Origin: Brachyspira hampsonii 30446
Lineage (GTDB): Bacteria > Spirochaetota > Brachyspiria > Brachyspirales > Brachyspiraceae
Assembly: GCF_000316195.1 (NCBI RefSeq)
Contig: NZ_JH994111.1
Coordinates: 1,705,791-1,769,790 of the forward strand
Length of the DNA stretch: 64,000 bases
Direction: 5' to 3'
The stretch's first letter is position 1. Each line of letters begins with the position of its first letter. The notes beneath the pieces are model-generated. The model searched no databases. It was not told the origin of the DNA and was given only the letters and a program-made list of their open reading frames with translations. This document shows positions 1 to 64,000 of the stretch, piece after piece. The translations under genes and the position numbers were made by a program.

Positions 1-1142
1 GCACCGTTGGCTTTCAAAAAATTCACCATCTCTTCCTGTTCCTTTTCCTCTGCCATGCTTAATGCCGTTTTTCCATTAGGTGCTTTATGATTTATATCCG
101 CTCCTGCATCTAGTAAAACCTGAGCCATTTCTAAGTTTCCTCTAATAGCTGACCCCATTAATGCCGTATACCCCTCTTTAGTAACAGCTTCAATATCCGC
201 TCCAGCATTTAATAAAGCCTCAACTATTACTATATGATCTTCTATAGCAGAAACTATCAATGGACAATATCCTACATTATCACCTTTGTTAATATCAGCA
301 TTATTTTTTATTAATTCTTTTACAATATCACTGTGTCCGTCTATACATGCAGCCAATATAGGTGAAGTACCATCATCAGCTGTAATATTAACATCAGCAT
401 TATTTTTTAATAATTCCCTCACTACCTCTATTCGTCCAAACCTTGATGCATATATTAAAGCAGATCCTCCATTAGATCCTTTTTCATCTATATTTGCCCC
501 AGCTTTAATTAATTCTCTTACAATAACAGCATCGCCAATAATAGCTCCCATCATTATGGCAGTATCTCCAAAATTATTCTTTTCATTTACATTAACATCT
601 AATTTTATAAGCTCTTTAACTATATCAGTATATCCGCTGTCTGATGCCACCATTAAAGGCGTACTTCCATTAACATCTTTTACATTAATCTCAGCCCTTG
701 CATTAACAAGCATTTTAAGAACAGATAAATTACCATTAACACAAGCCCACATTACAGCAGTCCATCCATCTTTATTTTTAATATTTAAATCAGCACCTTT
801 TGATATTAAAGTTCTTATAGTACTATTATTCCCCTCTAATACCGCAGCCATTATAGGAGTATTTCCAAAACTATTACCAATATTAATATCAGCACCGCTT
901 GATAACAACTCTTCTACAATCTTATCCAACCCAAGAAGCGAAGCCCATATAAGCGGAGTATTGCCTTCTGCATCTTTAACATTCACATCAGCACCATCTT
1001 CTATCAATTTCTGTAAAGTCTTAATATCATTATTGGCTATAGCCTTTATTATTGGTATATTTACAGGAGGCTCCTGAGACTCCTGAGAATATAAAATACC
1101 TGTAATCAAAAGAAAAATTATAATTAATGATTTTCTTAACAT
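1..1142 (-). CDS. Ankyrin-repeat protein, secreted, 3' end outside window
   Basis: Reading leftwards from an ATG at 1142, the frame stays open to the window edge, about 380 codons. It begins MLRKSLIIIFLLITGILYS, a typical signal peptide with a basic start and a hydrophobic core. The rest is consecutive 33-residue ankyrin repeats with recurring G-A-D-I/V-N, T-P-L and V-x-x-L-L signatures, at least nine in view. The start is preceded by GGAAAG at a suitable distance. Ankyrin repeats bind proteins, and a signal peptide suggests a periplasmic or exported scaffold. No catalytic domain is visible and the partner is unknown. The C-terminus lies beyond base 1. Two other ankyrin genes occur in the window (20798 and 55641). 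Confidence 0.85.
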   Translation of the reverse strand, partial: MLRKSLIIIFLLITGILYSQESQEPPVNIPIIKAIANNDIKTLQKLIEDGADVNVKDAEGNTPLIWASLLGLDKIVEELLSSGADINIGNSFGNTPIMAAVLEGNNSTIRTLISKGADLNIKNKDGWTAVMWACVNGNLSVLKMLVNARAEINVKDVNGSTPLMVASDSGYTDIVKELIKLDVNVNEKNNFGDTAIMMGAIIGDAVIVRELIKAGANIDEKGSNGGSALIYASRFGRIEVVRELLKNNADVNITADDGTSPILAACIDGHSDIVKELIKNNADINKGDNVGYCPLIVSAIEDHIVIVEALLNAGADIEAVTKEGYTALMGSAIRGNLEMAQVLLDAGADINHKAPNGKTALSMAEEKEQEEMVNFLKANG

Positions 1143-1312
1143 AATACTTTCCAAAGCATAAGATTTAATTATTATACCATATATGTAATATTATTATAAT
1201 CATTAATATTACAATTTTTTTATTTTTTTAATAAAAAAAGAATTATTCATATTGATAATAACATGTATACATACTATTGTTTACAAATAAATTACACAAT
1301 GAAGAAAAGTTG

Positions 1313-2366
1313 ATGCTATTTTGGAAAAAAATATTTTTTATTTATTTAATATTAATTTTTTCACTATTTGCCGCTGAAAAAACTCCAATGGATTACCTAA
1401 ACGACAACACCCCATTAAAACCTACAAAAGTATTTAATAATGTATAGGTTCTGTGAGTGTTGCCGCTTGGGTAATAAGTACATCAGAAGGCTTAATATTA
1501 ATAGATTCTATGTGGGACAACAGAGATGCAAAACTCATATAAGACGGCATTAAATCTTTTGGATTATATCCAAAAGATTTGAAATATATTAGACTTGTTT
1601 CAAAACTACTTGACAAGATTATATATGAAAATTTCGTAATTTTATAATTTACAAAATAATGTTTCACATGTTTTATAAATTATTATTTTAGTATATAAAT
1701 ATGCAGTCCTTCGCCGCAGGCGTACTTCGTATGGGTCACCAAAAGAAGTGGGGTGTGGGGGCTAGTCCCCACAAAATTATAAAAAATTAGTTTTGAAACA
1801 AGTCTATTATATTAAGTCATGGACATGGAGATCATTACGGCGGAGCTAATTATTTGAGAGAAAAATACAAAGCTAAAGTTATACTTACAAAAACAGATAC
1901 AGATTTAATGTACAATTTAAATACAGGGGCAAATTCACCTCGTTCTCCAAAGACAAAAGTTGATATATATTCAAAAGATAAAGATATAATAAAACTTGGC
2001 GATACAAGCATAACTATATTAGAAACTCCCGGACATACACCCGGATGCACTTCTTTTATATTTCCTGTTAAATTCAGAGGAAAAGAATACACTGCTGTGC
2101 TTTGGGTAGGAACAGGTCTTCCAAAAGATAGAGATTCTATATAAAAATATAAAACTTCAGCCGAATATTTTAAAAAAGAAGCTGTTTCAAGAAATGAATT
2201 AGTATCATTAACAGCACATCTATTTGCAGATAATGGATATGCTAACTTAGAAAAGGCAGGCAGTCTAAAAGAAACAGAAGAAAATCCATTTATTATGTCA
2301 AAAGATAATATGGAAAAATATTTAAACTCTTTAATAGAAAGAGCTGAAAAAGAATTAAATAAATAA
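1313..2366 (+). pseudogene. Metallo-beta-lactamase-fold hydrolase, disrupted
   Basis: The remains of one secreted MBL-fold hydrolase can be followed across two frames. An ATG at 1313 opens a signal peptide (MLFWKKIFFIYLILIFSLFA), then K-P-T-K-V-F-N-N-V stops at a TAG near 1444 where bases are missing. The next frame continues G-S-V-S-V-A-A-W-V-I and G-L-I-L-I-D-S, meets an in-frame TAA after A-K-L-I, and is cut by an inserted element at 1592-1804. After the insertion come S-H-G-H-G-D-H-Y-G-G (the zinc-binding HxHxDH motif) and G-H-T-P-G-C-T-S, then another TAA at about 2142 and a further open stretch to a TAA ending at 2366. The sequence resembles the B3-like MBL branch. With a frameshift, two nonsense codons and an insertion it is surely non-functional. 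Confidence 0.85.
1592..1804 (+). mobile_element. Short inverted-repeat element copy 1, inside the MBL pseudogene
   Basis: The 213-bp copy is bounded by GACTTGTTTC and GAAACAAGTC (perfect terminal inverted repeats; the match extends to about 16 bp). It is flanked on both sides by TATTA (1587-1591 and 1805-1809). Taking out the element with one TATTA gives L-K-Y-I-I-L-S-H-G-H-G-D-H, the expected MBL sequence, so this is a genuine insertion. The left arm is AT-rich, the core is GC-rich (CTTCGCCGCAGGCGTACTTCG), and no ORF is present, so it is non-autonomous (MITE-like). Confidence 0.85.
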
Positions 2367-2444
2367 AAATAATTATTAACAGAAAATTAAATATATACTA
2401 TCATAATATTAGTTTATGATAGCATTTTTTATGAGGAGTATAAT

Positions 2445-2861
2445 ATTAAAAATATAGGATATGATGTTTGCTATACTGCAAGAAAAATATATCAGTATAT
2501 AGGCAAACAAATAAATGGATTTGATATTACACCGGAACAATTAATAGTTTTAAAAGAGCTTGCCAAAGAGGAAGGAATATCTCAAAAAGAATTATCATTA
2601 AGACTTGATAAAGATCAAAATACTGTTAAAGCAATGATAGATAAATTAGAAATAAAATCTTTCATAATAAGAAAAGAAAATAACCTAGATAGAAGAGCTT
2701 TTTCATTATTCCTTACAGATAAAGCCAAAAAAGATCTTCCTATTATAGAAAATTATGAAAATAAAGTTTTGGAAAATATAGTAAAAGAATTAAACAATGA
2801 AGATAAATATAAATTCATATCTATATTAGAAAAAATCAGAAAAAATATATCAGATGTATAA
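2445..2861 (+). CDS. MarR-family transcriptional regulator, apparent ATT start
   Basis: The 138-codon winged-helix protein has the MarR layout: an N-terminal helix (Y-D-V-C-Y-T-A-R-K-I), D-I-T-P-E-Q-L-I-V-L-K-E-L, the recognition region G-I-S-Q-K-E-L-S-L-R-L, the wing ending D-R-R-A-F, then L-T-D-K-A-K and a C-terminal dimerisation helix. MarR proteins are dimeric DNA-binding regulators, often ligand-responsive. No ATG, GTG or TTG lies upstream in frame. The strong AGGAG at 2434-2438 is six bases before ATT at 2445, so either ATT initiates or the start codon has mutated and translation is weak or restarts at ATG 2634. It lies just after a dead hydrolase gene, which may have been its target. 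Confidence 0.7.
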   Translation: MKNIGYDVCYTARKIYQYIGKQINGFDITPEQLIVLKELAKEEGISQKELSLRLDKDQNTVKAMIDKLEIKSFIIRKENNLDRRAFSLFLTDKAKKDLPIIENYENKVLENIVKELNNEDKYKFISILEKIRKNISDV

Positions 2862-2913
2862 AGGCAAAGAATAATATCTAATTATAAAATTATTCTTCAC
2901 CTTTAAATATTAT

Positions 2914-3288
2914 TTATTGCTGAAATAATACAGCTTTGAAATTTCTTGCTATATTACAAGCAACTTCATAAAAATGTTCAGCAGGCTCTGCTTCAAATAC
3001 TTGATTCAAACATTCATTAAATAAATTAAGCCAAACATCAAAAAGTTTGATATCAAAAGGAAGTAAGTTAATATGAGGCTGTACAGGATTTCCCATATAT
3101 AACCTTTGATTTAAAAGCATAGTTTTCCAAAATTTTGCTATTTTTTCTTTATGTCTTTCCCAAGAAGCATCATCGATACCAACTGCCCCATTAAATATAG
3201 GTCCTAATTGCTCATTTGTTCTAATTCTGGCATAGAATATATCCATTAACTTTTCTATACCCTCATTGTTTATTTCATTGTATTTCAT
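2914..3288 (-). CDS. Group III truncated haemoglobin
   Basis: This 124-residue protein is the usual size for a group III truncated globin. Y19 fits B10, H46 (in W-E-R-H-K) fits distal E7, H72 (in P-H-I-N-L) fits proximal F8, and W86 fits the G8 tryptophan; the numbering of Y19, H46 and H72 matches my recollection of the Campylobacter jejuni homologue Ctb. The protein would bind haem and O2 or NO in the cytoplasm and may help an anaerobe handle oxygen or nitrosative stress (inference). GAGGA lies seven bases before the ATG. It is a single gene, convergent with the MarR-like gene. Confidence 0.9.
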   Translation of the reverse strand: MKYNEINNEGIEKLMDIFYARIRTNEQLGPIFNGAVGIDDASWERHKEKIAKFWKTMLLNQRLYMGNPVQPHINLLPFDIKLFDVWLNLFNECLNQVFEAEPAEHFYEVACNIARNFKAVLFQQ

Positions 3289-3602
3289 ACTTTATCCTCG
3301 TTTTTATTATTCAATATATTTTTATTATTTTACTTATTTTTCTTATAAATTACAAGTATATTTTTAAATAATTAATATTGTCATCAATCATCATATTTTA
3401 TTCATTATAGAATTTAAGTTTTAGCATTTATTAAGATATAAGGTAATAGTTAGTTACTGCATATTTTTTAATTATTAATTACTAAAATTTTTTATTATAA
3501 ATGGCATTTTATATTTTTAATATTTTAATTTTAAATAAAAAAATACGGGAAGATAATTAATATATCTTACCCGCATCTTGATATAAACTAATAAAAATAA
3601 TA
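3289..3602. other. AT-rich intergenic region
   Basis: About 310 bases with no credible ORF. It should hold the promoter of the haemoglobin gene (minus strand, near 3300-3360, no clear boxes chosen) and, at its right end, the terminator of the hbd operon. Nothing else was recognised. Confidence 0.6.
3532..3573 (-). terminator. Rho-independent terminator after hbd
   Basis: On the minus strand, CGGGTAAGATA pairs with TATCTTCCCG (one bulged base) over 3546-3573, followed by a run of T with one A. It sits about 30 bases after the hbd stop. Confidence 0.8.
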
Positions 3603-4445
3603 TTATTTTTTAGTATAATCGTAGAAACCTTTTCCTGTTTTTTGTCCTAGTAATCCACCTCTAACCATTTTTCTAAGTAAAGCACTAGGTCTGTATTTAG
3701 GATCACCTGTTTCTCTTTGTAGAACTTCCATAATAGCAAGCACTATATCAAGTCCTATTAAATCTCCTAAAGCAAGAGGACCCATTGGGTGATTAGCACC
3801 TAATTTCATAGCATTGTCAATACCCTCAGCAGAAGCAATACCCATAGCATATAAATCAATAGCTTCATTAATCATAGGAACAAGTATGCGGTTAACAACG
3901 AAACCAGCTGTTTCATTAACTTCTACCGGAGTTTTACCTATTTCCTGAGATATTTTGATAACTTTTTCAACAACATCTCTAGGAGTATTAAGTCCTGAAA
4001 TAACTTCAACTAATTTCATAACAGGAGCAGGATTAAAGAAGTGCATACCTACAACAGGTCTTCCTATTCCTGAACTTATTTCTGTGATAGAAAGAGAAGA
4101 AGTATTAGAAGAGAATATACAATCAGGTTTACAAATTTTATGTAATTCAGAGAAAGTTGTTTTTTTAACTTCCAAATTTTCAAAAGCAGCTTCAATAATT
4201 AAATCTGCATCTTTACAAATATCTTTTAAACCAGTAGTGATTTTAGATAAAATTTTATCAGCATCAGCCTGCTGCATTTTACCTTTAGCTACTCTTCCAG
4301 CAAAACTTTTAGCAATTTTTTCTTTACCGCCAGCAGCAAATTCTTCTTTTATATCGCACAAATAAACTTCATAACCTTCTGTTTGAGCAAAAGCTTGTGC
4401 TATACCAGAACCCATAGCACCAGCACCAATTACACCTACTTTCAT
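3603..4445 (-). CDS. hbd: 3-hydroxybutyryl-CoA dehydrogenase
   Basis: The 280-residue enzyme is the usual size for the clostridial type. It reduces acetoacetyl-CoA to 3-hydroxybutyryl-CoA with NAD(P)H in the cytoplasm. The Rossmann motif G-A-G-A-M-G is at residues 7-12, the S-S-N-T-S-S substrate loop near 112-117, catalytic H135 in G-M-H-F-F-N-P, and its partner E147. The C-terminal helical domain carries K-L-G-x-N-H-P-M-G-P-L. AAGGAG precedes the ATG. It is the last gene of thl-crt-hbd, 93 bases after crt, and is followed by a strong terminator. The set feeds a butyrate-type pathway, but the butyryl-CoA dehydrogenase and etf genes are not in the window. Confidence 0.95.
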
Positions 4446-4538
4446 TTTATAACTCCTTAATTTTTATTATTACAGCTATAACTCATTTAATAAGATTTAT
4501 TTTTTATCATCATTAGATTTATAGCTTTAAATATTTTA

Positions 4539-5315
4539 TTATTTATTAACAAATTTTTCAACTTTTCTTTTTTCTAAGAAAGCTTTCATACCCTCTTTTT
4601 GATCCTCAGTTTCAAAACAATCGCCAAATAATTTCTCTTCTATAACGATAGCTTTGTCCATATCAACTTGTAAGCCTTCATTAATAGCTTTTTTACAATT
4701 TCTCACAGCTATAGGAGCAGCAGCAGCTATAGAATTAGCCAATTTTTCAGCAGCAGCCATAAGTTCTGCCTGAGGATAAACAGCATTAACAAGTCCTATT
4801 CTTAATGCTTCATCAGCTTTAATATTTTTAGCACTATAAATTATCTGTTTAGCCATGCCTACTCCAACTATTCTAGGAAGTCTTTGAGTACCTCCGAAAC
4901 CAGGAGTAATTCCTAAACCTACTTCAGGCTGACCAAATATAGCATTATCAGAACAAATACGAATATCGCAGCTCATAGCTATTTCACATCCTCCGCCCAA
5001 AGCAAATCCATTAATAGCAGCTATTACAGGAATAGGGAAAGTTTCTATTTTTCTAAATATATCATTTCCTTTTTTACCAAAAGCTTCACCTTCTGCTTTG
5101 TTAGATGTACTCATTTGAGATATATCAGCACCAGCAACAAAAGATTTTTCACCGGCACCTGTTAATATTAAACATCTTATATTATTAAGATCTACAGAAT
5201 CAAAAGTTTTTTCGATTTCATCTAAAACCTGAGAATTTAGGGCATTAAGAGCTTTTTCTCTGCTTATGGTTATAATACCAATCATACCTTTTTCTTCATA
5301 TTTAATGAATTCCAT
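4539..5315 (-). CDS. crt: 3-hydroxybutyryl-CoA dehydratase (crotonase)
   Basis: A 258-residue enoyl-CoA hydratase-family enzyme of standard length that dehydrates 3-hydroxybutyryl-CoA to crotonyl-CoA. The oxyanion-hole segments A-G-A-D-I (61-65) and G-F-A-L-G-G-G (103-109) are present, with the catalytic glutamate pair E111 and E131 (G-Q-P-E-V-G-L-G). AAGGAG lies just before the ATG. Its position between thl and hbd supports crotonase over a general beta-oxidation hydratase. A long perfect hairpin separates it from thl, which may set relative expression. Confidence 0.93.
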   Translation of the reverse strand: MEFIKYEEKGMIGIITISREKALNALNSQVLDEIEKTFDSVDLNNIRCLILTGAGEKSFVAGADISQMSTSNKAEGEAFGKKGNDIFRKIETFPIPVIAAINGFALGGGCEIAMSCDIRICSDNAIFGQPEVGLGITPGFGGTQRLPRIVGVGMAKQIIYSAKNIKADEALRIGLVNAVYPQAELMAAAEKLANSIAAAAPIAVRNCKKAINEGLQVDMDKAIVIEEKLFGDCFETEDQKEGMKAFLEKRKVEKFVNK

Positions 5316-5369
5316 TTTTTCTCCTTATCACTAAAATATTATCATAACCCATAATTTTTATATTATTAC

Positions 5370-5403
5370 TAGCCTTTGTATTAAATAAATAATACAAAGG
5401 CTA
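5370..5403. promoter_or_regulatory. Perfect intercistronic hairpin between thl and crt
   Basis: TAGCCTTTGTATT (5370-5382) and AATACAAAGGCTA (5391-5403) are exact complements, 13 bp, around an 8-base loop. There is no T run after it on the minus strand, so it is more likely an mRNA stability or processing element, or partial attenuator, than a full terminator. Confidence 0.65.
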
Positions 5404-5489
5404 ATAAATTAATAACCTTAATTATTTAAAAGTTATTTTCATTAATAAATCAGACTAAACACTATCTATATTTAATAAACAAAAAAATA

Positions 5490-6677
5490 CTATTCTCTTT
5501 CTACTATAGTAGCACAGCCCATACCGCCGCCGATACAAAGAGTAGCAAGTCCTCTCTTAGCATTTTTAGCTTCCATTTCATGAAGTAATGTAACTAAAAT
5601 TCTGCAGCCTGAAGCACCTACTGGGTGTCCTAAAGCAATAGCTCCGCCATTAGGGTTAAGCTGTTTTTCTACATCAATACCTAATTCTTTACCAACAGCA
5701 ACTGACTGAGCAGCGAAAGCTTCATTAGATTCAATGATATCGAAATCTTTAATAGTTAATCCTGTTTTAGCCAATAATTTTTTAGTAGCAGCAACAGGTC
5801 CGATACCCATAATTCTAGGTTCAACACCGCCTAAACCGCCTGCAATCCAAGTAGCCATAGGTTTAATACCTAATTCTTTAGCTTTTTCTTCGCTCATTAC
5901 TACTACTGCAGCAGCTCCGTCATTAATACTAGAAGCATTACCAGCTGTAACTTTTCCGCCGTCTGGTTTGAAAGCTGGTTTTAATTTAGCTAAACTTTCT
6001 ACTGTAGTTCCAGGTCTTGGACCTTCATCTTTATCAAATACTACCTCACCTTTTTTAGTTTTAATAGTTACAGGTACTATTTCTTTTTTGAAAGCGCCAG
6101 CTTCCTGAGCTTTAACAGCTTTTTGCTGAGAATTAGCAGCAAATGCATCTAATTCTTCTCTTGTAAGTTTCCAATCATCGCAAACATTTTCTGCTGTTAT
6201 ACCCATGTGATAGTTATTGAATGCATCCCAAAGAGCATCATTAACCATAGTATCGATTATTGTATCATTACCCATTCTGTAACCATAACGAGCTTTTTTA
6301 AGTGCATAAGGTGCTAATGACATATTTTCAGTACCGCCGGCAACTACTATATCAGCATTTCCAGCAGCTATCATATTAGCAGCAATATTTACTGCATCAA
6401 GTCCTGAACCACAAACAACATTTATTGTCATAGCAGGTACTTCTACAGGTAAGCCTGCTTTTATAGAACTTTGACGAGCAACATTCTGACCTTGTGATGC
6501 TTGTATAACACAACCCATATATACCATATCAACTTGATTAGGAGCAACTTTAGCTCTATTTAAAGCTTCTTTTATAACTATTGCACCAAGTTCAGCAGCT
6601 GGAACTGTACTTAAAGATCCGCCCATACTTCCTATTGCTGTACGGCAGGCACTTGCTATTACTATTTTTCTAGACAT
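5490..6677 (-). CDS. thl: Acetyl-CoA C-acetyltransferase (thiolase)
   Basis: The 395-residue biosynthetic thiolase condenses two acetyl-CoA to acetoacetyl-CoA. Nucleophile C89 is in N-V-V-C-G-S-G, H351 is in G-H-P-V-G-A-S-G-C, and the second cysteine C381 is in C-I-G-G-G-M-G. It is standard length, with a GGAGA site before the ATG. It is the first gene of a three-gene operon with crt and hbd, read from a recognisable promoter at 6747-6775. A lysine- and alanine-rich codon pattern with few rare codons is consistent with high expression. Confidence 0.95.
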
Positions 6678-6746
6678 TTTTAATCTCCAAAGAATTATTA
6701 ATTTTCACATTCATATTTAAATATAAAATATCAATGTGTTGCTTTT

Positions 6747-6775
6747 ATTATAGTACATTTTTTTATTAAATTCAA
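6747..6775 (-). promoter_or_regulatory. Promoter of thl-crt-hbd
   Basis: On the minus strand TTGAAT (6770-6775) and TATAAT (6747-6752) are separated by 17 bases, a near-consensus sigma-70 promoter about 70 bases before the thl start. The rest of the 302-base gap to mutL is AT-rich with no ORF. Confidence 0.7.
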
Positions 6776-6961
6776 TTAAATATTAATTTTTTTTATTATA
6801 AATAATAATAGTATATTATCTGCATCATTCTTAGTAATAAACTAACTAAATAACGACTTTATTATCACATAATTACAAAATAAATCACATTGATATATAT
6901 TAACATATCATACATCTATATTATGTATATATAATTTTTTATATCTTTTTATTAGTTTTTA

Positions 6962-6970
6962 TGATAAAAT
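6962..6970 (+). promoter_or_regulatory. Possible extended -10 giving a leaderless mutL mRNA
   Basis: TGATAAAAT (extended -10, TGn followed by TAAAAT) ends only nine bases before the mutL ATG. No Shine-Dalgarno sequence lies in that interval. A start of transcription at or next to the ATG is therefore plausible; there is no good -35. Confidence 0.4.
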
Positions 6971-6979
6971 ATAAATACT

Positions 6980-8815
6980 ATGATTAAAAATATTGTAAAA
7001 TTACCGCAATCTGTAGCTAATCGTATAGCTGCTGGAGAAGTTATAGAAAGACCTGCATCTATGCTTAAAGAATTATTAGAAAATGCAATAGATTCAGGGG
7101 CTTCAAATATAGAAGTTTCTGTAGAAGAGGCCGGAATTAAATCTATGATAGTAGAAGATGATGGAATCGGAATAAGATTCAATGAACTTCCTCTAGCCAT
7201 AACTCATCATGCCACAAGCAAAATACATTCTATAGAAGATTTGGATTCAATATATACATTAGGCTTTAGAGGAGAGGCTTTAGCATCTATATCTGATGTT
7301 ACGAATTTAGAAATTGTTTCAAAAAATGTAGAAGAAAGCAATGGAGGAAAAATAGTAGTAGAAGGAGGTAAGATAATAGAACATAAACCTGCTGCTGCTT
7401 CACAGGGTACAAAAATTATAGCTAAAAATTTATTCTTTAATATACCTGCAAGATACAAATTTCTTAAACATATTTCAAGAGAATTTTTCCTAGTCAAAGA
7501 AGTTTTTGATATGGAAGCATTAGTACAGCCTAATATTTCTATGAAACTTAAAAATAATGGTAAAGTTGTAAGTTCATATATAAAAGCGGATACTTTAAAG
7601 GAAAGAATAGAAAATTATTTATCTGACAGCAATATATTTAGAAATTTAATAGAAATTGAGATAGAAAAAGATGATATATCAATATACGGTTTATTTTCAA
7701 ATTCTAAAATAAGCCAATCTATAAGAAAGAATAATTTCATATTTCTAAATAAGAGACCTATAGAAAATAGAGTTCTTGCCTATGCTATAAAAAATGCATA
7801 TTCAAATGCCATACCTAAAGAGAGATATCCATTCTTTTTCCTATACATTAATATTGACAGCGGTAAAATAGATGTGAATGTGCATCCTAGTAAAAAGGAA
7901 GTAAGAATAAAAAATGAAAGAGAAATATCAGGGATACTGTATAATACTATAGTAAACAATATAAACTCAGGAAACAATAATTTAGATTCTGTTAACATAG
8001 AAGTAGATATTGATAAAGATATAACACCTACTTTTCCAATGCAGAATAATAATTACAATACATATAATAATGAATCAGCAAATGAAAAAAAATATGATAA
8101 TATAAACTATTCAAATAGCAGCTATATAAAATATGATTTAAATAATAACAATAACAATATAACGACAATAGAAGAAAATAGTATTAATAATAAAGCAATA
8201 AATTTAAACAATAATAATTTTAATAATACAGAATTTGGCGAGTATACAAGAGCCATAGGACAGGTATTTTCCTCATACATAGTAGCCGAACGCGGCGGAG
8301 AAATGTATATAATAGATCAGCATGCCGCTTATGAAAGGCTTAATTATGAAAGAATATACAAAACTCTTATCTCAAAAAAAATAGAGTACGAAAAACTTCT
8401 TATACCATGCGAAATTGAGTATAGAAATTATGAAATAGATATTTTAAATGCCTCAAAAGAATCAATAGAATCAATAGGTATAAAATTCGAAGCCAACTCA
8501 AAACATAGCATTATAATAGAAGATATACCAATATATATTCCTAGAAACCAAAAAATAGAGAAAATAATAAAAGACATTTTGGATATATATATTTCAAAAG
8601 GAGATAATAACAATTTAGAAAAAGTAATAAAGCATACTTGCTCTACTATATCATGTAAATATTCTCCGAAAGCTGGAGATAAACTTTCAAACAGTGATAT
8701 GCAGACATTACTCGATTTACTTGAAGAAGAAAATATACTTACAAATTGTCCCCATGGAAGACCTTTTGTATTAAGACTTTCAAAAGAATATTTAGATAAA
8801 AAATTCTTTAGATGA
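6980..8815 (+). CDS. mutL: DNA mismatch repair protein MutL
   Basis: This 611-residue protein has the GHKL ATPase N-terminus (A-A-G-E-V-I-E-R-P near 17-25, E-L-L-E-N-A-I-D-S-G-A, D-D-G-I-G-I, G-F-R-G-E-A-L) and the transducer segment F-L-N-K-R-P. A poorly conserved asparagine-rich linker runs over about residues 350-415. The C-terminal endonuclease domain has D-Q-H-A-x2-E-x4-E starting at D446 and C-P-H-G-R-P from C590. It therefore should nick DNA itself, as in bacteria lacking MutH. The start is the only ATG fitting the conserved N-terminus and has no visible Shine-Dalgarno. No mutS is nearby. Confidence 0.97.
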   Translation: MIKNIVKLPQSVANRIAAGEVIERPASMLKELLENAIDSGASNIEVSVEEAGIKSMIVEDDGIGIRFNELPLAITHHATSKIHSIEDLDSIYTLGFRGEALASISDVTNLEIVSKNVEESNGGKIVVEGGKIIEHKPAAASQGTKIIAKNLFFNIPARYKFLKHISREFFLVKEVFDMEALVQPNISMKLKNNGKVVSSYIKADTLKERIENYLSDSNIFRNLIEIEIEKDDISIYGLFSNSKISQSIRKNNFIFLNKRPIENRVLAYAIKNAYSNAIPKERYPFFFLYINIDSGKIDVNVHPSKKEVRIKNEREISGILYNTIVNNINSGNNNLDSVNIEVDIDKDITPTFPMQNNNYNTYNNESANEKKYDNINYSNSSYIKYDLNNNNNNITTIEENSINNKAINLNNNNFNNTEFGEYTRAIGQVFSSYIVAERGGEMYIIDQHAAYERLNYERIYKTLISKKIEYEKLLIPCEIEYRNYEIDILNASKESIESIGIKFEANSKHSIIIEDIPIYIPRNQKIEKIIKDILDIYISKGDNNNLEKVIKHTCSTISCKYSPKAGDKLSNSDMQTLLDLLEEENILTNCPHGRPFVLRLSKEYLDKKFFR

Positions 8816-8833
8816 TATATTTTTTTATTAATA

Positions 8834-8975
8834 AACTTGTTTCTAAACTAATTTTATTTATTAATTATTTGGACTAGCCTTTGAATATAATAGTAGTACC
8901 AAACAAGTTCTTTTGTGATGCTGTAAGTACCGACAAAGTCAGCCTCACAGGTGTCAGTAGGTGTTGGCATACCAA
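8834..8975. mobile_element. Decayed copy of the short inverted-repeat element
   Basis: TAATA is followed at 8834 by AACTTGTTTCTAAACTAATTT, closely matching the end of the intact copies. Further in, TTCTTTTGTGATGCTGTAAG and a GC-richer patch resemble the core of the copy at 15801. The right terminal repeat is not clearly present (a partial CAAACAAGTTC occurs at 8909-8919). It occupies most of the first half of the mutL-mltD gap; the rest (to about 9170) is plain AT-rich sequence. Confidence 0.55.
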
Positions 8976-9173
8976 AGAATGAATTTTATATATTATTTAA
9001 ATATTATTATCCTACATTTAAAACTAAAACAATATATAAAAAATTACTATAAATAAAAATCATAGAATGTGTTTTAATATTACTATATAAATTCACAAAT
9101 TTCAGCATCTCTACTCTATTCATCTAAGTTAAATTTATTTGTATAATATCCGATTTTAAAATGTAAAAATAAC

Positions 9174-9202
9174 TTGAAAATCTTTAAATAATAATGTTAA
9201 AT
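9174..9202 (+). promoter_or_regulatory. Probable promoter of the MltD-like gene
   Basis: TTGAAA (9174-9179) and TTAAAT (9197-9202) are 17 bases apart, about 30 bases before the proposed start. The fit is moderate in an AT-rich background. Confidence 0.4.
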
Positions 9203-9230
9203 ATATTAATAATTTTAAGGCAGGTTTATT

Positions 9231-10622
9231 ATTAGAAATATAAAAAAGAATATAATAATTATTTTCCTTATAATAATAATGTTATTTGCAAACTCTTGCG
9301 ACACTTTTGATATGTATATAAGAAAAGCATTAGACGGTGTAAATTTATACGAACTTAGTATTTTTGGGGAATCACTTGGACGAGATATAAAAGTTGTAGA
9401 GCTTAGAGGGTTTGATGTAAATAATTTTAGAAGCGACAGAGTTTCATACTATATAAATAGATATCAGGGTAGCTGGAAACCTTATATGCAGAAAATTATA
9501 GACAGAGCCCAAATATACTTACCTTATATAAAAGAGGTATTCAAAGAAAAAGGAGTTCCGGAGGATTTAGTATATTTACCTATAATAGAAAGCGATTTCA
9601 ATCCTCAGGCAGTTTCTCATGCAGGTGCTGCCGGACTTTGGCAGTTTATGCCTATGACAGGTGCTATATATAATCTTAAAGTTAATTATTGGTCTGATGA
9701 CAGATTTGACCCTGAGCGTTCTACAAAAGCAGCTGCAGATCATTTAGTAAGACTCGATAAAAACTTTAAATCTTGGGTAATAGCTTTAATCGCATATAAT
9801 GCCGGAGGAGGAAGAATATCAAGGGCTATAAGAGAAGTAAAAAGCAATGATTTTGAGGATTTACTAGAGGCAGGCGTACTTCCTAAGGAAACCGAGGAGT
9901 ATATACCTAAATATGTTGCTGCTGTTATAATAGCTAAAAATCCTGAAAAATTTGGTTTTAAAGTAAATAAGCCTAAAGTAGTATTTCCTCAGGGTGATTT
10001 AGTTTATGTTGATGATGCTGCTGATTTATCCGTTATAGCTAAGATGATAGATGTTGATACTGAAGATTTAAAAGCTTTAAATCCTCATTTAGCAAGAGGG
10101 GTAACACCTCCAGGTATGGTTAGGTATCCTTTAAGAGTTCCGGAAGGATTGGGAAATAAATTTAATGAAACTTTTGCTAAAATACCTGCTTCAGAGAGAG
10201 TTACTTTCAGAAGACATGAAGTAAAAATGAATGAAACTCTTTCTCATCTTTCTAAATTTTATGGTGTGCCTATAAATGCCATAGTAGAAATAAATAAATT
10301 AAAATCAAGAAGTCTCAATATAGGTCAGCAAGTAATGATTCCCATCCAAGGTCTTGACAATGCTAAACAGGTGGATTTGGCACAATATGAAGAAGAACAG
10401 CAAAGAATAAGAGAAGGTAAATTTGTTTATTTTGAATCTTTGCCACCTCCTGACTATGAATATAAAGATATAATGTATCATGTCAGAAGCGGAGATACTC
10501 TTTGGATTATCGCAAGAAGATTTCATATTGATATAGCAGAAATAAAAGCTTGGAATAAATTAAACAGCAATGTTCTTTCTATAGGAACAGAAATATTTTT
10601 AAGAATTCCTGTAAATAAATAA
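9231..10622 (+). CDS. MltD-like lytic murein transglycosylase, lipoprotein with LysM domains
   Basis: The protein cleaves peptidoglycan glycan strands and should sit in the cell envelope. An SLT domain contains I-I-E-S-D-F-N-P with the catalytic glutamate, then G-A-A-G-L-W-Q-F-M-P and A-Y-N-A-G-G-G-R. Two clear LysM domains follow (starting near R-H-E-V-K-M-N-E-T and Y-H-V-R-S-G-D-T-L), with a weaker third before them. The first ATG (9279) gives only MLFANSC. The frame upstream encodes I-R-N-I-K-K-N followed by I-I-I-I-F-L-I-I-I, a proper signal peptide running into F-A-N-S-C, a relaxed spirochaetal lipobox. No ATG, GTG or TTG is available there after a TAA at 9216-9218, so ATT at 9231 (or 9228), after AAGGCAGG, is the likely start. 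It ends two bases from the convergent fucosyltransferase gene. Confidence 0.85.
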   Translation: MRNIKKNIIIIFLIIIMLFANSCDTFDMYIRKALDGVNLYELSIFGESLGRDIKVVELRGFDVNNFRSDRVSYYINRYQGSWKPYMQKIIDRAQIYLPYIKEVFKEKGVPEDLVYLPIIESDFNPQAVSHAGAAGLWQFMPMTGAIYNLKVNYWSDDRFDPERSTKAAADHLVRLDKNFKSWVIALIAYNAGGGRISRAIREVKSNDFEDLLEAGVLPKETEEYIPKYVAAVIIAKNPEKFGFKVNKPKVVFPQGDLVYVDDAADLSVIAKMIDVDTEDLKALNPHLARGVTPPGMVRYPLRVPEGLGNKFNETFAKIPASERVTFRRHEVKMNETLSHLSKFYGVPINAIVEINKLKSRSLNIGQQVMIPIQGLDNAKQVDLAQYEEEQQRIREGKFVYFESLPPPDYEYKDIMYHVRSGDTLWIIARRFHIDIAEIKAWNKLNSNVLSIGTEIFLRIPVNK

Positions 10623-10624
10623 TA

Positions 10625-11725
10625 TTATTTGAGTTTTTCATTTATGAGAGTTTCTAATCTATTCAGTATTTTAGTTCTTCTCTCCCAAAGATAATCAACC
10701 ATAGAATCATATATTTTTATTTGTTTTTGAAAAGAATCAAATAATTTGTCATCTTTATGTAACTTTTCTATTTCTTTGATAAGTTCTGTATTGTCTTCAT
10801 CTTTTTTAAAAAATAGTAATGCATTTTTATTAACTAAATCAAGTTCTATATTTTCATCGCCATTATATATAGGTATGCAGCCTGATTTAAAAGCATCAAA
10901 AAGTTTTTCAGTTATATATCCATCGCTAATAGTATTTTCAGGACATATATTGAATTTAAAATCTCTTAGATATTCTATTTTATCATTATTAAAATCTTGT
11001 TTTAATGTATCATCATTATGAAATAACTTTCCCGGACAGCTTATATTATCTATTTTAGATATTTTATCATACATTTGAGTTCTTATATTGGTTGCATCAT
11101 GACTAGCGACCAATGAAGCAAATTTATTTTTTTTGGATTTAGCACTATTAATATTATCTATAACTTTTTTTATATCATCTTTAGTATAATCTTTATTGTC
11201 TAATAATCCATAAAAATTATAAAATATCCAAATTGGAAAACGCACATAATTTTGATATTTATTTTCATCTAATCTTTCAAAACTAAGTGATAAATCAACA
11301 TAATCAATGCAGTTATCAGAATATTGTGCCCAAGTTTTATCAATAGCATTTTTAGATACGCATTCACCCGTATAAAATATTTTTATTTTAGCTTTAGAAT
11401 TCTCTAAAAAATATCTTTTACCTACAGGTCCGAAATACTCTATATCTGGATTATACCCTATTTCTAAATCACTAATATAATATTTTTTTATTAAATTATA
11501 AAAAATGTTTTGACTAAACTCTTTTTCATTTACAGACCAATCATTCCTTACAAAAAATGTTTTTTTATTTTTTATATTATTTTTATAATGATTATAGTTT
11601 ATTTTGTATCCTAAATCTTTTAAATAAATAGAATCCATTCTTATTTTATTTCTTATGCTTCTTATAGGAATAGGCCAAACTAAATACTCAATCAAATTCT
11701 TTTTTAATAATAATTTATAGCTCAT
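10625..11725 (-). CDS. Family 10 glycosyltransferase (alpha-1,3-fucosyltransferase-like)
   Basis: The 366-residue protein ends its catalytic region with the GT10 signature: F-N-I-C-P-E-N, then G-Y-I-T-E-K-L-F-D-A and G-C-I-P-I-Y-N-G. GT10 enzymes transfer fucose from GDP-fucose. The two preceding genes in the same operon make GDP-fucose, and the gap to gmd is seven bases, which supports the donor assignment. There is no signal peptide or membrane segment, so it acts in the cytoplasm, probably on a lipooligosaccharide or glycan precursor. No convincing Shine-Dalgarno precedes the ATG, so coupling to gmd is likely. The acceptor and linkage cannot be told from sequence. Confidence 0.88.
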   Translation of the reverse strand: MSYKLLLKKNLIEYLVWPIPIRSIRNKIRMDSIYLKDLGYKINYNHYKNNIKNKKTFFVRNDWSVNEKEFSQNIFYNLIKKYYISDLEIGYNPDIEYFGPVGKRYFLENSKAKIKIFYTGECVSKNAIDKTWAQYSDNCIDYVDLSLSFERLDENKYQNYVRFPIWIFYNFYGLLDNKDYTKDDIKKVIDNINSAKSKKNKFASLVASHDATNIRTQMYDKISKIDNISCPGKLFHNDDTLKQDFNNDKIEYLRDFKFNICPENTISDGYITEKLFDAFKSGCIPIYNGDENIELDLVNKNALLFFKKDEDNTELIKEIEKLHKDDKLFDSFQKQIKIYDSMVDYLWERRTKILNRLETLINEKLK

Positions 11726-11732
11726 AAATACT

Positions 11733-12734
11733 TTATTTTTTTAATTTATCTAAACTTAAGCCTACACTATTTAAATCATATTCAAGCATTATTTTTACTA
11801 GTTCTTTAAATGTAGTTTTTGGTTTCCATCCTAATTTTTCTTTAGCTTTTGTAGGATCTCCAAGTAAAAGATCAACCTCAGCAGGTCTATAATATCTAGG
11901 ATCTATCTCTACATATTTTTTCCAATCAAGTCCTACAAGTCCAAAAGCTTCATCTAAAAATTCTCTTACTGAATGAGTTTCACCTGTAGCTATAACATAA
12001 TCATCAGCATTATCCTGCTGCAGCATAAGCCACATAGCCTCAACATAATCTTTAGCATATCCCCAGTCTCTTTTTGAATCCAAATTACCTAAATATAATT
12101 TATCCTGTTCTTTATTAAGTATTCTAGCTATAGCATGCGTAATTTTTTTTGTTACAAAAGTTTCACCGCGTCTTGGACTTTCATGATTAAATAGTATTCC
12201 ATTACATGCATACATATTATAGCTTTCTCTGTAATTGACAGTTATCCAATATGAATATAATTTAGCACATGCATAAGGACTTCTAGGATAGAAAGGTGTT
12301 TTTTCAGTTTGCGGAGTTTCAACAACTTTTCCATATAATTCGCTTGTTGATGCCTGATAGAATTTCGTTTTTATTTGAGTATCTTTTATAGCATCAAGTA
12401 TTCTTATAGTACCAAGACCTACAACATCAGCAGTATATTCCGGCATATCAAAACTTACTCTTACATGACTTTGAGCTGCTAAATTATATATTTCATCAGG
12501 CTGTATTTTTTCTAATAATCTTGATAAATTTGAGCTATCTGATAAATCTCCGTAATGAAGAAACATTTTTACATCATTAATATGCGGATCTCTGTATAAA
12601 TGATCTATCCTTTCAGTATTAAATGATGAACTTCTTCTTATTATGCCATGTACTTCATATCCTTTCTCTAATAAAAGTTCCGCCAAATATGAACCATCTT
12701 GTCCTGTAATTCCTGTAATAAGTGCTTTTTTCAT
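11733..12734 (-). CDS. gmd: GDP-mannose 4,6-dehydratase
   Basis: This 333-residue extended short-chain dehydrogenase converts GDP-mannose to GDP-4-keto-6-deoxymannose. The NADP-binding G-I-T-G-Q-D-G-S-Y is at residues 7-15, and R-R-S-S-S-F-N-T and the catalytic Y-A-C-A-K (S-P-Y-A-C-A-K-L-Y) are typical of Gmd. A Shine-Dalgarno AGGA precedes the ATG. It is eight bases after fcl and seven before the GT10 gene, forming a compact GDP-fucose unit. The residue pattern N-H-E-S-P-R-R-G is the strongest Gmd marker. Confidence 0.96.
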
Positions 12735-12742
12735 GTTATATC

Positions 12743-13684
12743 CTATTTGTTATAGTTTTTTAAAAAATCTTCATAAGCTATTTTTAATCCGTCTGCAAGT
12801 TCTATTTTGTATTTCCAACCTAAAGAATTTATTTTACTAACATCAAGCAGTTTTCTCATAGTGCCGTCTGGTTTAGAGCTGTCCAATTTTATTTCTCCTT
12901 CAAAACCAACAGTTTTTTTTATTAATTCAGAAAGTTCTTTAATAGTAACTTCTTTTCCAGAGCCTATATTAATAAATTTACCTATATCTTTAGCATTTTT
13001 ATTTTCCATTAAATAAAGGCAAGCCTCTGCTAAATCATCAGAGGACATAAACTCTCTCAAAGGAGTGCCACTTCCCCAAATAACAGTTTCTTTCAAATTA
13101 TTTATTTTTGCTTCATGAAATCTTCTAATAAGCATTGGTATAACATGGGCATTTTCAGCATGATAATTGTCATTTATACCATAAAGATTGCATGGCATTA
13201 CAGCAATATAATTTGTATTATACTGTCTATTGTAAGCATCGCATAATTCTATACCAGCTATTTTAGCCAAAGCATAAGTCTGATTTGTACTTTCTAAATA
13301 TCCAGAAAGCAAATATTCTTCTTTTATAGGCTGAGGACATTCTTTAGGATATATACAGCTTGAGCCTAAAAACATCAATTTTTTAACATTATATTTATAT
13401 GATGCTTCTATTATGTTATTCTGTATTTGAAGATTATATAATAAAAAATCAACAGGGTATGTGTTATTTGCGTATATTCCGCCTACCTTTGCAGCTGATA
13501 AAAATAACCACTCTGGTTTTTCTTTTTCAAAAAAATTAAATACTTTTTCTCTATCTCTTAAATCTAATTCTGAGTGAGTTTTTCTTATGATATTAGTATA
13601 TCCATTCTTAGTAAGTACTCTGTCTATAGCACTTCCTACTAAACCTTTATGACCAGCTATGTATATTTTTATATTTTTATCCAT
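12743..13684 (-). CDS. fcl: GDP-L-fucose synthase
   Basis: The 313-residue NADPH-dependent epimerase/reductase performs the last step to GDP-L-fucose. G-H-K-G-L-V-G-S-A (12-20) binds the cofactor, the catalytic Y-A-L-A-K is in the middle, and L-G-S-S-C-I-Y-P and P-C-N-L-Y-G are typical of Fcl/WcaG. GAGGA lies ten bases before the ATG. The gene begins 18 bases after the phosphate-transporter PhoU part, so all may be on one transcript. Confidence 0.95.
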
Positions 13685-13702
13685 AACTATTATTTCCTCT
13701 TA

Positions 13703-14281
13703 TTATTTATCTTTTCCTGTTATAGCTTCTACAATATTCACCAAATTTCCTATAGAACGATTGAAATACACCAATACATCTCCGTATAAATGAGCATTTA
13801 AAGCAGGTATTAATGATTTATCAACATTATCATAATGTCTTTCTCTGGCTTCATAATAGAATGCTTTTATTTCATGATATTTCTGCATAGCTTCATCATA
13901 AGTCTTTTCCTTATTTAAAGAATAATATTCAAGTATTAATCCTGATAAATAATCTATAAAATCTTTATTATTATGAAGCATTTTTATTATATCTTCTTTT
14001 TGAGTTTCATTGAATAATGTCTTCTTTTCATTTCCTTTAATAATAGCCTTTCCTAAATCTTTTAAATTATCCCCTAAATTCTCATAATATGTACTTATAT
14101 TAATAAGAGAGGCAATATTAGCTGAATTTAAAGTATTTTTACCTAGTAATTTTAATAAAAAAGCATGAATTTCCTGATCCGTATTATCCAGCATTTTTTC
14201 ATGATCCCTTATCTTTGTAAGAAGCCTTTCACTAGGATTATCAAATAATTGCTCTATTCTTGCAAGCATTTTTTTTAGCAA
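13703..14281 (-). CDS. PhoU-like C-terminal part of the Na/phosphate cotransporter, out of frame with the front half
   Basis: About 190 residues of helical PhoU-type sequence (R-I-E-Q-L-F-D-N-P-S-E-R, I-R-D-H-E-K-M-L-D-N-T, L-A-K-A-I-I style segments). NptA/YjbB cotransporters usually carry this domain fused to their membrane part. Here the front half (14241-15374) reads through an A8 run (minus strand, 14269-14276) into a short tail. One A fewer would give A-K-K-M-L-A-R-I-E and a continuous protein. TTG at 14281 or ATG at 14269 could also start a separate PhoU protein, but neither has a Shine-Dalgarno. Slippage, phase variation or a sequencing error are all possible. Confidence 0.75.
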   Translation of the reverse strand: MLKKMLARIEQLFDNPSERLLTKIRDHEKMLDNTDQEIHAFLLKLLGKNTLNSANIASLINISTYYENLGDNLKDLGKAIIKGNEKKTLFNETQKEDIIKMLHNNKDFIDYLSGLILEYYSLNKEKTYDEAMQKYHEIKAFYYEARERHYDNVDKSLIPALNAHLYGDVLVYFNRSIGNLVNIVEAITGKDK

Positions 14282-15374
14282 TATCTCCCATATATGTTAC
14301 TTCCTTCCTTACTTCTATTTCAGCAGAAACAGGCATATTAAGAAGTTTATCAGAAAGAACACTCACATGCTTTTCATCTTCTTTATCTTTAATAATGAAA
14401 CAAACTATCTTTTCTAACTTTTCTGTTAGGAAATAAAATACTATAACATTTATAATATTAAACATAGTATGTGCAGCCGCTATATAAAATGATATATTGA
14501 CATACTTATTATTTACTACAAGATTAGGATCTCCTATATTCATAAGCCCCACAATTATATCAACTAATTTTATATAGTATGGGAATAGGAAGAACATATA
14601 TATAACACCGAATATATTAAATAAACAGTGAACTAAAGCAGCTCTTTTAGCATTTGTAGAAGCTCCTATAGTAGCCAAAACAGCTGTAATTGTAGTACCT
14701 ATATTTTGTCCTAATATTAATGCCACACCTGTAGGGTAATCTATCAATCCTACAGTTGCTAATGATATAGTAACACCCAATGCCGCACTGCTTGATTGTA
14801 TTATTGCAGTAACAATCATACCTATCATTACGCATAAAAATCTTCCGTACATTGTATTTGCATTTGCCATTAAAAAGACTTTTTCAAAATCTTCAGAGCC
14901 TCTCACACCTTCAAATGCCATTTTCATAAGTATAAGTCCGTAAAATATCATACCAAAACCCATCAGTATTTCACCAAAGAATCTTAATCTTCTATTCTCC
15001 GAACCAAATATTACTATTATAGAACCTATGCCTAGAGAAGGCAATGCTAGTACATCTATATTCAATGATATTATCCAACCTGTAACAGTTGTACCTATAT
15101 TTGCTCCTAATATGATATTTATTGCCTGAGAAAGTGTAAGAATATTAGCATTAACAAAACTTACAGTCATTACAGTAACCGCACTGCTTGACTGAACTAT
15201 TGCTGTTATTAAAAAACCCAAAGCTATTCCAAATATTTTATTTTGAGTTAGTTTATGCAGTATTTCTTTTAGTGCATTTTCTGTACTTTCCTGAAGACCG
15301 TCAGAGAATACTTTAAGACCGTACATAAAAAGTCCGAATCCGCCGACTAAATAAAAAGACAATGTTAAAAGCAT
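14241..15374 (-). CDS. Na/Pi cotransporter family membrane protein (front half)
   Basis: This is the transmembrane part of a sodium-phosphate cotransporter with the two inverted Q-S-S-S-A repeats (A-I-V-Q-S-S-S-A-V and A-I-I-Q-S-S-S-A-A), G-A-N-I-G-T-T and G-Q-N-I-G-T-T motifs, and about eight to ten membrane helices. The family moves inorganic phosphate with Na+. A TTG further upstream (15446) gives a longer frame, but only the ATG at 15374 has a ribosome-binding AGGA (ATAGGA, seven bases spacing) and it starts just before the first helix. The frame ends in a 10-residue non-homologous tail after the A8 run, and the PhoU domain follows in another frame. Confidence 0.88.
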   Translation of the reverse strand: MLLTLSFYLVGGFGLFMYGLKVFSDGLQESTENALKEILHKLTQNKIFGIALGFLITAIVQSSSAVTVMTVSFVNANILTLSQAINIILGANIGTTVTGWIISLNIDVLALPSLGIGSIIVIFGSENRRLRFFGEILMGFGMIFYGLILMKMAFEGVRGSEDFEKVFLMANANTMYGRFLCVMIGMIVTAIIQSSSAALGVTISLATVGLIDYPTGVALILGQNIGTTITAVLATIGASTNAKRAALVHCLFNIFGVIYMFFLFPYYIKLVDIIVGLMNIGDPNLVVNNKYVNISFYIAAAHTMFNIINVIVFYFLTEKLEKIVCFIIKDKEDEKHVSVLSDKLLNMPVSAEIEVRKEVTYMGDIAKKNACKNRAII

Positions 15375-15527
15375 ATATATATATCCTATAAATTTTATAA
15401 AACTAGGCCTGCTTAGAATATCATAAATAGATAAAAAGTCAATCAAAATAAATTATTATGTTAACAAACCATAACATTTATATACTTTTATCTAAAAATA
15501 ATATACGATAATATATACAAAGTAATA

Positions 15528-15793
15528 TACTTCTTCAAAAAGTAGTTAATAAGATTAATTACAGAAATTATTTAATTTTAAAATTGCAAATACGATGTTT
15601 TAAATGCTGCATAATCTATTATTTTAGCATATAAACATGCATTTTTTGTTTGCTTATACCTGCCTACACCAGCCATAGGCAAGCTTTACGAGCAGGACTT
15701 CTTCGGAAGCAAAATAAGTAAAGCCTTACTAAGTATGACTTGTTCCTCTCAAGGCTAGTCGGCACAATTATATAAATAGTTTTAAAATAAGCC
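15528..15793 (+). mobile_element. Degraded copy 2 of the short inverted-repeat element
   Basis: The 266-bp copy starts TACTTCTTCAAAA after TAATA and ends AGTTTTAAAATAAGCC. Internal landmarks shared with intact copies include ATGTTTTAAATGCTGCATAA and TTTTAGCATATAAACATGCA, then a GC-richer core. It lies seven bases from copy 3, which is in the opposite orientation. The rest of the 1-kb gap up to the gdhA promoter is AT-rich without an ORF. Confidence 0.65.
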
Positions 15794-15800
15794 TATACTA

Positions 15801-16110
15801 GACTTGTTTCAAAACTCAAATTTTTAATATTTATAGTTTTTTAATTTAATATTTTTTTGATTATAGTTGGGGCTTCACAGTCGTGCACCGCTCTGCGTAC
15901 TTCGTAAAACCCCACTTCTTTTGTGACGCCTGTCCGCCTTCGGTGTGGCACATACGAAGTACGCCTCACTGTGTGTGCCTACGGCAGGCGAAAGACTGCA
16001 TATTTATATACTAAAACAATAATTTATAAAACATGTCAAACATTATTTTATAAATTATAAAATTACGAAATTTTCATATATAATCTTGTCAAGTAGTTTT
16101 GAAACAAGTC
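15801..16110 (-). mobile_element. Short inverted-repeat element copy 3
   Basis: The 310-bp copy has perfect ends GACTTGTTTC and GAAACAAGTC and exact 5-bp duplications TACTA (15796-15800 and 16111-16115). Its right arm, read in reverse, is almost identical to the left arm of copy 1, so it is inverted relative to it. The GC-rich core differs from copy 1 in length and sequence. No ORF. Confidence 0.85.
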
Positions 16111-16386
16111 TACTATAAAATTACTTAATATGGAATTCTAAAAATACGGATATATATCTTATCACAACTTATGTATTTTATTAATTTTTCATTTTTTTCT
16201 ATAAAAAATATATTAATTCTTCTTTTTTTTAGGTTAATATTTTTATTAATAGAAATTCGAGTTTAATATAGCCTCAAACATACTTCATAAAATACAACAT
16301 TTCAAACATTTTTTTAAATTTTCATATAAAAAATTGAAATTTATAAAAAAAATATTAATTTAACAAAAAAACCGGTAACATTACTA

Positions 16387-16414
16387 TTGACAATAATACT
16401 ATTTAGTGTATAAT
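16387..16414 (+). promoter_or_regulatory. Promoter of gdhA
   Basis: Consensus TTGACA (16387-16392) and TATAAT (16409-16414) are separated by 16 bases. ACCGGTAACA (16371-16380), similar to half of the scr operator at 51590, lies just upstream; its meaning is uncertain. Confidence 0.85.
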
Positions 16415-16429
16415 GTTTTCAACAAATAA

Positions 16430-17794
<1,365 letters not shown>

Positions 17795-17812
17795 TACTTT
17801 ATAGTTTTTGGT

Positions 17813-17852
17813 AATGCTGTTAGTATAAAAATACTGACAGCATTATGTTTTT
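17813..17852 (+). terminator. Terminator of gdhA
   Basis: AATGCTGTTAGTAT (17813-17826) pairs with ATACTGACAGCATT (17831-17844) with one mismatch or wobble, then T-rich sequence. Clear intrinsic terminator. Confidence 0.85.
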
Positions 17853-18030
17853 TAAATAATTCTAAAGCAATCTAATATAACTCATCAAATATAAAAAATT
17901 ATATATATTTAGCTGCCCTAACCTTCCCAATAAAATACAATATTTATTAAAAATAAAAAATTTTTAATAAATTCAATTTTATTATATAATATAAACAATG
18001 TTTTAAAAATTATATTTAGGATTTATTAAT

Positions 18031-18789
18031 ATGAACAAAATAGAAAACTATTTTTTACAGCAAAATAAAATAAAATTTTCAAATGTTGTATGCAGTCAGC
18101 ATAATAAAAAAATAGTATTAAGAAATCCAAAAAAAGCACAGCAGGCAGTAAAAAAAGAAGAAAAAGATATTAAAGATGAAGGCATAGAATTAATGAAAGA
18201 AATAAAAAATGAAGATTTAAAAAAGATATATAGCGAAGTAGAAAAATGCATGAAATGTGAGGCATTATGCAATAGCAGATTAAATGTGGTATTCGGACGA
18301 GGTGATGAAGAGCCTGATATAGTATTTGTAGGAGAGGCACCGGGGGCAGACGAGGATAAACAAGGACTTCCATTCGTAGGAAGAGGGGGAAAACTTCTTG
18401 ATAAATGGATTGAAAGACTTAATATAAATAAAGAAAAATATTATATAATGAATGCACTGAAATGCCGTCCGCCTGAAAACCGAGATCCTTTGCCTGAAGA
18501 AAAGGCAAACTGCAGAGATTTTTTTGTAACTCAATTAAAAATACTTAATCCTAAAATAATATGTGCATTAGGCCGTCATGGATTCGGTAATTTAATAGAT
18601 TTTGATTTAAAAACTCCTTTCGGAAAAGCTAGAAATAAAGTACATTACTACAATAATAATGGAAAAGATGTGCCTGTTATAGCAACTTATCACCCTGCTT
18701 ATATATTAAGAAATCAAAAAGAGGAAGATAAAGTTATAGCAGATTTGGAGTTTATGCTCAGCGAATTAGAAAAAATAAAAAGTAATTAA
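18031..18789 (+). CDS. Uracil-DNA glycosylase, family 4 (Fe-S type)
   Basis: The 252-residue protein removes uracil from DNA. It has G-E-A-P-G-A-D-E-D, G-L-P-F-V-G-R-G-G-K-L-L, N-A-L-K-C-R-P-P-x-N-R-x-P and the C-terminal Y-H-P-A-Y-I-L-R. Four cysteines fit a 4Fe-4S site: C-M-K-C-E-A-L-C near residue 75 (two of them), C in K-C-R-P-P, and C in A-N-C-R-D-F-F. The first 65 residues are a lysine-rich extension not typical of the core family. TAGGA precedes the ATG. It is an isolated gene after gdhA. Confidence 0.92.
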   Translation: MNKIENYFLQQNKIKFSNVVCSQHNKKIVLRNPKKAQQAVKKEEKDIKDEGIELMKEIKNEDLKKIYSEVEKCMKCEALCNSRLNVVFGRGDEEPDIVFVGEAPGADEDKQGLPFVGRGGKLLDKWIERLNINKEKYYIMNALKCRPPENRDPLPEEKANCRDFFVTQLKILNPKIICALGRHGFGNLIDFDLKTPFGKARNKVHYYNNNGKDVPVIATYHPAYILRNQKEEDKVIADLEFMLSELEKIKSN

Positions 18790-18917
18790 TATAAATTTCA
18801 TCATAAAATACTATTTATAATCTTTATATAAGCTTGAATGTTGACATAAAAACGATAAATATTATAATATTAAAAATTACATATATCTATTATCTATTAT
18901 CTATTATTGTATTAATT

Positions 18918-19205
18918 ATGAAAAAAACTATTTTATTTATAATGATATTAATAAATTCTTTTACCATTGTATTTGCTTATCAATATGAATCAAATACAAA
19001 CGAAACAGAACCTAATTATGGAGAAATATTTTTTAAAAAACTATTTGAAGAAGCAGTGGAAAAGGGTTTAGAAATGGCAATAGATAAGGGACTTGAAATT
19101 ATAAATAATAGAATAGAAATAGAAAGACTTAATTCATATATTAAAGATAAAAAAGAAAAAGAGGCGTATCAATTACTAACAAAGTTAATTTATGAAAAAA
19201 AATAA
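18918..19205 (+). CDS. N-terminal part of a secreted TPR protein, cut off by an A8 run
   Basis: An ATG at 18918 begins a signal peptide (K-K-T-I-L-F-I-M-I-L-I-N-S-F) followed by a polar, helical region. It stops at TAA 19203-19205 directly after eight A. With nine A the frame would run on as E-K-K-I-N-D-K-Y-I-P-F-Y-Y-I into the TPR region, which has no start codon of its own before 19562. A further open stretch upstream of 18918 (from 18834) is possible, but it would place the signal sequence internally. The two parts are therefore probably one gene. Confidence 0.7.
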   Translation: MKKTILFIMILINSFTIVFAYQYESNTNETEPNYGEIFFKKLFEEAVEKGLEMAIDKGLEIINNRIEIERLNSYIKDKKEKEAYQLLTKLIYEKK

Positions 19206-20392
19206 ATGATAAATACATACCGTTCTATTATATAGAACTTTCATATATATCTAGCAATATATATGATGCTATAAAATATATAGAAATAGTAATCACTTCA
19301 TATCCGAATTCTGAATATTTTAACGATGCCTATTATTTAAGATATTTTTACAGAGGTTTTATAAATTATGAAGAAAAAGAATACGATTCTGCTATTGAAA
19401 ATTTAAAAAATGCTGCAAATCTGAAACCAAATAGTGAATATAGCTGGTATTGGTTAGGAAGAGCATATTATAGTGATGAGGATTATAATAAAGCTACAGA
19501 AAGTCTTAATAAGGCGGTTAATTTAAATCCTAACGATGAATATAACTGGTATTGGTTAGGATTGTCATATTTATATAATAAAGATTATAATAAAGCTATA
19601 GAAAGTCTTAATAAGGCGGTTAATTTAAATCCTAACGATGAATATAACTGGTATTGGTTAGGAGGAGCATATTATAACAATAAAGATTATAATAAAGCTA
19701 TAGAAAGTTTTAATAAGGCAGTTAATTTAAATCCTAATGAGGAAAGTTACTGGTATTGGTTGGGAAGAGCATATTTAGAAAATAAGTATTATAATGAAGC
19801 TATAGAAAGTCTTAATAAGGCGGTTAATTTAAATCCTAACGATGAATATAACTGGTATTGGTTAGGATTGTCATATTTATATAATAAAGATTATAATAAA
19901 GCTATAGAAAGTTTTAATAAGGCGGTTAATTTAAATCCAAATAAAGAAAATTACTGGTATTGGTTAGGAATGGCATATCTATACAATCAAAATTATAATA
20001 AAGTTGTAGAGAGTCTTAATAAGGCGGTTAATTTAAATCCTAATAATGAAAGTTATTGGTATTGGTTAGGAAATGCATATTTAGAAAATAAAGAATATAA
20101 TAAAGCTGTAGAAAGTCTTAATAAGGCGATTAATTTAAATCCAAATAAAGAAAGTTATTGGTATGAATTAGGAAGTGCATATTTAGAAAATAAAGAATAT
20201 AATAAAGCCATAGAGAGCTTAAAAAAAGCTGTAGAATTAAATTCTCAAATTAGTACATATTACAGAGTTTTAGGAGATGCATATAGAATTATTAATGATA
20301 AAGTAAATGCCAGAGAAGCTTATATGAAATCATTGGAATTAAAACCTGATGATAGTAAAGCAGAAGAAGGACTTGAATTGCTTAATAAATAA
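19202..20392 (+). CDS. TPR-repeat body of the same protein
   Basis: About 396 codons open from 19202. It contains some ten 34-residue tetratricopeptide repeats with W-Y-W-L-G, A-Y, Y-N-K-A-I-E-S-L-N-K-A-V-N-L-N-P. TPRs form protein-binding superhelices; joined to the signal peptide upstream it would be periplasmic or exported. The only in-frame standard start is TTG 19562, in the middle of a repeat and without a Shine-Dalgarno, so expression probably needs the A8 run at 19195-19202 to be read with +1 base. The function of the bound partner is unknown. Confidence 0.75.
   Translation: MNDKYIPFYYIELSYISSNIYDAIKYIEIVITSYPNSEYFNDAYYLRYFYRGFINYEEKEYDSAIENLKNAANLKPNSEYSWYWLGRAYYSDEDYNKATESLNKAVNLNPNDEYNWYWLGLSYLYNKDYNKAIESLNKAVNLNPNDEYNWYWLGGAYYNNKDYNKAIESFNKAVNLNPNEESYWYWLGRAYLENKYYNEAIESLNKAVNLNPNDEYNWYWLGLSYLYNKDYNKAIESFNKAVNLNPNKENYWYWLGMAYLYNQNYNKVVESLNKAVNLNPNNESYWYWLGNAYLENKEYNKAVESLNKAINLNPNKESYWYELGSAYLENKEYNKAIESLKKAVELNSQISTYYRVLGDAYRIINDKVNAREAYMKSLELKPDDSKAEEGLELLNK
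19445..20260 (+). repeat. Tandem 102-bp repeat encoding TPR units
   Basis: The block TGGTATTGGTTAGGA recurs every 102 bases from 19445 (19547, 19649 and so on) for eight units. Adjacent units are largely identical at the DNA level, including third codon positions. This shows recent duplication or gene conversion and suggests copy number can vary between strains. Confidence 0.85.
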
Positions 20393-20797
20393 TTGTTTAA
20401 TTAAAATAAACATAAACAACCATAGTTTGTTAAAAATGTATAATGTATTTTTAAATATGTAGCAAAACAGCCCGCATATGGTTAGAACCCATATACTTAA
20501 TAAACTCTGATACGCTTTATTAAATACGAAATGTTTGTATATAATTCAGGTATTATTATATATTATATTAAATGTAAAACAAAAAATAATACATAAAAAA
20601 TTATAAATAAATATATTACAATTTTATTAAAAGTAAGTTTATTATGGAATAAAACAAAAAAAATTTTAGCAAAAACATATAATAATTTCATATTGTTATA
20701 AGATGTATATAGTATAAACTTATTGTAAATTACTTTATTGAATAAGTTTTAAATTAAATAAAAATGAAGCATTTTATAATAAAATAGGAGTTTGCTA
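20393..20797. other. Intergenic region without a recognised gene
   Basis: About 400 AT-rich bases. A GC-richer patch at 20463-20526 can form small hairpins (ATATGG with CCATAT near 20478-20494, AATAAA with TTTATT after it). It matches no riboswitch or RNA I know, and has no terminator-like T run. A Shine-Dalgarno AGGAG for the next gene is at 20786-20790. Confidence 0.4.
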
Positions 20798-21610
20798 TTG
20801 AAGAAATATTTTATTTTAATGTTAATAACATGCAAATGTCTTATGCCTAATTCATTTGATAATATAATAGATGCGGCAGATTATGAAACTTATGAAGCTT
20901 ATGAAAATATAGAATATTCCAATATTCCAAAAAAGCCCACTATATTTGATTATATAAATCATCAAAATCAATTATCTGATATTATAGAAAGAATAAATAA
21001 ATATTTGGATAATAATGGAGATATTAATGCTGTAAATAAAAACGGCAACACTTTACTTATGGAAGCAGTATCTATAGGATACTATGATTTAGCTGATTAT
21101 CTAGTAGATAAAAATGCTGATATATCTATAACAAATGCTAATGGAGAAAATGCTTTAATACTTTCTTCACATTATCCATATATAATGAATCTACTTATAA
21201 ATAATAATGCTGATATAAATATTGCTGACAATAACGGTAAGACAGCACTTCATTATGCCTGCGAGTATGGTGATTTATATTCAGTAAAGCTTCTAATAAA
21301 AAACGGTGCTGATATTAATAAAAGAGATATATTAGGAAAAACTATTCTTATGTATGCTGTTGAAAATGAACATCTTTTATTAATAAAGTATTTAGTAGAG
21401 GATTTAAAAGTTGATATTAATGAAAAAGATGATTGGGGTCAGAATGCCATGTTTTATGCTACAAAAATAGATACGGCAAGATATCTCATTTATAATGACA
21501 TGAATTACACTGATGTTAACTCAATAGGATTAAAGCCTTATGAAGTTATGAAATACAATGGCTATATAAATGTATCAAACTATCTGCAAAAGTTAGAAAA
21601 AAGAAGATAA
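20798..21610 (+). CDS. Ankyrin-repeat protein
   Basis: Starts at TTG 20798, seven bases after AGGAG; a TTG at 20792 is too close to it. The product of 270 residues has a short signal sequence (K-K-Y-F-I-L-M-L-I-T) followed by about five ankyrin repeats (G-D-I-N-A-V-N-K-N-G-N-T-L-L-M-E-A, A-D-I-N-I-A-D-N-N-G-K-T-A-L-H-Y-A). The Cys within I-T-C-K-C could be lipidated, but it is not a clear lipobox. A likely envelope scaffold or immunity-like protein; the partner is unknown. Confidence 0.85.
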   Translation: MKKYFILMLITCKCLMPNSFDNIIDAADYETYEAYENIEYSNIPKKPTIFDYINHQNQLSDIIERINKYLDNNGDINAVNKNGNTLLMEAVSIGYYDLADYLVDKNADISITNANGENALILSSHYPYIMNLLINNNADINIADNNGKTALHYACEYGDLYSVKLLIKNGADINKRDILGKTILMYAVENEHLLLIKYLVEDLKVDINEKDDWGQNAMFYATKIDTARYLIYNDMNYTDVNSIGLKPYEVMKYNGYINVSNYLQKLEKRR

Positions 21611-21615
21611 CTTAT

Positions 21616-21641
21616 AAAAAATACCTTTAAGTATTTTTTTT
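21616..21641 (+). terminator. Short hairpin with T run
   Basis: AAAAATAC and GTATTTTT around CTTTAA, followed by more T, directly after the ankyrin gene. Weak stem of A-T pairs. Confidence 0.5.
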
Positions 21642-21677
21642 ATAAACCGAGAATATTTACAGTATATTGGAGTTTAT

Positions 21678-22514
21678 ATGAATATCAAGGTTATTTTACT
21701 ATTTATTACTATAAATATGCTTCTTTTCCCTCAATATCTATCTTTAACTAATAATAATATATTAGTTAATATAGGAGAAGGAAGAGTTGATTATACTACA
21801 TATACTATATATGCAGATGCAACAGCCGATTTTGTTACAGATACCCGTCTACACCCTGAAGCATTATTAATATTACAGCAGCAGGCTGAAGAAGAAACTA
21901 TGAAAACACTATACGATACATTGGGAAATATTCCTATAGACAGTGAAGATAATATATACAGCATAATAGAAGAAAATAGATTTTTAAAAGAAAAAGTAGT
22001 AAATTCCATAAATAATGCAAGATTAGTAGGTATATCATATCCTACAAGAACAAGTGTTAAAGTGCTTATGGCATTGGATATCATAACAAATAATCTTATG
22101 TCAGATTTAATAAATAATATAAATATGTACAAACCAGAACCTATAGTAACATATTTTGATGCCGGTACAGATTATGACAGTCTTGTTATAGATGCAAGAA
22201 ATATAGGTTTCGTCCCTTCATTATTTCCTACAGTATACGATGAAGATGGTAATGAAATATATAGTTTAGCATATATAAATAAATCTATAGCATCTACAAA
22301 TGGATATATTACATATTCAACAAATTCTTTTCTTACAAATCAAAATATTACAAATACACTAGGAAAAAAACCTTATAATATTGTAGCTTGGAGAGCTAGA
22401 GGCAGACTTTCAAGTGATTTAGTTATAGGTAATGAAGATGCAAGTATCATTATGAGCAGCCCTAATCTAAAAAATGCAATAAAAAATTGTAAAGTTGTAT
22501 TTATAATAAACTAA
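21678..22514 (+). CDS. LPP20/FlgP-like periplasmic protein
   Basis: The 278-residue protein has an N-terminal signal sequence (M-N-I-K-V-I-L-L-F-I-T-I) and the pattern shared by LPP20 and FlgP-type proteins: an N-terminal A-x-A-D-F-V-T-D alpha/beta region, then S-L-V-I-D-A-R-N-I-G-F-V-P-S-L-F-P, Y-D-E-D-G-N-E-I-Y and K-P-Y-N-I-V-A-W. Such proteins are envelope or flagellum-associated in other bacteria. The assignment rests on recalled motifs only and the role here is not known. TTGGAG precedes the ATG. Confidence 0.6.
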   Translation: MNIKVILLFITINMLLFPQYLSLTNNNILVNIGEGRVDYTTYTIYADATADFVTDTRLHPEALLILQQQAEEETMKTLYDTLGNIPIDSEDNIYSIIEENRFLKEKVVNSINNARLVGISYPTRTSVKVLMALDIITNNLMSDLINNINMYKPEPIVTYFDAGTDYDSLVIDARNIGFVPSLFPTVYDEDGNEIYSLAYINKSIASTNGYITYSTNSFLTNQNITNTLGKKPYNIVAWRARGRLSSDLVIGNEDASIIMSSPNLKNAIKNCKVVFIIN

Positions 22515-22588
22515 TTTATTACACTTTTATTATTCATTTTTTTTGAAAACATGATATAGTATCTATTATATTTTGGGGATTATTTCTT

Positions 22589-25500
22589 ATGAGTATTATA
22601 GAAAATTACATAGATGATATTTTTAAAAATCATCCGTATAAAGATGATATAAAAAAATATGTCAATAATGAAAATGATAGTATAAACTTTAATACCGAAG
22701 AAATAAAATTGGACATTTCTAATAATCACAGAATATATTCAAATTTATTGGATCTATATATCAATGATAAGCAAAACGATAGTTTAATCAGATTATTCAA
22801 AATTATATCCACACAAAAAATAGAAAATATATATATTTTTGAAATACTTGTCATCAATATGATATCCGGTATGAATATAAAAGAAGCATTTCTTAAATGC
22901 ATATCTATGAAAAAAATTAATTATTGGAACAGAGATTATAAAAAATATTCATATAGTATAAATCCTATATCAAATGAAATAATGAATGCTAAAATTAATA
23001 TACTTATATACTATTATTATGCTTTAAAATATTTCCCAAAAGAAACAGAGCAATACATAGAAAATATATGCTCATCAAATATAGATGACATCATAAAAGA
23101 ATATGAAGATGATATATTAATAGCTTTGATGGCTTTAACTATAAAGATATATTTAGGTGATTATAGTAAAATACCTATTATATTAGAATATTCAAAAAAA
23201 GTAAATTATTTAGATTCTATACTTTCTCTTTTTATTATATTGAATATAGATAATAGTATATCAAAGAGATTTATAGAGTTAATAGAAAATAATATGCTTA
23301 ATGAAAATAATGATTTATTTATAAATTTGGCATATATGATTAAATTGTTTTTTTTAACAAGAAAGAATTTCAGTGAAAAATTTGCAAATAAAAGTTTTGA
23401 TGAATTCATACATGATCTTTCAGATTTTAATATACCGCAATACTTTATATTTCTTATAAAATATTTAGACACAAATTTATCAATAAATTCAAGTAAAGTA
23501 TTTGAAGCAATAAAAACTCTATACAGCAAAGATAAAGAATCATTTTATAAACTATATAACATATTAAAAAAAGTTGAAATACCATATATTATAGAAATAA
23601 AAGCAGTATTAAACTGTGTACTTTTGAATGCCAAAGATGATAAGGCGGATATTTCTGTACTTGACAATAATATAGATTATTTTATAGAAAACATAAAAAA
23701 AGAATTAGAAAAAATATACGATATAAAATCTGATAATATATTTGAATTATTAGAAAATAAAGCTATAAACAAATATGATTTATCTGTTAATATAAGCAAA
23801 GAATTAATCTTTACAACAAAAATAATAGTTCTTATGTATGACTATAATGAAAAGGCGAGAAAAGTTGTTCGTGCTTTATTAAAATCATTACCATATAATT
23901 TAGCTATACCTTTAATGATTAAAGACAGAAAAGAATTCTATAATATTAAATTAAAAGAGATATTAGATTACTTACAGGGATATGATTTAGACTTAAAAGA
24001 CTTAATAATAACATATCTATACACCTACCCTATTTATATTTTCAGCACAAAATATATATTAAAGCTGGTTACTAAAAATGCTGATTATACAGTAGAAATG
24101 TTTCATGATAAAACATTTTTAAAAGCAGCCTCATATAAAAGTTATGCTCTAATAGATTTTTTAGAACTTCTATATAAAAAAGATAAAGCAGGTTTCACAA
24201 ATTATTCTGCTATTTGCTATGTACTGCATTTAAAAAATAAAGAAATTATCAAATGTGCTTTAAGTTTAATAGAAAAAGATGAATACAATTCAAGAGCCTA
24301 TATTGAAAGCAGTATACATGCCTATAGAAAAGATATTCAGTTTGAATTAAAAAAAATAATAAAAAAATGGAATTGCAATAGAAAAGGATTTAAATTCAAA
24401 ACTCTTGAAGATATAAATCAATATATAGATGATTATTATGATGATGATTATGAGAATTTAATAGATTTTGTAGATGAGAATTTAATATCCGATGTACTTC
24501 TTAGAAGCGATAAAAGTATAAAAATACCTGTAAAAGTTATGAAATATATATTGCTTGAATATATGCTTCTTGATGAGCCTTATAGAATAAAAGATATAGA
24601 TAGAATGATAGATTTATTTGATATGGATTCTGTAAGAAGTACATTTGAAAAAATATATAAATATTGGTCTGATAACGGATGCGATGAAAATAAAAAAAAT
24701 ATTATAATACCATACTGTATTTATGCAGACTATAATCAAATAGCAAGTTTATACGACAGAATAGAATATTGGCATGATAATTTCAAATCATCTTTAGCTG
24801 CATATATAATACCTGCAATAGCTATGAACGGCGAAAAGTTTGCATTAATGATAATAAATAATATCATATACATGTCTAAAAATAAGGTATTAAGAAATGC
24901 TGCCATATCATCTTTTGAAAAGGCATCTGAGTGTTTGAATATACCTATTGATAATTTATTCGATAAAGTTATACCTAATTTAGGTTTCAATGTGGAAAGA
25001 AATAAAGTAATAAGTTACGGTAAGCAAAAATTTACGCTTCAGCTATTAAGTGATTCTTATTTAGAAATAATAGATAATGAAAATCATAAAATAATAAAAG
25101 AACTTCCAGAACCTATGGAAGGAGATGACAAAACAAATGTAGAAGAGGCAAAAAAAGATTTAGCTAATATAAGGAATTCACTTGAAGCTATTATAACATA
25201 TCAAAAAGAAAAATTAAAAAAAGTAATGTTTAATGCTAGAAAATGGGATTATGAAACTTTTTTTGAAGTATTTGTAGAAAATCCTGTAATGCAATATTTC
25301 ACTCTTGCATTTGTATGGGGTGTTTACGATGAAGACGGAAATTTGATAGACTGCTTCAGATATATGGAAGATGGTTCTTTAATTTCTATAGATGAAGACT
25401 TATATGAACTTCCTCAGCAAATTAAATGCTATATAACTTTATATCATCCTATTGATTCAGATGAAGATACTTACAAAACTTGGCATTATCAATTAGAATT

Positions 25501-25879
25501 ATATGAGATAGAGCAGCCTGTAGAACAGATTAAAATAAAAAGATATATATTAGAAGAAAGTGATGTAGAAAATAATTCTATAATCTCTTTTAAAGGTCAA
25601 AAACTATCATTAGAATATATGGACAAATTATCTAAGGAATTAAATATAAAAATAGAATATTATAATGAATATGTATCTTACTATATGGCAGATAATGTTC
25701 TCAAAATAATATGCGAAATAGACTGCAGTATATATGATGAAGATGTATTGATTGACAGTATCAAATTTTATGAATTAGAAAAATATAATAAATTTGGTAA
25801 GATAATTTCTCCTTTTGATATAGAAAGAAGATTTATTAGCACAATGATTTATTATTTATCTTTAGGTTTTTATGATTAA
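22589..25879 (+). CDS. DUF4132-type large helical protein
   Basis: A 1096-residue, largely helical and highly charged protein without signal peptide. About residues 800-990 follow the DUF4132 (MolR-like) pattern: P-N-L-G-F near 800, K-E-L-P-E-P, an A-R-K-W-D-Y-E-T-F-F-E-V-F block, F-V-W-G-V-Y-D-E-D-G, F-R-Y-M-E-D-G-S, Y-H-P-I-D, and Q-P-V-E-Q-I-K. The front 750 residues look like irregular helical repeats. The biochemical role of this family is not established. TTGGGGA lies before the ATG. Its last eight bases overlap the rpoN start, so it is translationally coupled to the sigma-54 cluster, an unusual partner. Confidence 0.7.
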   Translation: MSIIENYIDDIFKNHPYKDDIKKYVNNENDSINFNTEEIKLDISNNHRIYSNLLDLYINDKQNDSLIRLFKIISTQKIENIYIFEILVINMISGMNIKEAFLKCISMKKINYWNRDYKKYSYSINPISNEIMNAKINILIYYYYALKYFPKETEQYIENICSSNIDDIIKEYEDDILIALMALTIKIYLGDYSKIPIILEYSKKVNYLDSILSLFIILNIDNSISKRFIELIENNMLNENNDLFINLAYMIKLFFLTRKNFSEKFANKSFDEFIHDLSDFNIPQYFIFLIKYLDTNLSINSSKVFEAIKTLYSKDKESFYKLYNILKKVEIPYIIEIKAVLNCVLLNAKDDKADISVLDNNIDYFIENIKKELEKIYDIKSDNIFELLENKAINKYDLSVNISKELIFTTKIIVLMYDYNEKARKVVRALLKSLPYNLAIPLMIKDRKEFYNIKLKEILDYLQGYDLDLKDLIITYLYTYPIYIFSTKYILKLVTKNADYTVEMFHDKTFLKAASYKSYALIDFLELLYKKDKAGFTNYSAICYVLHLKNKEIIKCALSLIEKDEYNSRAYIESSIHAYRKDIQFELKKIIKKWNCNRKGFKFKTLEDINQYIDDYYDDDYENLIDFVDENLISDVLLRSDKSIKIPVKVMKYILLEYMLLDEPYRIKDIDRMIDLFDMDSVRSTFEKIYKYWSDNGCDENKKNIIIPYCIYADYNQIASLYDRIEYWHDNFKSSLAAYIIPAIAMNGEKFALMIINNIIYMSKNKVLRNAAISSFEKASECLNIPIDNLFDKVIPNLGFNVERNKVISYGKQKFTLQLLSDSYLEIIDNENHKIIKELPEPMEGDDKTNVEEAKKDLANIRNSLEAIITYQKEKLKKVMFNARKWDYETFFEVFVENPVMQYFTLAFVWGVYDEDGNLIDCFRYMEDGSLISIDEDLYELPQQIKCYITLYHPIDSDEDTYKTWHYQLELYEIEQPVEQIKIKRYILEESDVENNSIISFKGQKLSLEYMDKLSKELNIKIEYYNEYVSYYMADNVLKIICEIDCSIYDEDVLIDSIKFYELEKYNKFGKIISPFDIERRFISTMIYYLSLGFYD

Positions 25880-27188
25880 TAATTCTCTATCAGCAAATAC
25901 TTATATAAAAACAAGAACTGCAATCAAAAATGATTTAAGACTTAATTATCAAACTAGAGTATGGCTTGATGTTATATCGCTGCCTGCAATAGAGCTTAAA
26001 GAAAAGATAGAAAAAGCAATGGAAGAAAATCCATTTTTAGAGTATGACTTTAATGATAATTATTCAAAATCTTCATCAAGAGCATCAGAAAATGATATTA
26101 ATTCTATAATAGAAAATACGGTAGAAAATTCAAAAGAAAGCCTATTTTCTCATTTAAAAAGTCAAATAGATATTACTTTTAACGATAAAAAAGAAATAGA
26201 GCTTGCAGAACAAATATGCAGTTTTATAAATGAAGACGGATATTTAACTATTGAAAGCGGAGAGATTTCCAATATATTAAATGCCGACATAAAACAAATA
26301 GAAAAAATAATTTCCATAATAAAAACATTTGATCCTTACGGTGTTGGGGCAAAAAATATCAATGAATGTCTTTCTATACAATTAAAAATGAAGCAGAAGG
26401 AAGCTGATGATAAATCTATATATGATACTGCAATAAAGATTGTAGAAAATTATTTAGATGAGTTATCAAAAAAGAATTATGAAAAAATAGCTTTGAATTT
26501 AAATATAGATGTTAATACAGTATTAAAGGCTTTAAAATTAATACAGACATTAGAGCCCTACCCTGCCAGAGAATATGATACATCGGCTGTTAAATATATA
26601 GTGCCGGAATTATTTATATTTAAAGAAAATGAGCGTTGGATTGTAAAAACAGACGAAACTTTTATACCCCACTTGAAAATTAGTAAAAAATATATTAAAC
26701 TATTAGATAGAGAAGAAAGTAAAGATAGCATAAACTTTTTAAAAGAAAAAAAGAAAGAAGCTGAAAGCCTTATAAATGCCTCTAATGATAGGAAAAAAAC
26801 TTTATTAAAAATAGGCGAAGCTTTGCTTAAATTTCAGATAAATTTCTTTGAGTATGGAAAAGAGTTTATGAAGCCATTAACTTTAAAAGATATGTCTTTG
26901 GAGGTGAGTTTAAGCGAATCCACCATAAGCAGAATAGCTAATGGCAAGTATCTTAACACTGTTTGGGGTACATTTTCTATAAAATATTTTTTCTCTAGAG
27001 CTGTAGGCGGCGGGCTTGGTTCTAGGGGCGTTAAAGAAATTATAAAAAGAATTATAGAAAACTCTCAGGCAAAATTAAGTGATGAAAAAGTCAGACTGAT
27101 ACTCAAAAGTGAAGGTATTGACATTTCAAGAAGAACCGTAGCTAAATATAGAAAAAGTATGAATATTTTTTCATCAAGAAACAGATAA
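25872..27188 (+). CDS. rpoN: RNA polymerase sigma-54 factor
   Basis: 438 residues, standard for sigma-54. It has the glutamine-poor activator-binding start (N-Y-Q-T-R-V-W), the core-binding region, the helix-turn-helix L-S-E-S-T-I-S-R-I-A-N-G-K-Y-L, and the RpoN box variant S-R-R-T-V-A-K-Y-R (usually A-R-R-T-V-A-K-Y-R) near the C-terminus. It directs transcription from -24/-12 promoters with enhancer-binding ATPases. It overlaps the DUF4132 gene by eight bases and is followed 16 bases later by hpf, as in the classic rpoN-hpf-ptsN arrangement. Confidence 0.95.
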   Translation: MINNSLSANTYIKTRTAIKNDLRLNYQTRVWLDVISLPAIELKEKIEKAMEENPFLEYDFNDNYSKSSSRASENDINSIIENTVENSKESLFSHLKSQIDITFNDKKEIELAEQICSFINEDGYLTIESGEISNILNADIKQIEKIISIIKTFDPYGVGAKNINECLSIQLKMKQKEADDKSIYDTAIKIVENYLDELSKKNYEKIALNLNIDVNTVLKALKLIQTLEPYPAREYDTSAVKYIVPELFIFKENERWIVKTDETFIPHLKISKKYIKLLDREESKDSINFLKEKKKEAESLINASNDRKKTLLKIGEALLKFQINFFEYGKEFMKPLTLKDMSLEVSLSESTISRIANGKYLNTVWGTFSIKYFFSRAVGGGLGSRGVKEIIKRIIENSQAKLSDEKVRLILKSEGIDISRRTVAKYRKSMNIFSSRNR

Positions 27189-27204
27189 AACAAAAGGAGA
27201 CTTT

Positions 27205-27981
27205 ATGCATCAAAATATTATTGGAAAGAATGTTAGAATTACTAAAAATGTTAGAGAACATATAGCGAATAAGATGCAAAATATCAAAATACATGCAGAC
27301 AGAATAATAGATGCCAATATTATTTGCGACTATATGCATGGTGAATATACTGTACAGGGAACTATAGCTTTTGGTAAAAAAGTATTTCATGATAAAGAAA
27401 AAGAAAAAGATTTGTATGTAGCAATAGATACTATGTTTCAAAAGATAGAAAGAGAAATAAGAAAATCTAAAGAAAGAAATATAGACAAAAGTCAAAGAGC
27501 TGTTGTAGATAAATCGGTTCAGACAGAAGAAGATGACAACTCTTATTCTATCAATTCTGTTGGAATATACGAAAAGCCTTTAGATGAGTTGGATGCTGTA
27601 TTGCACTTTAATAGCGATAAAAAACCTTATATGGCTTATTTACCTATTAAACAAGGAGAAGATTTATTCAGTATAAAAATAGGAAAATTTCCTGTGTTCT
27701 TATTTAAAGGCAACGATGATAAAGTGCTTGAAATATATAACAATAATGAAGAATATTGGAATATAGATGAAGTTAGTGTAACTCCTGATAATCACATAGA
27801 TGCAAGCAAAAGTGAAAATTATTTGATAAAAGAATATAATGTAAGTGAAGCTGTAAATTATCTTACAGAAAACACTGATAAAAAATTTGTTGTTTATATC
27901 AGCAGCATAACAGAACAGGCAGAGGCTTTGTATAAAGAATCTGATAATTCATTTGTTCTAATAAGAATATTTGATATTTAA
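27205..27981 (+). CDS. hpf: Ribosome hibernation promoting factor, long form
   Basis: 258 residues. The first 100 are the HPF/RaiA fold (I-G-K-N-V-R-I-T-K-N-V-R-E-H-I, F-G-K-K-V-F-H-D-K-E-K). A C-terminal stretch near 205-258 resembles the dimerisation domain of long HPF (N-V-S-E-A-V-N-Y-L and the end F-V-L-I-R-I). Between them about 100 residues are not the usual short linker. The protein would bind 30S subunits and promote 100S ribosome dimers in slow growth. AAAGGAG precedes the ATG. It sits between rpoN and ptsN. Confidence 0.8.
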   Translation: MHQNIIGKNVRITKNVREHIANKMQNIKIHADRIIDANIICDYMHGEYTVQGTIAFGKKVFHDKEKEKDLYVAIDTMFQKIEREIRKSKERNIDKSQRAVVDKSVQTEEDDNSYSINSVGIYEKPLDELDAVLHFNSDKKPYMAYLPIKQGEDLFSIKIGKFPVFLFKGNDDKVLEIYNNNEEYWNIDEVSVTPDNHIDASKSENYLIKEYNVSEAVNYLTENTDKKFVVYISSITEQAEALYKESDNSFVLIRIFDI

Positions 27982-28011
27982 TTTATAATTACCATTTTGG
28001 AGGGAATAATA

Positions 28012-28476
28012 ATGAGTTTAATAGATTATATCAATAAAGATTCTATAATGATAGATGTTCAGGAAACGGATAAAGAGCGTCTTCTCTCTAAAATGGTTGA
28101 GCGACTAGATGAATGCAAATTACTTATCAATAAGAATGATGCTGAACATGCTATTATGGCTAGAGAACAATTAATGAGTACAGGTGTAGGAAACGGTATA
28201 GCGATACCACATGCCAAAACTGATGCTGTAGAAAATATTGTACTTAGTGTAGCAACTATAAAAAATGGAATCAATTATAAATCTGTAGATAAGAAAAAAG
28301 TATTTGCAGTTTTTATGCTTCTAGCCCCAAAAACTTCAGCTAGTGAAAATTTAAAAGTGCTTACAGCAATAGCTAAAATACTAAGAGATAATCCTCATTT
28401 CTTGGAAAAACTTATCAATGTTGAAAAACCTGAAGAGATTATGGAACTTATCGCTAAAGAGGAAATGAAAATATAA
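28012..28476 (+). CDS. ptsN: PTS IIA component, nitrogen/fructose type
   Basis: The start is the ATG at 28012 after GGAGG at 27998-28002; an in-frame TTG at 27997 would put the ribosome site inside the gene. The 154-residue EIIA domain has the phospho-accepting H67 (A-I-P-H-A-K-T) and the conserved G-N-G-I-A-I-P-H. It likely acts in phosphate-relay signalling rather than transport, as it is linked to rpoN and hpf. Its TAA shares a base with the hprK ATG. Confidence 0.92.
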   Translation: MSLIDYINKDSIMIDVQETDKERLLSKMVERLDECKLLINKNDAEHAIMAREQLMSTGVGNGIAIPHAKTDAVENIVLSVATIKNGINYKSVDKKKVFAVFMLLAPKTSASENLKVLTAIAKILRDNPHFLEKLINVEKPEEIMELIAKEEMKI

Positions 28477-29441
28477 TGCCTAAAATAACAGTATCTAAAT
28501 TCCTTGAACTTAATGAATCTAAAAACAATGCTCTGAAAATAAGACGCTTAACAGGTCTTATAGGAATGGAAAATGAAATATTAGGCTATGATATAAACAG
28601 GCCAGGTATGGCATTATTTAAATATTTCAAAGATTTTGCATACCAAAGAATACAAATACTAGGAAAAGGCGAAGCTAATTATATTCTAACTTTAGATGAA
28701 GAAAATAAAATAGATGTATTTGAAGAAATGCTTAGTTATCAAATACCTATATGCATATTCACTTACAATATAAATCCGCCTGAATCATTTTTGGAAATAG
28801 CTAAAAAAAATAATATCTGCGTAATAATAAGCGAATTAAAAACATCTGATATGATTAGAGGAATAGAAGCCCTAATAGAGGAAGAATTCCTTGAATCTTT
28901 CACTATACATGGAGGATTAGTAGAGGTCTTTGGTGTTGGAGTTTTAATTTTAGGTAAAAGTGGCGTAGGAAAAAGCGAAGCTACTTTAGAGCTTATATCA
29001 AAAGGACATAGGCTTATATCTGATGATATAGTTGAATTTAAAAAATTGAAAGACGGCAGAATAATAGGAAGAAAGAATGAATACATAAAGCATAATATGG
29101 AAGTTAGAGGAATCGGTGTAGTTGATATAAGCAGGCTTTCAGGTATGAGTGCCATTAGAGATAAAAAAAGGCTTGATTTAATTATAGAACTTGAACATTG
29201 GAAAGATGATGAACAATATGACAGAATGGGATTATTTGACAAAACTTATAATATATTAAATACCGAAGTCCCTTATCAAAAAATACCTGTTCGTTCCGGA
29301 AGAAATGTATGCATACTGATAGAAACCGCTGCTAAAAATTATAGATTAAAACAGATGGGATATAACAGTGCTAAAGAATTAGACAAAGCATTAATAGCCC
29401 AAATAGAAAAGAAAAAAGCAGATACCGTAAATAATTATTGA
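28476..29441 (+). CDS. hprK: HPr kinase/phosphorylase
   Basis: The 321-residue protein has the HprK P-loop G-K-S-G-V-G-K-S at about residues 160-167, the S-D-D-I-V-E-F segment, and the signature R-G-I-G-V-V-D-I and L-I-I-E-L-E-H-W. It phosphorylates and dephosphorylates HPr on a serine and so regulates carbon use. Overlap by one base with ptsN shows coupling. Its last seven bases overlap, tail to tail, with the ftsL-like gene. Confidence 0.95.
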   Translation: MPKITVSKFLELNESKNNALKIRRLTGLIGMENEILGYDINRPGMALFKYFKDFAYQRIQILGKGEANYILTLDEENKIDVFEEMLSYQIPICIFTYNINPPESFLEIAKKNNICVIISELKTSDMIRGIEALIEEEFLESFTIHGGLVEVFGVGVLILGKSGVGKSEATLELISKGHRLISDDIVEFKKLKDGRIIGRKNEYIKHNMEVRGIGVVDISRLSGMSAIRDKKRLDLIIELEHWKDDEQYDRMGLFDKTYNILNTEVPYQKIPVRSGRNVCILIETAAKNYRLKQMGYNSAKELDKALIAQIEKKKADTVNNY

Positions 29442-29770
29442 TTATTATTTTCATCTTCTATTTTTAAATAAAGTATATCATTATTATCACCGCTTACAGA
29501 TGTAAATCCATTTATTATAGCTGTTTCTATAAATCTATTAGGAGATGAATATTCTGCTTCCTCAGCACTAAGCACCTTAACCTCTTTTTCTAAACGCTCT
29601 ATTTCATTATCTAGTTTTGATAATTCTGCAAGTATTTCATTAGCTTTAACATTTCTTGCAAATGTAAAAATACTCATTACTATTACGAATAATATTATAA
29701 CTATAAAAAGAGATCCTATAGAATATGTTTTCTTTTCTTTTTTATCTATATTTTGCTTCTTTTCATTCAT
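29435..29770 (-). CDS. ftsL: FtsL-like cell division protein
   Basis: 111 residues: a charged, short cytoplasmic start, one membrane segment (L-F-I-V-I-I-L-F-V-I-V) near residue 21, then a coiled-coil-like heptad region and a short polar tail. This topology and its place 16 bases after rsmH fit FtsL, which always lies after rsmH in dcw-type clusters. Sequence identity to FtsL families is weak, so the name rests mostly on context. Confidence 0.65.
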   Translation of the reverse strand: MNEKKQNIDKKEKKTYSIGSLFIVIILFVIVMSIFTFARNVKANEILAELSKLDNEIERLEKEVKVLSAEEAEYSSPNRFIETAIINGFTSVSGDNNDILYLKIEDENNNQ

Positions 29771-29786
29771 ATATTTATCTCCAAAA

Positions 29787-30698
29787 TTATACCTTTTGAG
29801 CTATTCTCATCTTAGCACTTCTGCTTGCAGGATTAGATTTTATCTCTTCATTTGTCGGAAGTTTAACTTTATTATTTAGAAGTTTAAATATACCGTCTTT
29901 ATTCTTAGTCTTCTCATTTTCTTTAAAAAATCTTTTTATTATTCTATCTTCTAAAGAATGATAACTCATAACTACAACCACACCATTTTTTTTGAGTATA
30001 GAAGGTATATTCAATATTGATTTTTCAAGTATATTAAGCTCATCATTAACTTCTATTCTTATAGCCTGAAAAACTAAAGTTGCCGGATGAATTTTTCCGT
30101 ATCTTTGTGATTTATCTGTATTATGAAATATGATATTTTCTAATTCTCTTGAAGTTTCTATTTTTCTTCTATTTCTCTCCCGTACTATAATATTCGCCAT
30201 TTTCTTAGCATTACTAATTTCTCCGTAATCTCTAAATATTCTCTCCAATTCTTCTTCACTATATCCGTTTATAATATCATAAGCACTTTTATCATTGAGT
30301 CCTAGCCTCATATCAAGTCTTACATTATCTTTAAAAGAAAAACCTCTCTCAGCTTTCTTAAAATGAAATAAAGACACCCCTAAATCATAAAGCATAAAAT
30401 CAACATTACCAATTATACTATCATCTAACTCTTCCATCATCTTATCATAAGTATTATTATAATAATGAAACTTATCATAATTTTTAAGTCTTTTTTTAGC
30501 TATTTCAAGAATGGCTGAATCCCTTTCAAAACTATGAACTTCAAGATTCAAATCAAGCATTGCCTTAGTATGTCCGCCCTCACCTAATGTGGCATCAACG
30601 GCTATTTCGGCATTATCTGGTATGAAGCTAAGCACTTCTTTAAGCATAACAGGTGTATGCACTATATCTAGTTCAATATTATTATCCATTATAAACAT
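29787..30698 (-). CDS. rsmH: 16S rRNA m4C1402 methyltransferase
   Basis: 303 residues, normal for RsmH/MraW. H-T-P-V-M-L-K-E-V opens the SAM domain; V-D-A-T-L-G-E-G-G-H-T, L-Y-D-L-G-V-S and V-M-S-Y-H-S-L-E-D-R-I-I-K-R-F are hallmarks. The start could be ATG 30698 or ATG 30689 three codons on. Neither has a strong Shine-Dalgarno. It is the first gene of a pair with ftsL. Confidence 0.95.
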   Translation of the reverse strand: MFIMDNNIELDIVHTPVMLKEVLSFIPDNAEIAVDATLGEGGHTKAMLDLNLEVHSFERDSAILEIAKKRLKNYDKFHYYNNTYDKMMEELDDSIIGNVDFMLYDLGVSLFHFKKAERGFSFKDNVRLDMRLGLNDKSAYDIINGYSEEELERIFRDYGEISNAKKMANIIVRERNRRKIETSRELENIIFHNTDKSQRYGKIHPATLVFQAIRIEVNDELNILEKSILNIPSILKKNGVVVVMSYHSLEDRIIKRFFKENEKTKNKDGIFKLLNNKVKLPTNEEIKSNPASRSAKMRIAQKV

Positions 30699-30819
30699 TA
30701 TCGGAACAATTAGTATTAAAATAATTTTAATAAAAAAACAAGTATAATTTTTTATATTGCTTTTTTTACAGATTTTATTATCATATATAAATTAATATCT
30801 ATTAATAAAGGAGTTTTGT

Positions 30820-31350
30820 ATGGGAAAATTGGGAAGAGCTTTATGGTTAATTTTTGGTATTCTATTGATAATATCAGGTATAGCGACATTATTTAATCCA
30901 ATAGAAACTGTTTTAATATTGGCTTATACAATAGGATTTTTAACAATATTCTCTGGAATAAGTGCTATATTCTATTTCTTTAGTTTAAAGCATAAATCAG
31001 GTTCAAGTTTAATTCTTCTAGATGGTATAATATCAGCAATATGCGGTATTATAATTATTTCTAATTTACAAATAAGCGGTGCATTTATACCTTATATGGT
31101 TGCTTTCTTTGTAATAGTAAGAGGGGTTGTTGCTATATCTTCTTCTATTGAGCTTAAAAATTTAGGATATAATCAATGGGGACTTTCAATATTAAGCGGA
31201 ATACTTACTTTGATTGCCGGAATTATTTTAACTTTAAATCCTTTACTTGGTGCTGTTTATGTTAGTTTTATAATCGGATTATCTTTAATATTATATGGTA
31301 TAATAACATTGCAATTATGGTTTGCTTTCGGTAAATTCTTTAAAATATAA
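30820..31350 (+). CDS. HdeD/DUF308-family membrane protein
   Basis: A 176-residue protein with six predicted membrane segments in three repeated pairs, each with a G-I-x2-I-x-G-I-x(n)-N-P type start, as in HdeD. AAAGGAG precedes the ATG. HdeD is tied to acid resistance in E. coli, but the function of homologues elsewhere is unclear. It stands alone. Confidence 0.85.
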   Translation: MGKLGRALWLIFGILLIISGIATLFNPIETVLILAYTIGFLTIFSGISAIFYFFSLKHKSGSSLILLDGIISAICGIIIISNLQISGAFIPYMVAFFVIVRGVVAISSSIELKNLGYNQWGLSILSGILTLIAGIILTLNPLLGAVYVSFIIGLSLILYGIITLQLWFAFGKFFKI

Positions 31351-31429
31351 AATTATACAGGTCAATATGTATTGATTTTATTTACTAATATTGTTAAAAT
31401 GAATTCAATTATTAATTTGGGAGAAATTT

Positions 31430-31648
31430 ATGTTTGAAAAGAATTTGAACAGCACTATATGCTTTTGTAAAAATATAAAATATAAAGAAGTAATCGATGC
31501 AATTAAAGAAAATAATTATACAACATTAGAAGAGGTTATGCATCATACAAAGGCGGGCATTACCTGTTGGAGCTGCCGAGGAGATATAAAAGATTTATTA
31601 GAAGAATATAAAAAAACAGGAAATATACAAAGTGTAGAAGACAAATAA
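31430..31648 (+). CDS. BFD-type [2Fe-2S]-binding small protein
   Basis: 72 residues with I-C-F-C near the start and C-W-S-C around residues 46-49, separated by a helix-turn-helix (E-V-I-D-A-I-K-E-N, T-L-E-E-V). This C-x-C / C-x2-C arrangement is the BFD-like iron-sulfur fold, found in bacterioferritin-associated ferredoxin and in assimilatory reductases. GGGAG lies a few bases before the ATG. A second paralogue follows 20 bases later. Confidence 0.75.
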   Translation: MFEKNLNSTICFCKNIKYKEVIDAIKENNYTTLEEVMHHTKAGITCWSCRGDIKDLLEEYKKTGNIQSVEDK

Positions 31649-31668
31649 TAAAATAGGAGATATATAAA

Positions 31669-31848
31669 TTGCTGAATAATGATTTTATATGTAAATGTAA
31701 AGAGCTTTCTATTGAAGAGATAAAGTATTTAGAAAAAGAACATAACATAAAAACATTAAAAGAACTTGTAAAACATACTAAAGCGGGAACAGAATGCGGA
31801 GGATGCCGAAATAAACTAAAAGAAATGTTTAAGTTCAATTTAAAGTAA
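31669..31848 (+). CDS. Second BFD-type [2Fe-2S] small protein, TTG start
   Basis: A 59-residue reading frame from TTG 31669, eight to nine bases after AGGAG. It has I-C-K-C near residues 7-10 and C-G-G-C at about 45-48, the same spacing as the gene before it and H-T-K-A-G directly ahead of the second pair. Paralogous and probably cotranscribed. Easily missed because of its length. Confidence 0.75.
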   Translation: MLNNDFICKCKELSIEEIKYLEKEHNIKTLKELVKHTKAGTECGGCRNKLKEMFKFNLK

Positions 31849-31858
31849 TTATGTAACA

Positions 31859-31897
31859 TAAAAAAGGAGGGTATCAAAAAATACACTCCTTTTTTAT
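31859..31897. terminator. Bidirectional terminator
   Basis: AAAAAAGGAG pairs with CTCCTTTTTT around an inner GTATC/AATAC stem. T runs flank it in both directions, so it should end both the BFD genes and the transketolase genes. Confidence 0.75.
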
Positions 31898-31914
31898 CAT
31901 CATTAATTCATTAA

Positions 31915-32832
31915 TTATTTAATAATATCATAAATAGCCTTTGCATTAAGACCATATTTATTAATAAGCTCTTCAACTGTTCCTGATTCTCCGAAAACAT
32001 CTTTCATACCAACTCTTATAAGTTTAGCAGGATATTCATCTGTCAAAACTTCGGATATAGCAGAACCAAGTCCTCCTATTATAGAATGCTCTTCAGCACT
32101 AATAAGTTTCTTATGCTTTTTAGCCATTTCTACAATAATTTCTCTGTCTATTGGTTTTATAGTATGAATATCTACAACTGTCACAGATATTCCGTCTTTC
32201 TCAGCCATTTGAGCAGCTTCTAGAGCTTCAGGAACCAATATTCCGCAGGCAAATATACATACATCTTTACCTTCTCTAAGTACATTAGCTTTTCCTATTT
32301 TAAATGGAGTATCCTGATTTGTTATTATACCAGTAGCAGGTCTTGCCATTCTTAAATAGCATGGACCATCATATTCAGCAGCAGCAAATACAGCTTTTTC
32401 TGCTTCAACTGCATCGCAAGGTACAATTACTGTCATATTTGGTATAGAACGCATTAAAGATATATCTTCAATACTTTGATGACTAGCACCATCTTCGCCT
32501 ACAGATATACCAGCATGAGTAACGGCCACTTTAACATTTAATTTAGGATAGCAAATAGAATTTCTAATAATTTCAAAAGCTCTTCCCGCACCGAACATAG
32601 CAAAAGTAGAAGCAAAAGGTATTTTACCTTCAATGGCAAATCCTGCAGCTGCTCCCATCATATTTTGTTCAGCTATTCCCATATTAAAAAATCTATCAGG
32701 GAAAGCAGATTTAAAAAGTTTAGTCATAGTAGATCCGGATAAATCTGCATCTAAAACTACAACATTTTTATTTATTTCACCTAGACGCTTTAAAGCCTCT
32801 CCATAAGCATTTCTTATTGCCTTTTTTTCCAT
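31915..32832 (-). CDS. Transketolase, C-terminal subunit
   Basis: 305 residues matching the pyrimidine-binding and C-terminal halves of transketolase: N-M-G-I-A-E-Q-N-M-M-G with the catalytic glutamate, H-A-G-I-S-V-G-E-D-G-A-S-H-Q and the end S-I-I-G-G-L-G. It pairs with the next gene to make a two-subunit enzyme for the non-oxidative pentose phosphate pathway. AAGGAA precedes the ATG, 42 bases after the N-terminal subunit. Confidence 0.93.
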   Translation of the reverse strand: MEKKAIRNAYGEALKRLGEINKNVVVLDADLSGSTMTKLFKSAFPDRFFNMGIAEQNMMGAAAGFAIEGKIPFASTFAMFGAGRAFEIIRNSICYPKLNVKVAVTHAGISVGEDGASHQSIEDISLMRSIPNMTVIVPCDAVEAEKAVFAAAEYDGPCYLRMARPATGIITNQDTPFKIGKANVLREGKDVCIFACGILVPEALEAAQMAEKDGISVTVVDIHTIKPIDREIIVEMAKKHKKLISAEEHSIIGGLGSAISEVLTDEYPAKLIRVGMKDVFGESGTVEELINKYGLNAKAIYDIIK

Positions 32833-32874
32833 AGTAATTATTCCTTAAATTTTATACTTAAACAAAAATTTTCA

Positions 32875-33672
32875 TTAATCAAGTTTATTTAACTCTTCCA
32901 TAGCCTTTTCATATTCTTCTTTATTAGGAGCTTTTCCATGCCATCCTACAGCATTTTCCATAAAAGAAACTCCCTTACCCTTAACTGTTTTGGCAATCAC
33001 ACATTTAGGCTTTCCTGATACTTTTTTATTAAACACTTCCTCAAGTTCTTTTTCATTATGTCCGTCAACAACATAAGTTTCAAAACCAAATGCTTTCATT
33101 TTAGCTTCTAAATCACCCAAACTCATAACATCATCATTTTTACCATCTATCTGCAATCCATTATTGTCTATTATAAGAGTATAATTATCCAATTTATAAT
33201 TAGCAGCAGCCATAGCAGATTCCCAAAAAGTACCTTCCTGAGCTTCTCCGTCTCCGGCTACAACAAACACTCTGGCATCTTTTTTATCTAGTTTATAGCC
33301 TAAAGCAGCACCTAAAGCTATACAAACACCCTGACCCAAAGAACCTGTAGAAGCCTCAATACAATCTAAATTCTTTTTAGAAGGATGTCCCTGAAGTCTT
33401 GATCCTAATTTCCTGTAAGTTAAAAGCTCATCGGTTGGAAAAAAACCTCTATGTGCCAATACAGAATAAAGTACAGCAGAAGCATGTCCTTTAGACATAA
33501 TAAATATATCCCTACCGTCCATTTTTGGATTCTTAGGATCTATATTCATAATCTTAAAATATAGTGTATGCATTATTTCTACCAATGATAAAGAACCGCC
33601 TATATGTCCTGAATTGGCATTATAAACCATACTTACTATATCTTTTCTTATCTGAGTATTTAAAGAAGACAT
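32875..33672 (-). CDS. Transketolase, N-terminal (ThDP-binding) subunit
   Basis: 265 residues with S-G-H-I-G-G-S-L, M-S-K-G-H-A-S and the ThDP/Mg motif G-D-G-E-A-Q-E-G followed by I-I-D-N-N. A split transketolase is common in Archaea and several anaerobes. AAGGAA precedes the ATG. It is transcribed from a strong promoter with its -35 directly beside an inserted element. Confidence 0.94.
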   Translation of the reverse strand: MSSLNTQIRKDIVSMVYNANSGHIGGSLSLVEIMHTLYFKIMNIDPKNPKMDGRDIFIMSKGHASAVLYSVLAHRGFFPTDELLTYRKLGSRLQGHPSKKNLDCIEASTGSLGQGVCIALGAALGYKLDKKDARVFVVAGDGEAQEGTFWESAMAAANYKLDNYTLIIDNNGLQIDGKNDDVMSLGDLEAKMKAFGFETYVVDGHNEKELEEVFNKKVSGKPKCVIAKTVKGKGVSFMENAVGWHGKAPNKEEYEKAMEELNKLD

Positions 33673-33706
33673 AATAATAATTCCTTATTTAATATTATTT
33701 TTCTTA

Positions 33707-33735
33707 ATGATACAATGCAAAAATATTATTGTCAA
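33707..33735 (-). promoter_or_regulatory. Promoter of the transketolase pair
   Basis: On the minus strand TTGACA (33730-33735) and TATCAT (33707-33712) are 17 bases apart. The target duplication of the element at 33742 begins two bases upstream of the -35, so the insertion just spared this promoter. Confidence 0.8.
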
Positions 33736-33741
33736 ATAATA

Positions 33742-34056
33742 GACTTGTTTAGAAAGTACTTGACAATATTAATTATAAAAATTATTTAATTTAAAATTAT
33801 AAATATAATGTTTTACATGTTGCATAATTTATGCATTTTAGTATATAAACATGCAGTCTTTCGCTGTAGGCGGGCTTTGCCTGCCGACACCTGCCGACAC
33901 CTGCCGACACCAAAGGCGGACTTCGTCGGCACGCTTCGCGAGGCGGACTTCGTCGGTACGCAGAGCGTGGCACGACTGTGTACTTCGTAGCAAAGCCCCA
34001 ACTATAATTTAAAAATATTAAATTAAAAATTTATAAATTTAGTTTTGAAACAAGTC
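33742..34056 (+). mobile_element. Short inverted-repeat element copy 4
   Basis: The 315-bp copy has ends GACTTGTTTA and GAAACAAGTC and an exact TAATA duplication (33737-33741 and 34057-34061). The core has three exact 10-bp tandem copies of CTGCCGACAC (33881-33910) and several CTTCGTCGG / GCACGCTTCGCG pieces able to fold on themselves. No real ORF. It fills almost all of the 403-base gap between transketolase and the GIY-YIG gene. Confidence 0.85.
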
Positions 34057-34075
34057 TAATATACTTTTTTATTAA

Positions 34076-34459
34076 TTATTCATTATTAAACATATTATTT
34101 ATATACTCTATATCTTTTTTACTGACACTTCTAATACTTATATTACTGTTAAAATCTTTCTTTTTATATTTCATTTCTTTTATATAATAACTTTTAAGAA
34201 GCCTATTATTCTCTATAAATATAGTTTTTAGTTTTTTATCCACACTCTTTATATAATGTTCAATACTTAAAGCTATATTAACACTATCCGTTTTCCAAGC
34301 TGATAAATATTTTAATGGCTTACGAAATTTTGTATAATTAGCACCCCTACCCTTTGAATGCTTATTGAATCTATTTACAAGATTATTAGTAATGCCTGTA
34401 TAGTATGAATTATTTTCACAAAGTATTATATAAACATAATAGCTTTTATCATATTCCAT
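34076..34459 (-). CDS. GIY-YIG domain endonuclease, with C-terminal extension
   Basis: 127 residues. The first 80 form a UPF0213-like GIY-YIG domain: Y-V-Y-I-I-L, Y-Y-T-G-I-T-N-N-L, catalytic R in V-N-R-F-N-K-H, and E in S-I-E-H-Y-I-K. The remaining 45 residues are lysine-rich and not part of the domain. Its start overlaps the 3' end of the preceding cytidylyltransferase gene by about ten bases, so it is coupled to the KDO genes. The biological substrate of these single-domain nucleases is not known. Confidence 0.85.
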   Translation of the reverse strand: MEYDKSYYVYIILCENNSYYTGITNNLVNRFNKHSKGRGANYTKFRKPLKYLSAWKTDSVNIALSIEHYIKSVDKKLKTIFIENNRLLKSYYIKEMKYKKKDFNSNISIRSVSKKDIEYINNMFNNE

Positions 34460-35138
34460 TTCTTATATCACTTATTATAGTATCAACATCTATATATATG
34501 TCATTATTATATTTTTCAAAAATCTTACATACATTGTTATAATCTTCTATAGTGTCAACTGTAGTTCTAAGCTCCGGCATAGCAAATTCTTCTTTAACTT
34601 TAGGATTTTCTATTTTAAATTTATCCGGATTTCTGTAATGATACTGTGTAATATGTTCATGTTCAAATTTGTCTTTAGAATCATCATCAGCTATTTTTAA
34701 TGCCTCATAATTTATAACTTCCACACCGCTGCCGTAAGGAAGTAAATCATAATGACTCAAATCAGCATTCTTTTCTATATGATAATCTATAATCATATCC
34801 AATGCTTTAATGCTAACCAAAGGATTATCACCTGTAGCACGAACAACTATATCAGCATTAAACTCTTCAGCAGCTTTTCTATATCTGTTAAGCACATCTT
34901 CTTCGCTTCCTATAAAATAACTGCATTTCAATTTATCAAATATATTTTTAAAAGCCTCATAAGATTTTTCTTCAGTAGCAACAACCACATCATCAGCTCT
35001 TTTAGAACTTCTTAATCTTTTAATAATAAGCTCAAGCATACTATCGCAATTAGCAATAGGTTTTAATGCTTTTTTAGGAAGTCTTGTAGAACCCAATCTT
35101 GAAGCTAGTATAATAACTATTTTTTTCATATTTTTCAC
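34449..35138 (-). CDS. SpsF/KdsB-type cytidylyltransferase
   Basis: 229 residues, with the sugar-CMP transferase start I-L-A-S-R-L-G-S-T-R-L-P-K-K-A-L and the central V-R-A-T-G-D-N-P-L. It resembles SpsF and NeuA/KdsB and so would activate an acidic sugar with CTP. It overlaps the end of kdsA by four bases, so a role as the CMP-KDO-forming enzyme or for another surface sugar is plausible but unproven. Cytoplasmic. Confidence 0.8.
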   Translation of the reverse strand: MKNMKKIVIILASRLGSTRLPKKALKPIANCDSMLELIIKRLRSSKRADDVVVATEEKSYEAFKNIFDKLKCSYFIGSEEDVLNRYRKAAEEFNADIVVRATGDNPLVSIKALDMIIDYHIEKNADLSHYDLLPYGSGVEVINYEALKIADDDSKDKFEHEHITQYHYRNPDKFKIENPKVKEEFAMPELRTTVDTIEDYNNVCKIFEKYNNDIYIDVDTIISDIRNGI

Positions 35139-35950
35139 AAACTCTTAACCAAATCATTAATCTTTATAATCTGAGCCCATAACTCTTCAACCTTACTCAA
35201 ATCAAATATAGTGCCTGAATCTGAAGGACTTTTATCAGGATTAGGATGCACCTCCATAAATACGGCATCTATTCCCAAAGCAACAGCAGATTTCAATATA
35301 GCAGGTATAAACTCCCTAGCACCTCCTGACTGTCCATTATTAGCAGAAGGCATTTGAAGAGAATGGGTAGCATCATACATAACAGGAGCATAATTTTTCA
35401 TTATCTCTAAGTTCTTCATATCAACTATCAAATTACCATACCCAAACATAGTGCCTCTTTCACATAAAAATAATCTGTTTTCATTGATAGCATCAGTACA
35501 TTTATCAGCTATATATTTACAGTCATAACCGCTTATAAATTGTCCTTTTTTAACATTAACTGCTTTTCCTGTTTCGCATGCTGCTCTAAGCATATCAGTT
35601 TGCCTGCATAAAAAAGCTGGTATCTGTAAAAAATCAACATACTTAGCAGCTTCTTCAGCATCAGTAGGTACATGTATATCTGTTAAAGTGAGAAAATTAA
35701 ACTCTTTAGCTACATTCTGAAGTATTTGAAGTCCCTCTTTCATTCCAAGACCTCTGAAAGATGAAAGAGATGTTCTGTTTGCCTTATCGAAACTTCCTTT
35801 AAAAACTAATTGTATATTTAATTTATCTTTTATTTCTTTTAATTTTTTTGCTATAGTCATTGTCATTTCTTCGCTTTCTATCACACAAGGACCGGCAACA
35901 AATATTAAATCTTTATTTTTATTAGTAATACCTTTATAATCAAAAATCAT
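35135..35950 (-). CDS. kdsA: 3-deoxy-8-phosphooctulonate synthase
   Basis: The start is ATG 35950 (AAAAGGATAT before it); a longer frame to 36013 lacks a ribosome site. The 271-residue enzyme condenses PEP and arabinose 5-phosphate to KDO 8-phosphate. V-A-G-P-C-V-I-E is the KdsA/DAHP signature, with F-K-G-S-F-D-K-A-N-R-T-S and D-A-T-H-S-L-Q. C in G-P-C suggests a possible metal-dependent form. It heads a three-gene unit with the cytidylyltransferase and GIY-YIG genes. It implies a KDO-containing lipooligosaccharide. Confidence 0.95.
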   Translation of the reverse strand: MIFDYKGITNKNKDLIFVAGPCVIESEEMTMTIAKKLKEIKDKLNIQLVFKGSFDKANRTSLSSFRGLGMKEGLQILQNVAKEFNFLTLTDIHVPTDAEEAAKYVDFLQIPAFLCRQTDMLRAACETGKAVNVKKGQFISGYDCKYIADKCTDAINENRLFLCERGTMFGYGNLIVDMKNLEIMKNYAPVMYDATHSLQMPSANNGQSGGAREFIPAILKSAVALGIDAVFMEVHPNPDKSPSDSGTIFDLSKVEELWAQIIKINDLVKSL

Positions 35951-36144
35951 ATTATATCCTTTTAAAATACAAAAATTATGTTTATATGATACTATATTAA
36001 AACTTAAAGTCAATCTGATTATTAATGATTATATGATGCATTCGCTACAGTATTTCTTAATATTACAGCTAGTTGTATATAGAATATTATAACAATATAT
36101 GAATAAGTCTTAGTAATTTTTATTATACAATTATATATAAAATT

Positions 36145-37308
36145 TTAAATCCTTATCTCACCTGTTAAAAGCATTTGCATAATACCTTTCTTCTGCTCCT
36201 TTCTCAACTCTAACTGCTTTTTAAGATTCTCAATTTCATCATCTATAACTGAAAGAAAACCTGAAATTTTTTCCTGTTCTTTAATACTTATACATGGTAC
36301 TTTTAAAGTAATTATATCCTTAGCATATATATGAGGCTGTGCTCCTCCCGTCTGCATATAATATATTAATTCTTGTATATAACTTAAATAATAAAATAAA
36401 AATTTGATATTATATTTTTTATTTTCAGTATATAAAACATTGCAGTCAGAAGCCCAGATTTTATCATTATGAAGCCAAACATAACCAGAATAAGCTCCTG
36501 ATGCACTGATAGTTATGCAAGGAAAATCATGTGTATACTCGCTATGATAATATGCTGGAATTTTACCTCCTGCTATAACAGGAATATCTCCGGATAATAT
36601 TTTATTTTTATTTATATTTTTTCCTTTTTCTATAAAAATAATATTTTTTTCAACTAAATCAGATATTTTTATTTCTTTCCACTCGTCAGTAAATCCGTTA
36701 AATCTAACTTTGCCACTTAACACTCTCTGCATCACGCCTTTCTTATACTGATCTTTTTTCTCTATTAAGTTATTAAAATTCTCTATCACATCATCACATA
36801 AAGACAAAATTTCTGATATTCTTTTTTGCTCTTCCAAAGGAGGTATAACACAATTATATTCTCTTATTAATTTTAAAGATACATTTTTTATAGTTGTACC
36901 TGTAGAATAGCTATGTATATAATTTTGAAATTTTGTACCGTCTAATAAATATTTAAAAAATTTTCTATCATTATTTGAATTTATATTCAAATAACATACG
37001 CTTTTTCCTAATACTACTTTTTCATCATTATATAATGCTGTACTTCCTATTGTACCATTAATAGATAAAAATATTGTAGTATCATTTAATATTTTTTTAT
37101 ATTTATTATATTCAGCTTCATCTACTTTTTTTGAATCATTTTTTAAAACTATTTTTCCATTAATTAAATTATTTCCATTTATGAAATAATATTCACCATC
37201 ATCATTATATTTTGGTGTTCCATGCAATCCGTCCCCTATTATAGAACATATATTACTCAATTTGCATTCCTTCCAGCCTATCGGTAATTGTAATTTGTTA
37301 CTGCTCAT
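36145..37308 (-). CDS. hsdS: Orphan type I restriction specificity subunit
   Basis: The start is ATG 37308, nine bases after GAGG; a TTG further up (37326) has no ribosome site. The 387-residue protein has two target-recognition domains, each ending in a coiled-coil: P-L-E-E-Q-K-R-I-S-E-I-L in the middle, followed by G-V-M-Q-R-V-L-S-G-K-V-R-F, and S-I-K-E-Q-E-K-I-S-G-F-L ending G-I-M-Q-M-L-L-T-G-E-I-R-I. HsdS sets the DNA sequence methylated and cut by type I systems. No hsdM or hsdR is in the window, so it is solitary or supplies an alternative specificity to one elsewhere. Confidence 0.92.
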   Translation of the reverse strand: MSSNKLQLPIGWKECKLSNICSIIGDGLHGTPKYNDDGEYYFINGNNLINGKIVLKNDSKKVDEAEYNKYKKILNDTTIFLSINGTIGSTALYNDEKVVLGKSVCYLNINSNNDRKFFKYLLDGTKFQNYIHSYSTGTTIKNVSLKLIREYNCVIPPLEEQKRISEILSLCDDVIENFNNLIEKKDQYKKGVMQRVLSGKVRFNGFTDEWKEIKISDLVEKNIIFIEKGKNINKNKILSGDIPVIAGGKIPAYYHSEYTHDFPCITISASGAYSGYVWLHNDKIWASDCNVLYTENKKYNIKFLFYYLSYIQELIYYMQTGGAQPHIYAKDIITLKVPCISIKEQEKISGFLSVIDDEIENLKKQLELRKEQKKGIMQMLLTGEIRI

Positions 37309-37378
37309 AATAAAAAACCTCGACAACTATAAAAAGTATAAACAATATGATAATTTATTCAAGTGATAAAAAATAATA

Positions 37379-37410
37379 AACTTGTTTCAAAATGTCATGA
37401 AGCTGTATAT
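37379..37410 (+). mobile_element. Solo end of the short inverted-repeat element
   Basis: TAATA is followed at 37379 by AACTTGTTTCAAAATGTCATG. Only one end is recognisable; the other half appears deleted or fully diverged. It lies 71 bases upstream of the hsdS start. Confidence 0.55.
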
Positions 37411-37484
37411 ATTGTGATTTCATTGATTTAATATTTTAATTCTTTGATAAATTGTAATATATACTATAGAGTAAATCAATTTCT

Positions 37485-37896
37485 GATTATTACAAATTAA
37501 AAATATTATTATAATAGGTCAGTATTTCTGTCAATTAAATGATATGAAAAGGCTAACAGAATATAATATAATTACAGGAAAAACTCCTCAAAGTGAAAGA
37601 TATATAATATACAAAAAATTTAAAACCGGAGAAATAAAAATACTTATAGTAAGTAAAGTTGCCAATTTATCTGTTAATTTGTAAGATGATAATGTTTTTA
37701 ATACAAATTTTAGGAACTTTTGGTTAAAGATAAGAGGAAGCTAAAAGATTTGGAAGAGTTCTTCTTTTCAATAATAAACACAGATACAAAAGAATAATAT
37801 TTTAATCATAAAAGATAATTATTTTTAAGATAAAAAGGATATTATCATGAATTATTATATAAATATTCATTTGAAGAATTAGAATTTAATAATTAA
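37485..37896 (+). pseudogene. Remnant of an XPB-like DNA helicase C-terminus
   Basis: In pieces across frames: I-I-I-I-G-Q-Y, L-N-D-M-K-R-L, I-I-T-G-K-T-P-Q-S-E-R, G-E-I-K-I-L-I-V-S-K-V-A-N, a stop, then G-T-F-G-[stop]-R-[stop]-E-E-A-K-R-F-G-R-V-L, then S-I-I-N-T-D-T-K-E, H-K-R, G-Y-Y-H-E. These match helicase motifs V and VI and the C-terminus of XPB/ERCC3-type bacterial helicases in order. There are several stop codons and at least one frameshift. The N-terminal motifs are gone. Confidence 0.75.
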
Positions 37897-37922
37897 AAGT
37901 TTAGCTAATAAAAAATAATATA

Positions 37923-38183
37923 TTATAGAGTTCTTATTCCCAATGCTGCCATTTCATCATAAACAGCTATAACATTATATTTAGATAGAACTATTTGATA
38001 TTGTCCTGAATTGTAAAAAACACCTACCACACCTTCTATTTTTTCAATCTCAGCATCTTTAATTTGTTCCCTGTTTTTAACAATTAATCTCAATCTCGTA
38101 GCACAATAGCTAACTAATTCTATATTATCCTTACCTACTTCTGATATTATATCCTCTGCTATTTTTTTATAATCTAATTCCAT
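37923..38183 (-). CDS. Lone PTS EIIB domain (glucose/sucrose type)
   Basis: An 86-residue EIIB domain with the phosphorylated C27 (S-Y-C-A-T-R-L-R-L), preceded by GAGG at a good distance. It closely resembles the first 86 residues of the sucrose EIIBC at 50139-51560, including L-R-L-I-V-K-N-R and G-Q-Y-Q-I-V-L. It ends where the membrane EIIC domain would begin, with no EIIC trace beyond. It may be a truncated relic or a free-standing phosphocarrier. Confidence 0.8.
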   Translation of the reverse strand: MELDYKKIAEDIISEVGKDNIELVSYCATRLRLIVKNREQIKDAEIEKIEGVVGVFYNSGQYQIVLSKYNVIAVYDEMAALGIRTL

Positions 38184-38247
38184 AAAAAACCTCTTTATAC
38201 TTTAATATCTTTTAGTAATTATATATATTTTTTATATATTTACAATA

Positions 38248-38498
38248 GACTAGTTTTAAAAGTACTTTACAAGATTATGTATAAAATTTAGTAATTTATT
38301 AACTATTATTTTAGTATATAAAAATGCAGTTCTTTACCTATCTACACCTGCCTGCACAAAATGTAGACTTAGTTTGTACCCATGCGAAAGCAAAAAAGTT
38401 GACTGTTACTAAGTACGAATTGTGCTTCGTATAAAAGCCGCAACTATAATTTAAAAATATTAATTAAAAAGTCATAAATTTAGTTTTAAAACAAGTAT
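38248..38498 (+). mobile_element. Degraded copy 5 of the short inverted-repeat element
   Basis: The 251-bp copy runs from GACTAGTTTTAAA to AGTTTTAAAACAAGTA, with CAATA and TAATA flanks. The arm retains ATTATTTTAGTATATAAAAATGCAG. It ends 65 bases before the first GNAT gene. It accounts for most of the 380-base gap. Confidence 0.65.
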
Positions 38499-38563
38499 AA
38501 TATATTTACTTAATCAACAAAATAGTATATAATCGGACTAAATCTAATATCGGAGTTTTAATT

Positions 38564-39127
38564 ATGATTAAATTAATTGAAATGAAAGAAAATTTACAGA
38601 ACAGAGATTTTTACAAACAATTATATGAATATTCTTTTCCTCCTGAAGAAAGATGGAATTTTGATATGACTTTGGAAAATAAAGATAATCATAATTATAA
38701 ATTTTATTCTATATTAGATGATGATATTCCTATAGGCTTAACTATGCTTTGGGATTTGGAAGATTTCAATTACGGAGAATATTTAGCTATAGATAAAAAT
38801 TTAAGAGGAAAAAAATACGGTTCTCAAGTGCTTACTAAAATACTAGATATGCTCAAAAGCAAATTAATAGTTATAGAAGTAGAACCTTATGATTTAAATG
38901 AAACAGCCAAAAAGCGTATAGAATGGTATAAAAGATTCGGACTTATACTTGCAGATTATAATTATGATATGCCTTGCATAGATGAAAATCAAGAAATATC
39001 AAGCATGAAAATGAAAATAATGACAAGCAGAAAATTGCAAGACAAAAATGAACATGACAATATAATAAAAATAATATATAATAAAGTATACAAACCTAGA
39101 TTAGATGAATTAGATAAATGGAAATAA
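38564..39127 (+). CDS. GNAT-family N-acetyltransferase
   Basis: The 187-residue protein has the acetyl-CoA site R-G-K-K-Y-G-S-Q-V-L following L-A-I-D-K-N-L, and later R-I-E-W-Y-K-R-F-G-L. GNAT enzymes acetylate amino groups on small molecules or proteins. CGGAG precedes the ATG. It overlaps the next paralogue by ten bases. The substrate cannot be told. Confidence 0.85.
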   Translation: MIKLIEMKENLQNRDFYKQLYEYSFPPEERWNFDMTLENKDNHNYKFYSILDDDIPIGLTMLWDLEDFNYGEYLAIDKNLRGKKYGSQVLTKILDMLKSKLIVIEVEPYDLNETAKKRIEWYKRFGLILADYNYDMPCIDENQEISSMKMKIMTSRKLQDKNEHDNIIKIIYNKVYKPRLDELDKWK

Positions 39128-39639
39128 AACTAATTGAAAGTATTAACTATTCAAATTATAGCGAAGAAATTATAAGAGACTCTTTTAATGTACGGGAAAA
39201 TTGGAGTTTAAAAGAGTCATTAAATAATCAAAAATTCAAAAAAAATCTTTATGAAATTAAAAAAGATGATATTCATATCGGCGTTTGTTTATGCTGGATA
39301 TTAGAAGAATTTTTATATATAGAATATTTTGCAATAGAAAAAAAATATAGATCTTTAGGCTACGGCTCTTATGCATTAAAAGAATTAATGAAAATGTATA
39401 GCAATATAATAGTGGAGGTTGTACCTGAAAATACTAATGATTTAGCATATAGAAGAGTAAATTGGTATAGATCTCTAGGTTTTTATTTATATAATGATAC
39501 ATATCCATACCCTTATTTTCTTGACAATGGAGAAGTTTTATTTATAGATTTCAGATTAATGTCATCAAATGAACTCACAAGTTACGAATATAAAAAAATA
39601 GTTAATCTACTTCATAAGAATATATACAATTTATATTGA
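39118..39639 (+). CDS. GNAT-family N-acetyltransferase, paralogue
   Basis: 173 residues with F-A-I-E-K-K-Y-R-S-L-G-Y-G-S-Y-A-L (acetyl-CoA loop) and R-R-V-N-W-Y-R-S-L-G-F. It is related to the preceding gene (shared E-Y-L/F-A-I-D/E-K pattern, R-V/I-x-W-Y-x-R/S). ATG lies inside the end of the first gene, so the two are coupled. Tandem duplication with divergence is likely. Confidence 0.85.
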   Translation: MEIKLIESINYSNYSEEIIRDSFNVRENWSLKESLNNQKFKKNLYEIKKDDIHIGVCLCWILEEFLYIEYFAIEKKYRSLGYGSYALKELMKMYSNIIVEVVPENTNDLAYRRVNWYRSLGFYLYNDTYPYPYFLDNGEVLFIDFRLMSSNELTSYEYKKIVNLLHKNIYNLY

Positions 39640-39699
39640 TTTACTAAAATATTTATACTATCATATAGATATAATAATCACATTTTGAGGTATTGAATT

Positions 39700-42075
39700 A
39701 TGAATGATAATAAATACTCGCAAAAAATAAAAGAATTAATAAAAGAAATGACTTTAGAAGAAAAGACATCTCTTTTAAGCGGTAAAGATTTTTGGTCTAC
39801 AAAAGAAATAAGCAGATTAAAAATAGATTCCGTATACTTAACCGACGGACCTCATGGAGTTAGAAAACAAAGCACAGAATCAGGAGAATTAAGTTTGCAA
39901 AAATCTCTTTTATCAACCTGCTTTCCTACCGCCTGCTGCTCTGCCTGCTCATTCGATCCTAATATAATGTATGAAATGGGTGAAGCTATATCAAGAGAAG
40001 CAAAAGCAAATAAAGTTTCAGTGGTATTAGGACCGGGAGTAAATATTAAAAGATCTCCCCTTTGCGGAAGAAATTTTGAATATTTTTCAGAAGACCCATA
40101 TCTAGCCGGAAAAATGGCATCAGGTTGGATAAACGGTTTAGAAGATAATGGAATACAAGCAAGCATTAAACATTTTGCTGCTAATAATCAGGAAACTTTA
40201 AGACTGATAATAGACAGTGTTGTTGATGAAAGGGCTTTAAGAGAAATATATTTATATGCCTTTGAAATAGCTATAAAAGAGGCTAAGCCTTCTACTGTTA
40301 TGTGTTCTTATAATAGTGTTAATGGAACATTCGCATCAGAAAATAAATATTTGCTTACAGATATACTTAGAAATGAATGGGGATTTGATGGAATTGTTAT
40401 TTCTGATTGGGGGGCTGTAAATGACAGAGTTGAAGCTCTAAAGGCTGGACTTGATTTACAAATGCCTTCAACTAATGGCGAAGATGATAAGAAAGTTTAT
40501 AATGCTGTTAGAGAAACTATTATAGATGAAAAAACATTAGATAAAGCTGTAGAAAGACTTTTATATTTCTCTCTATATTCTATGGATAATATTTATGATA
40601 ATTTTGATTATGATAGAGAAGAACATCATAATATAGCTAGAAAAATTGCAGAAAGCTCTATAGTATTATTAAAAAATGAGGACAAAATACTGCCTGCCAA
40701 AAAAGAGAGTAAAATTGCTGTAATAGGAGAATTCGCTCAAAAGCCTAGATATCAAGGTAATGGAAGTTCTCTTATAAATCCTTATAAACTAGACACTGCA
40801 GAAGAATATTTCAAAGAAAACAATATAGAATTCAATTATGCTAAAGGATATGATTCAAGCTCACCTAATATAGATAATACTTTAATAGAAGAAGCCGTAA
40901 ATATATCAAAAGATAAAGATATTGTTATAATATTCGCAGGACTTATCAACTCTTATGAATCTGAAGGCTTTGACAGAAAACATCTAAATCTACCGGAAAA
41001 TCATAATCATTTGATAGAAGAAATTTCAAAAGTAAATAAAAATATAGTTGTTGTACTTTCTATTGGTGCACCTGTTTTAATGCCTTGGATTGATAAAGTA
41101 AAAGGAGTGCTTAATTTATATTTAGCAGGAGAAGCTGCTGTAAGTGCCGCTTTCAATATAATATTTGGTATAGTTAATCCTAGTGGTAAATTAGCTGAAA
41201 GTTTTCCTTTAAGTTTGGAAGATAATCCAAGCTATAAATATTTTCCTGGAGGCAATAAAGCTGTTGAATACAGAGAATCAATATTCGTAGGTTACAGATA
41301 TTATGATAAAGCACAGAAGGATGTTTTATTTCCATTCGGGTTTGGATTATCATACACAACTTTTGAATTCTCGAATTTAATTGTTTCAGATGCCAACACT
41401 ATTGCAGGACTTGATAATATACATTTGGTTTTTGATATAAAAAATACAGGCGATGTATTCGGATGCGAGGTTGCTCAGATTTATATTTCTGCCCCTGAAA
41501 ACAATGTATTTAAAGCACAAAAAGAATTAAAAGCCTTTATAAAAGTATTTTTAGAAGCGGGTGAAACTAAAACTATCATATTAAAATTAAACAAAAGAAG
41601 TTTCTCTTTCTATAATGAAGATACAAAACAATATGAAATAGAAAGCGGAATATATACTATATATGTAGGCAATTCATCAAGAAATTTATTATTAAGTAAA
41701 AGTATGGAAATAAACTCCATTAATTATTATCAGAAAAGAATTGAAAGCTATTTCAACTTTAAAGAAATAAATATTTCAGATAAGGAATTTCAGCAGCTTT
41801 TAGGAAGAAAATTAAAACCTATAAATATTAAAGCCTCTAAACCTTATCATCTTAATAATAATTTGAAAGATTTGCTCGATGAAGATATAGCAAAAGATTT
41901 TTATAATAAACTCTTATCAGGACTTAATGATATATTTAAAGATGATAAAACAGATACTAAAAAGATGTTTGAAAGTATGATACTTGAAACTCCTCTTCGC
42001 TCACTTCCTACTATGAGTGCTGGAATCATTACAAGAAACGATGTTGAAAATTTAATAAATACTTTAAATAAATAA
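39700..42075 (+). CDS. Glycoside hydrolase family 3, beta-glucosidase-like
   Basis: The 791-residue protein has no signal peptide and so is cytoplasmic. The barrel carries L-T-D-G-P-H-G, L-G-P-G-V-N-I, K-H-F-A-A-N-N-Q-E and the nucleophile D236 in V-I-S-D-W-G-A-V; the second domain and the C-terminal fibronectin-like domain (P-F-G-F-G-L-S-Y-T-T-F) are complete. A 100-residue helical tail extends beyond that domain. GAGG precedes the ATG. It would split a beta-linked disaccharide or glycoside. Together with glgC, glgA and scr genes it belongs to a carbohydrate region. Confidence 0.93.
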   Translation: MNDNKYSQKIKELIKEMTLEEKTSLLSGKDFWSTKEISRLKIDSVYLTDGPHGVRKQSTESGELSLQKSLLSTCFPTACCSACSFDPNIMYEMGEAISREAKANKVSVVLGPGVNIKRSPLCGRNFEYFSEDPYLAGKMASGWINGLEDNGIQASIKHFAANNQETLRLIIDSVVDERALREIYLYAFEIAIKEAKPSTVMCSYNSVNGTFASENKYLLTDILRNEWGFDGIVISDWGAVNDRVEALKAGLDLQMPSTNGEDDKKVYNAVRETIIDEKTLDKAVERLLYFSLYSMDNIYDNFDYDREEHHNIARKIAESSIVLLKNEDKILPAKKESKIAVIGEFAQKPRYQGNGSSLINPYKLDTAEEYFKENNIEFNYAKGYDSSSPNIDNTLIEEAVNISKDKDIVIIFAGLINSYESEGFDRKHLNLPENHNHLIEEISKVNKNIVVVLSIGAPVLMPWIDKVKGVLNLYLAGEAAVSAAFNIIFGIVNPSGKLAESFPLSLEDNPSYKYFPGGNKAVEYRESIFVGYRYYDKAQKDVLFPFGFGLSYTTFEFSNLIVSDANTIAGLDNIHLVFDIKNTGDVFGCEVAQIYISAPENNVFKAQKELKAFIKVFLEAGETKTIILKLNKRSFSFYNEDTKQYEIESGIYTIYVGNSSRNLLLSKSMEINSINYYQKRIESYFNFKEINISDKEFQQLLGRKLKPINIKASKPYHLNNNLKDLLDEDIAKDFYNKLLSGLNDIFKDDKTDTKKMFESMILETPLRSLPTMSAGIITRNDVENLINTLNK

Positions 42076-42084
42076 TCAATAAAA

Positions 42085-42117
42085 AAGCGGCAGAATTAAT
42101 AGTAATATCTGCCGCTT
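42085..42117. terminator. Terminator between convergent genes
   Basis: AAGCGGCAGA (42085-42094) pairs exactly with TCTGCCGCTT (42108-42117), flanked by A and T runs on the respective sides; works for both GH3 (plus) and the PepSY-like gene (minus). Confidence 0.8.
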
Positions 42118-42134
42118 CTATTTTAACTCAATGA

Positions 42135-42563
42135 TTAATCATCAAATTTCTGTCCCATTATCTGACCATTACCTGTTACCATAAGCTCCATCATATTATT
42201 TAATTTTAATTTATAATTTCCCCACTCTTTTTCTGCATCAATAATAGCAGCCTGCGGATATGCATTTCTCACAGCTTGTACAACTGCAGTAGGAAAAGCG
42301 GCATCAGGTATAGGAGCATATTCGCTATCTATATTTTCCCAATCTCCATTAGCCAAGAAGTCTATAGATACTCCATTAGACAAATTTACATCAAATTTTC
42401 TTCCGTCTCTTTCAACTTTCCAAATTTGAACACCCGGAAATACTCTTTGTATAAATGCAGTAGCTTGCTGAGGCAATGCTGAAGGCGGAACTACCATATC
42501 AGCAAAAAGACTAGAAGCCGAAAAAATAAATAATGATGCTAAAAATATAAATAATTTTTTCAT
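42135..42563 (-). CDS. Secreted PepSY-like (DUF2874-type) protein
   Basis: 142 residues beginning with a signal peptide (K-K-L-F-I-F-L-A-S-L-F-I-F-S-A-S-S-L-F-A), then two copies of an alpha-beta unit, each with a P-x-A-x3-Y/F-P-x-A/V-x-I motif (R-V-F-P-G-V-Q-I-W-K-V-E, A-Y-P-Q-A-A-I-I-D-A-E). The fold resembles PepSY/BLIP-like domains of periplasmic proteins in gut bacteria; the function is unknown. AGGAGA precedes the ATG. Confidence 0.75.
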   Translation of the reverse strand: MKKLFIFLASLFIFSASSLFADMVVPPSALPQQATAFIQRVFPGVQIWKVERDGRKFDVNLSNGVSIDFLANGDWENIDSEYAPIPDAAFPTAVVQAVRNAYPQAAIIDAEKEWGNYKLKLNNMMELMVTGNGQIMGQKFDD

Positions 42564-42632
42564 GATTTACTCTCCTTAATATCTTAAATTAATTTATAAT
42601 TTTTTATATTTTTTATAATGTTATAATAATAT

Positions 42633-42655
42633 GGGTAGAAGATCAACTCCTACCC
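42633..42655 (-). terminator. Hairpin after glgC
   Basis: GGGTAG (42633-42638) pairs with CTACCC (42650-42655). It lacks a good T run on the minus strand, so termination is only likely. Confidence 0.45.
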
Positions 42656-42683
42656 GCAACAAACAAACTTAAACTAACAAATA

Positions 42684-43970
42684 TTAGATAATTGTACCGC
42701 TTTTAACTATTGTATTTTTAGGAATTATTACAATACCATCTCTAATACAATAGAATTCACTATCCTGATGCTGTATTTTCTTTTTATTTGTAATAACAAC
42801 ATCATTTCCTATTCTTACATTCTTGTCTATAATGACATTTTTAAGAGTGCATTTTTTACCAATACCTATTTTAGGAATATGCTTAACATTTAGTCTTTCA
42901 ATATCATCGCTATCCTCATAATAGTCGCTTCCCATCATAACTACCCTTTCTAATGTAGAACCGCTCTGAACTACAGAACGAACACCTATAACGCATTCTT
43001 TTATAGTAGCATTCTCTATCCTGCATCCGTCTGCTATAATACTAGATGTTACAGCAGCCTTTTCAACTTTAGAAGGAGACAAGTAACGAACATGTGTATA
43101 TATAGGAGCCTTTTCATCATAAAAATCAAAAGGAGGATTCTTACTTCCGAAAGATATATTAGCTTCAAAATAAGCCTTAATAGTTCCTACATCTTCCCAA
43201 TAACCTTGAAAAGCATAACTGAATACTTTATATTTTTTTATAGCTTCAGGAATAATGTCTTTTCCGAAATCTATCATAGATACATCTGCTAAAATCTCTT
43301 TGAGTACATTTCTTCTAAATACATAAATACCCATAGAAGCCAAGTATTCTTTTTTAGGATTTTCTATATTAAACATTTTCTTTTGATCTTCACTTAATTT
43401 TAAAGTATTAAGTACATCATCTTCTTTTGGCTTTTCATGGAAGTTAGTAATCTGACCTCTTTTATTGACAAGCATAACGCCGAAACCTTTAGCATCTTCT
43501 CTAACAACAGGTACAGTACCAACAACTATATCCGCACCTGTTTCAAGCATATGCTGAAGCATTACATTATAATTCATACGATATACTTGATCTCCTGAAA
43601 GTATTACAACATTATTAATAAATTCATTGTCAAAATGCTCTAAATTCTTTCTAACCGCATCAGCAGTTCCCTGATACCAATCTATATTAGTATCTGTTTG
43701 TTCAGCTGCAAGTATGCTTACATGACCGCCAGAAAAGTTATCAAATCTATAAGCATTATATATATGATTATTCAAAGATGCACTATTAAATTGTGTTATA
43801 ACATATATATTTCTAAACCCGCTGTTTATACAATTAGATACAGGTATATCTATCATTCTATATTGACCACCCAAAGATACAGCAGGTTTAGAACGAGCTT
43901 TTACCAAAGGATAAAGCCTTGTTCCTCTGCCGCCTCCAAGTATCAAAGCAACCGTATTAAATGATCTCAT
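42684..43970 (-). CDS. glgC: Glucose-1-phosphate adenylyltransferase
   Basis: 428 residues. L-G-G-G-R-G-T-R-L-Y-P-L near the start is the nucleotide site, with S-K-P-A-V, N-C-I-N-S-G, W-Y-Q-G-T-A-D-A-V and F-E-K-P/F-H-E-K-P motifs, and a C-terminal left-handed beta-helix. It makes ADP-glucose for glycogen. GGAG precedes the ATG. glgA lies 2.4 kb away on the same strand with two HAD phosphatase genes and a DJ-1-like gene between. Confidence 0.95.
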   Translation of the reverse strand: MRSFNTVALILGGGRGTRLYPLVKARSKPAVSLGGQYRMIDIPVSNCINSGFRNIYVITQFNSASLNNHIYNAYRFDNFSGGHVSILAAEQTDTNIDWYQGTADAVRKNLEHFDNEFINNVVILSGDQVYRMNYNVMLQHMLETGADIVVGTVPVVREDAKGFGVMLVNKRGQITNFHEKPKEDDVLNTLKLSEDQKKMFNIENPKKEYLASMGIYVFRRNVLKEILADVSMIDFGKDIIPEAIKKYKVFSYAFQGYWEDVGTIKAYFEANISFGSKNPPFDFYDEKAPIYTHVRYLSPSKVEKAAVTSSIIADGCRIENATIKECVIGVRSVVQSGSTLERVVMMGSDYYEDSDDIERLNVKHIPKIGIGKKCTLKNVIIDKNVRIGNDVVITNKKKIQHQDSEFYCIRDGIVIIPKNTIVKSGTII

Positions 43971-44064
43971 AAAAAACTCCAGTGATTTTTTGTTATACTA
44001 AATAATTCATATAATATAAGTATAGTAAAAAAATTATGACTTTTCAAGGATTATTAATCATATA

Positions 44065-44850
44065 TTACAATACATTAAAATGTTTTAAAGCATTATAAAT
44101 ACCATTATTATCTACATCATCAGTGATATAATCTGCAGCCAATTTAACTTCCTCATTGGCATTTCCCATAGCAACACCTATAGCAGCATGTTCTATCATA
44201 GTAATATCATTGCCGCCGTCACCGAAAGCCATAGTTTCAGATAAGTCTATACTGTAATATTCTATTATCTTGTCTATGCCTATATGCTTGCCTCCGCCTT
44301 TTGTATTTACATCGGCAAAGTAAGGATGCCATCTGCTGGATTCGCAATTTTTAAATATTTTACTCATTAATTCTTTTTCTTTTTTATCATCTACAAATAA
44401 ATTTATCTGCAAAATATTATCTGCATTTTCTTCTAAAAAATCATAATAGTTATCAATTGCTGGTATAGGAAGATTGATAGACTCAGAAACTTTTTTAACT
44501 TTATCTGTAACATAATTAATATATATACCGCTATTCATCATTACAGAACATGGAAATTGTTCTTTATTCTTTAAATAATCTATCAATGAATATATTTCTT
44601 CTTTAGCTATTGAGTGTCTGTAAATGGACTTATCTCCTACATAACAGTCAAAACCATTTGCTGTTATATATCCGTCAAACTCTAAATCATCTAAATTGTT
44701 TATATGATTTTTTATTCTTCCTGTAGCGATAAAAACCTTAATACCTTTTTCTTTTAAAAGTCTTATAGCCTCTTTAGAAGAATCTGAAACCTTATGAGTA
44801 TTAAAACTAACCAAAGTACCGTCTATATCAAAAAATACAGCCTTAACCAT
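44065..44850 (-). CDS. Cof-type HAD phosphatase
   Basis: 261 residues with the DxD nucleophile motif F-F-D-I-D-G-T-L at about 7-14, T-G-R in motif II, the cap domain, and G-D-G-G-N-D-I-T-M in motif IV. Enzymes of this class remove phosphate from sugar phosphates or flavin. AAGGA precedes the ATG. It is a tandem paralogue of the next gene, with many identical stretches. Confidence 0.92.
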   Translation of the reverse strand: MVKAVFFDIDGTLVSFNTHKVSDSSKEAIRLLKEKGIKVFIATGRIKNHINNLDDLEFDGYITANGFDCYVGDKSIYRHSIAKEEIYSLIDYLKNKEQFPCSVMMNSGIYINYVTDKVKKVSESINLPIPAIDNYYDFLEENADNILQINLFVDDKKEKELMSKIFKNCESSRWHPYFADVNTKGGGKHIGIDKIIEYYSIDLSETMAFGDGGNDITMIEHAAIGVAMGNANEEVKLAADYITDDVDNNGIYNALKHFNVL

Positions 44851-44871
44851 ATAGAAATCCTTAATTTATAA

Positions 44872-45669
44872 TTAATCTAATATATTAAAATGTTTTAAAG
44901 CCTTATATACTCCGTCATTATCAACATCATCAGTAATATAATCCGCTATATTTTTTACATTTTCATTGGCATTTCCCATAGCAACACCTATGGCAGCATG
45001 CTTAATCATGCTTATATCATTGCCCCCATCTCCTATAGCCATAGTTTCAGATAAATCTATACCATAATATTCTATTATCTTATCTATGCCAACTTCTTTA
45101 CCTGCATATTTTGAATTAACATCAGCAAATGAAAAATGCCATCTGCTTGATTTAGAATTTTTTAATATATTATCCATTAAATATTTTTCTTTATCCTCAT
45201 CTACAAAAATATTAAGCTGAAGAATACTTTCATAATTATTTGCTATGTAATTATTAAAATCTATAAAATCAGGGACTTTAACATTTGCCATATTATAAAG
45301 ATGAGAAATAGCATCACCCTTATAATTAATATACAAATTATCACTTGTTATGACAGTACAAGGAAACTTATCTTTATTAAGATAATCAACCAAAGAAAAT
45401 AGATCATTTTTATCTAAAGAAGCTTTATATATTTCCTTATAGCTTCCATTATCATTTACAAAACAGCTTCCGCCGTTTATTGTTATATAGCCGTCAAATT
45501 CCAAACCATCTAAATTATCTATCTGAAATAAAGCCCTTCCGCTTGCTATAAAAACCTTTATCCCTTTTTCTTTTAAAATTTTAATAGCTTCTTTGGAATA
45601 ATTAGAAATTTTATGCGTATTGAAACTAACCAAAGTACCATCTATATCAAAAAATACTGCCTTTATCAT
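44872..45669 (-). CDS. Cof-type HAD phosphatase, paralogue
   Basis: 265 residues with F-F-D-I-D-G-T-L, S-G-R in motif II and G-D-G-G-N-D-I-S-M. It shares long stretches with the preceding gene (for instance V-S-F-N-T-H-K and G-V-A-M-G-N-A-N-E). The cap regions differ most, which suggests different substrates. The gap to its partner is 21 bases, and the start has only a weak ribosome site. Confidence 0.92.
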   Translation of the reverse strand: MIKAVFFDIDGTLVSFNTHKISNYSKEAIKILKEKGIKVFIASGRALFQIDNLDGLEFDGYITINGGSCFVNDNGSYKEIYKASLDKNDLFSLVDYLNKDKFPCTVITSDNLYINYKGDAISHLYNMANVKVPDFIDFNNYIANNYESILQLNIFVDEDKEKYLMDNILKNSKSSRWHFSFADVNSKYAGKEVGIDKIIEYYGIDLSETMAIGDGGNDISMIKHAAIGVAMGNANENVKNIADYITDDVDNDGVYKALKHFNILD

Positions 45670-45766
45670 CTGTTAGTACCATCTTTTATTTTATAAATTT
45701 GAAATCTGCTAAGAATTAAACAATAATACGATTATTATTTATTAGATGCAGCTTGTTTTTTAATAA

Positions 45767-45797
45767 ATAAAAGACCTAAACAATTTTAGGTCTTTTA
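45767..45797 (-). terminator. Terminator after the DJ-1-like gene
   Basis: AAAAGACCTAAA and TTTAGGTCTTTT around CAAT, with T-rich flanks. It closes the glgA and DJ-1-like unit. Confidence 0.8.
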
Positions 45798-45810
45798 TTA
45801 TAAAGATTAA

Positions 45811-46335
45811 TTAAGATATATTATTCAATGCCCCTAAAACAGCATCTGCAAATTCTTTTGAAGAAGCAGGACCATTCGCTGTTATAATATTTCCTGAAAC
45901 AACAACATTATCCTTCAAAACATTGGCATTACCATGTCTTACATGCGATTCATCAGCGGATAAACAAGTAACATTAATTCCTTCTAGTATCTTAGCATTA
46001 GCCATCATTACAATACCGCTTCCTATACCAGCAACTATCTTTTGATTATCCAAAAATAACTTAGCAAGTCCCTGAGTACGCCAATCGTCCCATAAAGTTA
46101 TGCTTCCTATTCCTCCTATAAATACAACAGCATCAAATTCAATGGCATCAACCTCACTGAATAGTAAATCAATATTAGCCATACCGCCTAATTTACCCTG
46201 AGCTGTACCTATAAATGTAGAGGATACTTGTGTTTTATAACCAGCCGCCTCAAAAATTTTTTTGCTCTCAAAATATTCTTCATCTTGAAAATTCTGGGCA
46301 GACATAACATACAATATTTTATTAGTTTTTCCCAT
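45811..46335 (-). CDS. DJ-1/PfpI-family protein lacking the catalytic cysteine
   Basis: Start at ATG 46335 (GGAGA eight bases before). The 174-residue fold follows the DJ-1/PfpI family: F-D-A-V-V-F-I-G-G near 68-75 and the elbow after beta-5. Where active members have A-x-I-C-H-G, this has A102-G-I-G-S-G107, so both the nucleophile (C to G) and the His are gone. Protease, glyoxalase or deglycase activity is therefore unlikely; a binding role is possible. It follows glgA by 30 bases and ends at a strong terminator. Confidence 0.8.
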   Translation of the reverse strand: MGKTNKILYVMSAQNFQDEEYFESKKIFEAAGYKTQVSSTFIGTAQGKLGGMANIDLLFSEVDAIEFDAVVFIGGIGSITLWDDWRTQGLAKLFLDNQKIVAGIGSGIVMMANAKILEGINVTCLSADESHVRHGNANVLKDNVVVSGNIITANGPASSKEFADAVLGALNNIS

Positions 46336-46365
46336 TAACCATCTCTCCAATATTTATTCAAATCA

Positions 46366-47859
46366 TTATAAACCGCAATTTATGTCATAACTATTCTTAT
46401 TCAAAATGGCAAGTTCATAAGCCTTAACATATTCTTTAGCACTTTTCTCCCAAGAATTATCTATTTTCATAGCCCTTTTCTGCATAGCAGTAAATCTATC
46501 TCTATGATCATAATAAACACTTACAGCCCAGCCTATAGTATTATATAATGCTGAGGGGTTAGAATCATAGAATTTAAATCCTGTACCTTCTCCTGTTTCC
46601 TCATTATAGTTTTCAACAGTATCTTCAAGACCTCCTGTAGCATGAACTATAGGTAAAGTGCCGTATCTTAAAGAGTACATTTGATTAAGTCCGCAAGGCT
46701 CAAATAAAGAAGGCATTACAAACAAATCGCATCCTGCCTCTATCAAATGTGATAATTCATTGCTGTAACCTATATAAGAACCAACTCTTCCAGGATATCT
46801 CTTAGGTATATCTCCAAAGAAACTTTCAAGACCTTTATCTCCTGTACCAAGTATACAAAACTGAACTTTCATATTATTGACTAAAGAATCTATTATAGAA
46901 GCTATAAAATGATATCCTTTCTGATCAACAAATCTTCCTATTGCCCCTATCAAAACAACATCATCATCTTCCTCAAGTAAAAATCTTTTCTGAAGTTCTT
47001 TTTTACATACCTTTTTACCTTCCATCTTATCTGCAGAAAAATTTTCAGGTATAAATTTATCTTTTTCAGGAGACCAAACATTTTCATCAATACCATTAAG
47101 TATTCCAAAAAAACTTGTTGTCTTATTCTGTAAATAAGGCGCCATACCATGACCTCCATAAGGAGATGCAATTTCTCTTGCATAAGTAGGACTTACAGTA
47201 GTAACTACATCAGAAAAGAATATTCCGCCTTTAAGCAAATTTATATTACCATGATCCTCAAAAGTATCAGGGCTAAAATTATTCCATCCTAAACCTAAAT
47301 AATCATAAGTTGTAGCAGCATTATATATACCTTGATAATTTGCATTATGTATAGTAAGCATACTAGCAGCATGTCCTATTATATCATTCCAGTGCCAAGT
47401 TTTTATATATGCGGAAATAGCAGCTGTCTGCCAATCATTAGCATGAACCACATCTACATTTAACTGCAAATCCTTACATAATTGTAAAGCAGCACGGGAA
47501 AAGAATCCGAATCTCCAAGCATTATCCTGATAATCATTGAAAGAAGCATCATGATAAAGCCCTTCTCTGCTGAAAAAATTATGATGCTCTATGAAATAAA
47601 AATCTATCCCATCTTTTACGGTCTTAAATACCGAACACCATTCTTCGCCATTACCCATCCATACTCCCATAGTAGGAAGAACATTCTCTAAATAACAGTC
47701 TTGAAAATTAATATCTCTATATTTAGGAAGCACTACAAAAGCTTCTACATCTAGTTTCTTTAAATAAATAGGCAAAGCACCAACAACATCAGCAAGTCCG
47801 CCTGTTTTTATAAATGGTGTTGCTTCAGAAGATGCTATCATAACTTTTATTTTTGACAT
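46366..47859 (-). CDS. glgA: Glycogen synthase (ADP-glucose)
   Basis: 497 residues, standard GT5. The ADP-glucose site K-T-G-G-L-A-D-V-V-G-A-L-P is near residues 18-30, then H-A-N-D-W-Q-T, N-G-I-D-E-N-V-W, and the C-terminal P-S-L-F-E-P-C-G-L-N-Q. It polymerises alpha-1,4-glucan. AGGAG precedes the ATG. With glgC it gives the two core steps of glycogen storage; branching enzyme and phosphorylase are not in this window. Confidence 0.96.
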   Translation of the reverse strand: MSKIKVMIASSEATPFIKTGGLADVVGALPIYLKKLDVEAFVVLPKYRDINFQDCYLENVLPTMGVWMGNGEEWCSVFKTVKDGIDFYFIEHHNFFSREGLYHDASFNDYQDNAWRFGFFSRAALQLCKDLQLNVDVVHANDWQTAAISAYIKTWHWNDIIGHAASMLTIHNANYQGIYNAATTYDYLGLGWNNFSPDTFEDHGNINLLKGGIFFSDVVTTVSPTYAREIASPYGGHGMAPYLQNKTTSFFGILNGIDENVWSPEKDKFIPENFSADKMEGKKVCKKELQKRFLLEEDDDVVLIGAIGRFVDQKGYHFIASIIDSLVNNMKVQFCILGTGDKGLESFFGDIPKRYPGRVGSYIGYSNELSHLIEAGCDLFVMPSLFEPCGLNQMYSLRYGTLPIVHATGGLEDTVENYNEETGEGTGFKFYDSNPSALYNTIGWAVSVYYDHRDRFTAMQKRAMKIDNSWEKSAKEYVKAYELAILNKNSYDINCGL

Positions 47860-48003
47860 ATAAAACTCCTAAAAACTAGAATATATTTTTAAATATATAA
47901 CTTTATTTAAAAACTTCAAGCGAAATTATGAATTTAGAATATTATTTAATAAAAAAGTTTAATATAATAGAAAAATTCTATTACATATAATTTTTTTTAT
48001 AAA

Positions 48004-48468
48004 TTAAATACTAATCTCTAATATTTCTAAAACTTTATCTCCGGCAGGTACTTTTATAGTTACAACATCGCCGACTTTCTTAGATAATAATCCTTTAGCA
48101 ATAGGAGTTACTATAGTTATTTCATTTTTGCTCATATCTGCTTCTAATTCGCCCACTATTCTATATTCAAAAACCGCATTTCTAGTTTTATCTTTAACTT
48201 TTACCTTTTTCCCAAAAGTTACAGTGTCTTTATCTAAATTAGCAGGATCTATTATTTCACAGCCTGCCAAATCACTTTCCAACTTTGATATTTGAGCATT
48301 CAATAATCCCTGCCTTTCTTTAGCAGCATGATACTCAGCATTTTCTTTTAAATCGCCTTTTTCTCTAGCCTCTGCAATAATAGCAGGCAATGTTTCAAAC
48401 TCAGCCTTTAATTCAGCAAGTTTAGATTTAGCTTTATCATATCCTTCTTTTGTTATCGGTTTAGCCAT
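48004..48468 (-). CDS. greA: Transcription elongation factor GreA
   Basis: 154 residues starting at ATG 48468 (AAGGA eight bases before); an in-frame TTG two codons upstream is unlikely. The coiled-coil start (E-G-Y-D-K-A-K-S-K-L), A-R-E-K-G-D-L-K-E-N-A-E-Y-H-A-A-K-E-R-Q (with the paired acids at the tip) and the FKBP-like C-terminus are complete. It rescues backtracked RNA polymerase by stimulating transcript cleavage. It is 64 bases after scrB and might be partly read through from it. Confidence 0.95.
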   Translation of the reverse strand: MAKPITKEGYDKAKSKLAELKAEFETLPAIIAEAREKGDLKENAEYHAAKERQGLLNAQISKLESDLAGCEIIDPANLDKDTVTFGKKVKVKDKTRNAVFEYRIVGELEADMSKNEITIVTPIAKGLLSKKVGDVVTIKVPAGDKVLEILEISI

Positions 48469-48538
48469 TTTCAATATCCTTAAAATTAGTAATTTTGATA
48501 TTATAAACTATTTTCAAAATATTTACAAACAAAAAAGA

Positions 48539-50017
48539 CTAATGATTAATATTAAAATAAGATAATTTATATATTGTTAAATTCATGTCTCCAATAGCTT
48601 TAAAAGAATATTCATCAGGATAATATCGGCTAGAAAATACCATCTCACCTTCATTTATAAATATCTCTATAGCAGAAGTATCTATCAATATTCTTAAATT
48701 TTCTAACTTTTCTAAATCAGCACTTCTTTTATATCTTCCTCCGCCTATTTTCCTTCCTATATCATTTACAAACTCTAATATAAATTTATTATCTCTATAT
48801 TTAATAGAAACACCTTCTGAAATTAATAATTCAAAATTATCAGAACTTTTTATATTATCAATTAAAACTTCATAAGAGCTAATATCTTTAGAAATTAAAT
48901 TATCAGATAATGAATCATAATAACATTTATTTTCAAATATTTTTTTCTCTCTTAATTTATCCAAACTTCTATGAGGTTTTTGATAAAGTTTTCCATCTTT
49001 AAAACTTAACTCTCTAGCTACAGTAAGACAATGCTGCCAGCCGTATTGAACAGTTAAATTTTTATGATAATCTTCTGTATCAGGAACTCCCATCCAGCCT
49101 ATAATAACTCTATTTCCATTCTCATCTAAAAATGTCTGCGGAGCATAAAAGTCAAATCCTCTGTCAAGAACTGTAAAATCATTAACCTCTATATATTCTT
49201 TATTTTTATAATCATCATTAATTAAAAAATATCCGGAAAGATATATATTTTCGTATACGCTTTCAATTTGTTTCACACCTTGAGGACATGTTATTAAAAT
49301 ATTCTGTCCGTCTAAATTAAATAAGTCAGGACATTCCCACATATATCCGAATCTATATTCAGACCTTACAGTACTTGTATGCTTCCAATTAATTTTATCT
49401 TCAGACTTAAATATTAATACTTCTCCAATATCATTATTTCTATCTATGCCATACTTTCTGGCTCCCTGAACCATATAATAAGAATCATCTTCTTTCCATA
49501 CTTTAGGATCTCTTATATGATTAGTTATATCTTTAGGATAATCTTTCATTTCCATTAAACATTCTTTTTCAGAGAAGTTAATACCATCTTCGGAGACAGT
49601 AAGCATGGTATTAGCCTCTCTTCCGCTTTCTATGTAATCATGCCTGCCTAAAAGTTTTACATTTCCTGTATAATAAACATATAACTTATTATCTTCTATA
49701 AGTGCAGAACCTGAATACACACCATGACAATCATATTTTTCATCAGGATATATAGCAGCTCCAGCATATTTATAATTTATTAAGTCTCTACTTATATAAT
49801 GCCCCCAAAATTTCAATCCGCCTTCAACATCAAACGGAGAATACTGAAAAAATATATGATACTCTCCTTTAAAGTATGATAAAGCATTTGGATCATTGAG
49901 CCAGCCTACAGGAGGCATTAAATGAAACTTTAATCTCCATTTATTGTTATTATCATTAAAATATTCAATTTCTTTTCGTTTTATCGCTTCTTCAAAAACT
50001 TTACTAACCAACCTCAT
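48539..50017 (-). CDS. scrB: Sucrose-6-phosphate hydrolase (GH32)
   Basis: 492 residues. The nucleophile D42 is in W-L-N-D-P-N-A, with R-D-P-K (transition-state) and E-C-P-D-L-F (acid-base Glu) later, and a C-terminal beta-sandwich. No signal peptide, so intracellular. It cleaves the sucrose 6-phosphate delivered by the PTS permease gene upstream. AAGGGA precedes the ATG. It lies 121 bases after scrA, with a perfect hairpin in between. Confidence 0.93.
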   Translation of the reverse strand: MRLVSKVFEEAIKRKEIEYFNDNNNKWRLKFHLMPPVGWLNDPNALSYFKGEYHIFFQYSPFDVEGGLKFWGHYISRDLINYKYAGAAIYPDEKYDCHGVYSGSALIEDNKLYVYYTGNVKLLGRHDYIESGREANTMLTVSEDGINFSEKECLMEMKDYPKDITNHIRDPKVWKEDDSYYMVQGARKYGIDRNNDIGEVLIFKSEDKINWKHTSTVRSEYRFGYMWECPDLFNLDGQNILITCPQGVKQIESVYENIYLSGYFLINDDYKNKEYIEVNDFTVLDRGFDFYAPQTFLDENGNRVIIGWMGVPDTEDYHKNLTVQYGWQHCLTVARELSFKDGKLYQKPHRSLDKLREKKIFENKCYYDSLSDNLISKDISSYEVLIDNIKSSDNFELLISEGVSIKYRDNKFILEFVNDIGRKIGGGRYKRSADLEKLENLRILIDTSAIEIFINEGEMVFSSRYYPDEYSFKAIGDMNLTIYKLSYFNINH

Positions 50018-50039
50018 TTCATTTCCCTTATGTAATAAT

Positions 50040-50080
50040 ACTTAATATCATGTATAAAAAATATATACATGATATTAAGT
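50040..50080. promoter_or_regulatory. Perfect intercistronic hairpin between scrA and scrB
   Basis: ACTTAATATCATGTATA (50040-50056) and TATACATGATATTAAGT (50064-50080) are exact complements over 17 bp around a 7-base loop. No T run follows in the minus direction. It may protect or process the mRNA between permease and hydrolase. Confidence 0.65.
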
Positions 50081-50138
50081 AAATAAATTATTTTATTGGA
50101 TTTATGTAGAATTATTTTGTAAGTGTCTATTTTAATTT

Positions 50139-51560
50139 TTACTCATCATCTTCCTGCATATACTCATCAGGAACCCCAAAAAACCAAGTAATAGTAAAAG
50201 ATAAAACCACAGTAATTAAAGCAACAGCAGCATAACTAGCTAACTGCTTTCCATCATAAATATAAAGCAATGCACCTGGTATTCCTGTAACTCCATTAGC
50301 AGTAGCCTGTAAATTTAATAATCTTGCTATTAATCCTGTTATACCAGCAGCAATAGCACCGCAAACCATAGGTTTTATTCCATATCTTATATTTATACCA
50401 AATATGGCAGGCTCTGTTATGCCAAGCCAAGCTGATAAGGCAGCACCATATCCCATAGCTTTTATGCTTTTTCTTCTAGTTTTTAATGTAACAGCTAAAC
50501 AAGCAGCACCTGCAGCTAAATTAGCAACGGATAAAAGAGGATTAATAGGGTTTAAAGAAGTAGCAGCAAGCAATGATATTTCTACCAAATTCATTATATG
50601 ATGTACTCCTGTTACAACTATAAATATTATTCCAAACCCTATTATAAATCCTCCTATTCCAAAAGGTAACGATAAAGAAAAATTTATAGCTATCAATATC
50701 CATTGTTCGACTATATGGAAAATCGGTCCTATCACAGCTAAAGATAATAATAACATTATAAGTAATGTTAAAAATGGTGTTGCTAGTATGTCTATTATAT
50801 TTGGTATTACTTTTCTTAAATTCAATTCTATTTTAGAGCCTATAATACCAGAAATAAGTGCAGGAAGTACGCTTCCTTGATATCCCACTATAGGTATAAA
50901 TCCGAATAACATTATAGGCTTAACTCCGCTGTCAGGATTGGCTACCAAATAAGCATTAGGTAAAGCAGGTGAAACAAGCATTAAGCCTAATAATATACCT
51001 AATATAGGAGAGCCTCCAAAAACTCTGAATGTTGACCAGCATACCAAAGCAGGCAAAAATGCAAATGTAGTTTCTGTAAGAACAGTCATTAATGTCATAA
51101 TAGAAACAGGTATATTAGATACTTTTAAATTAAATAGTCCCAAAAAACTGTCATTAATTAAAGCACCTTTAAAACCTAAAAATAAACCTGTGGCAATCAT
51201 AGCAGGCATTATTGGTACAAATACATCGCCAAATATACGAATAAACTTTCTAAAATTATTTTTCTCTCCCACTTTTTTAGTTTCTTCTGTATCTTGATTT
51301 GCGGCACCTGTAACACCCAAATTAATAATTTCAGCATAAACTTTATTTACAACTCCCGTACCTAATATTATCTGATATTGACCAGAATTGAAAAATACAC
51401 CTTTAATGCCTTCTATCTTCTGAACTTCTGAGTCCTTTATACTCTCCCTATTTTTTACTATTAATCTTAATCTAGTAGCACAGAAAGTTGCAGAAATAAT
51501 ATTATCTTTATTAACTACTCTAATAATTTCTTCAGCAGTTTTTTTATAATTGATAGCCAT
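50139..51560 (-). CDS. scrA: PTS sucrose-type EIIBC permease
   Basis: 473 residues. The EIIB domain (1-85) has the phosphocysteine C27 in F-C-A-T-R-L-R; EIIC has about ten membrane segments with the conserved G-I-T-E-P-A-I-F-G. No EIIA domain is fused, so another EIIA supplies phosphate. AGGA precedes the ATG. It is the first gene of the sucrose operon with scrB, under a promoter that overlaps a repressor operator. ScrR is divergently encoded. Confidence 0.93.
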   Translation of the reverse strand: MAINYKKTAEEIIRVVNKDNIISATFCATRLRLIVKNRESIKDSEVQKIEGIKGVFFNSGQYQIILGTGVVNKVYAEIINLGVTGAANQDTEETKKVGEKNNFRKFIRIFGDVFVPIMPAMIATGLFLGFKGALINDSFLGLFNLKVSNIPVSIMTLMTVLTETTFAFLPALVCWSTFRVFGGSPILGILLGLMLVSPALPNAYLVANPDSGVKPIMLFGFIPIVGYQGSVLPALISGIIGSKIELNLRKVIPNIIDILATPFLTLLIMLLLSLAVIGPIFHIVEQWILIAINFSLSLPFGIGGFIIGFGIIFIVVTGVHHIMNLVEISLLAATSLNPINPLLSVANLAAGAACLAVTLKTRRKSIKAMGYGAALSAWLGITEPAIFGINIRYGIKPMVCGAIAAGITGLIARLLNLQATANGVTGIPGALLYIYDGKQLASYAAVALITVVLSFTITWFFGVPDEYMQEDDE

Positions 51561-51589
51561 AATAAAAATCCTATTGAAATTTCTTTATA

Positions 51590-51603
51590 TGTAACCGGTT
51601 ACA
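51590..51603. promoter_or_regulatory. Operator palindrome, probably for ScrR
   Basis: TGTAACCGGTTACA is an exact 14-bp palindrome with the central CG typical of LacI-family sites. It lies seven bases past the -10 of the scrA promoter, over the expected transcription start. The LacI-type gene is divergent at 51996, so repression of scrA and scrB is the simplest reading. Confidence 0.8.
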
Positions 51604-51609
51604 TTATAT

Positions 51610-51637
51610 ATTATAACAATATTTTTATATTTGTCAA
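51610..51637 (-). promoter_or_regulatory. Promoter of scrA-scrB
   Basis: On the minus strand TTGACA (51632-51637) and TATAAT (51610-51615) are 16 bases apart, with a second TATAAT at 51603-51608. Confidence 0.8.
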
Positions 51638-51710
51638 GCATTATATATTTTTTTATAAAATAATTATATAAATTTGTATTTTGATATAAAAAGTATATAA
51701 TTTATTAATG

Positions 51711-51976
51711 TACTTATTTCAGAAGTACTTAACATAGAATATGTATAAAATTTTAGTAATTTATTAATTATAAAAACAATATTTTATATGTTGTACAAAC
51801 TATTATTTTAATATATAAATACATAGTTCTTGCTTTCCAACACCCGATGTAGGTACTATTCGAGATGTATACTCTTAGCTACACATATTGTTGTGAAAGC
51901 ATAACAAAAAAGCGGACTATTTACTTTAAATAACTAGTCAACACAGTTATAAATAAAATTAATTTTGGAACAACTC
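51711..51976 (+). mobile_element. Degraded copy 6 of the short inverted-repeat element
   Basis: The 266-bp copy runs from TACTTATTTCAGAAGTACTT to TTTTGGAACAACTC with TAATG and TAATA flanks. It retains the arm landmarks ATGTTGTACAAACTATTATT and AATATATAAATACATAG. Its right end is 19 bases before the scrR start, so any scrR promoter lies in the element or at its edge. Confidence 0.7.
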
Positions 51977-51995
51977 TAATATCAGGGTAGTAAAA

Positions 51996-52982
51996 ATGGG
52001 CACAAATAAAAAAATTACAATGAAAGAGATAGCTGAAATAGCAGGTGTTACGAAAACAACAATATCCAGATACTTTAATGGAGGATATATAAAAGAAGAA
52101 ACCAAAAAAAGAATCAAAGAAATAATATCTGAATATGATTATGAGCCAAATACATTTGCAAGATTAAAAGCAAAAAAAAGTCATATTATAGGAATAATAG
52201 TACCAGCTTTAGACTCTACGGTTGGAGCAAGAGTATTAACAGGGATAGAGAAAACGCTTAGAGAAAAACATTATATGCCTATAATAATGAATACAAATCA
52301 TCAGCATAAATTAGAACTGCAGTATATAGAAAAATTGAAAAGATTAAATGTTGATGGTATAGTATTGAGTGCTACATATATAACAGAAGAACATAAAAAC
52401 ATATTAAAAAAATCAGATATACCAATAGTAATTTACGGACAAGAATGCAGTGAGGTTATAAGCATAGTCAATGATGATTATAATGCTGGTATAGACATAG
52501 GAAAATACATAGGGAGTAAAAATCATAAAAATATAGGATTTATAACAGTTGATGAAAATGATATTGCTGTAGGGATAACAAGAAGAAATGGAGTATTAGA
52601 TGGATTAAAAAAATACGGCATAGAAAATATAAGAATAGAAGCAGCAGACTTTTCTTATGAGAAAGCAAAAATAGCTGCCGAAAAATTATTAAAAAATAGA
52701 GATATTGATGCTATAATATGTTCAACTGACAGACAGGCATTGGGTGTATATAAAGTATTAAAAGAAATGGGATTAAAAATTCCAGATGATGTATCTGTAA
52801 TATCTTTCGGAGGATATGATATTGATGAAATAATAGAGCCGGAACTTTCAACAATAAAATTTGATTCTTTTAATGCGGGAGTATGCACAGCAAATACATT
52901 AATAGATTTAATTAATAATATAAAAGTAAAAGAAGTTATATATGTAAATTATGAATTTTTAGAAAGAAAAAGTGTAAGATAA
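51996..52982 (+). CDS. scrR: LacI-family regulator, probable sucrose repressor
   Basis: 328 residues. The helix-turn-helix M-K-E-I-A-E-I-A-G-V-T-K-T-T-I-S-R-Y-F-N-G-G opens the protein, followed by the hinge helix and the periplasmic-binding-like effector domain. AGGG precedes the ATG. Divergent from scrA and near a palindromic operator, it very likely represses the sucrose genes and is released by sucrose-derived sugar. The effector is inferred from context only. Confidence 0.88.
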   Translation: MGTNKKITMKEIAEIAGVTKTTISRYFNGGYIKEETKKRIKEIISEYDYEPNTFARLKAKKSHIIGIIVPALDSTVGARVLTGIEKTLREKHYMPIIMNTNHQHKLELQYIEKLKRLNVDGIVLSATYITEEHKNILKKSDIPIVIYGQECSEVISIVNDDYNAGIDIGKYIGSKNHKNIGFITVDENDIAVGITRRNGVLDGLKKYGIENIRIEAADFSYEKAKIAAEKLLKNRDIDAIICSTDRQALGVYKVLKEMGLKIPDDVSVISFGGYDIDEIIEPELSTIKFDSFNAGVCTANTLIDLINNIKVKEVIYVNYEFLERKSVR

Positions 52983-52984
52983 AA

Positions 52985-53025
52985 TAAAAAACAACCGACT
53001 AGAAAAATTATAGCCAGTTGTTTTT
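52985..53025. terminator. Bidirectional terminator between scrR and the dihydropyrimidinase gene
   Basis: AAAAAACAACCGACT pairs imperfectly with AGCCAGTTGTTTTTT, with T runs in both directions. Confidence 0.75.
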
Positions 53026-53052
53026 TAATTTTTAAAAAGTATTTTCAAATAA

Positions 53053-54492
53053 TCAATTACAATCAATATCTATATAATCACCCAATTTGAAATGATTATT
53101 AAAGTCAGCATATTTATCTAAAGTTTTTCTCTTTATAAACTTTCCATATCCTTTACTGCCTAAAAACTTATTATCTTTAAATACTATTTTTCCTCTTGAT
53201 ATAACAGTATCCACAGAACATAAAAGCTCCATTCCTTCATAAGCAGTATAATCACAAGCACCATGCATATTTGATTTTGTAATAACTGATTTTTTATTAG
53301 GATCTATTATAGTAATATCAGCATCAGCATTTGGGATAATAGCGCCTTTCTCTGGATAAAGCCCGTATATCAAAGCTGGATTATAGCATAAAGTTTCAAC
53401 GAATTTATTAATTGTTATTCTTCCTTTCATAACTCCTTCAGAGAACATTAAAGGATATCTCTCCTCTACTCCGCCTGCTCCATTAGGGCATTTAGTAAAA
53501 TTATCTTTTCCTTTAACCTTATCAGTTTCATAATTAAAAGGACAATGATCTGTTGCTATAACCTGAATATGACCTTCGGCAATAGCTTTCCATAATCTTT
53601 CGCTGTCCTCTTTTTTTCTTAAAGGAGGAGACATAACAAATTTAAGTCCGTCTTCTCTGTCATACTCTTTGTCTGTCAAAACTAAATATTGAGGGCAAGT
53701 TTCAGAGAAAATATTTTTGTGACCTAAAGCCCTCGCATTAACTATCTCATCAACACTCTTTCCTGCAGAAGTATGCACTATATATACAGGAGCATTTCCA
53801 GCTATGACAGATAAATGTATAATTCTATTAACTGCCTCAGCTTCAGCTTCAGGAGGTCTGCTTATAGGGTGATAATGTGAAGAAGTTTTACCCTCTTCAA
53901 TAAATTTCTTTTTTAAATATTCTATAACATAATGATTTTCAGCATGAAAAGCAGAAACAGCATTAAGCTCTTTCATCTTCTTTAATACACGCACAACATT
54001 ATCATCTTCTATTTTATAGTTATAAGTTAAATAAAGTTTTGTACTTTGCAAACCTTCTTCTTTAGCTAATACTTTAAGACCTTTAAGCACATCTTCATCA
54101 ACATGCTGTAGAACTCCATGAAAACTGTAATCAATAACAGCCTTATTATCAGCAAGAGTATGATAATATTCTAATTGATGAAATACATCGCAGCCTTTAG
54201 GTCCAAACCCCATATGATCAACTATAGTAGTAGTACCTCCGCAAGCAGCAGCGATAGTACCTGTATAGAAATCATCAACCGCTCTCCCTATACCAACATC
54301 TATATCCATATGAGTATGAACATCAATACCTCCCGGCATTACATATTTATCCGAAGCATCAATAATCTCTGCATCTTCGCATTTTAAATCAGCACCTATT
54401 TTAGAAATTTTTTCACCCTCTATTAATACATCAGCTTTATAAGTTTCTGAAGCATTAACTACAGTACCATTTTTTATAATAATTTTTTTCAT
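53053..54492 (-). CDS. Dihydropyrimidinase (D-hydantoinase type)
   Basis: 479 residues of the amidohydrolase superfamily. P-G-G-I-D-V-H-T-H-M-D holds the first metal histidines, S-T-K-L-Y-L-T-Y-N has the lysine expected to be carboxylated, and later F-H-A-E-N and A-T-D-H-C-P supply the rest of the metal site. It opens the dihydropyrimidine ring in reductive pyrimidine breakdown. AGGA precedes the ATG. No dihydropyrimidine dehydrogenase or ureidopropionase lies in the window. Confidence 0.92.
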   Translation of the reverse strand: MKKIIIKNGTVVNASETYKADVLIEGEKISKIGADLKCEDAEIIDASDKYVMPGGIDVHTHMDIDVGIGRAVDDFYTGTIAAACGGTTTIVDHMGFGPKGCDVFHQLEYYHTLADNKAVIDYSFHGVLQHVDEDVLKGLKVLAKEEGLQSTKLYLTYNYKIEDDNVVRVLKKMKELNAVSAFHAENHYVIEYLKKKFIEEGKTSSHYHPISRPPEAEAEAVNRIIHLSVIAGNAPVYIVHTSAGKSVDEIVNARALGHKNIFSETCPQYLVLTDKEYDREDGLKFVMSPPLRKKEDSERLWKAIAEGHIQVIATDHCPFNYETDKVKGKDNFTKCPNGAGGVEERYPLMFSEGVMKGRITINKFVETLCYNPALIYGLYPEKGAIIPNADADITIIDPNKKSVITKSNMHGACDYTAYEGMELLCSVDTVISRGKIVFKDNKFLGSKGYGKFIKRKTLDKYADFNNHFKLGDYIDIDCN

Positions 54493-54602
54493 ATTATAGT
54501 CCTATAATTATAACTTTTATTTATTATTTATACATAAAAAATTTAATCACAAAAAGTATCTGACAAAAACTATATTTATTATCAGAAGCATATAATTTTT
54601 TA

Positions 54603-55520
54603 TTATAGGTCTTCTATTTCTTTTATAGTTAAACCCGTTATTTTTCTTATATCTTCAATACTCATATTCATATTTTTTAGGTTTAATGCTATAGTTTTTG
54701 TCTTATTTATTTCTCCTTGTTCTATACCTTTCTCTATACCTTTCTGAAAACCTATTTCTATACCTTCTTTTCTTCCTTCTGCTCTCTCATACTGTAGCAT
54801 AGCAGCCTGTCCGTAAAGAAAAGTATCTCTTTCATTATAAGCTGACATCTCTTTTTCATCGGCTACAAATCTTTTATATTTATCTATTACTTTAGACATG
54901 ATACCGTTACCTCCTACTAACTTATCAATATCTTTCTCCAAATCTTTGGTAGTAAAAAAATCAATCCAAGATAAAAGTTTATTTCTATTATATTCATCTA
55001 TACTAGTATTTTTTAATATTTCTGCAAATCTTTTAATTTCTATAAAATGTATCTGAAAATCATCAAGTCTAAGACTAGGATTATGAATATCAGCAAATGT
55101 TAAACATTTATGCTCTCTTTTTATATCAGTCTCGCTTCCCATATCCAAATTGAAATTAATAAAACTAATACTAATCATCTGGCTTATACCAATATATAAA
55201 TCACTTTCTTTTAATTCAGAAGCTATATTTTTTGCAATATAATACAATATTCTTTTTATAAAATTGTTATTTCCAACTAACTGTACTTCAATGAGTATCT
55301 TTTTACCATCTTTGGTTTTTGCTTTAACATCCAATATTGATTCTTTTAAATTCTCATTTTCTGCTAAATTGTAAGGATTGATTATTTCAAGATTACTCAC
55401 AGATTCAAAACCAACATCATTTAAAACAGCATTAACAATATTTTCTAATATATCTTCATCGCCTTCAGTACCGATTAGATATCGTACAAATAAATCATTA
55501 AGTCTGTTAATCTCTTTCAT
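54603..55520 (-). CDS. Rpn-family PD-(D/E)XK nuclease
   Basis: 305 residues with R-L-N-D-L-F-V-R-Y-L-I-G near the start, the nuclease core L-D-V-K-A-K-T-K-D-G-K-K-I-L-I-E-V-Q (Asp then E-V-Q), and Y-Y-I-A-K-N. The end has R-K-E-G-I-E-I-G repeats and a helix ending G-L-T-I-K-E-I-E. Rpn (transposase_31-type) proteins are DNA endonucleases linked to recombination, now also to phage defence. A decayed relative lies at 57852. No inverted repeats bound it. Confidence 0.9.
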   Translation of the reverse strand: MKEINRLNDLFVRYLIGTEGDEDILENIVNAVLNDVGFESVSNLEIINPYNLAENENLKESILDVKAKTKDGKKILIEVQLVGNNNFIKRILYYIAKNIASELKESDLYIGISQMISISFINFNLDMGSETDIKREHKCLTFADIHNPSLRLDDFQIHFIEIKRFAEILKNTSIDEYNRNKLLSWIDFFTTKDLEKDIDKLVGGNGIMSKVIDKYKRFVADEKEMSAYNERDTFLYGQAAMLQYERAEGRKEGIEIGFQKGIEKGIEQGEINKTKTIALNLKNMNMSIEDIRKITGLTIKEIEDL

Positions 55521-55640
55521 AAATTAATTATACTAAAAATTTCATTAATATCAATTTATAAAACAAAAAAACTATATCATTGACAGGAAATAATTTTCAA
55601 TTTATAATCAATTATATGCAGTACGCATGGAGGGGTATAT

Positions 55641-57800
55641 ATGAAAAAAGTATTTATTATATTATTCTTGTTTAATATTCTTTTGTATTCTAAGACTTTA
55701 GATGAATCGTTGTTTTCCGCTGTAGAAAATAATAATATAAAAAAAGTTAAATCATATTTAGAGCAAGGTGCAAACTGTAATGCATTAGATTCTTATGATA
55801 GAACAGCTTTAATAAATGCTTCTGTAAGAGGATATGATGATATAGCAAAATTACTTATAGAAGAAGGTACTGATGTCAATATTAAAGATAATGCAGGTGC
55901 TACAGCATTAATGTATACTGCTAGAAATACAAATTATGAAATGGTTGAATTTTTATTAAAAAATGGTGCTGATGTAAATATTAGAGATACATCAGGAGAA
56001 ACTGCATTATATTATAGTATTGAGCATAATAGTAGCGGACAAGAAAATGAAACAGAAAATGCTATAAAAATACTTAATTTATTAATAAAGTACGGTGCTG
56101 ATGTAAATACCAAAAACGATGAAGGAGCATCTCTTCTTGATGCATCCTATAGGATTTCAGAATCTTTTGATAAAAATAAAGAAATGTTTAAAATATTAGT
56201 TGAAAATGGTTTTGATTTAGAGTCAAGAATAAAGACGGGTAGTTCTGATTATGATTATACTCCTTTAATGATTGCTGTTTATAAAGAAGACTATGATATG
56301 GTTAAATATTTGCTTGATAAAGGTGCCAATCCTAATACAGCAAATAATGAAAACAAAACCGCTTTAATGATTGCTAATGATGATGGAAAATTTGATATTT
56401 CAAAATTACTTATACAACAAGGTGCAAATATAAACACACAAGATGAACACGGTCTTACAGCATTAATGAACGCTGCTATGATAGGAGACTATGAAATGGT
56501 TAAATTTTTATTAGAAAATGGTGCCAATATAAATACTAAAGACAATGATGGAAACACTGTATTATATTATAATATTCGCTATGATCATTACGAAAAAGAA
56601 GAAATGCTAGAAAATGCTAAAAAAATATTTAATTTATTAATAAAATACGGTGCTGATGTAAATACTAAAGACAATGATGGAGCATCACTTCTTGATAAAT
56701 CTTATAGACCTTCAACAGCATTGGCACAAAATAGAGAAATGTTTAAAGTATTAGTAGAAAATGGTTTTGACTTAGAATCAAGAATAAAGGCTGGGGAGCA
56801 TTATCCTCCTGATTATGATTATACTCCTTTAATGATAGCAGCTTTAAGAAATGACTATGATATGGTTAAATTTTTAGTTGAAAAAGGTGCTGATGTAAAT
56901 GCCAAAACACATTCTGAATATAGCTCAGTAGTAACTCCCCTATTACTCTCATTAGATTATGAACATATTGAATCTAGATATGATGAAAATTCATCTGTTG
57001 CAGAATTTTTAATAAATAATGGTGCTGATATAAATGTAAAAAATAATCATGGAGAGACACCTTTAATGTATGCTTCCAAACTTCATAATATAAAAGTGGT
57101 AGAACTTCTAATACAAAAAGGTGCTGATATAAATGCTTTCAATAATTATGGAAATACAGCCTTAATATATGGTGTAAATAATTTAGAAACAGTAAAATTA
57201 TTAGTGGAAAATGGTGCAGATGTAAACTTTTATAAAGGAGGAAGTACTGCTTTAATATCAGCATGTGACTATAGTCCTGAAAGAAATATAGATGTAATAA
57301 AATATTTAGTTTCAAAAAAAGCCAATATAAATGCACAAGATAATGAAGGAGACACAGCTTTAAATAAAACTCTTGATACTTCAGATGAAGGCAGTATTGA
57401 CATACTAGACTTTGAAATAGCTAATTTTTTAATAGATCAAGGTGCTGATGTAAACATAAAGAATAAACGAGAATATACTCCTTTGATATATCTTGGTATG
57501 GGTGAAGGTAATTTTAATAATAAAAGTTTTCAGGAATATCGTATAAAATTAGCTCAAGTTTTATTAGAAAAAGGTGCAGATATTAATGCTCAAGATTATA
57601 ATGGATACACTTCTTTAATTTGGGCTTGTGCATCATCAGGATCAAGGTTTGCTGAACCATATGTTAAATTTCTAGTAGAAAAAGGAGCTGATGTAAATAT
57701 AGAAGATGACCATGGAGATACTGCTTTAGATATGGCAGAGAATCTTAAACTTAGAAAAATTGCAGGTATTCTAAAAAAAGCTCAAAGAAATAGAAACTAA
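55641..57800 (+). CDS. Large secreted ankyrin-repeat protein
   Basis: 719 residues with a signal peptide (K-K-V-F-I-I-L-F-L-F-N-I-L-L-Y-S) and about 19 ankyrin repeats across the full length. Two long, nearly duplicate blocks begin at E-G-A-S-L-L-D (56121) and D-G-A-S-L-L-D (56676), 185 codons apart, each with insert E-N-G-F-D-L-E-S-R-I-K. GGAGG precedes the ATG. A periplasmic or surface protein-binding scaffold; the target is unknown. Confidence 0.9.
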   Translation: MKKVFIILFLFNILLYSKTLDESLFSAVENNNIKKVKSYLEQGANCNALDSYDRTALINASVRGYDDIAKLLIEEGTDVNIKDNAGATALMYTARNTNYEMVEFLLKNGADVNIRDTSGETALYYSIEHNSSGQENETENAIKILNLLIKYGADVNTKNDEGASLLDASYRISESFDKNKEMFKILVENGFDLESRIKTGSSDYDYTPLMIAVYKEDYDMVKYLLDKGANPNTANNENKTALMIANDDGKFDISKLLIQQGANINTQDEHGLTALMNAAMIGDYEMVKFLLENGANINTKDNDGNTVLYYNIRYDHYEKEEMLENAKKIFNLLIKYGADVNTKDNDGASLLDKSYRPSTALAQNREMFKVLVENGFDLESRIKAGEHYPPDYDYTPLMIAALRNDYDMVKFLVEKGADVNAKTHSEYSSVVTPLLLSLDYEHIESRYDENSSVAEFLINNGADINVKNNHGETPLMYASKLHNIKVVELLIQKGADINAFNNYGNTALIYGVNNLETVKLLVENGADVNFYKGGSTALISACDYSPERNIDVIKYLVSKKANINAQDNEGDTALNKTLDTSDEGSIDILDFEIANFLIDQGADVNIKNKREYTPLIYLGMGEGNFNNKSFQEYRIKLAQVLLEKGADINAQDYNGYTSLIWACASSGSRFAEPYVKFLVEKGADVNIEDDHGDTALDMAENLKLRKIAGILKKAQRNRN

Positions 57801-57851
57801 ATTTTGATGATTAAACTTGTAACTTTATGGTTAATTTAGTATAATAAAGTT

Positions 57852-58020
57852 ATGAGAAATATTAATGTTTTAAATGACTATTTTATACGCTATTTATTTT
57901 TGCATGCAGTTAATTAAAATATAGATTTAAATTTCATTAATTTTGCAGTATTTAGATGTTTAAACTTTGAAACTTTTGAGAAAATAGAAATAATTAATTC
58001 TTTGCCAAATGCGGACAGAT
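57852..58020 (+). pseudogene. Remnant of a second Rpn nuclease gene
   Basis: From ATG 57852 the frame gives M-R-N-I-N-V-L-N-D-Y-F-I-R-Y-L-F, then a stop, then N-F-I-N-F-A-V-F-R-C-L-N-F-E-T-F-E-K-I-E-I-I-N-S-L. This aligns with the start of the intact Rpn gene (L-N-D-L-F-V-R-Y-L, N-I-V-N-A-V-L-N-D-V-G-F-E, L-E-I-I-N-P). Only the N-terminal quarter is left. The rest of the gap to 58237 is AT-rich and has no credible gene. Confidence 0.7.
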
Positions 58021-58237
58021 GTCGCAGTCGCCTTAACATATCAGCAAACTATGATGAAAAAGAATAAATAGCACAAAAGATATAAAAGCAACAACATAAA
58101 CAGGTATAACCATCTTAATAGAAATAAAATCTATAGAAAGTGAAGAGATATAATAAATATTCTTGAAAAATAGTATATTGTATAAAAAATTTAATCTATT
58201 TTTGAAAAAGTTTATCACTAAAAATACTACAAAATTA

Positions 58238-58597
58238 TTATTTTTTAGTATACTTTATTATCTTTCCATTACCAGATGCTTCGCAAGAGGAAGAATCATT
58301 AAAAGTTAAATTTATGCTTCCTATTCCAGATCCTATAAACCCCACACTAAATAATTCTCTTTCATCATTGCCGTCCCAACCGAGAACCAAAGTTCTTGCT
58401 CCAATTTCATCAGAATAAACTTCTCCATTAGAAGTTACTACAAAAGTTTTAAAATCAGCATTAAGATCACTAGTTTCCCAAGTACCAACTAATTCTGAAA
58501 GTTTAAAAGTTTTAGGATTTTGATTAGCATTGCAGCTGACAAAAATCAAAGAAACTGAAAATAATAATACAATTAAATTTTTTCTTGATTTAAACAT
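58238..58597 (-). CDS. Small lipoprotein of unknown function
   Basis: 119 residues. The lipobox I-F-V-S-C22 follows a basic start and hydrophobic stretch. The rest is a compact beta-rich sequence with G-T-W-E-T-S-D, resembling small lipocalin-like or DUF lipoproteins, ending K-I-I-K-Y-T-K-K. TGGAG precedes the ATG. No partner gene. It is likely tethered to a cell envelope membrane. Confidence 0.75.
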   Translation of the reverse strand: MFKSRKNLIVLLFSVSLIFVSCNANQNPKTFKLSELVGTWETSDLNADFKTFVVTSNGEVYSDEIGARTLVLGWDGNDERELFSVGFIGSGIGSINLTFNDSSSCEASGNGKIIKYTKK

Positions 58598-58768
58598 AAA
58601 ATCTCCATTTTTTAATAAATATATTTTATTAGTTTAATATAATACAATATTTATTTCAAATAAAAAATATTATTATTGTTTTTTAATAATCTTGATCCAT
58701 CATTAAAGCATCTTGCATGTAAATCTATAATAGCAAATATTATTTAAATATAAGAGTAATTTAATATA

Positions 58769-58795
58769 TTGACTTTTTTTATATTTTTATATAAT
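58769..58795 (+). promoter_or_regulatory. Promoter with a possible leaderless start
   Basis: TTGACT (58769-58774) and TATAAT (58790-58795) are 15 bases apart. The -10 ends eight bases before the ATG at 58804 and there is no Shine-Dalgarno, so transcription would begin at or next to the start codon. Confidence 0.55.
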
Positions 58796-58803
58796 CTACT
58801 TCA

Positions 58804-59349
58804 ATGATTAAATACTATATTTTTTTAACAATAATGATAGCAGTAAATACACTATACCCTATAGTTATAGTAGAAGAAAAAGTGAATAAGAAAAGCATGT
58901 ATCTATGGCAGAATTTAGAGTATACTCTAATATATACAGGAGATGCAGATAAATTTAAAGCAGAGGGTATAAATACAAATGCCATAAGCGATTTTGAAGT
59001 TCTTAATGAAAGAGTGGAAATAGAAACTATACATAAAGATAATGAAATCCCAACTATGAATTATAAAATAATATACACTATGAAGCCTTTAAGAAATGGA
59101 AAATTGAAAATACCTGAGTTGGAAGCTAGATATTATAATGTAGAAAGAGGAAATAGTTTAGTACCTAAAGAGCAGATGATAAATGAATATAATATAAGAG
59201 TATTCAGTTCATGGTTCTTATTAATAATGATAGGACAATGGGTTGTAATAATTCTTATAGCACTTTTAATTTATAAGTTTATAAGAGATCAGTATAAATT
59301 AAATAAAAAAAACTTTGAAAATAAAAAAAATCATAATCAAAATATATAA
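58804..59349 (+). CDS. BatD-like membrane protein
   Basis: 181 residues. A signal-like start (I-K-Y-Y-I-F-L-T-I-M-I-A-V) is followed by a beta-sandwich region and one C-terminal membrane segment (L-L-I-M-I-G-Q-W-V-V-I-I-L-I-A-L-L-I-Y). This layout and its position before a MoxR gene resemble the end of BatD/aerotolerance proteins, but it is much shorter. The link is by context and topology. It is 21 bases before moxR. Confidence 0.6.
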   Translation: MIKYYIFLTIMIAVNTLYPIVIVEEKVNKKSMYLWQNLEYTLIYTGDADKFKAEGINTNAISDFEVLNERVEIETIHKDNEIPTMNYKIIYTMKPLRNGKLKIPELEARYYNVERGNSLVPKEQMINEYNIRVFSSWFLLIMIGQWVVIILIALLIYKFIRDQYKLNKKNFENKKNHNQNI

Positions 59350-59370
59350 TAGAACTATGAGGGATAATAT

Positions 59371-60408
59371 ATGACAGATAATTTAAATAACAGCGAAAAT
59401 GGTATAAGTAATGAAGTAGCTAATGCCAGCAGGGATTTACAGGCCATATCGGAAGCCTCTAAAATGGCCCTTGATGTAGTAAATGCTATAAAAAATGAAA
59501 TAAAAAAAGTAATAATCGGTCAGGAAAACATGCTCGATAAACTTCTATTAGGAATTATATGCGATGGGCATGTATTATTAGAAGGAGTACCCGGACTTGC
59601 AAAAACATTAACTGTAAAATCATTGGCAAGTACAATAGATGCAAGCTATAAAAGAATACAGTTTACACCGGATTTGCTTCCTGCAGATATAGTAGGTACT
59701 GAAATTTATGATATAAAAAATTCAGTATTTCTTCCTAAACAAGGACCTATATTTTCTAATATAATATTAGCAGATGAAATAAACCGTTCGCCTGCTAAAG
59801 TACAGTCAGCACTTTTAGAGGCTATGGGAGAACATCAGGTTACTATAGGAGATAAAACATATAAACTTCCTGATGTATTTTTGGTATTGGCAACTCAGAA
59901 CCCTATAGAACAGGAGGGAACATATCCTCTTCCTGAAGCTCAGGTTGACAGATTTATGCTTAAAGTCATAGTAAAATACCCTACTAAAAGCGAAGAAAAA
60001 ACCATAATAAAAAACATGTCATCTTCCAAACCTGCAGAATTAAAGCCTATAACAACTATAGAAACTATAGAAAAATTAAGAAAATTAGCCAATCAAATTC
60101 ATATAGAAGAAAGGCTGATTGATTATATAGTGAACATTATAGATGCGACAAGAAATCCTAAAGATTATAAACTTCAAAGCGAATACATAGAATACGGAGC
60201 TTCACCAAGAGCAGGAATATATTTGACTAAAGCGGCAAAAGCAAATGCTATGATGCAGGGCAGAGGATTTGTAATGCCTGAAGATATAAGAGCTGTTGCC
60301 TATGAGATATTAAGACACAGAATAAGCGTAAGCTATGAGGCACAGGCTGAAAATGTAACAAGCGATATGATAATAGAAAGCCTGCTTGCCAATATAAATG
60401 TACCTTAA
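59371..60408 (+). CDS. MoxR-type AAA+ ATPase
   Basis: 345 residues with the MoxR Walker A E-G-V-P-G-L-A-K-T (71-79), Walker B I-L-A-D-E-I-N-R, sensor I A-T-Q-N-P-I-E-Q-E-G, and A-Q-V-D-R-F. MoxR ATPases act as chaperones that insert metals or activate VWA proteins. Usual partners (DUF58, BatA, BatB) are absent here; the gene is followed only by a tandem duplication of its own 3' end. GAGGGA precedes the ATG. Confidence 0.92.
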   Translation: MTDNLNNSENGISNEVANASRDLQAISEASKMALDVVNAIKNEIKKVIIGQENMLDKLLLGIICDGHVLLEGVPGLAKTLTVKSLASTIDASYKRIQFTPDLLPADIVGTEIYDIKNSVFLPKQGPIFSNIILADEINRSPAKVQSALLEAMGEHQVTIGDKTYKLPDVFLVLATQNPIEQEGTYPLPEAQVDRFMLKVIVKYPTKSEEKTIIKNMSSSKPAELKPITTIETIEKLRKLANQIHIEERLIDYIVNIIDATRNPKDYKLQSEYIEYGASPRAGIYLTKAAKANAMMQGRGFVMPEDIRAVAYEILRHRISVSYEAQAENVTSDMIIESLLANINVP

Positions 60409-60857
60409 AATATTAGTTTATAAAAATGAGTGATTATTAAAGCCTGATTATTAAGTTAATCTGGCTTTTTTATTGTATATGATTAATATAATATAAAAAT
60501 TGTGAGCGTCTGCTAAGTTTACTTTGCAGACATTTTCAGCGAACAATTTTTATTAGCAATAATAGAAAGCCTGCTTGCAAATATAAATGTCCCTTAAAAT
60601 ATTAGTTTATAAAGAATGATTGATTATTAAAGCCTGATTATTAACTTAATCCGGCTTTTTTTATTGATATGATTAATTGTAATGATAAAAATTGTGAGCG
60701 TCTGCTAAGTTTACTTTGCAGACATTTTCAGCGAACAATTTTTATTAGCAATAATAAAAAGCCTGCTTGCAAATATAAATGTACCTTAAAATATTAATTT
60801 ATAAAAAAATGATTGATTGTTAAAAAGCCTGATTATTAAGTTAATCGGGCTTTTTTA
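60372..60857 (+). repeat. Tandem ~190-bp duplication of the moxR 3' end
   Basis: A block starting AATAGAAAGCCTGCTTGC recurs at 60372, 60561 and 60753 (as AATAAAAAGCC). Each copy holds the last moxR codons (E-S-L-L-A-N-I-N-V-P-stop; the third has K for E), then a hairpin AAGCCTGATTATTAA with GGCTTTTTT. The first two copies also contain a near-identical 57-base block (60495-60551 and 60687-60743) with AAAAATTGT/ACAATTTTT and GTCTGC/GCAGAC stems. No ORF of its own. This occupies the whole gap to 60872. Confidence 0.85.
60441..60472 (+). terminator. Terminator of moxR (first copy)
   Basis: AGCC-TGATTA / TTAATC-TGGCT stem followed by six T. Further copies at 60631-60662 and 60826-60856; the last also reads as a terminator for the minus-strand nuclease gene. 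Confidence 0.75.
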
Positions 60858-60872
60858 TTATAAAAATCTTTA

Positions 60873-61487
60873 TTAAATAATAATTTCATTATTGTAAGTT
60901 ATATCATGCTTTATAATATCTAGAGCATCAAAATTAAATGGATAGATTTTTAAAAGTACATTATTAATTATTCTATTTTGTTTAAATAATCTTCTTAGAT
61001 TTGTATTGTCTTTTATCTTATTTGTACTGTTATCTTGTTTTAAATTATTATTAGAATTAATATTATTTTTATATACTAGATAAAACTTTATATTTTCTAT
61101 ATCATTAGAATAGGCTAAAAAAATAGACCTTATTCTTAAATATGCACCTAAAAACTGTTTATGAAGTTCTTTTAAATCTTCATCATGAATATCATTTTTT
61201 AATTCTATTATATGCAAATCAAACTTACCATTTTTATTTTTATTTATAATCACTGCATCAGCACATTTATTCATTCTTAAATGATTAAATTTTTTATTAC
61301 CTTCTATATCCGAACTGCAAATAGATTTAGAGCTTAATTTTATACGGCATTCCATTTCTGATTTTTCATCTTTTATAGTAAAAATATCTTCTATCACATC
61401 AATTTTGCACATATTATTATCAAATAAATATCTTTGATTATCTATAAAAGCTGTATTATAAAGTTTATCAAAATCGTCCATAATCAT
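60873..61487 (-). CDS. Probable PD-(D/E)XK nuclease paired with an ATPase
   Basis: 204 residues, not recognised as a named family. A restriction-nuclease-like core is visible: D77 in C-A-D-A-V-I, then beta-strand F-D-L-H-I-I-E95-L-K97-N. A long basic tail rich in asparagine and lysine follows. Its ATG overlaps the stop of the ATPase by one base, so both are coupled. D...E-x-K spacing and context are the sole basis for a nuclease call; it could instead be a binding partner. There is no signal peptide. Confidence 0.55.
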   Translation of the reverse strand: MIMDDFDKLYNTAFIDNQRYLFDNNMCKIDVIEDIFTIKDEKSEMECRIKLSSKSICSSDIEGNKKFNHLRMNKCADAVIINKNKNGKFDLHIIELKNDIHDEDLKELHKQFLGAYLRIRSIFLAYSNDIENIKFYLVYKNNINSNNNLKQDNSTNKIKDNTNLRRLFKQNRIINNVLLKIYPFNFDALDIIKHDITYNNEIII

Positions 61488-62860
61488 TAATCTTCATTTA
61501 TTGCATCATATTCTAAAGAAGCATTATTTATATATTTATGAAATGTTTCTATATAAAATCCTGTTTCTCTGTCGCCTTTCAATTCCTTTATAGTTGTAAT
61601 ATCATTATCATCAGTATCAAATTGATATATCCTAATTTTGCCTATATCTATAGTGTCATCTTCTGTATATGAATACTCTTTTAATATTTGATTTTTTTTA
61701 TTATCATCTTTCATACTATGAAGAACTGCCATATTATTTATATGTTCCAATATTGTGTCGCTATGAGTGGATATGATGACATTTCTTTTTTTATTAACTA
61801 AGTTTATTAATACACGAGCTAATTGTTTCTGCAATTTTAAATGCAATGATAATTCAGGCTCCTCAATAAATAAATCACCAAATATATTGTAATATTTCAA
61901 AAATAAATATAATGGTGCTACTTCTGTAATAACAGCAGAACATAAATGCATAGGCACTTTCAAATCGCTATTACTAGGCTGATAATACATAGCATTTGTT
62001 TCTTTATTGATATTAATTTTGCCTTTTAATATATTGTTTTCAAGTATTTCTATTATATCTTTAAAGTCTTCGTTTTCCTCATAATTATAAGATAAATCTA
62101 TTAAACTATTAATAAAATCTATAATAGGTTTCTGAAATAGAGTTTTTTCTTTTTTCTCTCCAATGCTGAATTGCTGCATATTTGATATTTTTGATAATTC
62201 TTTATAAGTTAATAAAAAACCAGTTCTTGATGTTGGTAAAAATTTTAATGCAAAAGAAGAAGAATTATTTTCTAATATATTAGAAAATATATTTCTCATT
62301 ATAAAAATATGATCAATACTATCATCATTCTCTATTTCTGATATAGAAAAAGAATGTAATTTACGAATAAATAGAGATTTTTTAGTAATAAAAATATTAA
62401 ATAAATAATTTGAATAATCAAAATATATACTTTCTAAATTTATTACATGCTCATTATCATTAAAAATAAATTTTAAAATTTCTGTTTTATATTTATCTAA
62501 TAATTTATTTGAAATATTATAGAATATATTAAGTTCATTTTTTGATAGTAAATGATTATTTTCAGTATCTGAAAAAATCTTAAATATATCTTTACCACGA
62601 TTTATATTCTTATTAATTAAGATATACTTTTCTATTATATCATGCATTTCTCTATATTCTTCCAAGCTGTAAATGAATTCTTTATCTTGAAACATAATAT
62701 CTGCAATATCTTTACTATATTTCATCAATCCGTATATCAATGTCATCAAATAGCTTTTTCCGCTGTTATTATCACCTACAAAAAGTATAAAATTAGAAAG
62801 TTCTATTTCTGCCTCTTTTATCTTACCGAAATTTTTAATTATTAGCTTGGAATATGACAT
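61487..62860 (-). CDS. AAA (ABC/OLD-like) ATPase
   Basis: Start at ATG 62860, preceded by AAAAGG; a longer frame from 62947 is less likely. The 457-residue ATPase has Walker A G-D-N-N-S-G-K-S at 29-36, then a long helical insert in place of the coiled coil, Walker B L-F-I-E-E-P-E-L-S-L-H and the H-loop I-I-S-T-H-S-D. This is the SMC/OLD-like form common in phage-defence pairs. No TOPRIM domain is present, so any nuclease is the separate downstream protein. Single-base overlap with it. Confidence 0.85.
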   Translation of the reverse strand: MSYSKLIIKNFGKIKEAEIELSNFILFVGDNNSGKSYLMTLIYGLMKYSKDIADIMFQDKEFIYSLEEYREMHDIIEKYILINKNINRGKDIFKIFSDTENNHLLSKNELNIFYNISNKLLDKYKTEILKFIFNDNEHVINLESIYFDYSNYLFNIFITKKSLFIRKLHSFSISEIENDDSIDHIFIMRNIFSNILENNSSSFALKFLPTSRTGFLLTYKELSKISNMQQFSIGEKKEKTLFQKPIIDFINSLIDLSYNYEENEDFKDIIEILENNILKGKININKETNAMYYQPSNSDLKVPMHLCSAVITEVAPLYLFLKYYNIFGDLFIEEPELSLHLKLQKQLARVLINLVNKKRNVIISTHSDTILEHINNMAVLHSMKDDNKKNQILKEYSYTEDDTIDIGKIRIYQFDTDDNDITTIKELKGDRETGFYIETFHKYINNASLEYDAINED

Positions 62861-63044
62861 TTTCAAAATACCTTTTTTAATTTGTATTATTTTATAACAG
62901 AATTTTATCTTTAACAAGTATTTTAGTATCAAAACAGCATTAAACAACTTAACATAATATTTTTTATATAAATTCTATAAAGCAATTTTTGTAATTACCG
63001 AATATATAGTATCAATAAATTTATAAAATTAGGGAGTGTATTAT

Positions 63045-63839
63045 ATGGTACGTTCTTTATGGACAGCAGCAAGCGGTATGAACGGTATGCAATTTAAAAC
63101 TGACACTATCGCAAATAACCTTGCCAATGTTAACACTATAGGATATAAAAAAGTAAGAGCTGATTTTGAAGATTTAATATATCAAAACTTAAAAATACAA
63201 GGCACACCAGCTACAGAAGATACAGTAAGACCTGTAGGGCTTCAAACAGGTTTGGGAGTAAAAAGTGCTTCTACACAAAAAATGTTTGATCAAGGTTCTT
63301 TACAGGCAACAGGAAATAAACTTGATTTGGCATTGGAAGGAGAAGGTTTCTTTCAAGTATTAATGCCGGACGGAAGCGTTTCATATACTAGAGACGGATC
63401 TTTCAAAATTGATGCTAATGGTCAAATGGTTACTTCAAACGGATACAGACTAGTTCCAGAAATAGTATTCCCAGAAAACTTTTTGGTAGAGCAAATATCT
63501 ATATCAAGAGAAGGTGTTGTATCTGTAAAAATAGGCGATGAAAATGATCCTGTAGAAATAGGACAAATCACACTTCATAGATTTATCAATCAGCCAGGAC
63601 TTCTTTCTATAGGCGATAACTTATATAAAGAAACCATAGCAAGCGGACCTGCTTTTGAAGGTGAGCCCGGTGCTAACGGATTTCCTAGAATACATCAAGG
63701 CTTCGTAGAAATGTCTAATGTTAAAGTTGTTGATGAAATGGTTGATATGATAGTAGCACAAAGAGCTTATGAGATGAACTCTAAAGCAGTACAAACTAGC
63801 GATAATTTGCTTGCTACTGTTGTAAACTTAAAAAGATAA
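63045..63839 (+). CDS. flgG: Flagellar basal-body rod protein FlgG
   Basis: The start is ATG 63045 after AGGGAG; a GTG three codons up is less suitable. The 264-residue distal rod protein starts M-V-R-S-L-W-T-A-A-S-G-M and ends with M-V-D-M-I-V-A-Q-R-A-Y-E-M-N-S-K, both classic flagellar axial motifs. It has N-N-L-A-N-V-N-T-I-G-Y-K-K near residue 25. The flagella of spirochaetes are periplasmic. It is a single gene here; flgF or flgH/I are not in view. Confidence 0.96.
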   Translation: MVRSLWTAASGMNGMQFKTDTIANNLANVNTIGYKKVRADFEDLIYQNLKIQGTPATEDTVRPVGLQTGLGVKSASTQKMFDQGSLQATGNKLDLALEGEGFFQVLMPDGSVSYTRDGSFKIDANGQMVTSNGYRLVPEIVFPENFLVEQISISREGVVSVKIGDENDPVEIGQITLHRFINQPGLLSIGDNLYKETIASGPAFEGEPGANGFPRIHQGFVEMSNVKVVDEMVDMIVAQRAYEMNSKAVQTSDNLLATVVNLKR

Positions 63840-63870
63840 TTAAAATAATATAACATAACTAGTAATATAT

Positions 63871-63895
63871 AAGAGGCTTTAAAAGGCCTCTTTTC
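63871..63895. terminator. Terminator after flgG
   Basis: AGAGGC and GCCTCT around TTTAAAAG, with T run. It overlaps the stop region of the minus-strand gene that follows, so it may serve both. Confidence 0.75.
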
Positions 63896-64000
63896 TGTAT
63901 ATAGCACCATAAGAACTTTCATCTTTCACATAAAGGCTAACCATAGTATTATATTCATATTTTATCTTCTCAGCATAAGATTCACCATATACATCATAAG
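63879..64000 (-). CDS. 3' end of an unrecognised gene
   Basis: 40 codons of open frame ending at TAA 63881-63879, Y-D-V-Y-G-E-S-Y-A-E-K near the edge, then E-S-S-Y-G-A-I-Y-R-K-E-A-F. It runs past base 64000. The family is not recognisable from this much. Confidence 0.5.
   Translation of the reverse strand, partial: YDVYGESYAEKIKYEYNTMVSLYVKDESSYGAIYRKEAF

Follow-up and report, generated by a model that had tools for sequence, protein, structure and literature searches.

WonAB of Vibrio cholerae, the nearest experimentally tested relative of the gene pair described here, is encoded by the WASA-1 prophage and combines an OLD-ABC ATPase with a PD-(D/E)xK nuclease (Adams et al. 2025; PMC12137116). 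It protects against ICP1 and E. coli phages, and both genes and both active sites are required: K34, R182, E300 and H333 are essential residues of WonA, and the K71A mutant of WonB is inactive (PMC12137116). WonB is toxic only alongside active WonA. When WonAB acts, genomic DNA stays intact, translation is stopped and phage infection is aborted (PMC12137116). Its authors relate WonAB to two other systems: PD-T4-4, carried in E. coli by an integrative element (Vassallo et al. 2022; PMC9519451), and an operon termed 'OLD-ABC ATPase + novel REase' (PMC12137116). The latter, as cited there, comes from an in silico survey, with Anaerovibrio lipolyticus, a Firmicute, as the example.

Does a spirochaete chromosome carry a module of this kind? 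We analysed a stretch of 64,000 nucleotides from Brachyspira hampsonii 30446, hereafter the window, in which a first-pass annotation had placed an ATPase gene and a nuclease gene (here A and B) at 60873-62860, overlapping by one base. Both open reading frames were confirmed, on the minus strand (Table 1), and base 61487 is common to the stop codon of A and the start codon of B. In the 94% identical relative G005, ATT replaces the first ATG of B and the one-base overlap is not conserved. The start common to G005 and the window is M3 of B (61481), which may be the conserved start. The conserved feature is thus the tight linkage of A and B, not the overlap; elsewhere B mostly starts at most about 30 bases from the stop of A.

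Table 1. Features of the A/B locus, in window coordinates.
Feature	Coordinates	Strand	Length and boundaries	Description
Gene A	61487..62860	-	457 aa; ATG at 62860, stop 61489-61487	OLD/PtuA-type ABC ATPase, putative infection sensor (WonA / PD-T4-4_A-like)
Gene B	60873..61487	-	204 aa; ATG at 61487, stop 60875-60873	PD-(D/E)XK-fold putative nuclease effector
Intergenic region, divergent gene A / flgG	62861..63044	.		Right-hand deletion boundary of pair-less relatives falls here

The pair sits between flgG and the moxR operon on the Brachyspira chromosome (own genome G000, 3.04 Mb). Next to it, at 60370-60856, lies a tandem repeat with a unit of 192 bases (2.5 copies, 92% matches), in which the moxR-like gene's 3' end recurs together with its terminator-like region; its copy number differs in the relative G004, and the core unit is found at no other place in the genome. 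A few kb away, 55641-57800 encodes an ankyrin-repeat protein of 719 residues whose N-terminus is signal-like.

Residues 1-370 of A are covered by Pfam AAA_15 (8e-22). The best PADLOC model is PD-T4-4_A (4.2e-43), which aligns residues 5-448 of A with positions 2-448 of a 460-position profile, followed by PDC-M47A (1.2e-31); both models are matched by all 37 A homologues tested. The protein carries a Walker A motif GDNNSGKS (K35), an LPxSRTG motif (R212), a Walker B motif FIEEPE (E333/E334) and an H-loop THSD (H366), and in the alignment of the 37 homologues these numbered residues are among the invariant ones. Its AlphaFold2 model (pLDDT 88) comprises an ABC core, into which helices are inserted at about residues 49-133, and a short C-terminus, 409-455, modelled as strand-strand-helix. 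A Foldseek search with this model returned PtuA of Septu as the best match (5.5e-11), and also the retron Eco8 OLD protein, Rad50 and AriA. Neither a TOPRIM domain nor an SMC or coiled-coil hinge was found in A by Pfam search or in the model. The original description of A as an OLD-like ATPase devoid of both is therefore borne out by Pfam, by the fold matches and by the model; an SMC/Wadjet-like reading was rejected, as there is no coiled coil.

For B, a D77...E95-x-K97 core had been proposed. The residue numbers proved right: D77 is kept in 81/81 homologues, E95 in 80/81 (Asp in the remaining one) and K97 in 74/81; at position 111, 79/81 have Q or K. Such conservation across 81 homologues indicates that the motif is not due to chance. 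Among 20 Brachyspira homologues the invariant columns are E62, G63, F67, D77, I93, E95, Q111 and R118. The small protein had also been put forward for structure prediction, and its nuclease core is predicted to fold: the AlphaFold2 model, built from 55 sequences, reaches a pLDDT of 85.7 and a pTM of 0.86. D77 stands just before strand 78-83, E95 and K97 lie in the adjacent strand 89-99, and Q111 and R118 in helix 102-122. In this model the placement of the active-site residues is that of a PD-(D/E)XK core, in a topology predicted with confidence.

Database searches with B returned far less. Window B alone gave no match in Pfam, PADLOC, NCBIfam, PHROGs or PDB sequences, and the B profile gave none in PDB sequences. 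Foldseek of the model against PDB and viral structures yielded nothing below 1e-3 (best E 0.03); the weak matches are mostly DNA nucleases (BsmI, NucC, EcoO109I, AddAB), and PD-(D/E)XK enzymes, the first three of these included, are over-represented at the top, not significantly so. Over the catalytic core, the B profile aligns distantly with a family of nucleases carried by prophages (hhalign 90%, E 1.6e-6). B is accordingly called a putative nuclease, on its motif, its modelled topology and its homology to this second nuclease family, with no significant structural match. A weak phylum-wide match to B, L047, was rejected: it arises by chance within a peptidase-like gene that is unrelated, and A is absent there.

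Known partner families recognise some relatives of B. Among 55 B-family members, the PD-T4-4_B models PDLC04037 and PDLC04034 are matched by 4 and 1, respectively (best 5e-6), and the two models of PDC-M47B by 7 and 2 (best 1.7e-5; 2e-4 for the Brachyspira paralogue L018). In PADLOC neither PD-T4-4_B nor PDC-M47B is matched by window B. The profile search of both proteins that the first-pass annotation had proposed thus placed A, through PD-T4-4_A and PDC-M47A, and left window B without a family; current annotation would miss B.

How strictly do the two genes keep together? Within the Brachyspira family A is present in 17/29 genomes, and B lies next to each intact copy. Scanned with the A alignment, a genome collection yielded 80 loci, most of them from Lachnospiraceae and other Clostridia, the remainder from Geobacillus relatives, Planctomycetes, Synergistes and a Muribaculaceae. 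Outside Brachyspira, 63 loci have an ORF directly after A, and 59 of these ORFs are homologous to B; counted by genome, B occurs at the A locus in 33/36 non-Brachyspira genomes, and the single extra copy of B (in G321) is also accompanied by A. Searches that started from B found it in 9/397 genomes of Lachnospiraceae and 2/398 of the wider phylum, with A directly upstream in 11/11 loci. Every intact B found adjoins an A (about 25 Brachyspira copies, plus Clostridia, Bacilli, Planctomycetes and Synergistes). The distance matrices of A and B are correlated (Mantel r 0.75, or 0.70 without Brachyspira; 0/2000 permutations), and the two genes are inherited together. Homologues of B scattered without the ATPase, a pattern that would have spoken against the pairing, were not seen in this gene-neighbour comparison across genomes: the two genes form a strict pair. 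At L122:6808-7500, the small ORF after an A homologue is of another type: it contains the stretch DVDVSII...IYKAIDLKR, is not matched by the B profile and may encode an alternative effector.

Close relatives of A are found on three predicted viral contigs, and more distant ATPase-nuclease pairs on others (L148-L150, L152-L154). The nucleases of these pairs share the motif of B (KSADGIVFV...YVAELKSS) and account for the hhalign match of the B profile given above; the A proteins align over their length (99.9%, E 8e-34). In plasmid and phage collections B was not found, and A gave one distant plasmid match. Among the 137 proteins encoded within two genes of the pair at non-Brachyspira loci, pyruvate kinase, an amidase and sugar enzymes recur, and in this descriptive count the only recurrent defence-type neighbours are two C5 methyltransferases. 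The relation to defence islands raised by the first-pass annotation did not materialise; none was seen, and the neighbours are mostly housekeeping genes.

The Brachyspira genomes record the history of the pair directly. The window-type pair always adjoins flgG, and the pair-less relatives G004, G024 and G008 keep the flgG-moxR neighbourhood. In blastn comparisons of the flgG locus their alignment resumes near 62886-62949; the G004 junction is so diverged that loss and original absence would both fit. All that G017 retains is the last 28 residues of B, and G007 has a fragment of A, 25 residues long; G025 has a broken B. These remnants indicate that the pair was once present and has been lost repeatedly. 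Orthologue dN/dS values are mostly 0.2-0.4 for both genes, and A and B are under purifying selection.

Several copies of B are truncated or frameshifted beside an apparently intact A, including those of G317 and G318. The same was observed in many Clostridial loci (L092, L094, L103, L107, L109, L097, L075 and L086), where the ATPase appears full-length; the truncated Clostridial nucleases suggest frequent inactivation of the effector, or recoding. A second pair in the genome of the window (G000:C3:65642-67648; L002, L165) has an A that is 40% identical and a B with a premature stop. It is flanked by a dicarboxylate-symporter-like gene and a ferredoxin-oxidoreductase-like gene.

Is the catalytic lysine itself dispensable? 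In six copies of one Brachyspira clade (L016, L018, L023, L024, L026 and L027) K97 is replaced by S or T, giving E-x-S/T, and B of L117 also has S/T at this position. The lysine-less Brachyspira copies are intact, with dN/dS of about 0.1-0.56, and several lysines or arginines lie within ten residues after the lost position. Either another lysine or arginine takes over, or the effector works differently. That the B proteins of Brachyspira and Clostridia are an effector subfamily apart, distinct in target or trigger, and that one Brachyspira clade of it has lost the catalytic lysine and is still intact under purifying selection, is a speculative and rather doubtful proposal. If true, the loss would mean, within such defence, that the active-site lysine has migrated or that the effector is not nucleolytic. 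Whether the chemistry of the nuclease is required in every case could be tested on this naturally lysine-less clade.

What, then, would the pair do? With a probability of roughly 0.7, we regard it as an abortive-infection module on the chromosome, of the same kind as WonAB and PD-T4-4, in which A licenses B to cut host-vital nucleic acid, RNA being likelier. The OLD-type ABC ATPase A would dimerise around ATP, sense a phage-induced change and hold or stabilise B. Once activated, it would license this PD-(D/E)XK nuclease to cut translation-machinery RNA (tRNA or rRNA) more probably than DNA, and the cell would be killed or arrested, its growth stopping before phage is made. The defence function, the A-dependent activation and the RNA target are those most likely by analogy with WonAB (and PD-T4-4): because WonAB leaves DNA intact and stops translation, we infer an RNA target and licensing by A for this pair also. 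Against this reading count the flgG/moxR site, the mostly housekeeping neighbours of the Clostridial pairs, the failure of window B to match any family model or, significantly, any solved structure, and the smaller size of WonB.

A DNA target would be expected if A and B made up a Septu-type defence nuclease, whose ATPase scaffold positions the nuclease on phage DNA without suicide of the cell. The closest solved folds of A, PtuA of Septu and retron-associated PtuA/OLD ATPases, would suit such an arrangement, as would the prevalence of DNA nucleases among the weak Foldseek matches of B. Those matches are not significant, however, the effector is not an HNH protein, and WonAB spares genomic DNA and stops translation; we therefore consider a Septu-type mechanism unlikely. 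The strict pairing, tight linkage and patchy distribution, and the lineages with remnants only or a broken B, are also what a toxin-antitoxin or selfish pair might display, with A neutralising a toxic B and neither gene serving against phage. In WonAB the ATPase is no simple antitoxin, WonB being toxic only with active WonA (PMC12137116), and we judge this explanation improbable for A and B; loss of B beside an intact A (G025; the truncated B of G317, G318 and others) fits either view. Least probable is a housekeeping pair for DNA repair or processing, made of a Rad50/OLD-like ATPase and a nuclease, even with Rad50 among the good fold matches of A and housekeeping genes often nearby. Presence in 17/29 genomes of the family, 9/397 of Lachnospiraceae and 2/398 of the wider phylum, with repeated losses and paralogues, is the behaviour of an accessory system, not of a housekeeping one.

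On the abortive-infection reading, a kind of phage defence that was recently proven to work, in Vibrio and E. coli, would be found in spirochaetes and many gut Clostridia as well. There PADLOC does not detect the nuclease half, so that such systems are under-counted. The curated A/B pairs and their invariant residues provide direct mutational targets. Apart from the wider range, these targets and the lysine-less clade, the finding is an expected one.

How does the locus relate to the systems already named? That the effector is neither HNH, TOPRIM nor UvrD had been noted at the outset, and the pair is indeed not Septu, PARIS or Gabija. Among solved folds PtuA comes closest to A, but PtuB is an HNH nuclease; B has no HNH match and PD-(D/E)XK topology, and membership of Septu was rejected. 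PARIS likewise joins an OLD-like ATPase to a second component, AriB, which is a TOPRIM protein, and was rejected for want of a TOPRIM effector. Gabija, also an OLD-like ATPase with a second component, differs in the TOPRIM of GajA and the UvrD-like helicase GajB; A, at 457 aa, is matched only in its ATPase part, no helicase is adjacent, and this system too was rejected.

Like WonAB, the pair is a two-gene operon of an OLD-ABC ATPase and a PD-(D/E)XK nuclease: the ATPase has Walker A, arginine, Walker B and H-loop and no TOPRIM, and the nuclease gene adjoins it. By published residue numbers, not sequences, K35, R212, E333 and H366 of A correspond to K34, R182, E300 and H333 of WonA, with an R-to-E spacing of 118 in WonA versus 121 in A and an E-to-H spacing of 33 in both. 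The catalytic lysine of WonB has its counterpart in K97. WonB, at about 16 kDa (16.1 kDa), is smaller than B (about 24 kDa) and is likened to it by description, not by sequence; moreover, the V. cholerae locus is on a prophage, whereas the Brachyspira pair occupies a chromosomal site beside flgG. With PD-T4-4 the pair shares gene order, a full-length match of A to PD-T4-4_A and matches of some B relatives to PD-T4-4_B. The PADLOC definition asks for matches of both proteins; the ATPase matches and window B does not, so PADLOC would not call the system. The same holds for PDC-M47, where A matches PDC-M47A and B-family members match PDC-M47B, but window B does not; PDC-M47 is itself a PADLOC phage-defence candidate only, with no experiment found in the literature searched. 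The 'OLD-ABC ATPase + novel REase' operon, as far as its citation describes it, has the same two components, and most relatives of the pair are also Firmicutes; by description only, the two are likely to be the same subfamily. Since window B is unmatched by PD-T4-4_B while family members are matched modestly, the pair is a divergent member rather than a strict PD-T4-4. The initial suggestion of an undescribed variant is only partly right: window B matches no family model, but the combination is already described as WonAB and PD-T4-4. We therefore class the pair as a divergent member of the WonAB/PD-T4-4 kind that had not been labelled before, and not as a new system.
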